Source: a virus
Direction: 5' to 3' (one strand)
DNA length: 42,519 nucleotides
IMG/VR virus record: IMGVR_UViG_3300020478_000017
Span: 1-42,519 of that record
The translations under genes were made by a program, and so were the position numbers. Below are positions 1-42,519 of the stretch, in pieces. Numbering within the stretch: position 1 is the first letter of the stretch; every line of letters starts with the position of its first letter. The notes under the pieces were generated by a model. That model did no database searches and was not told where the DNA came from. It saw only the letters and a list, made by a program, of their open reading frames with translations.

Positions 1-2642
1 CCGCGGAAGAACGGGCAGCCCAGGCCGAGGAGCTTAGGGAGGAGGCGGAAGCTTCCGATGATGTTCGTAGTCACGATGAGGGGGGCGAACCGGATCCTGA
101 AGAATCGCCTGAAGAGGCCAAGAGTGATGCCGCGAAAGAAGAAGAGGAAGAGGAAAAGATCACCCTTGACCCCGCTGACTATCAATGTGTGTTATTAGAG
201 CGCATCATGAAATTAAAAGATCAGCACGAGGCCCTGTCAGGTCCTTACCAAAAGCTCATTACGGTTGATACCAATGGTGACCCTGGAGATACTTTAAGTG
301 TCATAAACCATGGCGGCCAAACGGCAGCCGTTAAAGAGATATTAAGTTTGTGCCCGGATATTCATGCGCTTCTTGTGCCTTATATAAAACTTTCTCGTGT
401 GGACTATGACGAAAATGGAAAGCCTACTGGGGAAGAGCAGCCTCTGTCGATCCCTAACTTTGTAAGCCAACAAGATGTTGAAAGCATCATGTCTGGCGAT
501 AAAGGGCGCATTCCTGGGGCTGGCATTAAGAGCTTTTCTTGGACCCTCGAAGGTGTGCAGCCTGCAGAAGTTGATAACAACATAACAGCTACCCTGGTAG
601 TGTGGTTTCAATCAGTGGGGGACTTCTTTCAGGGGGCTTCCCAAGCAGGCGATGTATACAGGACTCCTCACCCTGATGCTGGAAAGGCGAAGCCAAATTT
701 CTTGGACCTTATTATTAATTCCCCCAGCATTAGAAAAAAGAAAAAGGCCTCAAGCCCTTCATCCAAGCCCAAGAAAGATTGTAAGAATGTTAAAAGTCGT
801 CAGTATGATGGCGCCAACTTTCGGATTAAAGTTGTCGCAGGCTGGGCCACTCCGCCGAACTTAGAGAAAATTTATCCTGATCTTGCGGCGGACTCTCCGC
901 ACGACGACACCATGACTCGTGCCCAGGCCCTCCAAGAAGCCATTAAAGCAACCCGTGTTACCTTATTTTTACAACAAACGCGCCACGATATTGACTTCAA
1001 ACAAAACGGGAGTCTTCAGTTGACAGTTAATTATCAGGCCAGCCTGACCGGAATCCTAACAGCGCCCAACTCCAATATCTTCGCGCCCGGGGAGAACGAG
1101 AATACTATTGAAGCCAAGCGGAAGAAGTTAGACACCTTTAAGGCCGAAGACGCAGACCGTAAAAAGGCGGACCAGCCAGAAAAATATGAGGACGAAATCG
1201 ATGAGCTTTTAGAAGAAATAAAAGAACTCGAAGAAACAGACAAGCTCGTTAAATATCGCAAACTTTTAGCCAAGCTATACGAGGCAGATAAAGTTTATCA
1301 TATAGAAGTTCCAGTTTCAGAGCTTTTAGCGGCTAAAAAACAATCTAAGTTATCAGAAGAAGAGCGCCTAGAACTTGCGAGAGAAAAGCTTGGGACAGAA
1401 GTCGTTGTCAATAAGACATCTGAGTATGAATCGAAGATGCTGGACGAAATTAAAAAAGAAAAAGCCGGCAAAGCTGACGACAAACAAACCAAAAGAGACG
1501 AAAAGAAGGCGAAAAAAGGAAAAGATGATTTGATCCCAATCAACTTTATGTATCTGGGCGACATGATTGATAACATCTTGCTTCAGATAGATGAAAACAA
1601 CGGTGGAGAGCCTCTTGATTTCGCTTTCTTTTTATCTGAAACGCAGTTTGTTGATGCTCAGTTTGCGGCCACGATGCAAAAGCTTGATAAGTGGGCCCAG
1701 TGTGGTGACTTGCGCGATGCCTTTTATCAACAAAAGATAGCCGCCGCGGGGGACCTACCCGATGCCTCCCAGCTATATAAAAACATTAATATAGGGGATA
1801 TACCGATCTCCCTTCGATCCTTTCAGAACTGGTACGTCAAGAACGTAATTGACAAAGATCGCGATAGTTATTATTTGCTCCATTTTATTAAAGACCTAAC
1901 ATCTCAGCTTATTACAAACGCTCTCCGCGGGAATTGTTTCGGAAAGAATCTTCGGCTCTTCCAGCGCTTTGATGTTCAGCCAATGTCGTTTAATAAAAAA
2001 GGACAAGCCCCAGCTCTTGCTGCATCTAAGGGATGTATTGGAGTTAATAGTCTTGCCCTGGCCAACGCAGCCCTGACAGATGAAACCGCCCTGGCTGATG
2101 TAGGAATGGGACTAATTTTAGTTTCAACTGACACCAACCCCAGCAACTTACGAGGCGATTTTGATGATGATCTTGAGCGGGGGATATATCACCACTACCT
2201 TGGTTCTGCGTGCAGTCTGGTAAAGGCGATTAACTTTAAGCGCGAAGACATGCCGTATTTACGAGAGTCAAAAATCCAGAAGACCGGCGCGCTGGGCCCC
2301 GAACAGTTGCGGGAGCTTTACTCAGTTTCGATTCAGATGGTAGGCAACAACTTATATAAGAATGGTACCTATATTTATGTTAGTCCTCTTCTGATGAATA
2401 CTTCTCAAGAGCAATTAAACTATTTGGGGCTTCATGGGTATTATTTGGTGACAGGCGTTAAATCAGAGGTGACCGAAAAAAGCTTTGGCACATCTATAAC
2501 AGCCCTCCAGGAAGGTATTGAATTTCACCACGGTGCAGCACCCCCCACACCGACTGCTGCCTCTGATGATCCACAGGCTTCCGAGGCCGCATGTAGCCCG
2601 TCTGAGTTGGGGCCTTCCCCTAGTAGTAACCCGAGTTCATAA
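1..2642 (+). CDS. Large virion structural protein, 5' end outside window
   Basis: The reading frame is open from base 3 to the stop at 2642 with no in-frame stop. The GTG at 189 is therefore an internal codon, and the true start lies before the window. About 879 residues are visible. The first 60 are strongly acidic, a Lys/Glu-rich coiled-coil-like stretch follows near visible residues 350-500, and the C-terminal 40 residues are Pro/Ser-rich. The middle and C-terminal part is a globular region. I do not recognise a named family. Size, composition and the downstream gene, which carries the putative late element, suggest a tail or baseplate component. That function is inferred from context only. 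Confidence 0.6.
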   Translation, partial: AEERAAQAEELREEAEASDDVRSHDEGGEPDPEESPEEAKSDAAKEEEEEEKITLDPADYQCVLLERIMKLKDQHEALSGPYQKLITVDTNGDPGDTLSVINHGGQTAAVKEILSLCPDIHALLVPYIKLSRVDYDENGKPTGEEQPLSIPNFVSQQDVESIMSGDKGRIPGAGIKSFSWTLEGVQPAEVDNNITATLVVWFQSVGDFFQGASQAGDVYRTPHPDAGKAKPNFLDLIINSPSIRKKKKASSPSSKPKKDCKNVKSRQYDGANFRIKVVAGWATPPNLEKIYPDLAADSPHDDTMTRAQALQEAIKATRVTLFLQQTRHDIDFKQNGSLQLTVNYQASLTGILTAPNSNIFAPGENENTIEAKRKKLDTFKAEDADRKKADQPEKYEDEIDELLEEIKELEETDKLVKYRKLLAKLYEADKVYHIEVPVSELLAAKKQSKLSEEERLELAREKLGTEVVVNKTSEYESKMLDEIKKEKAGKADDKQTKRDEKKAKKGKDDLIPINFMYLGDMIDNILLQIDENNGGEPLDFAFFLSETQFVDAQFAATMQKLDKWAQCGDLRDAFYQQKIAAAGDLPDASQLYKNINIGDIPISLRSFQNWYVKNVIDKDRDSYYLLHFIKDLTSQLITNALRGNCFGKNLRLFQRFDVQPMSFNKKGQAPALAASKGCIGVNSLALANAALTDETALADVGMGLILVSTDTNPSNLRGDFDDDLERGIYHHYLGSACSLVKAINFKREDMPYLRESKIQKTGALGPEQLRELYSVSIQMVGNNLYKNGTYIYVSPLLMNTSQEQLNYLGLHGYYLVTGVKSEVTEKSFGTSITALQEGIEFHHGAAPPTPTAASDDPQASEAACSPSELGPSPSSNPSS

Positions 2643-2653
2643 AAAAGTACAGA

Positions 2654-2665
2654 GACTATTTAAAA
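2654..2665 (+). promoter_or_regulatory. Candidate late promoter element ACTATTTA
   Basis: ACTATTTA at 2655-2662 ends 4 bases before the ATG at 2667, and no Shine-Dalgarno lies between. The same octamer precedes most virion-type genes here (9879, 16840, 17331, 25269, 37784, 39889). It is read as a -10-like late element. If so, the transcript would begin at or next to the start codon. Confidence 0.4.
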
Positions 2666-2666
2666 C

Positions 2667-3968
2667 ATGACCGCCCCTCCTATTAAATTTACACCCTCGG
2701 ATTTAACCAATCCTCAGGGCAAGAATGGTTTGTCGTCTTTGGCCTTATATTATCAAAGACTTCTTTACAAAGAAAAAATATACCCTACTGGTGTTGTTGC
2801 TCCCCTTGATACTTGGTACGATAAGCAATATTATGGAAAAATTGATAGACTTCAAAACACCATTAGTCTTAAGCAGAATCGTTTGAAGGTTCCTCGCTAT
2901 GCCGCCAAGCCAGATATTTATTTATTGGACTTTGTTGCGGACGCATTCGATGCGTTCAGTGCTCATATGGCGGATGCTAACGTAATAGGGATTGCTAACC
3001 CAGCGGGCAACAAAAAAATGATAAAGGTCGCCGCAAAGCGTGGCTATAATAGTTCATTAGACCACTATAAGAAGTACTTGAATCTCGTGTATAAATCTTT
3101 TATTGAAGTCTATCCGCGCTTCAGCAGCAAAATAAGAGACTTCCGAAGCTTCACAGAGTTATTTGTGGAATATTTGCTAGAGGTTGCCCCGGCGATCCCT
3201 GTCACTCTCACCAACTATACGCTTTCGAGTGCCATAGATATTTTTAGTTCTGGGCTCTGTGTGTCTATAGACCAGGGTCAATTCGATGTTGATGAGTGGA
3301 AGTATGAAAAATACCTTACGGATCCTAACTTTGTATTTTATGTACGATGTGCGAAAAAATATGGCTTTACGGTTAATAAAAATATTCCGTGGCTTTTAAC
3401 AGCGGATCTTTTTACAGATGCAATCATGAAATATGTAGTGGAGTATGAAACAGAAGTCGGCGCCACTGTTGATGAGGATAATTTTTTTGGTCACTATTAT
3501 GAATATGCTCATATGATGGACGTGCCTTTGTTGAAAACATTTTTAGTTAATTCTTATAATCAATATATTACTCTTAATCCGTTTTATGAGGAGCGCATCT
3601 ATAGACCAGGATGCGACAAGTTCCAGCTGTCTAACCGCGAACGACCGCCTACCTCTTATGTTGAAGACATTTTAACGGACAAGTATCTGGCAAACTTGTA
3701 TCTTAACTTGCGCAGCGTCGAAGCAGCAGAGCCCCTTGCGTTTACAACGAAGCTTCGAAGTGATTTGGGCGCCATTCATGAGCTACGGCCAAATCAGAAC
3801 TTGACAGGTCTGGAAAATATAGTAGAATATATTAATCTCATCTATCGTGACTACATTTATGGGATTGATTATCCGCTGATTAATGAAAATGTATTTAAAA
3901 ACCTTGACAATCAGATCAGACAGGGTAAAATAAGTACAGCTGGGTCGATTACGCAACAGCTTTACTAG
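2667..3968 (+). CDS. Putative virion structural protein
   Basis: This encodes 433 residues rich in Tyr, Phe and Asn, with no signal peptide or membrane segment, typical of a folded tail or baseplate subunit. I see no recognisable catalytic motif. It starts with ATG 24 bases after the upstream structural gene, directly after a candidate late element. The next gene starts 9 bases downstream. Assignment to the virion rests on neighbourhood and the shared late element. The family was not recognised. Confidence 0.55.
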   Translation: MTAPPIKFTPSDLTNPQGKNGLSSLALYYQRLLYKEKIYPTGVVAPLDTWYDKQYYGKIDRLQNTISLKQNRLKVPRYAAKPDIYLLDFVADAFDAFSAHMADANVIGIANPAGNKKMIKVAAKRGYNSSLDHYKKYLNLVYKSFIEVYPRFSSKIRDFRSFTELFVEYLLEVAPAIPVTLTNYTLSSAIDIFSSGLCVSIDQGQFDVDEWKYEKYLTDPNFVFYVRCAKKYGFTVNKNIPWLLTADLFTDAIMKYVVEYETEVGATVDEDNFFGHYYEYAHMMDVPLLKTFLVNSYNQYITLNPFYEERIYRPGCDKFQLSNRERPPTSYVEDILTDKYLANLYLNLRSVEAAEPLAFTTKLRSDLGAIHELRPNQNLTGLENIVEYINLIYRDYIYGIDYPLINENVFKNLDNQIRQGKISTAGSITQQLY

Positions 3969-3977
3969 GGGATTTAG

Positions 3978-5165
3978 TTGCTTTTTCAGGTTTTAGACGC
4001 CAACACAGATTGTGCGGGTTATTACGCTAATAATTTTATTAAGGCCGGAAGTCTCCCGCCCCTCACCGGCGAGACGTGGGACTATACGCCTCACCTACAA
4101 GGAGCATCATATGAGATTGCTCGGATTTACACGCACGGAGCGTCCTTGACAGACGTTTGTCCGGAAGAGATGAAGCAGGAGTGGGATGAGATTAAAAACA
4201 GGCTGAGAGCGTGCCTGAAAGCCTTCAAAACGTCGAACCTGTCCTTGGAAGAAAACTGCTTGTATGACGCAGTCCCCGAATATTTCTTATTTCAATACCT
4301 GGACGCCAAAAATCGGATAACACAGCATGTTTTTGACACCCATGAGCGCCCAGCCAACTATGATCTCATGTACAACGTAGTCGAAATGCTATCAGACATC
4401 CGGTCGCAGCACTTGAGCATAGACGTGGGCGCCATTAGTCACTTATTGAGTTCGGTGAAGGGGCAAAATTTTCATCGTACACTCCGTACAGTAAAACATC
4501 GTTGTGATTATAACCCATGGGGCACCATTACTGGGCGGCTAGCCGCTTACCCTAGTAGTTTTCCAATTTTGACAATGAGCAAGGAGTTTCGTCCTTGTGT
4601 ACAGCCCCGCAATGACTGGTTGCTTGAGCTTGATTTTAATGCAGCCGAACTCCGAACGCTTCTGGCGTTAGCCGGAGTGGACCAGCCCCTGAACGACATT
4701 CATGATTGGAATGTGAAGAACGTTTTCGATGGCACTCTTAGCCGAGAAGAAGCCAAAGTCAAAACTTTTGCATGGCTCTATTCTAGTAAGGAAAACAAGG
4801 ACTTAGAGCGCCTATATAACAAGGACTTGGTGCGAAATAAGTACTGGGATGGCTTTAAAATCCGGACAGATTATGGTAGAATAATAGAGAACGTAGACGA
4901 GCATCGTGCTCTTAATTATATCGTTCAGAGCACCACAATTGATATGGTGCACGAGCAGGCTTATAAAGTCTACGAGCTTTTGAAGGGGAGAAAAAGCCAC
5001 ATCGCATTTCTTATTCACGACGCTGTGTATATCGACCTCGCGGAAGAGGATCGCTACGAAATATTAAATTTGCTTGACACCTTCAGGAAAACGCGTTATG
5101 ATATGTTTAAGGTTAATGTCTCCGCTGGAAGGAACCTCGGAGAAATGAAGGAATTAAAATTATGA
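3978..5165 (+). CDS. Small family A DNA polymerase
   Basis: The 395 residues hold a compact DNA polymerase I-type polymerase domain. A TGRL motif is at 185-188. Motif A has the catalytic Asp at 219 in LDFNAAELR. Motif B fits R-x3-K-x3-F-x3-Y at 256-268, followed by Ser rather than the usual Gly. Motif C is HDAVYIDL at 347, keeping the Asp but replacing the usual HDE Glu by Ala. No 3'-5' or 5'-3' exonuclease domain is present, so it is much shorter than PolA or T7 polymerase. The start is TTG: an in-frame TAG immediately precedes it. It sits between virion genes and the metabolic block, separate from the DnaE gene at 19311. Catalytic activity is likely but unproven. Confidence 0.85.
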   Translation: MLFQVLDANTDCAGYYANNFIKAGSLPPLTGETWDYTPHLQGASYEIARIYTHGASLTDVCPEEMKQEWDEIKNRLRACLKAFKTSNLSLEENCLYDAVPEYFLFQYLDAKNRITQHVFDTHERPANYDLMYNVVEMLSDIRSQHLSIDVGAISHLLSSVKGQNFHRTLRTVKHRCDYNPWGTITGRLAAYPSSFPILTMSKEFRPCVQPRNDWLLELDFNAAELRTLLALAGVDQPLNDIHDWNVKNVFDGTLSREEAKVKTFAWLYSSKENKDLERLYNKDLVRNKYWDGFKIRTDYGRIIENVDEHRALNYIVQSTTIDMVHEQAYKVYELLKGRKSHIAFLIHDAVYIDLAEEDRYEILNLLDTFRKTRYDMFKVNVSAGRNLGEMKELKL

Positions 5166-5374
5166 GAGATAATGTAATCGAGATCAGCCCTCCAAGACAC
5201 AGTCATTTTGTTAATGGCGTACGAAAAGTCGACGGTGTCGCAGGATTTATGAGGCTACAACTTATTGAGATATTTGAAGAGTGTGCTGAGAAATGTGGGT
5301 GCGATTATACCGAACTCACGGTGGCGGATATTTTTGAATGTTTGGTTGACCAGGAAGAAGAGTTTCAAGGATGA
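5162..5374 (+). CDS. Small hypothetical protein
   Basis: This 70-residue protein starts on an ATGA overlap with the polymerase stop and itself overlaps the next gene start by 4 bases, so it is translationally coupled on both sides. It contains two Cys residues in an ECAEKCGC stretch and a mostly helical acidic C-terminus. No family is recognised. The tight coupling to the polymerase and the MazG-like gene supports it being a real gene. Confidence 0.6.
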   Translation: MRDNVIEISPPRHSHFVNGVRKVDGVAGFMRLQLIEIFEECAEKCGCDYTELTVADIFECLVDQEEEFQG

Positions 5375-5691
5375 AAAAGAAGAAGCTATATCACAAGCTT
5401 GTGCGCGATCGAGTTCCAGAGATCATCACGGACGCCGGCAAAGACTTCGGCGTAAAACAGCTTCGAGGTGAGGACCTCACGCGTTTTGCACTGAAGAAGC
5501 TACGCGAAGAGGTACAGGAATTTGTTGAAAATCCCTGTGTCGAAGAGGCGGCAGATATCCGTGAAGTCCTGGACTTTTTGTGTACACGACTTGCTTTGGG
5601 GGAGTCTGCCATTAGGGCGGCTCAGATATCTAAGCGAGTGACCCGCGGAAGCTTTAACATGGGGTATCTATTGGAGTGGGTTGAAGAATGA
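5371..5691 (+). CDS. MazG-like phosphoribosyl-ATP pyrophosphohydrolase-type enzyme
   Basis: The 106-residue protein opens with the family signature KLYHKLVRDRVPEII. It has the metal-binding helix pattern KLREEVQEF followed by EEAADIREVLDFL, i.e. the EExxE and ExxD acidic pairs of all-alpha NTP pyrophosphatases. Members hydrolyse nucleoside triphosphates to monophosphates, and phage copies are usually taken as house-cleaning or nucleotide-pool enzymes. The usual C-terminal KxxxRGxF segment is present as RVTRGSF. The gene overlaps both neighbours by 4 bases. Substrate cannot be told from sequence. Confidence 0.8.
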   Translation: MKKKKLYHKLVRDRVPEIITDAGKDFGVKQLRGEDLTRFALKKLREEVQEFVENPCVEEAADIREVLDFLCTRLALGESAIRAAQISKRVTRGSFNMGYLLEWVEE

Positions 5692-6545
5692 TAGTGGTGG
5701 GTCTCGGCAAAGCAGGCGCCGCAGTTGCGAAGGGGTTTTCTAAGTTCCCTCAATATGAGACGTATGCGATTGATACGGTTAAAGAGGCCGACATCACCAT
5801 CAAGAAAAGGAAAAACCACGAAGACTATGACGCGCACTTTCCTAACCTTAAACGCAAGCTTAAGTTTTCTAACGAAGAGGTGTACGTGGTCTTAGCAGGA
5901 AGCGGCCAAATATCTGGGGGGATTCTCCGGCTCCTCCAGCAAATTCAAAACAATAGAATTACTGTAGTTTATATACAGCCTGATTTAGAGTTGGCCAGCG
6001 AGGTTCAACAGACTCAAGAGAAGATTGTTCGAAATGTGTTGCAAGAGTATGCACGGTCTGGTTTGTTGGAGGCTATATGGTTGATTGATAATGCATCGCT
6101 GGAGCGCAGCATCGGGGAAATTTCTATTATCGGATACTATGAGACCCTCAACCAGGCGATCGTGAATACCATTCATATGTTAAATGTGTTCAGGAATACA
6201 GAGCCTGTGATTGGCAGCTTTGTAGAGCCGTCGCCTTTAAGTCGAATTGCTACGGTAGGCATCGTAGACCTTGATGACAACGACGCCCGAGAAAAATGGT
6301 TTTATAGCTTGACAATGCCTCGGGAAGTGGTATACTATTATGGTATCAACGAAGAAGACCTAAAGAACGACGGGACACTCTTCAGAAAGATTAATGATTT
6401 CGTGAAATCAAAAATAGAAGAAAACATTAATGTTTCATACGGAGTGTTCAAGACCACATATGAACAAAAATATTGTTATTGCATGAAATATTCATCTGTG
6501 GTACAATCGTATACAGATTTACTAGACGATCAGGATATTAGCTGA
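5688..6545 (+). CDS. Tubulin/FtsZ-like protein (putative)
   Basis: The 285-residue protein begins at once with a beta strand and glycine loop, GLGKAGAAV at residues 5-13, then YAIDT near 26-30, resembling FtsZ loops T1 and T2. At 65-80 a strand VYVVLAG runs into GSGQISGG, placed like the tubulin GGGTGSG phosphate loop. It is followed by a helix, another strand (ITVVYIQP), a long helix, a second strand (IWLIDN) and an ...EISIIGYYETLNQAIVNTI helix, as in FtsZ/TubZ. The signature is not canonical, so GTP binding and polymerisation are inferred. Phage tubulins (PhuZ, TubZ) position or segregate DNA. The gene overlaps the MazG-like gene and is followed by the SSB gene. It could instead be another Rossmann-type protein. 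Confidence 0.5.
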   Translation: MIVVGLGKAGAAVAKGFSKFPQYETYAIDTVKEADITIKKRKNHEDYDAHFPNLKRKLKFSNEEVYVVLAGSGQISGGILRLLQQIQNNRITVVYIQPDLELASEVQQTQEKIVRNVLQEYARSGLLEAIWLIDNASLERSIGEISIIGYYETLNQAIVNTIHMLNVFRNTEPVIGSFVEPSPLSRIATVGIVDLDDNDAREKWFYSLTMPREVVYYYGINEEDLKNDGTLFRKINDFVKSKIEENINVSYGVFKTTYEQKYCYCMKYSSVVQSYTDLLDDQDIS

Positions 6546-6575
6546 TCGTACTTTAGCCCAAGAAAGGAAATAAAA

Positions 6576-7349
6576 ATGGGTATCAATTTAGAGAAGATGA
6601 GAGAAAAGCTCTCGTCACTACGTGGAGACGGAAACTCCTCAAATGACACTTTCTGGCGTCCGGAAGATGGCGACCAGGATATTCGGATCGTTCCCACCGC
6701 TGACGGGGACCCCTTCAAGGAGATGTGGTTTCACTACAATGTCGAGAAGGGTGGCTTCTTGTGTCCTAAGCGCAACTACGGTGACGAGTGTCCCGTGTGT
6801 GAGTTCGCCTCACAGCTTTGGCGTGAGGGCGTCGACAATAACGACGAACACAGTAAGAAGACCGCAAAGTCTCTTTTTGTGCGCCAACGTTTCTTCAGCC
6901 CCGTGATGGTTCGGGGAGAAGAAGAGAAGGGCGTGCGTGTATGGGGTTACGGCAAGACTGCCTATGAGAACCTGCTCACTCTCGTGCTCAATCCAGAGTA
7001 TGGTGACATCACCGACACCGAGACTGGCACGGATCTCACTATGACCTACGGGAAGCCGCCAGGGGCTTCCTTCCCCCAGACGAAGCTGGTGCCTCGTCGC
7101 CGGTCCTCCCCGCTCTGCGAGGACTTGACCCCCGACAAGTGTGCTGAGCTTCTCGATAGCATTCCGGAATTCTCCGGTCTATTCGAGCGAAAGACGACTG
7201 CTGATGTGCAGACGATTCTGGATACGTTTGTTAATGCTCAGGTCGATGACCCTGAGACTGTTAGCAGCGAGACTACGAAGTATGGCAACAAGACGGACGG
7301 CGAAGCTAACGCTGTCGATGCCGCTTTCGCAGAGCTTGGCGCTCTCTAA
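6576..7349 (+). CDS. T4 gp32-like single-stranded DNA-binding protein
   Basis: The 257-residue protein has the gp32 layout. A basic N-terminus of about 20 residues probably serves cooperativity. An OB-fold core holds a zinc site with ligand pattern H-x9-C-x8-C-x2-C around residues 53-75 (FHYNVEKGGFLC then ECPVCEF). The C-terminal tail is acidic and low in complexity. It would coat single-stranded DNA and recruit the recombinase and helicase encoded nearby. A clear Shine-Dalgarno (AAGGAA) precedes ATG 6576. Its G+C-rich, highly biased codons differ from the AT-richer upstream gene, consistent with strong expression. Confidence 0.88.
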   Translation: MGINLEKMREKLSSLRGDGNSSNDTFWRPEDGDQDIRIVPTADGDPFKEMWFHYNVEKGGFLCPKRNYGDECPVCEFASQLWREGVDNNDEHSKKTAKSLFVRQRFFSPVMVRGEEEKGVRVWGYGKTAYENLLTLVLNPEYGDITDTETGTDLTMTYGKPPGASFPQTKLVPRRRSSPLCEDLTPDKCAELLDSIPEFSGLFERKTTADVQTILDTFVNAQVDDPETVSSETTKYGNKTDGEANAVDAAFAELGAL

Positions 7350-7360
7350 TATCCCCCCCA

Positions 7361-7390
7361 CAGGGAGGCACAGGGTTATCAGGTGCCTCA
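7361..7390 (+). repeat. Intergenic hairpin, copy A
   Basis: GAGGCAC (7365-7371) pairs perfectly with GTGCCTC (7383-7389). It lies between the SSB and histone-like genes. A near-identical element is at 7613-7641. No U tract follows, so it is not a standard terminator. It may be an RNA-processing or mRNA-end stabilising hairpin. Confidence 0.6.
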
Positions 7391-7407
7391 CATAGAAAGG
7401 AAGAGTT

Positions 7408-7599
7408 ATGACTACTGATGAAACTAATCTGCTTGAAGAGATGATTGCGCTGCTTGAAGAGACTCGTGATGATCACGATAAGTTCTTTGATCGGGGTAAT
7501 AATGCAGCCGGAACGCGTGTGCGCAAGGCGATGCAGGAAGTTAAGACGCTGGCTCAAGAGCTACGCGTTGAGGTTCAAGAGACTAAGAACGCAGGTTAA
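7408..7599 (+). CDS. Histone H1-like Hc1-family protein
   Basis: This 63-residue, mainly helical protein carries the Hc1-family core: FFDRGNNAAGTRVRKAM followed by EVKTLAQELRVEVQETKN. The family is named after the chlamydial nucleoid protein, and short relatives occur in many bacteria and phages. Here the N-terminal half is acidic and the Lys/Ala-rich tail of true Hc1 is absent, so direct DNA compaction is uncertain. It follows the SSB gene, has an AGGAAGAG ribosome site, and is bracketed by two copies of the same hairpin. That suggests independent mRNA units with high expression. Confidence 0.7.
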   Translation: MTTDETNLLEEMIALLEETRDDHDKFFDRGNNAAGTRVRKAMQEVKTLAQELRVEVQETKNAG

Positions 7600-7612
7600 G
7601 CTCTGCCAGCCG

Positions 7613-7641
7613 CAGGGAGGCATGGGGATACAGATGCCTCA
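7613..7641 (+). repeat. Intergenic hairpin, copy B
   Basis: GAGGCAT (7617-7623) pairs perfectly with ATGCCTC (7634-7640), and AATTTTT follows. The stem sequence varies in a compensating way relative to copy A (C/G to T/A at the inner pair), which supports a conserved RNA structure. With the T run it could be a weak terminator. Confidence 0.6.
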
Positions 7642-7668
7642 ATTTTTCACAACGAAAGGGAGTTTAAA

Positions 7669-7842
7669 ATGAGTGAAGAAGAAGAGAAGATTTTGAAAGA
7701 AATCGCGCGTACGTTCGACGATAGCAATATTGATTACGGGCATCCCATCTGGGCGCGCGCAACCAATGAGGGATTCCACGAGGAACTGAGTGATTTCGCA
7801 GCCTCGTGTATGGTGCGACGTTCATCTACGGGAGAGAACTAA
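7669..7842 (+). CDS. Small hypothetical protein (57 aa)
   Basis: A 58-codon frame starts at ATG 7669 with AAAGGGAG nine bases upstream and ends 2 bases before the next start. The product is acidic at the N-terminus (MSEEEEKI) and has a GHPIWAR segment and a final MVRRSS. It fills the gap between hairpin B and the next gene, so it is probably real. No family is recognised. Confidence 0.6.
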   Translation: MSEEEEKILKEIARTFDDSNIDYGHPIWARATNEGFHEELSDFAASCMVRRSSTGEN

Positions 7843-7844
7843 AA

Positions 7845-8372
7845 ATGAGCAAGATTGTAGATACTCTACGTGAATTAAGCGTAGATTCGGATGATTATGT
7901 GACCCTTAGTTATAGCGAGGGTGCTGACGTGTGGCACATTAACGAGAGTCATGTACAAGAGACTGTCGCAGAGACCTCCACTGTCGAGTTTCTCGCGGGG
8001 CTCTTGGCATCTGGGGTTCCCGTTTATTCAGAGTGGGGTACCCCCTCAGAGGGCACCGACCTCTTGAATGAAATGCGCGGCAACGGCGCTCTGGATGATT
8101 ATGATCGTGAGGGCTGGTTTGAAGAGTACCTTAGTGAGGTGCTTGCGACTACCATTTACGATAATGAATATTCAGTGGAATATTCTACGCAGCAGTATGA
8201 CTATAAGCGAGGCCGCTGCGAGATTTCTACCACTGTTCGGGTGCGTGTGGGCGATCTATACGATCTGGAAACGAACCCCAGGCCGCTTTCTTTTGTTACC
8301 CCGGACTCGTTGGTAAATGGGTTTGAGGTTTCAGTGGAAACCCCCAAGGGAACACTAGCGCTCAATACATGA
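7845..8372 (+). CDS. Hypothetical acidic protein
   Basis: The 175-residue protein is taken from ATG 7845, which has a GGGAGAG ribosome site. An in-frame GTG at 7806 lies inside the previous gene and is not needed. The protein is acidic and predicted mixed alpha/beta, and has a C-terminal antiparallel-strand-like half (EISTTVRVRVGDLYDL). The stop overlaps the Smr gene start. No family is recognised. Confidence 0.6.
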   Translation: MSKIVDTLRELSVDSDDYVTLSYSEGADVWHINESHVQETVAETSTVEFLAGLLASGVPVYSEWGTPSEGTDLLNEMRGNGALDDYDREGWFEEYLSEVLATTIYDNEYSVEYSTQQYDYKRGRCEISTTVRVRVGDLYDLETNPRPLSFVTPDSLVNGFEVSVETPKGTLALNT

Positions 8373-8593
8373 AAACATTGGATTTGCATGGTATGCGCCA
8401 CGAGGGGGTAGCTCAAAAAATACACAGCTTTGTGTACAACAACGAGCTACCCCTTCGTATCATTACTGGCAAGTCGGAGACCATGAAGAAAATCGTGGTT
8501 GACACTGTAGGGGAACTAGGGTATCATACCCATTATGAGCGATTAATCAACGAAGGTTGTTTAATTGTTACAGAGCAAGAATTGGTAATCTAG
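8369..8593 (+). CDS. Smr-domain protein
   Basis: The 74-residue protein is a stand-alone Smr (small MutS-related) domain. It has the opening LDLHGMRHEG motif, a central IITGKS motif in place of the usual TGxG, and a C-terminal strand. Smr domains are nucleases or nucleic-acid binders found in MutS2 and in translation-quality endonucleases. The His of LDLHG is the residue usually linked to activity. It overlaps the preceding gene by 4 bases. A substrate (branched DNA or mRNA) cannot be chosen from sequence. Confidence 0.8.
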   Translation: MKTLDLHGMRHEGVAQKIHSFVYNNELPLRIITGKSETMKKIVVDTVGELGYHTHYERLINEGCLIVTEQELVI

Positions 8594-8607
8594 AAAGGAT
8601 TGGACAA

Positions 8608-8769
8608 ATGGGGTTTTTATTTTTCATAATGGGGTTTAGCGCTGTATGGATTATGTGGCGATTGTACACTGACGTCGCGCACCTACAAATGTGTATAGAC
8701 AGAGTATGCAGAGAAATGGATGAACTTAGGGTGGAGCTAACAGAGGGAGCACAAAATGGCAAAGAGTAA
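8608..8769 (+). CDS. Small membrane protein
   Basis: The start is ATG 8608 (53 residues), with AAAGGATT upstream; an earlier in-frame ATG lies inside the Smr gene. Residues 2-20 form a hydrophobic helix (GFLFFIMGFSAVWIMW), followed by a charged helical tail. That fits a single-span inner-membrane protein with a cytoplasmic coiled tail. It overlaps the recombinase start by 14 bases. The role is unknown; a holin or spanin role is possible but unsupported. Confidence 0.55.
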   Translation: MGFLFFIMGFSAVWIMWRLYTDVAHLQMCIDRVCREMDELRVELTEGAQNGKE

Positions 8770-9877
8770 ATCAAAAGCAGGCAAGATTTCAATCGATGGG
8801 TTGAGGACTTTAATCAACAAAACTTCGGGCGTTAATGTCGCCCACAACCTGAAGGAAGCCAATCCTACAGAAGTAAAAGAATGGATCCCCACTGGTTCTC
8901 GGTGGTTGGATTCTATAGTGTGCCGCGGCCAACTTGCTGGCATCCCAGTCGGCAAGTTCACGGAGATTGCAGGTCTTGAATCAACCGGCAAATCTTTTAT
9001 GGCCGCGCAGTGCGCAGCCAATGCTCAGAAAATGGGCATGACGGTGGTATATATGGATTCAGAGTCAGCGATTGACCCAGGATTCCTAGAACGCACCGGA
9101 TGTAATTTAGATGATCTTATCTACGTCCAGGCACAGTCTGTGGAGCACGTTCTAGAAACAGTGGAGAGTGTCTTAAATAGTGGCGCTGAGAGAACCCTGT
9201 TCATCTGGGATTCGCTGGCTCTGACTCCTACCGTCTCCGATGTGGAGGGGGACTTCAACCCCCAGTCCACCATGGCAATGAAGGCACGCATTCTATCCAA
9301 GGGAATGTCCAAGCTGACAATCCCCATTGCGAATACAAAGTCTGCGTTCCTGGTTCTCAATCAGTTGAAGACCAACATTCCCCAGGGACCGAACGCACGC
9401 ATCGTCGCAATGACGACCCCCTACATCACTCCAGGCGGAAAGGCTATGCACTATGTATACTCTCTGCGCATCTGGCTGACAGGCCGGAAGGCGAAGTCTG
9501 CTTTCATCGAGGATGAGAGTGGTTTCCGCATCGGTTCGGAGGTGAAGGTTAAACTTGAGAAGTCTCGCTTCGGAACACAGGGCCGTAATTGCGCGTTCAA
9601 GATTCTATGGGGCACCGACGAGGTCGGTATTCAGGACCAAGAGAGTTGGCTGGAAGCCATCAAGGGATCCGATAACCTGAAGCAGGCAGGCGCCTGGTTT
9701 GCGCTGGTCCACAAGGACGGAACCGAAGAGAAGTTCCAGACCGCTCATTGGGTTTCCAAACTGGAAGACGAGAAGTTCAAGAACCGAGTGTTCGAGATCA
9801 TGGATGAAGAGATCATTCGTAAATTTGATACCCGCGAGGGAAGCGCCGAAGATTTCTACGACGTAGACAAAGAATAA
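8756..9877 (+). CDS. UvsX/RecA-like recombinase
   Basis: The 373-residue protein has a Walker A loop, GLESTGKS, near residues 72-79 and a Walker B strand, TLFIWDSLA, near 147. A GxxMHYxxSLR segment near 235 and the KNR/KxKLEKSRFG basic region are typical of RecA and UvsX. It would form filaments on single-stranded DNA for strand exchange and recombination-dependent replication, working with the gp32-like protein and helicase. Length matches T4 UvsX (391) and RecA (about 350). The acidic C-terminus (DFYDVDKE) is typical. A strong ribosome site GAGGGAG lies inside the previous gene. Confidence 0.88.
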   Translation: MAKSKSKAGKISIDGLRTLINKTSGVNVAHNLKEANPTEVKEWIPTGSRWLDSIVCRGQLAGIPVGKFTEIAGLESTGKSFMAAQCAANAQKMGMTVVYMDSESAIDPGFLERTGCNLDDLIYVQAQSVEHVLETVESVLNSGAERTLFIWDSLALTPTVSDVEGDFNPQSTMAMKARILSKGMSKLTIPIANTKSAFLVLNQLKTNIPQGPNARIVAMTTPYITPGGKAMHYVYSLRIWLTGRKAKSAFIEDESGFRIGSEVKVKLEKSRFGTQGRNCAFKILWGTDEVGIQDQESWLEAIKGSDNLKQAGAWFALVHKDGTEEKFQTAHWVSKLEDEKFKNRVFEIMDEEIIRKFDTREGSAEDFYDVDKE

Positions 9878-9890
9878 GACTATTTATTAT
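9878..9890 (+). promoter_or_regulatory. Candidate late promoter element ACTATTTA
   Basis: ACTATTTA at 9879-9886 directly follows the recombinase stop and lies 25 bases before ATG 9912. A Shine-Dalgarno, TAGGAGA, lies between. It shares the longer context ACTATTTATWATACG with the copy at 17331. Confidence 0.45.
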
Positions 9891-9911
9891 ACGTCTTAGG
9901 AGACCTGCGCG

Positions 9912-10187
9912 ATGTCTGATATGAAGCTTATAATGGAAAACTGGGAAAAGTTTTCTCAAGAAGATGCTGTTAATGAGGAATTTGTGCCCCACAAATGGGA
10001 GAACGAAGCGACCCGCGCTTTTTACAAGGAACTTGCTGTCGGCCTGAAGCAACTCCGCGGGTCGATGCTTGATTCGGACGCACTCACAGACCATGGCGAG
10101 AATGGGGCCCTGAAGGACGAAGTCGGCAAAGTTTACTCAACACTTAAAGGCCTAATGAATGCCGCGGCCCAGTTAGCTAAGTATTAG
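9912..10187 (+). CDS. Small virion-leader protein (capsid-targeting-like N-terminus)
   Basis: The 91-residue protein starts MSDMKLIMENWEKFSQ. That leader is also found at 16854 and, changed, at 17358, and resembles the capsid-targeting sequence of T4 internal proteins (MKTYQEFIAEA). The rest is helical (ELAVGLKQLRGSMLD and GKVYSTLKGLMNAAAQLAKY). I infer a packaged internal or head protein, processed by the prohead protease. No enzyme motif is seen. The gene has the candidate late element and a TAGGAG ribosome site. Confidence 0.55.
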   Translation: MSDMKLIMENWEKFSQEDAVNEEFVPHKWENEATRAFYKELAVGLKQLRGSMLDSDALTDHGENGALKDEVGKVYSTLKGLMNAAAQLAKY

Positions 10188-10208
10188 ATAAAGAATAGAA
10201 AACAACCC

Positions 10209-10237
10209 TTGACACCGAAGCTCCTGTGAGGTATACT
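10209..10237 (+). promoter_or_regulatory. Host-type sigma-70 promoter
   Basis: TTGACA at 10209-10214, a 17-base spacer and TATACT at 10232-10237 give a near-consensus promoter reading into the gene at 10268. The expected start is about 10244, giving a leader of about 24 bases with a TTAGGGG ribosome site. Confidence 0.75.
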
Positions 10238-10249
10238 CATAGGAGCTTC
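10217..10249. promoter_or_regulatory. 14-bp inverted repeat overlapping promoter (possible operator)
   Basis: GAAGCTCCTGTGAG (10217-10230) and CTCATAGGAGCTTC (10236-10249) are inverted copies with one mismatch around GTATA. The repeat covers the spacer, the -10 box and the start site. Because transcription would begin inside the right arm, this looks like a DNA operator rather than an RNA hairpin of this transcript. Confidence 0.5.
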
Positions 10250-10267
10250 ATACGTTAGGGGATACAC

Positions 10268-10732
10268 ATGAACATATTCGTTTTACACGAACAACCCGAC
10301 GTTGCTGCGCAGATGCTCTGCGACAAGCACGTTGTTAAAATGATTTTAGAAAGCGCTCAGATGCTGTGCACCGTAGCGCACAACCACGGGTACGATGCAC
10401 CGTATCGACGCACCCATCCTAAGCATCCTTGCACTCTCTGGGCAGGTAAGTCTCAAGAGAACTGGGACTGGTTGATCAGTCATGCCCTGGCCATGAGTGC
10501 CGAGTATACTAGGCGCTATGGCAAGACGCACAAGAGCCAAACCATCATTGAGTGGTGCTCGCGTCTTTCATTAGAGTTTCCAGAGTCAGGCTTGCTACCG
10601 TTTGCGCAGGCGATGCCACCACAATACAAAAACGATTGTGCTGTGACTGCCTATCGTGCCTATTACCATGGCGAGAAGGCAAAATTTGCTACATGGAAGT
10701 CGGAGGTGCCACAATGGTGGACAGCAGCATGA
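10268..10732 (+). CDS. Conserved phage protein with CDKHVVKMI motif
   Basis: This 154-residue protein belongs to a family I recall from many large phages. Motifs are MNIFVLHEQPDVAAQ, LCDKHVVKMILESAQML, HPCTLWAGKSQENWDWL, EYTRRYGKTHKS, FAQAMPPQYK and a final FATWKSEVPQWW. The conserved Cys, His, Lys and Trp residues suggest an enzyme, but I know no verified function and give none. It starts 31 bases after the -10 box of its own promoter and overlaps the exonuclease gene by 19 bases. Confidence 0.7.
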   Translation: MNIFVLHEQPDVAAQMLCDKHVVKMILESAQMLCTVAHNHGYDAPYRRTHPKHPCTLWAGKSQENWDWLISHALAMSAEYTRRYGKTHKSQTIIEWCSRLSLEFPESGLLPFAQAMPPQYKNDCAVTAYRAYYHGEKAKFATWKSEVPQWWTAA

Positions 10733-11694
10733 AAAGAGTAATGATCGTTGACGCCCTCAACGCCTATTTCAGGGCGTTTATCGTCAACCCAAGCCTGTCT
10801 ACTCACGGACAGCCCATCGGTGGTTTAAAAGGCTTCCTGGGCATCTTGCAAAAGCTTTGTCGTGACATTAAGCCAGACACTGTGATGATTGTCTGGGACG
10901 GTCCTGGTGGGAGTCGCAAGAGGCGAGAGCAGAACAAGAACTATAAAGAAGGTCGCAAGCCTATTCGCGTCAATCGACAGACCGACTTGACCCAGGAACA
11001 ACAACAAGCCAACATGGCGTGGCAGCAATTGCGTCTGATGGAATACTTGAATGAGTTGCCAGTGATTCAACTCCGTTTTGACGAGGTGGAAGCCGACGAC
11101 GTCATCGCTTACGCCACCCAACTGGATCATTTCAGGGGCTGGGAGAAGGTCATCGTCTCTAGCGACAAGGATTTCATCCAACTATGCGATAATGAAACGG
11201 TTTTGTTTCGACCCATTCAAAAGAAAGTGCACACCAAGTTGAATATAGTGGAGGATTTTGATATCCATCCCCGAAACTTCGCCATGGCACGCGCCATCGC
11301 AGGAGACCCCTCAGACAACCTTAAGGGCGTCCCACGAGCTGGCTTAAAAAGTATTTCAAAAAACTTAAAATTTCTTAGAGAAGATAAGGATGTGACTTTG
11401 CAGGAGATTTTTGATTTCTGTTTGCAAACGGAGTCCAAAGCTAAGTTTTTCACGAACGTTTTGGACCACAGAGATGTAATTATAGAGAACTACAAACTGA
11501 TGCAGCTTTATGCTCCTGCGCTATCTTTGCAGTGTCGCGATAAAGTGCACTATGCCTTGGAAAATTTTGAATATGACTATAATAAAACCGAGGTTATTCG
11601 GATGATGAATCAGGATGGTTTTGGAGTGTTTAACTGGGACGATCTGCATGCCACAATGAATCGGATTGTGCTTGACAAAGCGTTGCAACAATAG
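10714..11694 (+). CDS. 5'-3' exonuclease (T4 RNase H / FEN family)
   Basis: The 326-residue protein carries the FEN-type metal-binding set: MIVDALNAYFRAF at the N-terminus, VMIVWDGPGG near 50, EVEADDVIAY near 128, VSSDKDFIQL near 150 and GDPSDNLKGVPRAG near 190, the last in the helix-hairpin region. It would remove RNA primers and flaps on the lagging strand. ATG 10714 is chosen because GGAGG lies 7 bases upstream. ATG 10729 is too far from it, and the in-frame GTG at 10552 is deep in the previous gene. Confidence 0.85.
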   Translation: MVDSSMKRVMIVDALNAYFRAFIVNPSLSTHGQPIGGLKGFLGILQKLCRDIKPDTVMIVWDGPGGSRKRREQNKNYKEGRKPIRVNRQTDLTQEQQQANMAWQQLRLMEYLNELPVIQLRFDEVEADDVIAYATQLDHFRGWEKVIVSSDKDFIQLCDNETVLFRPIQKKVHTKLNIVEDFDIHPRNFAMARAIAGDPSDNLKGVPRAGLKSISKNLKFLREDKDVTLQEIFDFCLQTESKAKFFTNVLDHRDVIIENYKLMQLYAPALSLQCRDKVHYALENFEYDYNKTEVIRMMNQDGFGVFNWDDLHATMNRIVLDKALQQ

Positions 11695-11700
11695 TATTAT
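11672..11700 (+). promoter_or_regulatory. Promoter inside exonuclease 3' end
   Basis: TTGACA at 11672-11677, a 17-base spacer and TATTAT at 11695-11700. It would start transcripts near 11707 and feed the helicase gene at 11720. This also argues against the upstream ATG 11702 as the helicase start. Confidence 0.55.
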
Positions 11701-11719
11701 AATGACAATAAGGGAAACT

Positions 11720-13087
11720 ATGAAATTAAACGGAGAGCCTGTCAACTTTTCCAAGTATGGAAAATCATTTCAGGAAAAGTTGTGCATGGTGATCTTGGAT
11801 GATCGCCCGTTCGCAGATCAGATTGAGGAAGTCCTTGATGTAAACTTTCTAGAGCTTAATTACTTAAAGCTTTTTTTAAATAAGATTTTTGATTATCGTA
11901 AAAAGTATGGAGTTCATCCCTCTCGCGATATCATGAAAACGATATTGAGATCTGAGCTGGATAACGAAAATGAATTGACAGTTAAGCAGGTACGTGAGTT
12001 TTATGTTCGGAGTCAAATCAGTGCTCTGACAGATGTTGAATATATCAAAGATACGTCTCTTGATTTTTGCAAAAAGCAGAATCTAAAATCGGCCATGGTG
12101 AAATCCATTGGCCTATTGCAGTCGTCATCGTTCGATGAAATATCTCAAGTGATCAATGATTCCCTTAAGCTGGGAATGGACAACGAAGAGGGGTACGATT
12201 GGAAGCGGGATTTTGAAGAGCGCTTTAAGCCTCGCTTTCGCAACCCTATGACTACGGGCTGGGACCTTATTGATGACATATGCAAGGGAGGCCTAGGCCA
12301 AAAAGAGTTGGGAGTAGTCATAGCCCCCACTGGTGCCGGGAAGTCTATGGCTCTCGTCCATTTGGGAACTCAGGCCTTGCGCGCCGGAAAGACTGTGGTT
12401 CACTATACTTTGGAATTGCAAGACACCGTGGTAGCCTCTCGGTATGATTCCTGTCTCACGAAGATTCCGTTGCAAAGTCTCATATCTTTTAAAGAAAAGA
12501 TTTATGAGGAAGTTTTAGAAGTTGAAGGCAAGCTGATCGTCAAGGAGTATCCCACCAAGACCGCCAGTACCCAAACTATACGGAATCACTTGGAAAAGCT
12601 TCGCATGCGCGATATTAATGTGGACATGATCATCATTGATTATGGAGATTTATTGCGCCCTGTTCGTTATCTTAAAGAGAAGAGAAACGAACTGGAGTCT
12701 ATTTATGAAGAGCTGCGCGGCATCGCAGCAGAATACGAGGCGCCCGTGTGGACAGCATCTCAGACGAACCGGTCTGGACTAAACGCAGAAGTCATTACGA
12801 TGGAATCTATTTCGGAAGCGTTTAACAAGTGCTTTGTGGCCGACTTTATTTTCAGTATTTCCAGAACAATCGAGGACAAGACTGCTAATGGTGGGCGACT
12901 TTTTGTGGCCAAGAACCGCAACGGCCCCGACGGACTCGTCTTCCCCTTGTTCATGGACACCTCGAATGTTTGCATTAAGGTATTAGAGCCTTCTGAGGAA
13001 GATGAAATTGTCGAGGTCAGCGCCAAGAAGCAAAAAGAAAATTTGGTTGAGAAATATAAAAAGTTTAAGAAAAACAATGGAGGCTAG
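11720..13087 (+). CDS. Replicative DnaB/gp41-like helicase
   Basis: The 455-residue protein has an N-terminal helical domain (about 1-170) and a RecA-type motor. Walker A is APTGAGKS near 203. Walker B is DMIIIDYGDLL near 303, then WTASQTNRSG near 350 and an RTIEDKTANGGRLFVAKNRNG arginine-finger region. It would be the hexameric 5'-3' helicase of the fork. ATG 11720 is preferred because AAGGGAAAC precedes it; ATG 11702 lacks a ribosome site. The C-terminus is Lys-rich. No primase domain is fused, so priming must come from elsewhere. Confidence 0.85.
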   Translation: MKLNGEPVNFSKYGKSFQEKLCMVILDDRPFADQIEEVLDVNFLELNYLKLFLNKIFDYRKKYGVHPSRDIMKTILRSELDNENELTVKQVREFYVRSQISALTDVEYIKDTSLDFCKKQNLKSAMVKSIGLLQSSSFDEISQVINDSLKLGMDNEEGYDWKRDFEERFKPRFRNPMTTGWDLIDDICKGGLGQKELGVVIAPTGAGKSMALVHLGTQALRAGKTVVHYTLELQDTVVASRYDSCLTKIPLQSLISFKEKIYEEVLEVEGKLIVKEYPTKTASTQTIRNHLEKLRMRDINVDMIIIDYGDLLRPVRYLKEKRNELESIYEELRGIAAEYEAPVWTASQTNRSGLNAEVITMESISEAFNKCFVADFIFSISRTIEDKTANGGRLFVAKNRNGPDGLVFPLFMDTSNVCIKVLEPSEEDEIVEVSAKKQKENLVEKYKKFKKNNGG

Positions 13088-13089
13088 TG

Positions 13090-15516
13090 ATGTTTGAAGA
13101 AAGTGAAGTCCGTGAGGCAACTCTGGAATATTTTGGTGGTGACGAATTAGCAACAAACGTTTTTATGACCAAGTACTGTTTGCGCGACAGGAAGGGTAAC
13201 TTTGTCGAAAAGACGCCCGACGATATGCATAAGCGCTTGGCGAAAGAGTTCGCGAGAATGGAAGACAAGTTTCTTACGCGCAAGTCCAATCACTTGACAG
13301 AGGAGGATATTTATTCCTTCCTTAAGAATTTCAAATACGTTGTGCCCCAGGGCTCACCAATGATGGGAATAGGAAATGATTATCTTAATGTATCTTTATC
13401 TAACTGTGTGGTTGTCGACAATCCACAAGATAGTGTTTCGTCCATTATGGACGCTGGCAAAGACCTTGCTAACTTGTTTAAACGTCGTTGTGGCGTGGGC
13501 CTTGATATTTCTGATCTGCGTCCCGAGGGTGCTCCCGTTAACAACTCTGCTCGGACTACTACTGGGGCTTGGAGTTTTGCTGATTTCTATTCCTATGTAT
13601 GCAGGATGATTGGACAGAATGGCAGACGCGGTGCGCTGATGATCTCCATGGATATCCGTCACCCTGACATTGCTGAGTTCGTCAAGATGAAGCACGACCT
13701 CACCAAGGTTACGGGAGCCAATGTTTCCGTGAAGATTACGGATGAGTTTATGGAGGCCGTTGAAAAGGGAGAAGCTTTCACGCTGCAGTTCCCAGTAGAG
13801 GCAGAAACCCCTGCATATACATCTGAGATAAATGCGACGGAGCTATGGAACTCTATCATTGAGTCAGCCACCAAGACCGCAGAGCCTGGGCTTTTAATGT
13901 GGGACAATATTACTAAGAATTTGCCAGCCCATGCGTATCCAGAGTTTGAAACCAAGACAACGAATCCTTGCGGAGAAATCCCACTCTCTGCCTATGACTC
14001 ATGCAGACTAATATCGCTCAATTTAAAAAGCCTCGTTAAAAATTCTTTTGAAAAAAATGCAGACTTTGACTTTAATAAGTTGCGTGAGGTAGCAGCGGTG
14101 GGAATGCGTCTGTCCGACGACTTGGTGGAACTGGAGCTAGAGAAGCTTGAAAACATTCGGAGTGTGGCCGATTCCGATGATGAAAAGGCGCTATGGACAA
14201 AGCTATATAATGCGGCCGCAAATGGTCGCCGCACTGGTTTGGGAACTCACGGATTGGCCGACGCGCTAGCGTGCCTCAATCTGGCGTATGATAGCGACGA
14301 AGCCCTTGTAATCACAGAGAAAATCTATCGGACTTTACGGGACGCTGCCTACGAGGAGAGCGTCTATCTTGCTCAAGAACGTGGCCCATTTCCGGCCTTT
14401 GCCTGGAGCATCGAAGAAAACAACGAGTTTATCCAACGGTTGCCTGAGAAACTGAAGGAATTGATCGCCCAGCATGGACGCCGCAACATTTCAATTCTGA
14501 CAAACGCGCCGACCGGATCTGTTTCTATTATGTCACAGACTTCCTCGGGCCTTGAGCCGGTATTTCGTAACTCCTACACTCGTCGCCGCAAGCTATCTCA
14601 CGACGAGCAGCAGCTAGAGGCTGATTTTGTGGACGATCTCGGAGATCGTTGGGTAGAGTACGAAGTCTTTCACCATAACGTCCAGCAGTGGCATGAGTGG
14701 CATCCCTTTAAGGATCCAGGAGCCCTACCGGCTTTCTTTGTAGAGGCTGATAGCATCGATTGGACAAAGCGCGTCGCTCTCCAGTCGGTAATCCAACAGT
14801 CCATTGACCACAGCATTAGCTCTACCATCAACCTGCCGAAGGGTACTGATCCCGCGCTGGTGGGCGAGCTTTACATGCAAGGCTGGAAGATGGGCCTTAA
14901 GGGCATTACCGTTTACGTGGATGGTTCGCGTACAGGGGTGCTGGTGGATAAGTGGGACACATCTGGAGACTTCCCACAACACAAGGCTCCCAAGCGGCCC
15001 ATCGAACTCGCTTGCAACATTCATCACACCACCATTCAAGGCGAGAGGTGGGTCATTATGGTTGGCCTTATGGACGGCAAGCCATATGAAGTTATGGGGG
15101 GTCTATCAAATTTGATTGAGATTCCCCGCGCCAAGGCTGAGGGTATTTTAGTGAAGCATCCACGCAAATCTATGAATTCAATTTATGACTTGCAAGTGGG
15201 AACCAACGGTGATACAATCATTATAAAGGACTTGGTTAAAGCTTTTGATAACCCCAATCACAGCGCCTTTACTCGGATGATCTCGTTGGGGTTGCGTCAT
15301 GGAGCAAATATACAATATGTTGTGGAACAACTTCAAAAAGATCGTGACTCGGACATGTTTAGTTTCGCCAAGTGCGTGGCAAGAGTGTTGAAAAATTATA
15401 TTCCAGATGGCCAACAGGCTACGGAGAAAACCTGTACTGAGTGTGGGGTCGAAGGCCTCGTTTATGTTGAAGGGTGTGTAACTTGCACTGTGTGCGGCTT
15501 CGCCAAGTGCGGATAG
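13090..15516 (+). CDS. nrdJ: Adenosylcobalamin-dependent (class II) ribonucleotide reductase
   Basis: The 808-residue protein reduces ribonucleotides to deoxyribonucleotides. Visible features are the first redox Cys in SLSNCVVVDNP (near 100), the RCGVGLDISDLRP phosphate loop, the radical-site motif NPCGEIPLS near 296 with partner Cys in SCRLISLN, the APTGSVSIM loop near 475, and a C-terminal zinc-ribbon-like tail with C-x2-C pairs (CTEC and CTVC). The barrel layout and Cys tail match vitamin B12-dependent NrdJ rather than NrdA, and no NrdB gene is in the window. It starts at ATG 13090 with GGAGG 6 bases upstream. It would depend on host cobalamin. Confidence 0.85.
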   Translation: MFEESEVREATLEYFGGDELATNVFMTKYCLRDRKGNFVEKTPDDMHKRLAKEFARMEDKFLTRKSNHLTEEDIYSFLKNFKYVVPQGSPMMGIGNDYLNVSLSNCVVVDNPQDSVSSIMDAGKDLANLFKRRCGVGLDISDLRPEGAPVNNSARTTTGAWSFADFYSYVCRMIGQNGRRGALMISMDIRHPDIAEFVKMKHDLTKVTGANVSVKITDEFMEAVEKGEAFTLQFPVEAETPAYTSEINATELWNSIIESATKTAEPGLLMWDNITKNLPAHAYPEFETKTTNPCGEIPLSAYDSCRLISLNLKSLVKNSFEKNADFDFNKLREVAAVGMRLSDDLVELELEKLENIRSVADSDDEKALWTKLYNAAANGRRTGLGTHGLADALACLNLAYDSDEALVITEKIYRTLRDAAYEESVYLAQERGPFPAFAWSIEENNEFIQRLPEKLKELIAQHGRRNISILTNAPTGSVSIMSQTSSGLEPVFRNSYTRRRKLSHDEQQLEADFVDDLGDRWVEYEVFHHNVQQWHEWHPFKDPGALPAFFVEADSIDWTKRVALQSVIQQSIDHSISSTINLPKGTDPALVGELYMQGWKMGLKGITVYVDGSRTGVLVDKWDTSGDFPQHKAPKRPIELACNIHHTTIQGERWVIMVGLMDGKPYEVMGGLSNLIEIPRAKAEGILVKHPRKSMNSIYDLQVGTNGDTIIIKDLVKAFDNPNHSAFTRMISLGLRHGANIQYVVEQLQKDRDSDMFSFAKCVARVLKNYIPDGQQATEKTCTECGVEGLVYVEGCVTCTVCGFAKCG

Positions 15517-15527
15517 AAAGGAAAAAA

Positions 15528-16559
15528 ATGAAAACTAGTTTAGTGGTCCCTTTGGGGGCTTTAATTGCAGTAACCGGGTGTGGTTACCGGGTTACAACGT
15601 ATGGGGGGCCAGCTCCCGCCGAAGAAGAGGAAGAGGTTGAGGTCACCGAAGAAACGCCGTCAGACGACGACGACTCCAGTGCACCCGTAGAGGAGGAAGA
15701 ACCCCCCGAACAGCCTGAGGAGGAGCCCGAAGAGCCAGAGGAACCGGAAGAGCCAGTAGGGCTCACAGACTTCGGCCAACGAGGCCCTCATGTTGTGAGT
15801 GAAGAGGAAGCTACAGCTAGCGTAAGTGACTGCGCTAATATGGAGTATACCGCCTATGTGCCAGAGGGGGTTACCGACCCTCCCGTTGTGGTCTTGGGTC
15901 ATGGCTTTGCCCGTGGTGCTGGAGTCATGGCAGGATGGGCTGACCATCTAGCTTCGTGGGGTGTGGAAGTGCTTCTTCCGACCCTATGTCATTACAATAT
16001 TTTATGGGGCGTAGACCACGAAATGAATGGCCAGAACATGGTTGAACTCGGAGAATCACGTGGTGCCACTGAAGTGGTGTATGCAGGCCACTCGGCAGGA
16101 GGCCTGGCAGCTATCATTGCTGCTTCGCAAGATGCCGACTCTCCTGGCGTACTTGGTCTGGATACTACGGATACTGAGGACGCCCCCGGAGTTGCTGATT
16201 TCATCGGCCAGCAGTATGCTTCTGACGTTACTACGGGCTTCTTCCTTATGGGAGAGCCTTCGGGATGCAATGCGGAGAACAATGGCCTCGCTCTCTTTCA
16301 GATGATGGGAGACTCTCAGATTGTTAAAGTTACGAGTGCCGACCATTGTGATTTTGAAAGTCCCACGGATGTACTGTGTGAAGCTAATTGCTTGAATCCC
16401 AACGTGACGTTTACCGACCCCGAAATCCGATCAACCATTCTGACATTGGGAACAGCGGCCATTATATCGCTGGCTGACGTATCGCCCGATGGTGCTCTTC
16501 TGTGGACACCGGAGGGGCTAGAGGAGTGGACAAACACAGGACTAATACAGGAGTTATGA
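15528..16559 (+). CDS. Alpha/beta-hydrolase lipoprotein
   Basis: The 343-residue protein starts at ATG 15528 after AAAGGAAA. A lipoprotein signal ends in the lipobox VTGC (Cys near 19, next residue Gly). Residues about 30-80 form a Glu/Pro/Asp linker with SDDDDSS and EEPEEPEEP repeats. The rest is an alpha/beta hydrolase with VVVLGHGFARGAG as oxyanion loop, nucleophile GHSAGG near 189 and a likely catalytic His in SADHCDF near 273; the Asp is not assigned. The fold resembles chlorophyllase- or lipase-type esterases. It is probably anchored on the host outer membrane and acts on an ester outside the cytoplasm. Substrate is unknown. Such a gene is unusual between NrdJ and GroES. Confidence 0.8.
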   Translation: MKTSLVVPLGALIAVTGCGYRVTTYGGPAPAEEEEEVEVTEETPSDDDDSSAPVEEEEPPEQPEEEPEEPEEPEEPVGLTDFGQRGPHVVSEEEATASVSDCANMEYTAYVPEGVTDPPVVVLGHGFARGAGVMAGWADHLASWGVEVLLPTLCHYNILWGVDHEMNGQNMVELGESRGATEVVYAGHSAGGLAAIIAASQDADSPGVLGLDTTDTEDAPGVADFIGQQYASDVTTGFFLMGEPSGCNAENNGLALFQMMGDSQIVKVTSADHCDFESPTDVLCEANCLNPNVTFTDPEIRSTILTLGTAAIISLADVSPDGALLWTPEGLEEWTNTGLIQEL

Positions 16560-16560
16560 A

Positions 16561-16839
16561 ATGAATTTATCACCAGTTAATAATTACCTCGTCGTTAAGA
16601 CGGTCGAGGACACAGACACTGAAGAGAGTGGCATCTTGCTACCCCAGGACTACCGCTCTGTCGAGAGTCCATTCGCAGTGGTTGAGGTAATCAATTGCTC
16701 GGGAGAATCGGGGACCCTTTGGGGCACCGGATTGCAACTTGTTGTGGAAGCACACATGCTCCGCGATATTGAGCACAACGGCGAGACCTTCACGGTCATC
16801 AAGGAAAACCACGTAATCGGTATTTTGTCGGATAGTTAG
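16561..16839 (+). CDS. GroES-like co-chaperonin
   Basis: The 92-residue protein matches the GroES fold pattern: an opening LSPVNNYLVVKTVE, an ESGILLPQDYR mobile-loop region, then VVEVI, LQLVVEAHMLRDIEHNGETFTVIKENHVIGIL as the barrel strands. It would cap a GroEL ring, as T4 gp31 does for host GroEL. Here the phage also encodes GroEL at 29116. The canonical mobile loop and GDKV turn are altered, so identity rests on overall pattern and length. It starts one base after the lipoprotein stop, so the two are co-transcribed. Confidence 0.7.
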   Translation: MNLSPVNNYLVVKTVEDTDTEESGILLPQDYRSVESPFAVVEVINCSGESGTLWGTGLQLVVEAHMLRDIEHNGETFTVIKENHVIGILSDS

Positions 16840-16850
16840 ACTATTTATAA
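16839..16850 (+). promoter_or_regulatory. Candidate late promoter element ACTATTTA
   Basis: ACTATTTA at 16840-16847 overlaps the groES-like stop region and ends 6 bases before ATG 16854. No Shine-Dalgarno lies between, so a transcript starting here would be leaderless. Confidence 0.45.
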
Positions 16851-16853
16851 GTG

Positions 16854-17306
16854 ATGAAACTTATAATGGAAGACTGGCGTCGCTTTAGTAAAGAGCAAGA
16901 GCTGCTCACTGAAGAAGAGATGTCTCGCCGATCGGCCATGAGACGACTGGGAGGTGCGGCCGCTGGTGCGGCCGCCATCGCTACCGGGGGGACCGCGGCC
17001 CTTGCGAGCGACGACGACCTGCAAGCAATGGTTAAAAGGAAGGCTCGGGGTTTCTTGCAAGAAGCTGAGCAAACATTGGCCCAGTATTTAAAGGACAATG
17101 CAGCAGATTTTGCTGATCGAGTAGTGCCTGATATTCCTTTCGATGCTAATATTATTGAGTCGCTGATGAAGAAAACAATTGCGACGGCTATCCGTGCGAA
17201 TGCTGACGAAATTGCAGAGTGCACGATGAACTTTGTTACACCAGACTTTGTAGCATCACTACAAGGGCTAGACGACGAAGAGCTTCAGCGTTACGCAGAA
17301 GAATAA
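16854..17306 (+). CDS. Virion-leader protein with internal Tat-like segment
   Basis: The 150-residue protein begins MKLIMEDWRRFSKEQELLTEEE, a capsid-targeting-like leader with an acidic LTE site. It continues with MSRRSAMRRLGG, an Ala/Gly hydrophobic run and TAALASDD, closely resembling a twin-arginine signal peptide with an AxA site. The remaining 95 residues are helical with no enzyme motif. I infer a packaged protein whose leader is removed in the head, exposing a Tat-like or membrane-active segment. ATG 16854 follows GTG 16851; ATG 16920 would give the Tat part alone and cannot be excluded. The gene has a late element but no ribosome site. Confidence 0.55.
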   Translation: MKLIMEDWRRFSKEQELLTEEEMSRRSAMRRLGGAAAGAAAIATGGTAALASDDDLQAMVKRKARGFLQEAEQTLAQYLKDNAADFADRVVPDIPFDANIIESLMKKTIATAIRANADEIAECTMNFVTPDFVASLQGLDDEELQRYAEE

Positions 17307-17329
17307 ATGGGATAGGTAGACTATGGTTA

Positions 17330-17345
17330 GACTATTTATAATACG
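17330..17345 (+). promoter_or_regulatory. Candidate late promoter element ACTATTTA
   Basis: ACTATTTA at 17331-17338 lies 19 bases before ATG 17358, with a CGGAGA ribosome site between. A partial copy, GACTATGG, lies just upstream at 17318-17325. Confidence 0.45.
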
Positions 17346-17357
17346 CGGAGATATACC

Positions 17358-17693
17358 ATGAGCAAGTTTTCAAGTTTTAAAAACCACCAGCTAATCACAG
17401 AGAACTGGAGAAAGTTCCTTAATGAGGGGCTCTATGACGTTGGTTACGAGTCGGCGATAGACAAAGTTAATGCTTTGTGGAGTAAACTCAATGATGAAGG
17501 ACGCCTCGAGCCCTTGAGCGCCGCCGAGCTAGCTGCAGCAGCGCGCTTGGAGGGTGGCGAGGAAGGACTGCTTGATGAACTTGGCGGACTTGAGATAGGG
17601 GGGGTATATTGGTACCAGTCCGCCGAGGATGAGTTCACGCCAATTACGCCCGATGAGCAGGCGGCCCAGGCGGGTCGTCCGCGTCGCGAATAA
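17358..17693 (+). CDS. Small virion-leader protein
   Basis: The 111-residue protein has the leader NHQLITENWRKFLNEGL at residues 9-25. It is clearly related to the MKLIMENWEKF leader at 9912 and carries a FLNE/G site that fits the LxE cleavage rule of T4 gp21-type proteases. The body is acidic, with a LEGGEEGLLDELGGLEIGG segment and a polar C-terminus. No enzyme motif is seen. It is inferred to be a packaged or head-associated protein. Confidence 0.55.
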   Translation: MSKFSSFKNHQLITENWRKFLNEGLYDVGYESAIDKVNALWSKLNDEGRLEPLSAAELAAAARLEGGEEGLLDELGGLEIGGVYWYQSAEDEFTPITPDEQAAQAGRPRRE

Positions 17694-17706
17694 TAAAACA
17701 AAATAC

Positions 17707-17740
17707 TTGACCCCTCCAATCATCGGTGCTATACTAGCAC
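17707..17740 (+). promoter_or_regulatory. Extended -10 promoter with palindromic -10 region
   Basis: TTGACC at 17707-17712, a 17-base spacer, TGC and TATACT at 17730-17735. GTGCTA-TAC-TAGCAC at 17726-17740 is a perfect palindrome centred on the -10 box. The predicted start site coincides with ATG 17742, which implies a leaderless mRNA. Confidence 0.65.
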
Positions 17741-17741
17741 T

Positions 17742-18473
17742 ATGATGAAACTGCCTCCTCTTGAATACACCTTCGACAACATAGTCCTTGGGTGGCGAGA
17801 GGAGGCGGTTTCGTTTGCGCGAGAGCACGGCTATCACCTGATTGTGAATAGCGACCAACGCCCATTCCACCACTTTGTTGGATACCAAGACATAAAGAAT
17901 AAATGGTATGAAGGCATCTTTGACTTGGGTATGAGGTCGTTGCTACCAATTCCATTTGAGGTCCAGCGCGTCTCCCTAGATGAGGGAAGACTCAAGGTGG
18001 TCACTGACGGCAATACAAAAGTGCTTCTTACATTTGATAAGTTGCATATTTTTGATTTAGATAACTGTGGAGACTTCGGCGCTATCGAGATCATCGAAGA
18101 CTATGTGGTGCATGATATGTTTGATATTACAGCCGGCTCTAGGCTCGGAGACCGTACTTTCAATATTCACGTTCGTGACAGTTTTGTGAAAGAGATTCGC
18201 TTTGTTACATCTAGCCGGATAGATCGAAATTCCCAAGGTGATTTTAAAGACGTGCTCACACGCAGTATCATTGACACTGAAGAGATAAGAAGTTTTGATT
18301 GCTCAGAAACTGTAGTCCGTATTTTTTTGGCTCGCAAGTTAAAGGAATACGGTTTCAAGCAGCCGAACGGGAGAAGCTTGACGCTTAATCATTCGTTCCG
18401 ACATGCTGTAAAAAATACTTTTACACTCCAAGAAACCCCAGAGATGGACGAAAGAATAGTTTTACATGGCTAA
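17742..18473 (+). CDS. Hypothetical protein (243 aa)
   Basis: This is a mixed alpha/beta protein of unrecognised family. Features are LIVNSDQRPFHHFVGYQ near 34-50, a strand-rich middle (LKVVTDGNTKVLLTFDKLHIFDLDN) and a Cys/Arg-containing helix, FDCSETVVRIFLARKLKEYGF, near 195. The gene has its own promoter and probably a leaderless start at one of two tandem ATG codons. It overlaps the next gene by 8 bases, which suggests joint function with the nucleotidyltransferase-like protein and possibly DnaE downstream. Confidence 0.55.
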   Translation: MMKLPPLEYTFDNIVLGWREEAVSFAREHGYHLIVNSDQRPFHHFVGYQDIKNKWYEGIFDLGMRSLLPIPFEVQRVSLDEGRLKVVTDGNTKVLLTFDKLHIFDLDNCGDFGAIEIIEDYVVHDMFDITAGSRLGDRTFNIHVRDSFVKEIRFVTSSRIDRNSQGDFKDVLTRSIIDTEEIRSFDCSETVVRIFLARKLKEYGFKQPNGRSLTLNHSFRHAVKNTFTLQETPEMDERIVLHG

Positions 18474-19314
18474 GTTGACGATGCCTGGGGTGGTGCCCGT
18501 GGCTGGGATGCACACTGAATTTGGTATGGAGTGGGACGCCTCTCTAGTTCCGGTGGGCCCCAACTATACTGCAATCGAAGCCACTGTTTATGAATGTTTG
18601 CACGCAGGCTGTACCTCAATATGGATTGTGGCCAACGATGACGTCGCCCCCCTCTTGCGGCACAGGCTCGGCGAAGTGGCCACGGATATCGACAGCATCC
18701 AACGCGGCACTTTTGCTAAGTTTGGACAAACCAAACACATAGAAGTTCCCATTTATTATGTACCTATTCACCCTAAGCACCGAGACAAGGTGGACAATTA
18801 TGCGTGGTCGGCACTTTATGGGGCGAACGTAGCGTACTGGATACACACCAAGTTTTCCAAGTGGACACAGCCGGATCAATATTATGTATCGTTCCCCATG
18901 GGCATGATGGATCCTAAAGAGGTCCTAGAGCATCGATCGCTGCTGCGGAAGAATGCTCCTTTTTACTTCTCCCATCAGGGGAAAACGGTAAAAGATGGAA
19001 TCCCCCTTAGTTTTGTGATTGACCCGGAGGAGTGGCGCAGGGCCAAGCGCGTGATCACCACGAATGCCTCAGTATGGAAGGCACCTGACGAAGGCATGCC
19101 CACCGAAAAACTTCCCCCTGAGGAACGGCTAGTCTCTTTGGGGTATGAACTGGGCGATGTGTTTGGGGGCGGTCCGGCCGGAACAGAACAAGAAATGAAT
19201 AGCTTTTATGACTTGACAAACTGGGAGGGGTATGGTAAATTTATATCATCGGAATTGGGGAAGAAAACCAAACGTCCGAACACAAATACTATGTATAGAG
19301 GGAGAAGTAAATGA
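18466..19314 (+). CDS. Nucleotidyltransferase-like (GT-A fold) protein, putative
   Basis: The 282-residue protein opens VPVAGMHTEFGMEWDASLVPVGPNYTAIEATVYECLHAG, in two parts the layout of sugar-1-phosphate nucleotidyltransferases: glycine loop, acceptor lysine region replaced by DASLVPVG, helix, then SIWIVAND as strand 2. A later YAWSALYGANVAYWI and YYVSFPMGM fit the next helix and strand. The GxGTRxxPLT...K signature is degenerate, so catalysis is doubtful. A mannose-1-phosphate guanylyltransferase-like role would fit the cupin (31884) and phosphomannomutase-like (37050) genes, but that is inference. It overlaps dnaE by 4 bases. Confidence 0.4.
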   Translation: MAKLTMPGVVPVAGMHTEFGMEWDASLVPVGPNYTAIEATVYECLHAGCTSIWIVANDDVAPLLRHRLGEVATDIDSIQRGTFAKFGQTKHIEVPIYYVPIHPKHRDKVDNYAWSALYGANVAYWIHTKFSKWTQPDQYYVSFPMGMMDPKEVLEHRSLLRKNAPFYFSHQGKTVKDGIPLSFVIDPEEWRRAKRVITTNASVWKAPDEGMPTEKLPPEERLVSLGYELGDVFGGGPAGTEQEMNSFYDLTNWEGYGKFISSELGKKTKRPNTNTMYRGRSK

Positions 19315-22300
19315 CAGAGAAAAAGATTCCTTTCGTGGGCCTGCATGCACATAGCGTCGCAGGCTCTATTTTTGATGCCATCGGATATCCAGATGAGCAC
19401 ATGGATTTTTGCTATGAGAACGGGGGCGAAGCACTTGCTCTCACAGACCATGGGAACATGAATGGGTTCTCGCACCAGTTTTTACACTGGCAGAAGATGA
19501 AGTCCGAAGGAAAGGAATTTAAACCTATCTTTGGAGTAGAGGCATACTTCTTGCCCTCCATTGATGAGTGGCGCGATGACTACAACCGCATTAAGGAAGA
19601 CGCTAAGCTAGCGAAGTCATTGGCAAAAGAGGGAGATACTTCCGGCGCAACGGTTGAGGACGAAGAGGCCTCGAAGAAGGCCGTAAAGAACATTCTCAAC
19701 CGCCGCCGCCACCTTGTGCTCCTGGCGCAGAATCAAACGGGTCTGAACAACCTGTTCAAGCTCATCTCCGAATCATATAAGGAAGAGAACTTCTATCGCT
19801 ATCCTCGCGTGGACTACAAACTGCTCGACAAATACTCAGAGGGGGTTATCGCATCCTCTGCTTGTCTAGGGGGTCCGTACGCCGGGAACTATTGGGCTAA
19901 CCGCGAGGAAGGCCCCGAAGCAGTGCGCGAGGCGATGAGGGAAACCAGTCGTCAGTTTGTAAAGATCTTTGGGGATCGCTGGTACGGAGAACTCCAGTGG
20001 AACAATATTCCAGAGCAGCATGAATTGAATCAGTACATTATCGAAACCTCTAAAGAGTTTGACATTACTCTTATCTCGACAGCGGACAGTCATTATCCAA
20101 ACAACGAAGCCTGGAAGGACCGAGAACTGTACAAGCGCCTCGGCTGGCTTGGCAAAGGAACGCCAGCATGGGCGGAGGACAATACAGAACTGCCTGACGG
20201 TGTTGAAGAGATAGGGTACGAGCTGTATCCCAAGAATGGCAACCAGATGTGGGACGCCTATAAGTATTATTCCAAGACCGGTGGCTTTGAGTATGATGAC
20301 CAGCTGGTTATGGATTCGATCACCGAGACACACAACATTGCTTTCAATAGAATTGAAGACTTTGTGCCTGACACCACAGTCAAACTTCCAGACTTCGTGG
20401 TCCCGGCAGGATTCACCGACGCCGAGGCTTTGGTAAACTATGCCTTGGAGGGGTTGCGCCAACGCGGCCTCCACGATAATAAGGAATACACTGACCGATT
20501 GCAGATGGAGCTTGATGTTATCGAGGACCGAGGATTTAGCAAATACTTCTTGACCATGAAGGCGATCTCTGATAAGGCAAACCAAGTGCAGTTGACTGGT
20601 CCTGGTCGTGGTTCCGCGGCTGGCTCTCTGGTGGCCTATGTTCTGGGCATCACTCAGATTGATCCCATCAAGTATGGACTCCTCTTTGAGAGATTCTTGC
20701 GCAAGGATGCAACAGACTATCCAGATATTGATTATGATGTTGCAGAGCCAATGGAACTCAAGGAGATGCTCATGGAAGACTGGGGCAAGAACTCAGTTGT
20801 TCCGATTTCAAACTGGAACACTCTGCAGTTGAAGTCTCTCATCAAGGACATTTCAAAGTTTTACGGAATCGAGTTTACTGAAGTCAACAAGGTAACCTCC
20901 AGTATGATTTTCGAGGCTACTCCGGCAGCCAAAGCAAAGCACGGGATCAAGGCTGGAGTTTATACTCCGACTTGGGAAGAGGTGATGGAATTGTCACCTT
21001 CCCTGCGCGGCTTCCTAGTAAAGTATCCGCACATCAAGACGCACGTTGAGGCGCTGGTCGGACAGGTTCGGTCCTGCTCCCGTCATGCGGGGGGCGTGTT
21101 GATTGCGGATGACTTGAACGAGCACATGCCGATCATTAGTTCGGGTGGTGTTCGACAGTCGCCTTGGTCGGAGGGGCAGAACGTTCGACACTTGGAGCCA
21201 CTCGGGTTCATCAAGTTTGACTTGTTGGGACTGTCAACCCTCCGGATGATTGAAGGCGCGATTAGGCATATCTTAAAAAGACATCATAATAATGCGGATC
21301 CGACATTTGAGGATGTGAAAGAGTTCTATGATAAGAATCTTCATCCAGATGTTCTCGACTTTGATGATCAAGCCGTGTATAGAAACATTTTTCACCGCGC
21401 CAACTTCGCCGGTATTTTTCAGTTTACGGAACAGCGGGCACAGGAATTCTGCGCGAACGCAAAGCCGAAGTCACTAGTTGATATCTCGGCCATCACTTCG
21501 ATCTATCGCCCAGGTCCACTATCCGCCAACGTGCACGAGCAATACATCCAAGCCAAGACACATCCCGGAGAAATTGATTACATCAATGAGCACGTAAAGG
21601 ATGTAACCCAAGAGACCTATGGGTTCCTTATCTTCCAAGAGCAGATCGCGCTGCTTGCACACAGGCTCGGCAAAGACCTTACGCTAGACGAGGGCAACAT
21701 GCTTCGGAAGGTGTTGACCAAGAAGGGCACGGGCAAAGAAGCTCGCGTTAAGAATCGCCTCAAGCAGAAGTTCATTGATGGATGCGTATCCAAGGGAATT
21801 GGTCATGGCACCGCCGACGATATGTGGGAGAGGTTTGAATACTTCTCGGGCTATGGTTTCAACAAGTCACATGCTATCTCATACTCGGCGATCTCGTTCC
21901 AATGCGCGTGGCTATACAACTACTACCCAGTAGAGTGGATGGCATCGTTCCTCGACAAGGAGCCCGAGAAGCGCAAGGAGAAGGCAATCAACATCGCGAA
22001 GTCGAACGGCTTTGAGATTGTGGAGGCAGACATCAACACCTCCTCGTTCGTGTGGGAGATTGATCCCGACAACCCGAAGCGCTTGGTTCAGCCCCTCGCA
22101 GGACTTAAGGGATTGGGAGACGCAGCTATCGAACAAATTGTCGCGAACAGGCCGTTCAATAATATTGAGGAGTTTCTGTTCCACGACGATATCGTCTACA
22201 GCAAGCTGAACAAGAAAGCGCTGGATGTACTCGTTCGGTCAGGGGCGCTAAACAATCTAATGGACGAACGGTTTACGGGACGCAAGCACTTCTGGTCTGC

Positions 22301-22751
22301 GGTCGCAGTCGATCGCGTGTATAGCAAGAAGAAGTTTCTGGAAAACATCGAGGAGTATAAAGACGAAGGCGACTTTACGACCGAGGAAGAGATTGATAAC
22401 AAGACGACGCTCACCGGCATCTTCCCGATGCATCTGGTGATGACCGACGACGTGAGAAGCAAACTGGAGAGTTATTATGTGCCTCCCATATCGGACTATG
22501 ACCCGGAGTTGGGATTGGTGTGGTTTATTCCACGAGAGATTATAAGAAAGAAGACAAAGAATGGAAAACCATATTGGATCGTTGCAGTAATTGATTCTAA
22601 TTCAGTGTTGACAAAGTTTAGATGTTGGGGTATAGTAGAAGGGAAAGATCGCATTCATTTGAATCGTCCCTATATGGGTAAATTAGATTTCGATCCTGCA
22701 TGGGGTTTTTCAACTAGATCGATTAGAAGAAACTTAAGATTGTTAGGATAA
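19311..22751 (+). CDS. dnaE: DNA polymerase III alpha subunit (DnaE-like)
   Basis: The 1146-residue protein is the length of E. coli DnaE (1160). The PHP domain (about 5-300) has GLHAHS, LTDHGNM, FGVEAYF, SSACLGG and TADSHY, keeping most metal ligands. The palm has GPGRGSAAGS near 430, the catalytic pair in PDIDYD near 470 and the third Asp in KFDLLGL near 634. HAGGVLIA, YRPGPL, FLIFQEQIALL, and GYGFNKSHAISYS near 847 mark the fingers. An OB-like C-terminus follows. The beta-clamp and tau-binding tail looks reduced. This is the likely main phage replicase. The gene overlaps the previous one by 4 bases. Confidence 0.93.
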   Translation: MTEKKIPFVGLHAHSVAGSIFDAIGYPDEHMDFCYENGGEALALTDHGNMNGFSHQFLHWQKMKSEGKEFKPIFGVEAYFLPSIDEWRDDYNRIKEDAKLAKSLAKEGDTSGATVEDEEASKKAVKNILNRRRHLVLLAQNQTGLNNLFKLISESYKEENFYRYPRVDYKLLDKYSEGVIASSACLGGPYAGNYWANREEGPEAVREAMRETSRQFVKIFGDRWYGELQWNNIPEQHELNQYIIETSKEFDITLISTADSHYPNNEAWKDRELYKRLGWLGKGTPAWAEDNTELPDGVEEIGYELYPKNGNQMWDAYKYYSKTGGFEYDDQLVMDSITETHNIAFNRIEDFVPDTTVKLPDFVVPAGFTDAEALVNYALEGLRQRGLHDNKEYTDRLQMELDVIEDRGFSKYFLTMKAISDKANQVQLTGPGRGSAAGSLVAYVLGITQIDPIKYGLLFERFLRKDATDYPDIDYDVAEPMELKEMLMEDWGKNSVVPISNWNTLQLKSLIKDISKFYGIEFTEVNKVTSSMIFEATPAAKAKHGIKAGVYTPTWEEVMELSPSLRGFLVKYPHIKTHVEALVGQVRSCSRHAGGVLIADDLNEHMPIISSGGVRQSPWSEGQNVRHLEPLGFIKFDLLGLSTLRMIEGAIRHILKRHHNNADPTFEDVKEFYDKNLHPDVLDFDDQAVYRNIFHRANFAGIFQFTEQRAQEFCANAKPKSLVDISAITSIYRPGPLSANVHEQYIQAKTHPGEIDYINEHVKDVTQETYGFLIFQEQIALLAHRLGKDLTLDEGNMLRKVLTKKGTGKEARVKNRLKQKFIDGCVSKGIGHGTADDMWERFEYFSGYGFNKSHAISYSAISFQCAWLYNYYPVEWMASFLDKEPEKRKEKAINIAKSNGFEIVEADINTSSFVWEIDPDNPKRLVQPLAGLKGLGDAAIEQIVANRPFNNIEEFLFHDDIVYSKLNKKALDVLVRSGALNNLMDERFTGRKHFWSAVAVDRVYSKKKFLENIEEYKDEGDFTTEEEIDNKTTLTGIFPMHLVMTDDVRSKLESYYVPPISDYDPELGLVWFIPREIIRKKTKNGKPYWIVAVIDSNSVLTKFRCWGIVEGKDRIHLNRPYMGKLDFDPAWGFSTRSIRRNLRLLG
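22608..22636 (+). promoter_or_regulatory. Promoter inside dnaE 3' end
   Basis: TTGACA at 22608-22613, a 17-base spacer and TATAGT at 22631-22636. It would express the small basic protein and the dUTPase cluster independently of dnaE. Confidence 0.6.
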
Positions 22752-22759
22752 AGAATATC

Positions 22760-22909
22760 ATGGCGAAAAAAAATCGAGAGCGGAAGCGCGAAGTAAGAAA
22801 GAAAAAGACTTCTATTGGAAACAGCAAGTTTACCAAGCGCGGACAACCAGGTCCCCACGGGGGCAACAAGCATTATAAGAAGAAGTATCGTGGCCAAGGT
22901 CGACGGTAG
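22760..22909 (+). CDS. Small highly basic protein (49 aa)
   Basis: The 50-codon frame starts 8 bases after the dnaE stop. The product is almost half Lys and Arg, with MAKKNRERKREVRKKK, then SKFTKRGQPGPHGGNKHYKKKYRGQGRR. Lys/Gly/Arg-rich tails of this kind bind RNA or DNA and recall small ribosomal proteins; no family is assigned. The promoter at 22608 is placed to express it. ATG 22760 has an AGGATAAAG site. Confidence 0.6.
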   Translation: MAKKNRERKREVRKKKTSIGNSKFTKRGQPGPHGGNKHYKKKYRGQGRR

Positions 22910-22935
22910 GAATCAAATCAGAAAGGATTTTTAAA

Positions 22936-23418
22936 ATGATTTTACAATATTATATGGTACGAGGAGGAGGCCTCGTTCCGCGACAGCAGTTCCCTCCTGT
23001 CAGGGAGAACCCGAGCGACGCCGGCCTTGACTTGCGTTGGAGCCCCACTGAGGCATCAGAAACAGTATTTAAAATTGAGCCAGGAGAAAGTGTGCTCATC
23101 CCTACTGGGTGTGTGTTCGCGATTCCCCATGGTTATATGCTGGAGATTAAGAATAAATCCGGCATCGCCCATAAGAGGCAACTTTTGGTGGGAGCTTGTG
23201 TGGTGGACAGTGGATATGAGGGAGAGGTGTTTGTTAATCTCCACAACGTAGGCACGGAGACCCAGTTCTTGTCACCCGGCGACAAGGTGGCACAAGGGGT
23301 GGTGGTCCCTGTCGTCCCGGTACGGTTTGTCTGCTCTCAAAGCCCTGACATTTATGATTGGTGTCCCATTACAATTTCTAATCGTGGTTCGGGCGCCCTC
23401 GGAAGCACTGGCGAATGA
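22936..23418 (+). CDS. dut: dUTP diphosphatase (dUTPase)
   Basis: The 160-residue protein shows the five trimeric dUTPase motifs in order: SDAGLDL (1), NKSGIAHKR (2), GACVVDSGYEGEV (3, with the catalytic Asp and uracil-binding Tyr), GDKVAQGVVVPV (4) and RGSGALGSTGE (5, mobile tail). Motif 5 has Leu where Phe is usual. It converts dUTP to dUMP, lowering uracil in DNA and feeding dTMP synthesis. It overlaps the next gene by 4 bases and has an AAAGGA ribosome site. Confidence 0.9.
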   Translation: MILQYYMVRGGGLVPRQQFPPVRENPSDAGLDLRWSPTEASETVFKIEPGESVLIPTGCVFAIPHGYMLEIKNKSGIAHKRQLLVGACVVDSGYEGEVFVNLHNVGTETQFLSPGDKVAQGVVVPVVPVRFVCSQSPDIYDWCPITISNRGSGALGSTGE

Positions 23419-23684
23419 AGGCTTCCAAGCGCCCTAAGATACGCAAGGTAAACACCAAGAGGCGCAAGCAGATCCGTAAGGAATTAAACAAAGTCCTCGC
23501 CGAGCAGGCGGCTGCAATGCTAAATCATCCGGAAGAGTGTTGCTTGTGTGCGACACCTTTTGAAAGAAACAAAACCACAGTGCAGTCCTGGCATGTTACT
23601 GTTAAAGAAGACCGAGCCCTCCTCACTTGCCCTTCCTGTTGGGAGCAGGTTGAAACCCTTGCGGCCGAGAGGATGGGAAAATGA
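23415..23684 (+). CDS. Small zinc-ribbon-like protein
   Basis: The 89-residue protein has a strongly basic N-terminus (KASKRPKIRKVNTKRRKQIRK in two blocks) and two Cys pairs, CCLC near 42-45 and CPSC near 76-79, about 30 residues apart. That fits a zinc-binding ribbon. It may bind nucleic acid. It overlaps the dUTPase stop and the IMPDH start, so it is part of that operon. The family is not recognised. Confidence 0.6.
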   Translation: MKASKRPKIRKVNTKRRKQIRKELNKVLAEQAAAMLNHPEECCLCATPFERNKTTVQSWHVTVKEDRALLTCPSCWEQVETLAAERMGK

Positions 23685-24706
23685 AAATTAAAGAAGCCTT
23701 AGCATATGATGATGTTCTGTTGGCGCCTCAATACTCAGACATCCGGAGCCGTTCAGAAGTAAGCATTGGGAGCCACTTCGACGGCCCCTATGCTTACGTC
23801 CCTTTGCGGCTGCCTATCATAGCCAGTCCAATGGACACCATTTCAGAAGAGGAAATGGGAGTGGCGATGTGGCAAGAGGGAGGCCTCGCCGTAGTGCATC
23901 GGTACAACACAATCGAGCGCCAAGTAGAGATAGTAGATCATGTTATTAGTTTATGTCAAGCGAATGCGGGCGCCGCGATAGGCACATCGGGAGACTATTT
24001 AGATAGAGCGACAGCCCTTTATGATGCGGGCGTGCGAATCCTATGTGTGGACGTAGCCCACGGGCACCACATATTAATGAAAGAAGCACTTCATGAATTG
24101 CGTGAGGTCTTTGGGGATGCCGTTCACATCATGGCGGGCAACATCGCAACCTTGGAGGGTTACAATGATTTGGTCGATTGGGGAGCCGATAGTGTGCGCT
24201 GTAATATTGGCGGCGGTTCTATTTGTTCAACTAGGATACAGACTGGCCATGGTGTTCCGGGCCTTCAGACAATTATTGATTGTGCTAAATCAGAAAGGGG
24301 AGCGCCCATCATTGCTGACGGAGGAATACGGAACTCTGGTGATATTGTCAAGGCTCTGGCGGCTGGCGCTGACTTCGTTATGCTTGGGTCTATGCTTGCA
24401 GGTACTGATGAAACTCCTGGAGACATAATCAACACGCGAGAGGGTAAGTTTAAGTCCTATCGCGGAATGGCCAGTAAGGACGCCCAGGTTGAATGGCGCG
24501 GCAAGACTGCATCTCTTGAAGGGATAGCCACAACGGTGCCCTGCAAGGGTCCGGTTGCCCATGTACTCGAAGAGTTGGAGCGTGGCATTCGCAGCGGCCT
24601 CTCGTACAGCGGCGCCCGAACGATCCGCCAGCTTCAAGCAAAGGCGCGCTTTATTCGCCAGACCGGAAGCGGCCAGGTAGAAAGTACAACCCACATCTTG
24701 CAATGA
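23681..24706 (+). CDS. guaB: IMP dehydrogenase/GMP reductase family enzyme without CBS domains
   Basis: The 341-residue TIM barrel has [16 protein letters not shown] at the start, [10 protein letters not shown] near 48, CVDVAHGHH near 125, the catalytic loop GGGSICSTR near 178-186 with the nucleophilic Cys, [35 protein letters not shown] spread over 208-245, and [10 protein letters not shown] as flap. It would oxidise IMP to XMP, or reduce GMP; sequence alone does not separate these, but the GSICSTR loop and overall likeness favour IMPDH. The regulatory CBS pair normally inserted in the barrel is missing, which removes purine feedback control. It sits in the dUTPase operon. Confidence 0.8.
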
Positions 24707-25038
24707 AAAAGACAATCCCTGCAACCCATTCGAAGCTTACGTTCTTTTTGGACTCGAAGCTTCATGAGAATCTAAAAATCAGACTCCACTATGACCAAAT
24801 CAAAACTCAGAGTGAGTTTTTCCGGTACTGCGTGGAGTCCTACTTGTCGCAAGACAAATTGTTTATGGAGTTCTTGGATGATTACAAGATCAACAAGAAA
24901 GTACAATCTAAGCGCCGAGCAAATCAGTCACGAAAGTTACGTGAGAAAGGACAGAAGCTTTTACAAGATCTGGCCCTGACAGAGGAAGAAGTTGAAAATA
25001 TATTTGATTTACTAGAAGAGGAGCTACCAGAGCTATGA
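24703..25038 (+). CDS. Putative small DNA-binding protein (ribbon-helix-helix-like)
   Basis: The 111-residue protein starts with a strand, LTFFLDSKLHENLKIRL, followed by helices TQSEFFRYCVESYL, resembling a MetJ/Arc fold. A basic middle (KKVQSKRRANQSRKLREK) and a strongly acidic tail (EEEVENIFDLLEEELPEL) follow. I infer a DNA-binding regulator. It overlaps IMPDH and the sigma-like gene by 4 bases each, so it belongs to the same operon as the candidate late factor. Confidence 0.45.
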   Translation: MKKTIPATHSKLTFFLDSKLHENLKIRLHYDQIKTQSEFFRYCVESYLSQDKLFMEFLDDYKINKKVQSKRRANQSRKLREKGQKLLQDLALTEEEVENIFDLLEEELPEL

Positions 25039-25277
25039 AAGAATGTGTCAAGAAATGTGTGATAACAAAACAACCATGTGTCAATACCGATTGCAGGCTG
25101 CATATCGATTATCCTGAAGACCTAAACTGTACGTCAGTGGCCACCAAAAAACATGGGCCCCTTACTTTAGAGGAGATTGGCAAGCGCCATCAGATCAGTA
25201 CTGTACGCGCAAAACAGATTGTGGACAGCGCCCTGGCCAAATTAAAAAAGAGATTAAAGCTACAAAATACTATTTAA
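25035..25277 (+). CDS. Sigma-70 region 4-like helix-turn-helix protein
   Basis: The 80-residue protein has an N-terminal Cys cluster (CVKKCVITKQPC, DC, NC) and a C-terminal HTH: GPLTLEEIGKRHQ-ISTVRAKQIVDSALAKLKKRL, shown in two parts. The HTH follows the sigma region 4.2 pattern TLEEIGxxxxIS-xRxxQIxxxALxKLKKRL, with Val-Arg replaced by Arg-Ala. Region 2 is absent, so it cannot be a complete sigma. It could be an RNA polymerase-bound adaptor like a T4 late co-factor, or a plain DNA-binding protein. Its stop codon overlaps the ACTATTTA element of the next gene. Confidence 0.65.
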   Translation: MKECVKKCVITKQPCVNTDCRLHIDYPEDLNCTSVATKKHGPLTLEEIGKRHQISTVRAKQIVDSALAKLKKRLKLQNTI

Positions 25278-25279
25278 AA
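25268..25279 (+). promoter_or_regulatory. Candidate late promoter element ACTATTTA
   Basis: ACTATTTA at 25269-25276 overlaps the stop of the sigma-like gene and lies 42 bases before ATG 25319. A GTTAGGAGAT ribosome site is next to that start. Confidence 0.4.
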
Positions 25280-25318
25280 GTAGCATATTTCGCGAATAAT
25301 GTTAGGAGATAACCGATT

Positions 25319-26155
25319 ATGTCAAATAAGAATCTATTAAACGAATCTCAGGTTCGTCAATTTATGAAGTTAGCGAGACTGGAGCCCCTGACTCCTGGTT
25401 TTGTGGACGGGCTTACTGAGAAGAAGCTTGCTCACGATAGCAAAGCCTTTCAGGACATTTCTGCCGACGAGGGAGGCACCCATACCGCTCACCAGCAAGG
25501 CGCTGCAAGTCATGAGGCTGCCGAGGAAGACGAGCGTGATGAGGAGCACGGCAGGTGGGGTACGCGTACCGAAGGCAACGAAGCACAGGAAACTACCGAG
25601 GAGGACTCTCTTGAAGAGCTTCGCACCGGCAAGACCGGCGCCTTGGGTCCGAAGAACGGTACCGCCAACCCTGGCCATGGCCGCGGCCAAGGCGAAGCTG
25701 CTGATGGCTCCCTCTTTGAGGAGGAAGACCTTGAGGCGCAAGACCACGACCTTGAGGATGCTGAGCACGACATGGATCACGCCGAGGATCTTGAGGACGA
25801 CGCCGCCGAGGATCTTGGCGACGTGGGTCTCGACGCTGCTCCCGCAGAAGAAAGTGGAGCGATGGTTGACGTGGATCAATTCCTCGACATCCTTAAGAGT
25901 GCACTGGAGAGTGCGGTCTCGGAGATCACCGGAGAGCCTACCGAAGTTGAGGTCGCCGACGATGTGGGCGAAGTGGAAGACGAGGTCGAAGCTGACGTTG
26001 TGGACGACGGCGAGATGGACGTTGAGCTGAGCGCCGAAGAAGAGGTAGAACTTCAGGAAGATGAGACTGCCGCAGCCAACAATGAGTTGGTTGAGCGCAT
26101 CACCAAGCGCGTGGCTGCCCGTATTTTGAAGAGTGCTCTTGCTGCGAAGAAGTAA
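25319..26155 (+). CDS. Acidic prohead core/scaffold candidate
   Basis: The 278-residue protein begins MSNKNLLNESQVRQFMKLA, a leader of the type I associate with head core proteins of marine T4-like phages, with an LTE site near 31-34. The centre (about 45-250) is extremely rich in Glu and Asp, with repeated DLED/AEHD/AEDL units. The last 25 residues form a basic amphipathic helix (ELVERITKRVAARILKSALAAKK), as in scaffolding proteins that bind capsid subunits. It has a late element and an AGGAGAT ribosome site. It lies near the ClpP-like protease. Scaffold function is inferred. Confidence 0.55.
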   Translation: MSNKNLLNESQVRQFMKLARLEPLTPGFVDGLTEKKLAHDSKAFQDISADEGGTHTAHQQGAASHEAAEEDERDEEHGRWGTRTEGNEAQETTEEDSLEELRTGKTGALGPKNGTANPGHGRGQGEAADGSLFEEEDLEAQDHDLEDAEHDMDHAEDLEDDAAEDLGDVGLDAAPAEESGAMVDVDQFLDILKSALESAVSEITGEPTEVEVADDVGEVEDEVEADVVDDGEMDVELSAEEEVELQEDETAAANNELVERITKRVAARILKSALAAKK

Positions 26156-26164
26156 AAATAACGC

Positions 26165-26193
26165 TTGACTTTCAAGCTATCCTAACATATACT
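26165..26193 (+). promoter_or_regulatory. Sigma-70 promoter overlapping a terminator
   Basis: TTGACT at 26165-26170, a 17-base spacer and TATACT at 26188-26193. The predicted start, about 26200, is inside the left arm of the terminator hairpin at 26197. Confidence 0.65.
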
Positions 26194-26196
26194 AAA

Positions 26197-26226
26197 GGCT
26201 GTGGGTCCAAACCCACGGCCTTTTTT
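26197..26226 (+). terminator. Rho-independent terminator
   Basis: GGCTGTGGGT (26197-26206), loop CCAA and ACCCACGGCC (26211-26220) form a 10-pair stem with one G-U pair, followed by six T. It terminates the acidic core gene. Transcripts from the promoter at 26165 would lack the first bases of the stem and could escape. Confidence 0.85.
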
Positions 26227-26239
26227 ATTTGGAGTTAAT

Positions 26240-26641
26240 ATGCATGAGGTAACGAATCAAGATTTAATGATCTTCGTGGTGCTGGGTTTTGGCGTCGGCG
26301 TTTTTACAAGCTTTTATTTAACACGCTTTTTTGAAGTGCTTCACATGTGGCGTCTATTTCGCGAGGTACTAAGTTATTTGCTTTTGATGTGCTTGAAAAT
26401 TGTTGAAGAGGTATCCTTCCTCGAAGAAGTAAAACAAAAGCACCTGCGACAAGCTGACTTTAGTGCTCAGCAGATTCGACAGTTTAAAGAGGTGGACGAA
26501 AGAACCTTGACAAACTGGAAGGACTCAGTTATACTAGCATTAGTAAGTAAAGCACCGCCTACCTTCCGTACCATGATGCCATTCACGAACTGGGACGAGG
26601 CAATGCGATTTCTTAATCAAACACTTAAGCAGGAGGATTAA
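26240..26641 (+). CDS. Membrane protein with cytoplasmic domain
   Basis: The 133-residue protein starts at ATG 26240 (GGAG 5 bases upstream). Residues 9-27 are a hydrophobic span (MIFVVLGFGVGVFTSFYL). A second hydrophobic stretch lies near 44-56 (VLSYLLLMCLKIV), then a charged helical domain with FLEEVKQKHLRQADF and MMPFTNWDEAMRFLNQTL. It could be an inner-membrane protein of unknown role. The ClpP-like gene starts directly after its stop, and a promoter lies in its own 3' part. Confidence 0.55.
   Translation: MHEVTNQDLMIFVVLGFGVGVFTSFYLTRFFEVLHMWRLFREVLSYLLLMCLKIVEEVSFLEEVKQKHLRQADFSAQQIRQFKEVDERTLTNWKDSVILALVSKAPPTFRTMMPFTNWDEAMRFLNQTLKQED
26507..26535 (+). promoter_or_regulatory. Promoter inside membrane-protein gene
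   Basis: TTGACA at 26507-26512, a 17-base spacer and TATACT at 26530-26535. It would give an additional transcript for the ClpP-like gene at 26642. Confidence 0.55.
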
Positions 26642-27274
26642 ATGAAAACAATTGATGAGGAAGAAGAGGCTCCGAAGGAGGCCCCAAAGAAGACAGAAGA
26701 TGGTGATATACATTTTTCCCTAGAGGATATTCCCGAGGGTCCCCCTTTGATGGGACTTGTGGGTGACCTCACAGAGGAATCATCTCAGCAACTTGCCATG
26801 TCTTTGTTGACCCTAAACGGGGGAAGCGTCTTGTCGACGCCTGAAGACATTGAGGACCCCACAGACATCGAGTTTTTTATCTCGTCGGGGGGAGGATCGG
26901 TTAATGATATGTTTGCGGTGTATGACTTGATGCAGCTGGTGAAAAAGAACAGAGACATTGCTACGTTTGGGTACGGAAAGATTGCCTCGGCAGCGGTACC
27001 TCTCCTAGCCGCGGGTACGAAAGGAAAGCGGTACGTAGGAAAACATGCACGCCTGATGTTGCACCATTGTGCTACTAACGCCAGCGGCCCTCATCCCAAC
27101 ATTCGATCCAGTTTTGATGAGCTTAAAAAAGTTGAAGACATGATGGTGGAAGTGCTCGCAGCGGATACCAAATTGTCGGTCGGAGAGATATATAATATGA
27201 TCTCGCGAAACACCGATGAATATTTCTCAGCCCAGGAAGCATTAGAAATGGGTATTGTTGATAAAATCATCTAA
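26642..27274 (+). CDS. ClpP-like serine protease
   Basis: The 210-residue protein has an acidic 30-residue extension and then a ClpP-type fold: EFFISSGGGSVNDMFAVYDLM (written in two segments 77-90 and 91-97), the nucleophile Ser116 in GKIASAAVPLLAAG, His141/142 in LMLHHCAT and a C-terminal NTDEYFSAQEALEMGIVDKII as in ClpP. The usual SMG after the nucleophile region is altered to SAA, so it may be a divergent ClpP or a ClpP-fold prohead protease. It follows the acidic core gene and precedes a large virion candidate, which favours head maturation. A strong AGGAGG ribosome site is present. Confidence 0.75.
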   Translation: MKTIDEEEEAPKEAPKKTEDGDIHFSLEDIPEGPPLMGLVGDLTEESSQQLAMSLLTLNGGSVLSTPEDIEDPTDIEFFISSGGGSVNDMFAVYDLMQLVKKNRDIATFGYGKIASAAVPLLAAGTKGKRYVGKHARLMLHHCATNASGPHPNIRSSFDELKKVEDMMVEVLAADTKLSVGEIYNMISRNTDEYFSAQEALEMGIVDKII

Positions 27275-27281
27275 TTAGTAT
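27270..27281 (+). promoter_or_regulatory. Variant late element CTAATTA
   Basis: TCTAATTA at 27270-27277 overlaps the ClpP-like stop and lies 24 bases before ATG 27302, with a CGAGGGT ribosome site between. It differs from the common octamer at two positions, so support is weaker than for the other copies. Confidence 0.25.
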
Positions 27282-27301
27282 TAGCTTACGAGGGTACCCC
27301 C

Positions 27302-29053
27302 ATGGATATTGATGCATTAGTAGAGAGCTTTTATAGTAGCTCCGAAACAGAAGACTTGATTAACGAGGTGATGAAGCTTCTCCTCGTTGAAACTCAATCA
27401 CGAAAGATAGCTTTGAGTTGGGATGGAATTCCCGACATTCCCATTTCTGAGATTCCCTGGTCGGATGTGAAAACTGTTGAGGGTGAGGGGGCTGACATCG
27501 ACGGCCCACAACGTCAACAATTGATGCAGTTCCTTGATGACATCCAGGGCGATGACCTTAAAGACAAGATCGACGGCATCGCAAAGTTTTACGATGCTGA
27601 TGTTTCCCAGCTGACTGCAGCTGCGGAAGGACTATCCCCCAAAAAGCAGATCTCTTACGCTCTGGGGTATCTCACTTTCTTTAAGACCCTCACGAAGATC
27701 ATAGCACACTTTAATGCTTCTTCGGCAGGCTTCTCTTTTGAAGCTTTCCTGGGAGTGTTGCTGGGTGGCAAGCAGATCCCAGCGAGCGGAGCAGACACAA
27801 TTGCGGATCTGGTGGATCAAAAGGGCGTCCCCATTAGCCTTAAGCTTTACACCGCAGGGCAACTTAAAGTGGGTGGTAGCTTTACCGACCTTGCCAACGA
27901 CTTGCGTAAGTATGGACAGATGCAGTACGTGGCTGTCACCAAGACCCTCAATGATGAGAAGACCTCCGGAACTTTAGACTTTTATCGTTTTAATTTTACT
28001 CTTGAGAACATAGCGAACATTCTTGTTAATGCGGGCTTGCATAATCCCGAGGTTATGCAGCTTCCTGCTGCCTTTGTGTCCAACCCGGCCGGCTTTGAGG
28101 ATATTGAAATCCCGGCCCCCCCTAAGATGGAGGAGTTGGTTAAAATTTATGAAGATAGGGTTAAAGAATTGGGGCGCAAATATCCGGAAGAGGTATTAAT
28201 CAATGCCATCGCCGCCGTCGGGCTTCCCGAAGATACCTCCATGCTTAAGGGACAGAAGAAGATCTTCGGCCGCGATGAGTTGCCTAAAATTCGCAGCCCC
28301 AAGGTTTCTACTAGCGGCAACATCAAGCTAGCCCTTCGCATGGGTCTATTGCCCGAGGAGCCCCCTCCTTTCCCGACCAGTACGTCCAAGAAGCCAGAAG
28401 CCGTGGCTGCGCGAGAAGAGTGGATGGAAACATATGGAAAGCGCATCGGGTTGGCGCTAGACGTTTACAACAACGTGGTTGCAACTGCCTACAACGATGT
28501 GGTTGAGGCCACTAAGCGCAATATCGCCGCACGACAAGAGTTAATCAGTCGAGCCGGTGGTGAGTATCTATCGCCGGAGGAGTCGGCAGCTGCCTACAAC
28601 GAGTTGTCTGACGGTCTAAAGAAGAAGGCGCTCCTCCTAACCCACGGTTATGTTAACACGGATCAGTTTGATCTTACGGAACCTCGCGTTCTAGGAATCC
28701 AGAAGCTTGCCTCCGGGAAGGCGATCGGTGACGCTGATGAGAAGACCGAACAGGCGCCAATCACGGAGGCACAGGGTGCGGGTTCTGTGGGGATATTCCC
28801 TGCAGGCCAGGAGCAGGTAAAACTTGGCTCCATTGAGGTGGGACAAGAAAAGGTGGTCGCTCTCTTAGAGAAGGTTTCTGAAATCATTGATACCTCTGTC
28901 TTTGAAATCTTCGAAGAGCTTAAGAGACTAACTACCAACATTCAGGCTTACTTTGGCAACAATCTAGAAGATGACAAGCTAGCTACGGCAGCCATCGATG
29001 CATCTGAATCTATTGGTACAAAAACCGCAGCACTGGCTGACGATGAAGAATAA
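27302..29053 (+). CDS. Large virion-leader protein, nuclease-like region possible
   Basis: The 583-residue protein starts with an amphipathic leader, DLINEVMKLLLVETQS, ending in a possible LVE cleavage site. Around 145-185, FSFEAFLGVLLGG, then GADTIADLVDQKGVPISLKLY, resembles the Glu / Asp-x9-SLK spacing of PD-(D/E)XK nuclease cores. This is a pattern likeness only. The rest is helical, with a Pro-rich segment near 355 and an acidic end. It probably belongs to the virion, perhaps an internal protein. Codon use is biased like other highly expressed genes here. Confidence 0.5.
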   Translation: MDIDALVESFYSSSETEDLINEVMKLLLVETQSRKIALSWDGIPDIPISEIPWSDVKTVEGEGADIDGPQRQQLMQFLDDIQGDDLKDKIDGIAKFYDADVSQLTAAAEGLSPKKQISYALGYLTFFKTLTKIIAHFNASSAGFSFEAFLGVLLGGKQIPASGADTIADLVDQKGVPISLKLYTAGQLKVGGSFTDLANDLRKYGQMQYVAVTKTLNDEKTSGTLDFYRFNFTLENIANILVNAGLHNPEVMQLPAAFVSNPAGFEDIEIPAPPKMEELVKIYEDRVKELGRKYPEEVLINAIAAVGLPEDTSMLKGQKKIFGRDELPKIRSPKVSTSGNIKLALRMGLLPEEPPPFPTSTSKKPEAVAAREEWMETYGKRIGLALDVYNNVVATAYNDVVEATKRNIAARQELISRAGGEYLSPEESAAAYNELSDGLKKKALLLTHGYVNTDQFDLTEPRVLGIQKLASGKAIGDADEKTEQAPITEAQGAGSVGIFPAGQEQVKLGSIEVGQEKVVALLEKVSEIIDTSVFEIFEELKRLTTNIQAYFGNNLEDDKLATAAIDASESIGTKTAALADDEE

Positions 29054-29060
29054 AAATAGT

Positions 29061-29088
29061 TTGACATTTCAAATAAGTATGTTATAAT
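29061..29088 (+). promoter_or_regulatory. Promoter of groEL-like gene
   Basis: TTGACA at 29061-29066, a 16-base spacer, TGT and TATAAT at 29083-29088: consensus -35 and extended -10. No terminator is visible between the previous stop (29053) and this promoter. Confidence 0.75.
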
Positions 29089-29115
29089 AAACAATAGATG
29101 AAAGAGAGGTGACGT

Positions 29116-30690
29116 GTGCCTAACTGTAAATTTGAGAGTCGCTCGGACTTAAATGCGAAAGTGTTGAGAGGAGTCAATACGTTGGCTGATACCGTTGCGA
29201 CCACCCTGGGCCCCAAGGGTCGGAATGTTATTTTGCATCAGCTAGGGAAAGACCCTATTATTACAAAAGACGGAGTGACTGTCAGCGAATTCGTCCACAT
29301 GGATGATGAGTTTGAAAATGCTGCAGCGCAGATTATTAAACAGGCGACCGCACAAACCAACACAATGGCCGGGGATGGAACAACAACCGCCACGGTCCTC
29401 GCGCGCGAGATTCTAGTAGGCGCCCAGCGCTACATCACGGCGGGAGCATCCCCCACCGAACTTAAGCGTGGGATTGATGCGGCAGTGCTCGATCTCACCT
29501 CTGCCCTTCAGTCAGCGGCTATACACATTGAAACTCTAGATGATGTAGAGAACATCGCCACCATCTCTGCGAACAATGATCGAACCATTGGCAGGCTCGT
29601 TGCAACGGCGGTCGACAAGGCAGGCAAGGATGGGGCGATCACGATTGAAGAATCAAAAACAATCGAAACCTCTCTGGATATCATTGAGGGCTTCCGCATC
29701 GAGGCAGGCTACGCGGCCTCAGCGTTTGTAACCGACGACCGCCGCGGCGCAGCCCACTACGATTCGCCGCTCTTTTTGATTACGGATGCGAGGATTGAGA
29801 CAGTCGATCAGATTTTGCCGGCCCTGGAATTAGTATCACGCGATGGTCGCCCCTTGGTTATCATTGCCGAGGACATTCAAGGCCAAGCCTTGGCAGCCCT
29901 GGTAATGAATACGGTTCGCGGGTCGATGAAAATCGCAGCGGTGAAGGCTCCTTTTTATGGAGACAGGCGCCGAGCTATCTTGGCCGACGTGGCCCTCAGC
30001 ACCGGTGCAGAATTCTTTTCGACCGATTCGGAAGTGCGACTCCGAGACATTGAGCTAGCGCATTTTGGACAGTCTCGATCGATTGATATTACCAAAAGCA
30101 CTACTACCATTATCGGAGGGAAGGGTGATTGCGAAGAGATCGAGCGACGTATCGAGTTGCTGAAAATAGAACTTACCGAAACAGATGATATGCGAGAGTG
30201 TGACAAGATTCAAGAGCGCATTACCAAGCTTGGTGCTGGCGTTGCCGTGATCCGTGTTGGCGCTCCTACGGAGGTCGAGATGATTGAAAAGAAGCATCGG
30301 ATTGAGGACGCCCTGGAGGCAGTCAAATCGGCACAGCTAGAAGGGATGGTTCCTGGTGGAGGCGCCGCGCTTTTGCGCGCCGGTTCTGTGTTGGAGAAGA
30401 CCACAGTCGAGAACGACGATCAGCAACTAGGAGTAGATATCATGAAGGCAGCAACTGCCGCACCTCTCCGACAGATGGCCACCAACTGCGGCCTCTCGCC
30501 GGACTTAATCGAAGCCAAAATTCGAAAGGCGCCGAAAAATCGCGGCTACAATTTTCGGGATTTTGAGGTAGTGGATATGTTTAAAGCGGGCATTATCGAC
30601 CCTGCGAAGGTTACACGCGTTGCTTTACAAAATGCTGCATCGGCGGCTGGCACATTAATAACAACTTCGCATGCTATTGTAGAAGTATAG
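29116..30690 (+). CDS. groL: Phage chaperonin GroEL (Cpn60)
   Basis: The 524-residue protein spans the whole chaperonin. Features are VATTLGPKGRNVIL, ITKDGVTVSEFV, AGDGTTTATVLAREI (the nucleotide-binding loop with the catalytic-type Asp), an apical domain from about 190 to 370, then VRVGAPTEVEMIEKKHRIEDALEAV as separate halves and MVPGGGAALLRAG. The Gly/Met tail is missing, as in several phage homologues (EL, OBP). It would fold phage virion or replication proteins with the GroES-like cap at 16561. GTG 29116 is the start, with a GAGAGGTG ribosome site, behind a strong promoter. Confidence 0.92.
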   Translation: MPNCKFESRSDLNAKVLRGVNTLADTVATTLGPKGRNVILHQLGKDPIITKDGVTVSEFVHMDDEFENAAAQIIKQATAQTNTMAGDGTTTATVLAREILVGAQRYITAGASPTELKRGIDAAVLDLTSALQSAAIHIETLDDVENIATISANNDRTIGRLVATAVDKAGKDGAITIEESKTIETSLDIIEGFRIEAGYAASAFVTDDRRGAAHYDSPLFLITDARIETVDQILPALELVSRDGRPLVIIAEDIQGQALAALVMNTVRGSMKIAAVKAPFYGDRRRAILADVALSTGAEFFSTDSEVRLRDIELAHFGQSRSIDITKSTTTIIGGKGDCEEIERRIELLKIELTETDDMRECDKIQERITKLGAGVAVIRVGAPTEVEMIEKKHRIEDALEAVKSAQLEGMVPGGGAALLRAGSVLEKTTVENDDQQLGVDIMKAATAAPLRQMATNCGLSPDLIEAKIRKAPKNRGYNFRDFEVVDMFKAGIIDPAKVTRVALQNAASAAGTLITTSHAIVEV

Positions 30691-30702
30691 GGCTATTTAT
30701 AG
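30691..30702 (+). promoter_or_regulatory. Variant late element GCTATTTA
   Basis: GCTATTTA at 30692-30699 lies 24 bases before ATG 30724, directly after the groEL stop. A CCCGGGAG ribosome-site region follows. The flanking GGGC...GCCC could form a small hairpin around it. Confidence 0.3.
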
Positions 30703-30723
30703 AAGCCCGGGAGATCGCCACCT

Positions 30724-31008
30724 ATGTCAGATGAGGAACAAAGCCAGCAGCTTACCGTCATGATGACGGAGATTGCGACGAAGATGCAAGTTCTGCTGGA
30801 TAAGCAGGATGAGCTAGCCGAGAACATATCTAAAATTAAAGAAGCCGTATACGATCCTGACAAGGGATTATATGCCAGACTGAGCAAGCTCGACGCTCGT
30901 CTAGATGCTTTGGAGGCCTGGAAAAACAATAATACTAAGATTTTATGGATTGTTATAACGGTCGGAGTTGGCCTCGTTTTGTCCACCACCTGGCAGGCAG
31001 TCTTTTAA
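30724..31008 (+). CDS. Coiled-coil protein with C-terminal membrane anchor
   Basis: The 94-residue protein has a helical coiled-coil N-terminus (MTEIATKMQVLLDKQDELAENISKIKEAV over residues 13-41), a second heptad block, LYARLSKLDARLDALEAW, then one transmembrane helix (ILWIVITVGVGLVLSTTW). The layout recalls XhlA-type and holin-accessory proteins, where LxALExW-xNNT precedes the span. A lysis or membrane-association role is possible but unproven. Confidence 0.55.
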   Translation: MSDEEQSQQLTVMMTEIATKMQVLLDKQDELAENISKIKEAVYDPDKGLYARLSKLDARLDALEAWKNNNTKILWIVITVGVGLVLSTTWQAVF

Positions 31009-31021
31009 AAAGGAGAAAAGA

Positions 31022-31345
31022 ATGAGAGTAAAGCTATCTTACACAGTTGAAGAAGAAGATATTTTAAGCGAAGCGGCAAAGATATTAAATATGTCATCGG
31101 ATGACATGCAACAAGCCCTCGATTTATTTAAGCACATACCTAAAGAATTACAGGGAGACCCGGACGCTGGTGAGGTCCCCAACACTTTAAAAGTATTGAA
31201 TATGATAGAAGAATATCGCCAATGTTTGTTGAGCTTGGATCTGCGATTTTCTGAGGTGGCCGCGATTATAGAGGGATATGACAAGCACGTTCGTGTCGAT
31301 GGCCCTCCTGATGAAGCACCCCCACCGCCGATGGAGTCGAAATAG
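31022..31345 (+). CDS. Hypothetical helical protein
   Basis: The 107-residue protein starts at ATG 31022 with AGGAGAAAAG upstream; the in-frame GTG at 30968 lies in the preceding gene. It is helical and acidic, with a Pro-rich tail (DEAPPPPMESK). A short DEEDILSEAAKILNM-like segment at the start looks like a helical hairpin. The family is not recognised. Confidence 0.55.
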   Translation: MRVKLSYTVEEEDILSEAAKILNMSSDDMQQALDLFKHIPKELQGDPDAGEVPNTLKVLNMIEEYRQCLLSLDLRFSEVAAIIEGYDKHVRVDGPPDEAPPPPMESK

Positions 31346-31347
31346 GA

Positions 31348-31602
31348 ATGCCGATGCCGCCTCAAGTTGGTGATTTGGTGCATGTACCTCAGGCCGTCGA
31401 ACTCATAGAACATACGATTCCCCCCGAACAGGACCCCCAGCTTACAATTCCCTTGCGTGTCGTCGTAACTGATTCCCCGACAGTCGGAATAGTTACAGAT
31501 CTCTTTGTGCGCGAAGGATATGTGCGCATGTTTTGTGATGGGGATATGTGGTCGGTAAAGCCCGACAGTCTGTACCCCCTGAAGGGAGAGCCCAGTCGAT
31601 GA
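31348..31602 (+). CDS. Small SH3-like beta-barrel protein (putative)
   Basis: The 84-residue protein is strand-rich: VGDLVHVP, LRVVVTDSPTVGIVTDLFVREGYVRMF (two blocks), WSVKPDSLYPL. The opening xVGDLVxV and central GIVTDL turn are typical of small SH3/KOW-like folds. Similar openings occur at 41057, 42015 and 42443. ATG 31354 has a better spaced AGGA and is an alternative start. The stop overlaps the next ATG. Confidence 0.5.
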   Translation: MPMPPQVGDLVHVPQAVELIEHTIPPEQDPQLTIPLRVVVTDSPTVGIVTDLFVREGYVRMFCDGDMWSVKPDSLYPLKGEPSR

Positions 31603-31880
31603 TTAGATTTATAGAAGTGATAGGAGAAGTGGATTCCGCACAGCTTAGCTTAGGGGAAGTATGGATCAATGAAGCTTATGTAGTGAGCGTACGCGAAGCA
31701 CGCGGCTACCGTTCGTTACTACAAGAGGGGAAGTTGCCCGCGGACCTGAACGAGGCTCACTCCTTTACAACCGTTGTTACCAATAATGGTCATAGCACTC
31801 AGAGTCACGTGGTGGTGGGGAGTCCCATGTCCGTGGCCAAGCGGCTTAAGCCTACTCCGTCCACTCTGCTAAAGGGGTAA
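31599..31880 (+). CDS. Hypothetical beta-rich protein
   Basis: The 93-residue protein is taken from ATG 31599, an ATGA overlap with the preceding stop, with GGGAGAG upstream. Sequence is strand-rich (MIRFIEVIGEV, VWINEAYVVSVREA, SFTTVVTNNGHSTQSHVVVG), and the alternation suggests a small beta protein. No family is recognised. It belongs to the unit leading to the cupin gene. Confidence 0.5.
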   Translation: MIRFIEVIGEVDSAQLSLGEVWINEAYVVSVREARGYRSLLQEGKLPADLNEAHSFTTVVTNNGHSTQSHVVVGSPMSVAKRLKPTPSTLLKG

Positions 31881-31883
31881 AGA

Positions 31884-32288
31884 ATGCCTGGACCACGCAA
31901 CAGCAGTATTATTATAAAGCCGTGGGGCAGTGAGGAAACGTGGGCCAATACGTATTATGCAATGGGCCGGCGCCTAACGATTAAACCGGGCCATCGCCTC
32001 TCTCGCAAATATCACCGCACTAAAGACCTCAGCGTTAGCGTGCTGGAGGGGACGCTGATTGTAGAGGTGGGCCCCCTGATGAAGGACGCCCCTGTTAGTC
32101 AGGTGAGCCTGAGCCCAGGCGAGGGGTACTTTTTAGAAGCGGGCACCATCCATCGCTTTTCTGCGGGCCCCGACGGCGCTCAAATTTTGGAGCTTTCCAG
32201 ACAAGGCGCTTATGATGCCGTTCGTTTGGAAGACGACTACCGCCGAATTAATTCGGTACCGAGCCGCGTACCTCAAAGCGATAAATAA
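31884..32288 (+). CDS. Cupin, mannose-6-phosphate isomerase type II-like
   Basis: The 134-residue protein resembles the C-terminal isomerase half of bacterial ManC: KPWGSEETW, LTIKPGHRLSRKYHRTKDLSVSVLEG (metal-binding His and Glu/Asp region), LSPGEGYFLEAGTIHRFSAG (second cupin motif with His), and AVRLEDDYRRI at the end. Members interconvert fructose-6-phosphate and mannose-6-phosphate. The usual first motif HxH is reduced to one His (KYHRTKD), so metal binding may be altered. It could instead be a non-enzymatic sugar-binding cupin. Confidence 0.65.
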   Translation: MPGPRNSSIIIKPWGSEETWANTYYAMGRRLTIKPGHRLSRKYHRTKDLSVSVLEGTLIVEVGPLMKDAPVSQVSLSPGEGYFLEAGTIHRFSAGPDGAQILELSRQGAYDAVRLEDDYRRINSVPSRVPQSDK

Positions 32289-32300
32289 TACTTTCAGGCC

Positions 32301-32328
32301 TTGACAACAAAATCTCCAGTGTTATAAT
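32301..32328 (+). promoter_or_regulatory. Promoter of hsp20-like gene
   Basis: TTGACA at 32301-32306, a 16-base spacer, TGT and TATAAT at 32323-32328. The expected RNA would begin about 32335, at the hairpin GTAAGC-GGTACA-GCTTAC (32336-32353), leaving a short leader with TAAGGAGAT. Confidence 0.75.
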
Positions 32329-32372
32329 ACACAATGTAAGCGGTACAGCTTACCATTTTAAGGAGATAAAAT

Positions 32373-32783
32373 ATGTACCCCGTTCTTAGTAACAACCTAC
32401 TGCGCAATCAGCGCGCCCTGCTGGACACTGTGTTCGGCGAGGATTTTTTCAGCACCCCTGCCTCTGGTGTGATTGATGATTATTCGGTGCGCACCAATGT
32501 GACCACCACTGATGAGGAGTATCGTATCGATGTCGTTGCTCCGGGTCTCGATAAGAGCGACATGAATGTTAAGGTTGAAGGCAACCAGCTTTATGTTTCT
32601 TATGATAACGAGAATACTGATAAGACTGAGCGAGTTTACTACCGTTCGTTCACTCGCTTCTGGAAGCTTCCGGCTGACGTCGACGCAACCGCCATCCGCG
32701 CCGACTATAAGCAGGGCATTCTGTCCGTCTTTGTTCCCCGCGAGACGGCGCCCACTACTTCCATTGATATTGCCATTAAGTAA
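32373..32783 (+). CDS. Small heat-shock protein, Hsp20 family
   Basis: The 136-residue protein has an alpha-crystallin domain: VTTTDEEYRIDVVAPGLDKSDMNVKVEGNQLYVSY in consecutive strands near 48-85, then VYYRSFTRFWKLPADVDATAIRADYKQGILSVFVPR in two parts, ending in the A-x-x-x-GIL-x-V motif. A 40-residue N-terminal arm (LSNNLLRNQRALLDTVFG) and a short tail ending SIDIAIK follow the family pattern. It would hold unfolded proteins, complementing GroEL. It has a strong promoter, a 5' hairpin and a strong ribosome site, so expression is likely high. Confidence 0.9.
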   Translation: MYPVLSNNLLRNQRALLDTVFGEDFFSTPASGVIDDYSVRTNVTTTDEEYRIDVVAPGLDKSDMNVKVEGNQLYVSYDNENTDKTERVYYRSFTRFWKLPADVDATAIRADYKQGILSVFVPRETAPTTSIDIAIK

Positions 32784-32790
32784 TATAGGG

Positions 32791-32800
32791 AACTAATTAG
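32791..32800 (+). promoter_or_regulatory. Variant late element ACTAATTA
   Basis: ACTAATTA at 32792-32799 ends 6 bases before ATG 32806, the same spacing as at 16840, with no ribosome site in between. Confidence 0.35.
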
Positions 32801-32805
32801 AGTTG

Positions 32806-34512
32806 ATGTATTTACGTCAATCTAATAAATGGAAAGAATGGTTATTGCAGGAGGCGATCGAACAAGCTGCCGGTTTGCCTCCTGTAGTAACCCAATTTCT
32901 AAGACAATTAGACCACAACCTTGGTCCCGTCGACGGCACACACCTGACCTGGATCGGTAAAAGCGTCAGAGAGCAGCGTCACCCCCAATTATTTACGCGC
33001 GAAGAGCTTTATGAAATCAGGCGCCACCTTAAGCAAGCGGTGGATATCACCCGACAGAAGCGCGGAATTGACGACAACGAAGTCTTCGGTGAGCTTTGGG
33101 CCGAGGCTCTTGCCCCCCTGATAAAGTTCAGGGCAGAGATTGATAAGCAAAGCCCCAACATTACTGACATAAAGAGATTCAAAAAGAGCTTTCTGAAGAA
33201 CCTGCGTAAGTTGGAAATTGAGCCCGAGTTTATAAAATGGCTTGATTCTTACGTTGACGAACGCATGGAAATAGGCGTACGCAATCACTTTCAGGAGTGG
33301 ATTAAGCCCATCATGGCGCTCCTGAAGGAGGATCCTCTGTCTTACGATGACTTACGAGAAGAGAGCGGACTGGAAATGGCTGCTATTGCTGCCGCAGAGA
33401 TCGCGGCCAATCCCCCCAAAGCCAAAGAGCAAATAATCCACGAGTTTGATAACGGATATTTTTGGTATGATATTAGAAGTAATCACTGTGATTTTGAAGC
33501 CAAAAAGATGGGGCACTGTGGTAAGGGGGAACATGGGACCTTAGTTTCTTTGCGCAGCGGCGAAGGACGAAGTGTCAAACCCATGATCACTATGGACTTT
33601 GACGGTAGCGCTATCTATCAAATCAAAGGCAAAGCCAACAAAGCCCCGGCGGAAAAGCTCTGGCCTTATATTCACTGGTTTATTGAGAACATGGGCGTTG
33701 AACGTATTCTTGAGGATGGCCGCGGCAGTGCTGACGGCGAAGGTTTTTTCAAGCTGCTACAGCACCTTGTTAAAAAGTATGGTAAAGAAGGGACGAAGCA
33801 AATCAGGTTCGAGGAGTCGTGGACCGAAGAGGCCGACGAACTACTTAATCAATTTGAGCCCACTATTGAAACCAACACTCAAACCTTCTTAGAATTGGAT
33901 CGCGCTGAGGAAGGCGGCGATGGTGAGGTGGGTGTTGTGCTGCGACACCAAGTTTTCTGGCCCGTTAAAGATGCCATCGTAGATGAAGATGCGGATCGTT
34001 TAACTTGGGAGATCAAGCAGGATGCCCAGGCATATGCTAACGACACTCTTTATCCCAACCCGCGCGTTCTCCGCGCCGATGTCTTTCCGCGAGGCGTTCA
34101 GGACGGGTATCCTGAGTCCGCCGTGCTTCGTATCGAGCTTTATTGGTCAGATTCCTTTGAGCCCAAAGATCTCAACAATGACGAGCAAGTGAAACACGAG
34201 GTGGGGCGCCTCTTAGAATTCCTAGACGAAGTCCAACACATTTCCCAGTGGCTCGTCAATCCGACCGCGATACGCCCAGATGCCGAGTTTGATTACGGAG
34301 CGTTCAAAGAACGAGTCCGAAAGAGACTAGAGGCATACGGTGTTTACCGCGACCTTCCCGCACGGACTGACGGGGATGCGCCGCAGACGGACCTCCAATC
34401 GTTCGCGGGTATACCTATCCTGCGCCGAGCGGAGCCCGAGGGGGAAGCCGAGACGGATCTCCCCCTCCAAGAGTGGCGCATTATACAGCGTTGGTCTAAA
34501 ATTATTAAATAA
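32806..34512 (+). CDS. Large virion-leader protein with GHC-domain
   Basis: The 568-residue protein starts MYLRQSNKWKEWLLQEAIEQ. The WLLQEA fits an LxE cleavage site like the T4 internal proteins. A helical region (20-215) precedes a distinctive domain near 218-310: YFWYDIRSNHCDFEA, MGHCGKGEHGTLVSLRSGEG, ITMDFDGSAIYQIKGKANKAPAEKLWPYIHWF (in two blocks). I recall a similar His/Cys domain in several phage proteins and near PcfJ-like families but know no activity. The TTG at 32803 is probably not used. It may be a packaged enzyme. Confidence 0.55.
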   Translation: MYLRQSNKWKEWLLQEAIEQAAGLPPVVTQFLRQLDHNLGPVDGTHLTWIGKSVREQRHPQLFTREELYEIRRHLKQAVDITRQKRGIDDNEVFGELWAEALAPLIKFRAEIDKQSPNITDIKRFKKSFLKNLRKLEIEPEFIKWLDSYVDERMEIGVRNHFQEWIKPIMALLKEDPLSYDDLREESGLEMAAIAAAEIAANPPKAKEQIIHEFDNGYFWYDIRSNHCDFEAKKMGHCGKGEHGTLVSLRSGEGRSVKPMITMDFDGSAIYQIKGKANKAPAEKLWPYIHWFIENMGVERILEDGRGSADGEGFFKLLQHLVKKYGKEGTKQIRFEESWTEEADELLNQFEPTIETNTQTFLELDRAEEGGDGEVGVVLRHQVFWPVKDAIVDEDADRLTWEIKQDAQAYANDTLYPNPRVLRADVFPRGVQDGYPESAVLRIELYWSDSFEPKDLNNDEQVKHEVGRLLEFLDEVQHISQWLVNPTAIRPDAEFDYGAFKERVRKRLEAYGVYRDLPARTDGDAPQTDLQSFAGIPILRRAEPEGEAETDLPLQEWRIIQRWSKIIK

Positions 34513-34676
34513 AATCATAATCTTCGCCGTTAAAGAGTTGCTGCTCCCTAGTTACTAGTAGACAAAAGGGTTAGAAAGGACTCAAGGTTGTATGCACAAA
34601 AATAGCGTCCCACGGGAGTATGCAGGTATAGATACCCTTATGTAGTGATGAAGTAACCTAACACGGAGGTCTATTC
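34513..34676. other. 164-bp intergenic region
   Basis: No substantial gene is here. It holds two copies of GTATGCA about 30 bases apart, a small GGTAT-AG-ATACC palindrome at 34625-34636 and a 17-residue frame (34592-34645) that may be a leader peptide or chance. I see no full promoter or terminator. The ACGGAGG at its end is the ribosome site of the next gene. Confidence 0.4.
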
Positions 34677-35528
34677 GTGCGTAGGTGGATTAAAAATTTA
34701 GTAGTTATAACTTCTTTACTTTTAGTAAGTTGTAGCACCCCCCTTGTATCCACAGATACTTCCCCTGCGTCTTCTAATAATTCTGATTTAATTGAGACCG
34801 AAGCTCTTTCGGCCCCCATTGAGGTGCAAACCGTATTTGGAGAGGCCCTCGAAGTATTTGATGCTCCCAATCTTTCTCTTAGCGAACAGCGCGCCCGCCA
34901 GGCTGCGGTAAAAGTTCGTTCACTACTACAAGACGGCCACGGATCAGGAACATATATGATCGCCTACGGCCGGCGCATTGTCGTCACTGCCGCTCACGTT
35001 GTCCGGAGCGAGAGCGTCATGGCAATCGACGGTCGAGATGGTGAGTCGGTCGTAGGCAAGGTCGTCTTTGTGGACGACGATGTAGACTTGGCGTACATTG
35101 TGGTACCCGAGATGGAGACACGTACGGCCATTCGTTATCGCCCTGAGCGCAAATACGACGAGCGATTGATTGGAAGTAAGCTTACTTACACTGGTTTTCC
35201 CTCTCATCATGACCTATTAACAATTCGTGGCTACGTGGCCGCCTTAGAACAAAAAATGATTGTTACAAATATGTTTGGCTGGTTCGGCTCGTCTGGATCC
35301 GGTGTTTATGATCCTCACGGTCGCTTTGTGGGGGTGGTGTCTGGCGTAGACGTCGGGCGCTTTGGCTTTGGGTTGCGTATCCCGCTGGAATCTATTGTGT
35401 GGGTTGCCCCGGCCAGTCAGATTGATCACCAAATGTTAAAGGTGCGCATTAAGACAGCCATCCTACCAGACACCATAAACGCCTTCCCAGGCGCCGCCGC
35501 ACCTAGGCGGGGAGGCCTACAGGATTAG
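34677..35528 (+). CDS. Trypsin-like serine protease lipoprotein
   Basis: The 283-residue protein starts at GTG 34677 (GGAGG 7-8 bases upstream). A signal peptide ends in the lipobox LVSC near 19, next residue Ser. A 45-residue Ser/Thr/Asp linker follows. The protease core has HGSGTYMI, catalytic His in VVTAAHVV, Asp in DDDVDLAYIVV and Ser in FGSSGSGVYD (GSSGSG in place of GNSGGP), then VGVVSGVDVGRFGFGLRIPL, given in two blocks, as the final strands. It is probably tethered to the host outer membrane, periplasmic or outer face. The target is unknown. It is followed 4 bases later by the vWA lipoprotein gene, suggesting joint action. Confidence 0.82.
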   Translation: MRRWIKNLVVITSLLLVSCSTPLVSTDTSPASSNNSDLIETEALSAPIEVQTVFGEALEVFDAPNLSLSEQRARQAAVKVRSLLQDGHGSGTYMIAYGRRIVVTAAHVVRSESVMAIDGRDGESVVGKVVFVDDDVDLAYIVVPEMETRTAIRYRPERKYDERLIGSKLTYTGFPSHHDLLTIRGYVAALEQKMIVTNMFGWFGSSGSGVYDPHGRFVGVVSGVDVGRFGFGLRIPLESIVWVAPASQIDHQMLKVRIKTAILPDTINAFPGAAAPRRGGLQD

Positions 35529-35532
35529 GGCC

Positions 35533-36603
35533 ATGAAACGCTTCTTTGTACTTCTGGCAATCTTGGTATTAGTGGGGTGCATCGAAGGAGACTATGCTCT
35601 CTACAACTTACACGAACCTCCTCCTGCAGAAGTGATCGAAGTTCCTGTAGAAGTTGAAGTTCCTGTAGAAGTTATAGTTGAAGTTGAAGTTCCTGTAGAA
35701 GTTATAGTTGAAGTTCCAGGCGAAGGCGGCGACGTCTGGATTGATTCATTCGAGCAGCCCTTCACGATGGACGGGATTGATATTGTGTGGCTTATTGATC
35801 GCTCTGGCTCGATGCACCAGCACGCCGCGTCCGTGGTGGCAGGAATTGAACAAATGATGCTGTCTCTTCCCCCGGCCGGTTGGCGACTGGGAATCACCAC
35901 CACCGCATGGCAGAACGCAGCTTCAGCTCAAGATTTTCCTCTCGTCCCCGGCGACAGTGTGCAAGACGCTTGGGACGCCTATAACAACCTGGGCAACCAC
36001 GGATTAGAGGCGGGCTTCGATGCATTGTATGCCTACCTTCTAGAAAATACATATAATCAGTCGTGGCTGCGTCCCGATGCCGGCCTTTTGGTTGTTTTTG
36101 TGAGCGATGAAAATGAGCAGAGTCATCGAGACTTCGCGTCTACCCCGGCAGGTCTATCTGATTTTATCAATTGGTATGGGATGCAACGCAATTCGGTTTT
36201 CTTGGCCAGCATAGTTAACGTTGATTCGACCCTCAACGAGTGCGCCTGGCATGTACCTCCATATTATGTGGGAGATCGCTACATGGACGCTACCAACGCT
36301 TTTGGGGGTGTCGTGGTAGATATCTGTTCCGAAGACTGGGCCCCTGGAGTCCAGGCCGCCACTGCTCAGGTTCAGCCCCACGAAGAATGGCCCCTAACCC
36401 ACGTACCCATTGAGGACACGTTGATAGTGTTTGTAGATACTGTGGAGTTCGCCGATTGGTCTTATAATGCGCTAAATAATAGTGTGGAATTTGCGACTAT
36501 TCCGCCCGAGGGTTCATTGGTGGAGATAGGATATGTAATAGATCATCAAGGCGGCGACGATGATGACAGCGCCGGCGACGATGATGATTCGGCAGGGAGT
36601 TGA
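35533..36603 (+). CDS. Von Willebrand factor A lipoprotein
   Basis: The 356-residue protein has a signal peptide with lipobox LVGC near 16 (next residue Ile), a Val/Glu/Pro repeat linker (35-65) and a vWA domain from about 78. The MIDAS motif is DRSGSMHQ (Asp-x-Ser-x-Ser near 92-96), and a later LLVVFVSDENE supplies the acidic site. The C-terminus has a beta domain and ends in a double GDDDDSA linker. vWA domains bind proteins through a divalent metal. It probably partners the protease encoded just upstream, on the host surface. The acidic tail resembles Myxococcota-type lipoproteins. Origin from the host is likely. Confidence 0.82.
   Translation: MKRFFVLLAILVLVGCIEGDYALYNLHEPPPAEVIEVPVEVEVPVEVIVEVEVPVEVIVEVPGEGGDVWIDSFEQPFTMDGIDIVWLIDRSGSMHQHAASVVAGIEQMMLSLPPAGWRLGITTTAWQNAASAQDFPLVPGDSVQDAWDAYNNLGNHGLEAGFDALYAYLLENTYNQSWLRPDAGLLVVFVSDENEQSHRDFASTPAGLSDFINWYGMQRNSVFLASIVNVDSTLNECAWHVPPYYVGDRYMDATNAFGGVVVDICSEDWAPGVQAATAQVQPHEEWPLTHVPIEDTLIVFVDTVEFADWSYNALNNSVEFATIPPEGSLVEIGYVIDHQGGDDDDSAGDDDDSAGS
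35650..35709 (+). repeat. Exact 30-bp tandem repeat in vWA linker
   Basis: Two exact 30-base units (35650-35679 and 35680-35709) with partial copies on both sides encode VEVPVEVIVE-type repeats. Slippage would change linker length in multiples of 10 residues without breaking the frame. Confidence 0.85.
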
Positions 36604-36609
36604 CTAATT

Positions 36610-36876
36610 ATGAATAATAAAGAGGTACTTGTTTTGAAAGATAAATGGAATCCGGGAGCCCACGAGGTTCCCACAGCCCGAGCACTGGAAATGGTGGAAG
36701 TTAATGATGCAGAGTTTAGAGAAACGCCCTTCCCCCTTTCCCTGGAGACACAAAAAAGATTATTAGAATTAATCTACCGACGAAAATCAGGTATAATTAC
36801 TAGACAGGAGTTGATAAATGTTCTCTATAATCAAGAAGATATTGAACCGGGCAACATCATTCGATGCGTTATCTAA
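36610..36876 (+). CDS. Small hypothetical protein
   Basis: The 88-residue protein is helical in its second half (SLETQKRLLELIYRRKSGIITRQELINVLY) and acidic at its end. GGGAG lies about 9 bases upstream of ATG 36610. It overlaps the next gene by 59 bases, in another frame, which is unusual here. No family is recognised. Confidence 0.5.
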   Translation: MNNKEVLVLKDKWNPGAHEVPTARALEMVEVNDAEFRETPFPLSLETQKRLLELIYRRKSGIITRQELINVLYNQEDIEPGNIIRCVI

Positions 36877-37063
36877 GCGTATCACCCAAATAGAAGCCAA
36901 ACTAGAAAGATTTGAAAAGCTGGCCGATGAGAATGAATCATTGTGGCAGTACTTGGATGAGCAGAAGGAAATGGATAACCTATTTGTAGGAACGGCCGAA
37001 GAGTTCGAAGAAGAGTTTACGGATATGATGCTTCGTAACATGAAACCCCATGGCGATGCGTAA
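36818..37063 (+). CDS. Small coiled-coil protein
   Basis: The 81-residue protein has an amphipathic N-terminus (MFSIIKKILNRATSF), a coiled coil (LSKRITQIEAKLERFEKLADENESLW in two blocks) and an acidic tail (TAEEFEEEFTDMML). Start ATG 36818 has an excellent CAGGAG site. It overlaps the phosphomannomutase-like gene by 14 bases. No family is recognised. Confidence 0.55.
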   Translation: MFSIIKKILNRATSFDALSKRITQIEAKLERFEKLADENESLWQYLDEQKEMDNLFVGTAEEFEEEFTDMMLRNMKPHGDA

Positions 37064-37796
37064 CCGTGTCTATCTTTTTGATGTGGACGGAACACTAACC
37101 CCGCCGCTCACCGAAATCAATGATGAGTTCGCTGACATCTTTTTAAGATGGGTGCACGACAAGAAGCGCCACGTTTATTTGGTGACAGGTTCCGACATTG
37201 CTAAGACCAAGCGCCAACTCTTTAGTTCCTTTATAGACCAGTGCGCGGGTATTTTTACGTGCTCAGGGAATGTGTACTATTCCAAGGGTCGTAAAATTTA
37301 TGAAAAGAAGCTTGAGTTGCCTGATGATTTTATAGACAACTTGGAGCTATATCTTGAACATGGCACTTCGTGGCGTAGGAAGACAGGGCGCCACATTGAA
37401 GTGCGACCCGGAATGGTCAATTTTAGTACGGTAGGGAGAAACGCGTCTCCTAATCTGCGGGAAGCCTACGGCAGATGGGACTTCCACTCTCGGGAGCGAG
37501 AGGATATTGTTGATTATATTCAGGGGATCTATCCGGATTTTGAGGCCTCTATTGGGGGCACCATTTCTGTTGATATTTATCCCGCGGGGTGCAATAAAGC
37601 CCAAGTGGTTGAAAAGATCCACGAAGTCCACGGTACCGATGTCGAGATGATCTTTACTGGGGATCGCAATGTTCCAGGGGGTAATGATTGGCCACTGGCG
37701 CAGGCGTTGGAGAAGTTACCGGGCTCTAAGTGGTTCCAGGTCGAAAGTCCAGCAGAAACGCGTGCCCTAATAGAGGGTAACGAACTATTTATATAA
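37050..37796 (+). CDS. HAD-family phosphomannomutase-like protein
   Basis: The 248-residue protein matches the eukaryotic-type alpha-phosphomannomutase pattern: nucleophile loop YLFDVDGTLTPPL near 8-19 (DxDGT), TGSDIAKTKRQL, then IEVRPGMVNFSTVGRNAS, RWDFHSRE, IGGTISVDIYPAGCNKAQVVEKI in two parts and GDRNVPGGNDWPL. These correspond to the sugar-binding cap and the GD-x4-GGND acid motif. It would convert mannose-6-phosphate to mannose-1-phosphate. The alternative start, ATG 37056, is also possible. A related HAD sugar phosphatase cannot be excluded. Confidence 0.75.
   Translation: MAMRNRVYLFDVDGTLTPPLTEINDEFADIFLRWVHDKKRHVYLVTGSDIAKTKRQLFSSFIDQCAGIFTCSGNVYYSKGRKIYEKKLELPDDFIDNLELYLEHGTSWRRKTGRHIEVRPGMVNFSTVGRNASPNLREAYGRWDFHSREREDIVDYIQGIYPDFEASIGGTISVDIYPAGCNKAQVVEKIHEVHGTDVEMIFTGDRNVPGGNDWPLAQALEKLPGSKWFQVESPAETRALIEGNELFI
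37783..37794 (+). promoter_or_regulatory. Candidate late promoter element ACTATTTA
   Basis: ACTATTTA at 37784-37791 overlaps the end of the phosphomannomutase-like gene and ends 7 bases before ATG 37799, with no ribosome site between. Confidence 0.45.
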
Positions 37797-37798
37797 GT

Positions 37799-39139
37799 AT
37801 GAAAAACTATATTCGCATGTTTAATGAATTTTTGCTGGAGGCGGATGACCCATCCTACTATCAGGAAACCTTCTATTTTACCATGCTTATCACCATGACC
37901 AAGGATAGGGGCGGCTCACGTGATGAAACAAAAAATGATATCCGGGCCCTTCCCGAGGTTCTCACTGTTACTTTAGTAGAGCCTGAAAAGGGCGGCATCC
38001 AGAAAGACTTGGGCACCAAGTATCTTTCTACGCTAAAGTGCCACGTACGTAAACCACGGGATCTGAGCAAAGAAGTGATGATGAAGAGAATTGTTAAAAG
38101 CTGCGCCCGCTTGACCGGAGTGTCAGTTCTGCGCTACAAGGAGAAAAAACCAAAGCAACGCAAAAAAGCTTTCCACGGGTCTTACAAGATTACGGAAGAA
38201 GCTTCTTATCAGAAGTCGCCTGCTCGGATTGCACGCAACAAGCGCGGCTTTGATCGGCTTACCCAAAAGGGGCCTAATGATTCCGGACCCTACAAAGCCC
38301 TCAAAGATGATCCTGATTGGGAATCGGCACCTCCTGGTGCGGAAGGCGGGGGAAGCGCCCCGGCTCTCGAAGAGGATCGGGATGCGAAGTCTCGCTCAAA
38401 GGGTTTGAAAATCAAAATTCACCCCAAAGATGAGTATCTTACCTTTAGTGTCCACGATAAGTTGAACCCTAAAATCTGGAACGCAGACCATCAGCTGCGC
38501 CCTGGCGTCCGGGGAGCACTCCAGGCGATCGTCGACGAATTTATGTTAGGATTAGACTTGGATATTGATATAAAAGATGTTATAATAACTGGGTCGATCG
38601 CAAACTATAACTGGTCTAAGTATTCGGATATTGATCTGCATATTTTGGTTGATTTTGCAGAAGTGAATGACAATGAAGATATGGTAAAACGATTTTTTGA
38701 TTCAATACGCTCCAACTGGAACAAGTTGCACGACATTCGTGTCAAAGGCCATGAGGTAGAGATTTATATTCAAAATGAACATGAACCTCACGTTTCGACT
38801 GGCGTCTACTCGCTATCAGAGGGAGAGTGGCTTACTGAGCCCGTGATGGAGAGGCCCTTGATAAACAAGCGAAGCGCTAATCGTAAGGCAGAGGGTATCG
38901 AAAAAGAAATCGATAAAGCCGCTCGGCGCCTAGAGAGGGGCGATGTTGATGGCGCTCTCGATGTGTCGATGGCCATACGGGAAAAAATCAAAAACATGCG
39001 GAAGGCCGGCCTCGAAGCTGGTGGCATCTTTTCGCCGGAAAACTTAGCGTTTAAAATTATGAGACGCTCCGGCGCCATCGGCAAATTGCACGATACCTAC
39101 ACTCAGGCTTATGATTTGTCTTTGAGTGTAGATCAATGA
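37799..39139 (+). CDS. Virion-leader protein with nucleotidyltransferase domain
   Basis: The 446-residue protein starts [17 protein letters not shown], very close to the T4 capsid-targeting sequence MKTYQEFIAEA, with LLE before Ala. A basic region (90-150) and a Gly/Ala/Glu linker (about 175-190) precede the nucleotidyltransferase core near 255-300: [24 protein letters not shown], in two parts, the GSxxN...SDIDL pattern of the polymerase-beta fold with DxD metal ligands, and VEIYIQ as third acidic strand. It is probably packaged and injected, like T4 Alt, and transfers a nucleotide to a host target. The substrate is unknown. The gene overlaps the Nudix gene by 4 bases. Confidence 0.7.
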
Positions 39140-39558
39140 TTAAGATAAGGATGAAGAGGATAGATAAAAAAGGAGGAGCAACCGTGGTTTTGCTCAATAG
39201 CGACGATGAAACATTAATCTTGTTGCGTCCGGCTGCAGCGCACTGGGCGCCCGGAAAGTGGGGGCTTCCTGGAGGAAAGATTGAGCCAGACGAGAGTCCT
39301 GAAGATGCCGCAATCCGAGAAACTCAAGAAGAAACCCAACTTGTGGTGAATAATTTAAAAGAAATAGCTGTGCGACTCCCTCCCAAGGACTTTGAGGACG
39401 AAGGAGTGTGGGGGTTCTATACCAGAGACTATGCGGGTGACATTGAAATTGATTATGAACATGAAGACTATATATGGGTAGGGCGGGACACTATAGAAAA
39501 TTATTCTCTTGCGCCAGGAGTTTTAAAAATGTATGAATGGGTATTAGAAAATGAGTGA
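39136..39558 (+). CDS. Nudix hydrolase
   Basis: The 140-residue protein has the Nudix box at about 50-72: [22 protein letters not shown] with the REx2EE core. [11 protein letters not shown] precedes it and [16 protein letters not shown] follows as the closing strand. It hydrolyses a nucleoside diphosphate linked to another moiety. Candidates are oxidised nucleotides, ADP-ribose or capped RNA. It overlaps the preceding nucleotidyltransferase gene and the following gene by a few bases, so all three are co-transcribed. Their pairing suggests opposing nucleotide-transfer and removal chemistry. Confidence 0.85.
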
Positions 39559-39937
39559 CGGAGACAATGTCGAGGAAGAAAAGCAAGAAACCATCGCACA
39601 GGCCAAAGAACTCAAGCCGAAAAAGTTACCGCGCCTTGCACCCGAGGGCATTCGAACTTTTACAGTAGCACGTCAATATGATGAGACGGGAGTATCGGGC
39701 GAGGGGGTTGTGATTGAGGGGGTGACTTTAGCGACTGGCCAGTGTGTCGTACATTGGTTGTACCCTCCTCCTCGCGGCGGTATTGCTATCTTTGATTCAA
39801 TGAACGATTTCATTAAGGTGCACATTTTGCCGCACCCCTCCAACCGTACGATCATTACTTACGATGATGGCGAACAAGAGAAGTTTGGACTATTTAGTGA
39901 TGAGGAAAAGCCAGATAATGAAAAAGATTCTGACTGA
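39551..39937 (+). CDS. Conserved phage hypothetical protein
   Basis: The 128-residue protein has a polar N-terminus of about 30 residues and a beta-rich domain: [34 protein letters not shown] in consecutive blocks, then [33 protein letters not shown] have seen this pattern in other phage small proteins with no known function. The acidic C-terminus overlaps the next gene by 20 bases. It starts 8 bases inside the Nudix gene. Confidence 0.55.
39888..39897 (+). promoter_or_regulatory. Candidate late promoter element ACTATTTA
   Basis: ACTATTTA at 39889-39896 lies inside the upstream coding region, 21 bases before ATG 39918, with GAGGA as ribosome site. ATG 39900, 3 bases after the element, is an alternative leaderless start. 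Confidence 0.35.
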
Positions 39938-40817
39938 AGAGAGGCTTCTTGAACTTGCTGGTTTGCGTCAAGAAGCTCCCCGTACTGATACCCAAGCTCT
40001 GGAGCCAGGTTGGCGCGCTGCAAGAGGTCAGGATAAAACAGTTGCCCTCAGCCCTGTTGAATTTCAGCGTGAACTAGCGAAAGAGGTTGATTTAGAAAAT
40101 TGGTCTGAAGAAAAGATAGAACAAGCGTGGCGCCGCTGGTCTGCAGAAAAGCGAAAGGCTGAGGAAGCGAATAAGCCTCCCCCTCCTCCGGCATCCGTCG
40201 TTGCACCCACAGCTAAGGGTCCGTCCCCCGATCAGACTCTCTCGTTGGATGCGGTTGAAGACCCGACTGGTTCAGAGTTTCGGGAGAAATGGAAGGGCAA
40301 AAAGTATACTGAGTCAGAGCGCTTGTTTCGGCATTTTTTCGGTAAGTATGATGACGACGCGCTAGCATACATGATGCATAACGACGACAGTCTGGAGGAT
40401 ATAATCAGATCGCTCTACGGCTGGCAACATCCTCGTTGGCGCGAAGAGGGGATCCAAACGCCTGCGACTGACACTATTAAAATAGCTCAGGAATTTGAAA
40501 AAGAAAGAAAACCTATTGATGGATACGAAGAGGAATTCTTGGACCGGCTGCAGAAGTACCAAATGCGTACGGGCAAAGCTGAGTTTGAACCGTCGCGAGA
40601 AATTCAATCGCGAAATCTTGCTAAAGAGAAAGCGCTGACAGACATAATTGAAAAACATAAGAACGATCCGCGCTTTCCAGAAGAGCTGCCTCCGCTCCCT
40701 CACGCCGGCGCCTACGGCATGAAACTAGACGAGTATGCTGCTTATCTCCAACAAATCTTTAAAGATGAGTACGAAGATCTATATAAAAAACATCTAGGTG
40801 CCCTACTTTCTCCTTGA
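39918..40817 (+). CDS. Putative packaged virion protein
   Basis: The 299-residue protein begins [21 protein letters not shown], a leader of a kind repeated in this window, ending in an acidic/Ala site. The body is helical and charged with a Pro-rich stretch (EEANKPPPPPASVV) near 90 and a Trp-rich part, LYGWQHPRWREEG. No enzyme motif is recognised. ATG 39918 is chosen because the leader then matches its relatives. An upstream ATG at 39900 is in frame. It lies with the nucleotidyltransferase gene in the virion-type group. Confidence 0.5.
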   Translation: MKKILTEERLLELAGLRQEAPRTDTQALEPGWRAARGQDKTVALSPVEFQRELAKEVDLENWSEEKIEQAWRRWSAEKRKAEEANKPPPPPASVVAPTAKGPSPDQTLSLDAVEDPTGSEFREKWKGKKYTESERLFRHFFGKYDDDALAYMMHNDDSLEDIIRSLYGWQHPRWREEGIQTPATDTIKIAQEFEKERKPIDGYEEEFLDRLQKYQMRTGKAEFEPSREIQSRNLAKEKALTDIIEKHKNDPRFPEELPPLPHAGAYGMKLDEYAAYLQQIFKDEYEDLYKKHLGALLSP

Positions 40818-40852
40818 CACTCCATTCTTAGGGTGTTATTATTAATAATAAC
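40814..40852 (+). promoter_or_regulatory. Extended -10 promoter with 18-bp palindrome
   Basis: TTGACA at 40814-40819, a 17-base spacer, TGT and TATTAT at 40837-40842. A perfect 18-base palindrome, GTTATTATTAATAATAAC, covers 40835-40852, including the -10 box, and could be an operator. The promoter serves the small-gene cluster from 40866. Confidence 0.65.
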
Positions 40853-40865
40853 CAAGGAGGTAGAA

Positions 40866-41060
40866 ATGGTTTTTCATGGCGATTACGAAATAGAGTTTGA
40901 AATCTATAAAACCAATCAAGGTACCATCCTCTCAGAATTATTGGGCCACATGGTGGGACTTACGGCAGAAGATGCGCGTGAACGATGGCTTGAGCAACAC
41001 AGCTCTGCGATCCCCTGTGAGGATGAGCAAATTGTTGCGGTGGTGCCTGTATTAACATGA
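40866..41060 (+). CDS. Small hypothetical protein
   Basis: The 64-residue protein is taken from ATG 40866, with an ideal AAGGAGG site and its own promoter. The earlier in-frame ATG lies over the palindrome. The sequence looks alpha/beta (EIEFEIYKTNQGTIL, EDARERWLEQH, IVAVVPVL). It overlaps the next gene by 4 bases. No family is recognised. Confidence 0.55.
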   Translation: MVFHGDYEIEFEIYKTNQGTILSELLGHMVGLTAEDARERWLEQHSSAIPCEDEQIVAVVPVLT

Positions 41061-41269
41061 GGATTGAAGTAGGAGATTTAGTGAGAATCCGAGGACGCGA
41101 TTGGCTCGGACGCCCGTTGGCGCTTGTTACTGAAGTTCGTCGCCTGGTTCACGACCAAAGTGGCGAGGGCTACACGGCTGTGAGTGCTGTTTCCGGGGGA
41201 GAAATCTTCACGTTCTCAGAGAAAGACTTTGAGCTTATCCGAAAAGGGCGCCCAAATGAAAATGAATAG
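41057..41269 (+). CDS. Small SH3-like protein (putative)
   Basis: The 70-residue protein is strand-rich, IEVGDLVRIRGRDWLGRPLALVTEV in two blocks, followed by YTAVSAVSGGEIFTFSEKDFELI. The VGDLVxI opening and final EKDFELI strand are typical of small SH3/KOW folds. It shares its N-terminal pattern with 31348, 42015 and 42443. It overlaps both neighbours. Confidence 0.5.
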   Translation: MRIEVGDLVRIRGRDWLGRPLALVTEVRRLVHDQSGEGYTAVSAVSGGEIFTFSEKDFELIRKGRPNENE

Positions 41270-41486
41270 GCTGGTGTGGTTTAGTTTGCTGTTGGTGGGC
41301 TGCGCGCATATCTCGCCTCCCACTGTGACGGGAGAGTGCCCACATGATCGTCCGGTGAAAGGAAATGCCACCTCCAACATTTACCATACACCGAAGAGCC
41401 TCTATTACGAGCAGACTTCTGCGGAGATTTGTTTTGACTCAGCACAGACAGCCCGCAAGCACGGATTTATTCCCCCAAAAAGATGA
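41256..41486 (+). CDS. Sunset-domain-like lipoprotein
   Basis: The 76-residue protein starts at ATG 41256 with AAAAGGG upstream and overlaps the previous gene by 14 bases. A signal with lipobox LVGC near 16 (next residue Ala) is followed by a domain with VKGNATSNIYHTPKSLYYEQT and CFDSAQTARKHGFIPPKR. The VKGN...IYH...YY...T...CF...A...GF.PxKR pattern matches the sunset domain found C-terminal in some secreted nucleases. No nuclease is present here. It may act as a binding module on the cell surface. Confidence 0.65.
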   Translation: MKMNRLVWFSLLLVGCAHISPPTVTGECPHDRPVKGNATSNIYHTPKSLYYEQTSAEICFDSAQTARKHGFIPPKR

Positions 41487-41493
41487 TTTTTTC

Positions 41494-41522
41494 TTGACAT
41501 AGTCGTGACATCTTGCTACACT
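41494..41522 (+). promoter_or_regulatory. Extended -10 promoter
   Basis: TTGACA at 41494-41499, a 17-base spacer, TGC and TACACT at 41517-41522. It lies directly after the lipoprotein stop and serves the gene at 41545. Confidence 0.65.
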
Positions 41523-41544
41523 AAGAGAATAGGAGGCTATGTTT

Positions 41545-42015
41545 ATGGATAGTCAGAAAACCAACGAATTGTATGAAAGGTTTCCTCATTTGTACCGCGA
41601 GAGATCGGCTCCACTGGAGAGTTCGGGGATGCCTTGGGGATTTCAATGTGAAACAGGATGGTATAAAATAATTTACGAAATGTCAAAAAAGATCGCAAAG
41701 ATATCGACAGAGGGAGAACACGCACCGGCAATTTCGCTGGTTTCGAGACACGAAGACGGGACGCTATATGTTGCAGTCCGTAACATCACACCCCCGATTG
41801 CCGATATCGTTATGAGTGCTACAGAACAGTCGCGTTTAACGTGCGAGTTTTGTGGCTACACTCCGGCATTCCTCAGAGAGGGGAAGGGCCCTCACGAGGG
41901 ACGTATCGCCTGTGGACGTTGTGTGCGCAAGGCGACGGGTACCCAGTCCCCCAAGACACGAAAACCCAAGAGAAAGCCACGTAGGGCGCCTGACACGATT
42001 GTGGTGAAAAGGTGA
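41545..42015 (+). CDS. Zinc-finger-like phage protein
   Basis: The 156-residue protein is taken from ATG 41545, where GGAGG is 8 bases upstream; ATG 41539 is only 2 bases from it. A MPWGFQCETGWYKIIYEMSKKI segment (two blocks) near 28-48 is typical of a phage family I recall without function. C-x2-C near 99 (CEFCGY) and C-x2-C near 124 (CGRC) give a four-Cys zinc site. The C-terminus is basic (KTRKPKRKPRRAPD) and may bind nucleic acid. Confidence 0.6.
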   Translation: MDSQKTNELYERFPHLYRERSAPLESSGMPWGFQCETGWYKIIYEMSKKIAKISTEGEHAPAISLVSRHEDGTLYVAVRNITPPIADIVMSATEQSRLTCEFCGYTPAFLREGKGPHEGRIACGRCVRKATGTQSPKTRKPKRKPRRAPDTIVVKR

Positions 42016-42251
42016 TGGATACTTTGGTTGTAGGCGATTTAGTTCGCGATAAATTGAACAAGGATGATGGATCTTACGGTATAGGAGTGATAGTGGGCCT
42101 TCGAGATGCCCCCGATCCCCCTTATTATACGTTGGAGGAAGATTATCCAAAGTATGCTGATGATGGGATGCCGGGGAAACGGTATGATGTTTATTTTACA
42201 AGATTTGAAAGAACAATAACATTTCATGGAGATTACCTTGAAAAAGTTTGA
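42015..42251 (+). CDS. Small SH3-like protein (putative)
   Basis: The 78-residue protein starts on a TGATG overlap with the previous stop. It is strand-rich with VGDLVRDKLNKDDGSYGIGVIVGLR (two blocks) and a Tyr-rich end (KRYDVYFTRFERTITFHGDYL). It is probably a relative of the other GDLV proteins. Its end overlaps the next gene by 26 bases. Confidence 0.5.
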   Translation: MDTLVVGDLVRDKLNKDDGSYGIGVIVGLRDAPDPPYYTLEEDYPKYADDGMPGKRYDVYFTRFERTITFHGDYLEKV

Positions 42252-42456
42252 TATGGACGCTTATATTAAGCGAAGAATAAGAGAGCTACGGGGAGAGAAG
42301 ATGTACACATCTCAGCCTGGCGACGAAGTAGGTCGCTACATTGAGCGCCGCCTTCGGGAATTGCGTGATTGTCAGGATAATGGATCTACCCTTGACAAAA
42401 GCATCCTGGGGTGCTACACTGTAGGTACGATGGGAGATGACGATGGCGAGAGCTAG
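42226..42456 (+). CDS. Small charged repeat protein
   Basis: The 76-residue protein has two copies of a helix motif, YIKRRIRELRGEK and RYIERRLRELRDC, about 24 residues apart. Start is uncertain: ATG 42226 or ATG 42253, neither with a strong ribosome site. Its 3' part contains a promoter and the start of the next gene. No family is recognised. Confidence 0.4.
   Translation: MEITLKKFDMDAYIKRRIRELRGEKMYTSQPGDEVGRYIERRLRELRDCQDNGSTLDKSILGCYTVGTMGDDDGES
42392..42420 (+). promoter_or_regulatory. Extended -10 promoter
   Basis: TTGACA at 42392-42397, a 17-base spacer, TGC and TACACT at 42415-42420. It lies inside the preceding gene and feeds the gene at 42443. Confidence 0.65.
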
Positions 42457-42519
42457 ATACATTCCGGGCGCTTTAGTAGAGGCCCGAAACTCAAAATATG
42501 GAAAGGGGTTCGGGATTAT
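42443..42519 (+). CDS. Small SH3-like protein, 3' end outside window
   Basis: ATG 42443 has GGGAG 6 bases upstream and a promoter just before. The 25 visible residues, IPGALVEARNSKYGKGFGI after MARARY, resemble the opening of small phage proteins with an SH3-like barrel. The frame is open to the window end. Confidence 0.5.
   Translation, partial: MARARYIPGALVEARNSKYGKGFGI

Follow-up and report, generated by a model that had tools for sequence, protein, structure and literature searches.

A lipoprotein serine protease and an optional vWA adhesin-like lipoprotein predicted in an uncultured clade of large phages

A 42.5-kb IMG/VR fragment (the whole stretch analysed here, hereafter the window) carries two neighboring genes whose predicted products, a trypsin-like protease and a vWA protein, both carry a lipobox. 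Such a locus raises the question of what a phage would do with two proteins of this kind in the envelope of its host, and whether they work as a pair. We addressed it by comparing both genes with those of related phages and with bacterial genomes.

Results

Genomic setting of the two genes

Both open reading frames are present in the window, and the gap between them is 4 bases (the TAG stop codon of the protease gene ends at 35528 and the ATG start codon of the vWA gene is at 35533). The features of the locus are as follows.

26642-27274, + strand: ClpP-like protease or prohead protease (Pfam CLP_protease, 1.1e-33; PHROG head maturation protease)
29061-29088, + strand: consensus sigma-70 promoter with TGT before the -10 element, upstream of groEL
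29116-30690, + strand: GroEL; context, used as an independent marker
32301-32328, + strand: consensus sigma-70 promoter (TTGACA-16-TATAAT) with TGT before the -10 element, upstream of hsp20; possible read-through to the gene pair
32373-32783, + strand: Hsp20 small heat-shock protein (Pfam HSP20, 7.8e-17)
32803-34512, + strand: 569-aa protein with no assigned function, between hsp20 and the leader; context
34530-34676, + strand: conserved non-coding leader of the protease gene, about 150 nt; probably a structured 5' UTR and/or promoter
34677-35528, + strand: predicted lipoprotein serine protease, 283 aa, GTG start; lipobox LVSC (Cys19), Trypsin_2 domain at about 77-225, triad H107/D137/S206
35533-36603, + strand: predicted lipoprotein, vWA/MIDAS adhesin-like, 356 aa; lipobox LVGC (Cys16), vWA domain at about 83-270
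37050-37796, + strand: HAD/phosphomannomutase-like (PMM) protein, 3' of the pair; context

The first-pass annotation had described two adjacent lipoprotein genes, 4 bases apart, in a phage structural region. The coordinates and the invariant lipobox Cys in the alignments of both proteins confirmed the adjacent lipoprotein genes. The structural setting, however, was not borne out: the genes 5' of the pair encode UvsX, a helicase, ribonucleotide reductase, DNA polymerase, dUTPase, and an IMPDH-like protein, followed by the ClpP-like protease, GroEL, and Hsp20, and the contractile tail sheath of the relative G001 (193,778 bp) lies far from the gene pair. We regard the source phages as an uncultured clade of contractile-tailed phages of about 190 kb. 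The region from 26642 to 32783 forms a proteostasis-like phage cluster (ClpP-like protease, GroEL, and Hsp20) close to the lipoprotein protease gene.

When the window protease and vWA genes were compared with those of other phages, synonymous sites were near saturation and pN was about 0.11-0.28. As judged from these substitution patterns, both genes are under strong purifying selection. Since synonymous sites are close to saturated at low pN and many contigs share the synteny of the pair, the genes are not chance open reading frames.

The protease

The GTG start codon of the protease gene is preceded by GGAGG, and the encoded N-terminus comprises, by inspection, a basic n-region, a hydrophobic stretch, and the lipobox LVSC (signal MRRWIKNLVVITSLLLVSC). 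In an alignment of nine phage proteases Cys19 was invariant and the remainder of the N-terminus was variable; the motif and its conservation suggest that the protease is a lipoprotein.

Pfam Trypsin_2 (PF13365) matched the window protein with 52.2 bits against a cut-off of 27.6, a cut-off exceeded in all 16 of the 16 records searched, and PHROG_9683 ('protease') also matched it. The complete-looking triad noted in the first-pass annotation held up on alignment: H107, D137, and S206 were invariant in the nine phages, whose proteases are 43-77% identical, and no triad residue was missing. Alignment to staphylococcal Jep, the closest solved sequence by profile (E 1.6e-6), sets the register in which S206 is the nucleophile (GSSGSG in the GxSGxP register). 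S208 was ruled out as the nucleophile by this register and by its replacement with Ala in the distant relative L013.

The AlphaFold model of the protease had a mean pLDDT of 70, with most ten-residue blocks of the core above 75, and its top Foldseek matches were DegS, MucD, and DegQ (E about 1e-10), suggesting an HtrA-like fold. No Pfam PDZ match was found in the protein, in which about 38 residues follow the last strand, and the NCBIfam HtrA/Deg cut-offs were not reached (degP_htrA_DO, 24.8 vs 416; MarP, 30.2 vs 250). Eight of the nine aligned proteases share, with slight differences, the C-terminal tail FPGAxAPRRGGxxD. Among the PADLOC defence markers, the protease resembled only RT-Protease_XI and LmuA, weakly and through its trypsin domain, and the vWA protein resembled none. 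Taken together, the sequence features point to an intact PA-clan trypsin-like protease with an HtrA-like fold and predicted activity.

The vWA protein

The second protein consists of a lipobox, a linker of EVPVEV repeats, a vWA domain, a C-terminal beta-rich region containing an invariant W309, and GDDDDSAG repeats. Its N-terminus likewise shows, by inspection, a basic n-region, a hydrophobic stretch, and the lipobox LVGC (signal MKRFFVLLAILVLVGC). Cys16 was invariant in an alignment of eight phage vWA proteins, and this conserved motif suggests a lipoprotein.

Pfam PF00092 scored the window protein just under its cut-off (23.4 vs 23.8) and exceeded the cut-off in 6 of 16 related records in a genome-level search. 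The first-pass annotation had called the domain MIDAS-containing, which held in substance: the DxSxS residues (D89, S91, and S93) and D192/E193 of an SDE motif were invariant in the phage alignment, but the canonical MIDAS Thr was not recognizable, and that region instead holds a Glu (E159) conserved in phage and bacterial homologues. Because the usual Thr is replaced by a conserved Glu, the metal motif is best described as a family variant of MIDAS. Foldseek matched the vWA model, which is of low confidence (pLDDT 53), to integrin I domains.

The sole NCBIfam match of the window vWA protein was NF052240, the Bdellovibrio MIDAS-family adhesin (E 2.8e-5), with a score of 23.5 that does not reach the equivalog cut-off of 700 bits. 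In Bdellovibrio, Bd0875 is a lipobox-bearing surface lipoprotein adhesin needed for efficient prey invasion, and its MIDAS residues D66 (the Asp of DxSxS) and E213 are required for function (PMC11003981). The invariant D89 and E193 of the window protein are the equivalents of these two residues; E193 appears to be the match of E213 on the strength of its assignment to position 213 of the NF052240 profile, which was inferred from hmmscan end coordinates. The two residues are 104 positions apart in the window protein vs 147 in Bd0875, and because of this shorter spacing the Bd0875 cap (143-176) is probably missing from the phage protein.

Distribution and history of the two genes in phages

As the earlier reading anticipated, the pair recurs in related phages: the protease gene lies directly upstream of the vWA gene in 16 of the 16 viral contigs that carry a vWA gene. 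The more distant pieces L069 and L073 carry both genes. With GroEL as an independent marker, nine contigs reached far enough to be scored, and the protease gene was present in all nine and the vWA gene in seven. In the related contigs L019 and L020, the protease gene is followed at once by the homologue of the window gene at 36610, with no vWA gene between them; the distant phage piece L072/L107 has a vWA gene with no protease gene nearby. The vWA relative in L107 (5562-7137) adjoins homologues of another, distant gene block of G001. L034 carries a distant protease (29%) that no vWA gene adjoins; a remote vWA gene lies at another place in its contig.

Pairwise distances of the protease were correlated with those of GroEL, PMM, and NTase (r 0.74, 0.86, and 0.69, respectively), which argues that the protease is a backbone phage gene. 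The corresponding values for the vWA protein were -0.12, 0.25, and -0.08; since its distances do not track the phage backbone, the vWA gene is a separately exchanged, optional cassette. The distances of the two proteins were themselves correlated with r 0.13. The idea of a single functional pair, implied by the first-pass annotation, is weakened by the unpaired contigs (L019/L020 and L072/L107) and the different histories of the genes. As the two genes do not co-evolve and either can be found alone, there is no need to assume a joint mechanism.

Leader and promoters

The leader of the protease gene was 64-92% identical between phages (the near-identical L019/L020 pair excluded), vs 26-62% for the 4-fold sites of the protease gene. 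Within the contigs inspected it was seen only at the protease gene, where it is kept when the vWA gene is absent. A CACG...CGTG hairpin embraces the SD sequence and the GTG start codon in most members (by inspection). In the consensus fold, 98% of cells were paired and the covariation score was 0.164, whereas slid controls scored no higher than 0.074; both partners vary in only two of the pairs. The window leader folded singly showed no unusual stability (z +0.5), and the leader had no match in Rfam. The evidence for a structured leader is its conservation and modest covariation, and the leader may act as a promoter, as a cis-regulatory RNA, or in both roles. In the distant relatives L008, L010, and L013, the leader keeps TTACT...AGAAAGG-like blocks and its hairpins differ. 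Both the window and G001 contain just one copy of the leader, and the possibility that it is a repeated phage promoter motif was dropped on that ground.

Thirteen sigma-70 sites matching the consensus at 11/12 or better were found in the window, all on the + strand. Those upstream of groEL and hsp20 both match at 12/12 and recur at matching places in many divergent phages. Because these consensus promoters are conserved, early expression of hsp20 by the host RNA polymerase is likely. The protease leader of L010 and L013 comes after an apparent intrinsic terminator, so transcription of the pair from the hsp20 promoter cannot be general.

Bacterial relatives of the vWA protein

An alignment-based scan of genomes with the vWA protein found nothing, and a scan for the motif VFVSDE[ED][ED]QS found 21 loci. 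The bacterial relatives so obtained matched NF052240 (1e-11 to 1e-22), and CglD was a further match for three of the four relatives scanned. A survey with the vWA family profile covered Bdellovibrionota, Myxococcota, Pseudomonadota, and the phylum of G018; the profile matched 77 of the 144 genomes of Bdellovibrionota and 48 of the 96 of Myxococcota. In 200 genomes of Pseudomonadota (to which G017 belongs) and 100 from the phylum of G018, no true chromosome matched; these 300 genomes gave a single match, a phage contig wrongly binned with the centre genome. The pair was also sought on bacterial chromosomes and was not found there: the 144 Bdellovibrionota genomes gave seven weak protease matches, all away from the vWA matches.

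The phage vWA sequences formed one clade (100/99) on a long branch, 24-32% identical to the nearest bacterial members found. From these comparisons, the kin of the phage vWA protein appear to be lipobox MIDAS adhesins of the Bd0875 type and CglD-like lipoproteins. This kinship is the one source of a hint that the hosts belong to the Bdellovibrionota or Myxococcota. The nearest cultured phages gave no host lead, as their related DNA polymerase, tail sheath, and GroEL are all below 60% identity and their hosts are unrelated.

L069, L072, and L073, from bins named Pelagibacter, Neomarinimicrobiota, and WOR-3, were rejected as bacterial copies: each is a piece of phage DNA from this clan that was put in the wrong bin. 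In the WOR-3 'chromosome' CP070664.1 (L103, G016:C1:1-20000, and following), the initial ~29 kb is homologous to the phage clade, and for this reason the WOR-3 MAG probably carries a misassembled phage piece.

Discussion

The intact triad, the lipoboxes, the synteny, the selection, the family kinship, and the optional vWA gene, all read from sequence, lead us to propose that a backbone phage protease and an optional captured vWA adhesin remodel the envelope of the infected cell; we put the probability of this reading at about one half. The protease, with its lipid anchor and PDZ-less HtrA/DegS-like catalytic domain, would reach the envelope of the infected cell by export and cleave envelope proteins there. 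It would be made under its own conserved leader, beside the phage ClpP-like, GroEL, and Hsp20 genes. The vWA protein would be an optional, lipid-anchored addition to the envelope whose metal site binds a surface ligand, and both proteins would change what the surface of the infected cell binds or exposes. The benefit would most likely be that further phages are blocked from adsorbing or that the envelope is kept working during infection. The combination of a fixed lipoprotein protease and an optional adhesin-type lipoprotein is the reason why we think that the phage probably remodels the exterior of its host.

Known systems resemble the two proteins in part. HtrA, DegP, and DegS (PA clan, S1C) share the catalytic fold, the triad, and the inferred envelope location with the phage protease, whereas the latter has no PDZ domain and has a lipoprotein anchor and a conserved APRRGG C-terminal tail. 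Staphylococcal Jep/SplE and the glutamyl endopeptidases (S1B) have a GxSGSP-like nucleophile region; however, they are secreted Gram-positive enzymes without a lipid anchor. Bd0875 (NF052240) and CglD-like proteins (NF033765) share with the vWA protein the lipobox, a vWA domain with DxSxS and the acidic residue needed in Bd0875, and a C-terminal beta domain with conserved Trp/Tyr; the window protein differs in being phage encoded, in its EVPVEV linker and DDDDSAG tail, and in its low identity to them. In the MoxR-vWA chaperone pairs of jumbo phages, a phage vWA protein is likewise linked to peptidase and chaperone functions, but there the partner is a MoxR ATPase and the peptidase is a metallopeptidase fusion (PMC7824862), whereas the pair described here consists of predicted lipoproteins. 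No MoxR AAA+ ATPase was found among the window proteins scanned with PHROGs and Pfam. Intracellular conflict systems (MoxR-vWA-trypsin and RT-protease) were set aside on account of the lipoboxes and the missing partners.

Two narrower explanations are possible, though each falls well short of even odds. The locus may serve superinfection exclusion proper, the protease destroying or trimming a phage receptor or the vWA protein covering it, so that later phages cannot adsorb. Llp of T5 is a phage lipoprotein that acts in the envelope, with an established role in superinfection exclusion (PMC9586334), and it offers a precedent, albeit by a different mechanism: Llp and Cor, like the window proteins, are phage lipoproteins made in the infected cell, but they are small, non-enzymatic proteins that jam TonB-dependent receptors, and the two proteins studied here show no kinship to them and differ in size and family. 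The lipoprotein topology of both proteins and the possible early expression from consensus sigma-70 promoters fit exclusion, and MIDAS lipoproteins of the host are surface exposed and could be receptors (PMC11003981); no receptor is known, however, and two phages dispense with the vWA gene. The other explanation, which we rate similarly, makes the protease a phage HtrA-like agent of envelope quality control within the ClpP-like/GroEL/Hsp20 cluster and the vWA protein functionally unrelated to it. The HtrA-like fold, the proteostasis-type neighbors, and a protease that tracks backbone genes and persists without the vWA gene agree with this, but the PDZ domain is missing, a prohead protease is an alternative identity for the ClpP-like protein, neighborhood is no proof of a common pathway, and the surroundings of the active site also match Spl/V8-type proteases.

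More doubtful is an effect on host attachment, a reading that was not in the first-pass annotation and comes from the vWA family assignment: through the vWA adhesin, an infected predator or glider would stay attached to prey, kin, or surfaces, or attach differently, in favor of phage production or spread. The kinship with Bdellovibrio MIDAS adhesins and CglD and the confinement of the family to Bdellovibrionota and Myxococcota within the sample speak for it, whereas the host assignment is a hint, the identity is low, and the phage protein need not have kept the ligand. A bolder version, in which the phages infect such predators or gliders (Bdellovibrionota or Myxococcota), the captured MIDAS adhesin alters their grip on prey or kin, and the protease is controlled by a new structured cis-regulatory RNA, is more doubtful still when taken as a whole. 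It is improbable that the proteins are virion-associated (an assembly protease and a tail adhesin) and were misread as lipoproteins: a remote vWA match adjoins a structural gene in Moorella phage MTATph1, and the vWA gene of L107 has homologues of a distant block of G001 genes close by, but the lipobox Cys is invariant in both families amid otherwise variable N-termini, and in G001 the tail sheath is distant from the pair. A role in lysis or release at the outer membrane would be compatible with the envelope location and the predicted protease activity, yet no spanin, holin, or endolysin partner rose above weak, chance-level matches among the neighbors scanned, and we consider this role very improbable.

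Text searches of the open-access literature found no description of a phage-encoded lipoprotein of the Bdellovibrio MIDAS-adhesin/CglD type. What is new is an adhesin type carried by phages, a lipoprotein protease belonging to the phage backbone, and the leader of that protease; the mechanism that we attach to them is inferred. If such a phage lipoprotein is confirmed, it would indicate which hosts a whole uncultured clade of large phages infects and would show phages acting on the machinery by which predatory or gliding bacteria adhere. The protease, as a backbone gene preceded by a conserved leader, opens phage-directed envelope proteolysis to experimental test. Farther downstream in the window, positions 40833-42456 hold small conserved genes, some of which are accompanied by conserved sigma-70-like sites.
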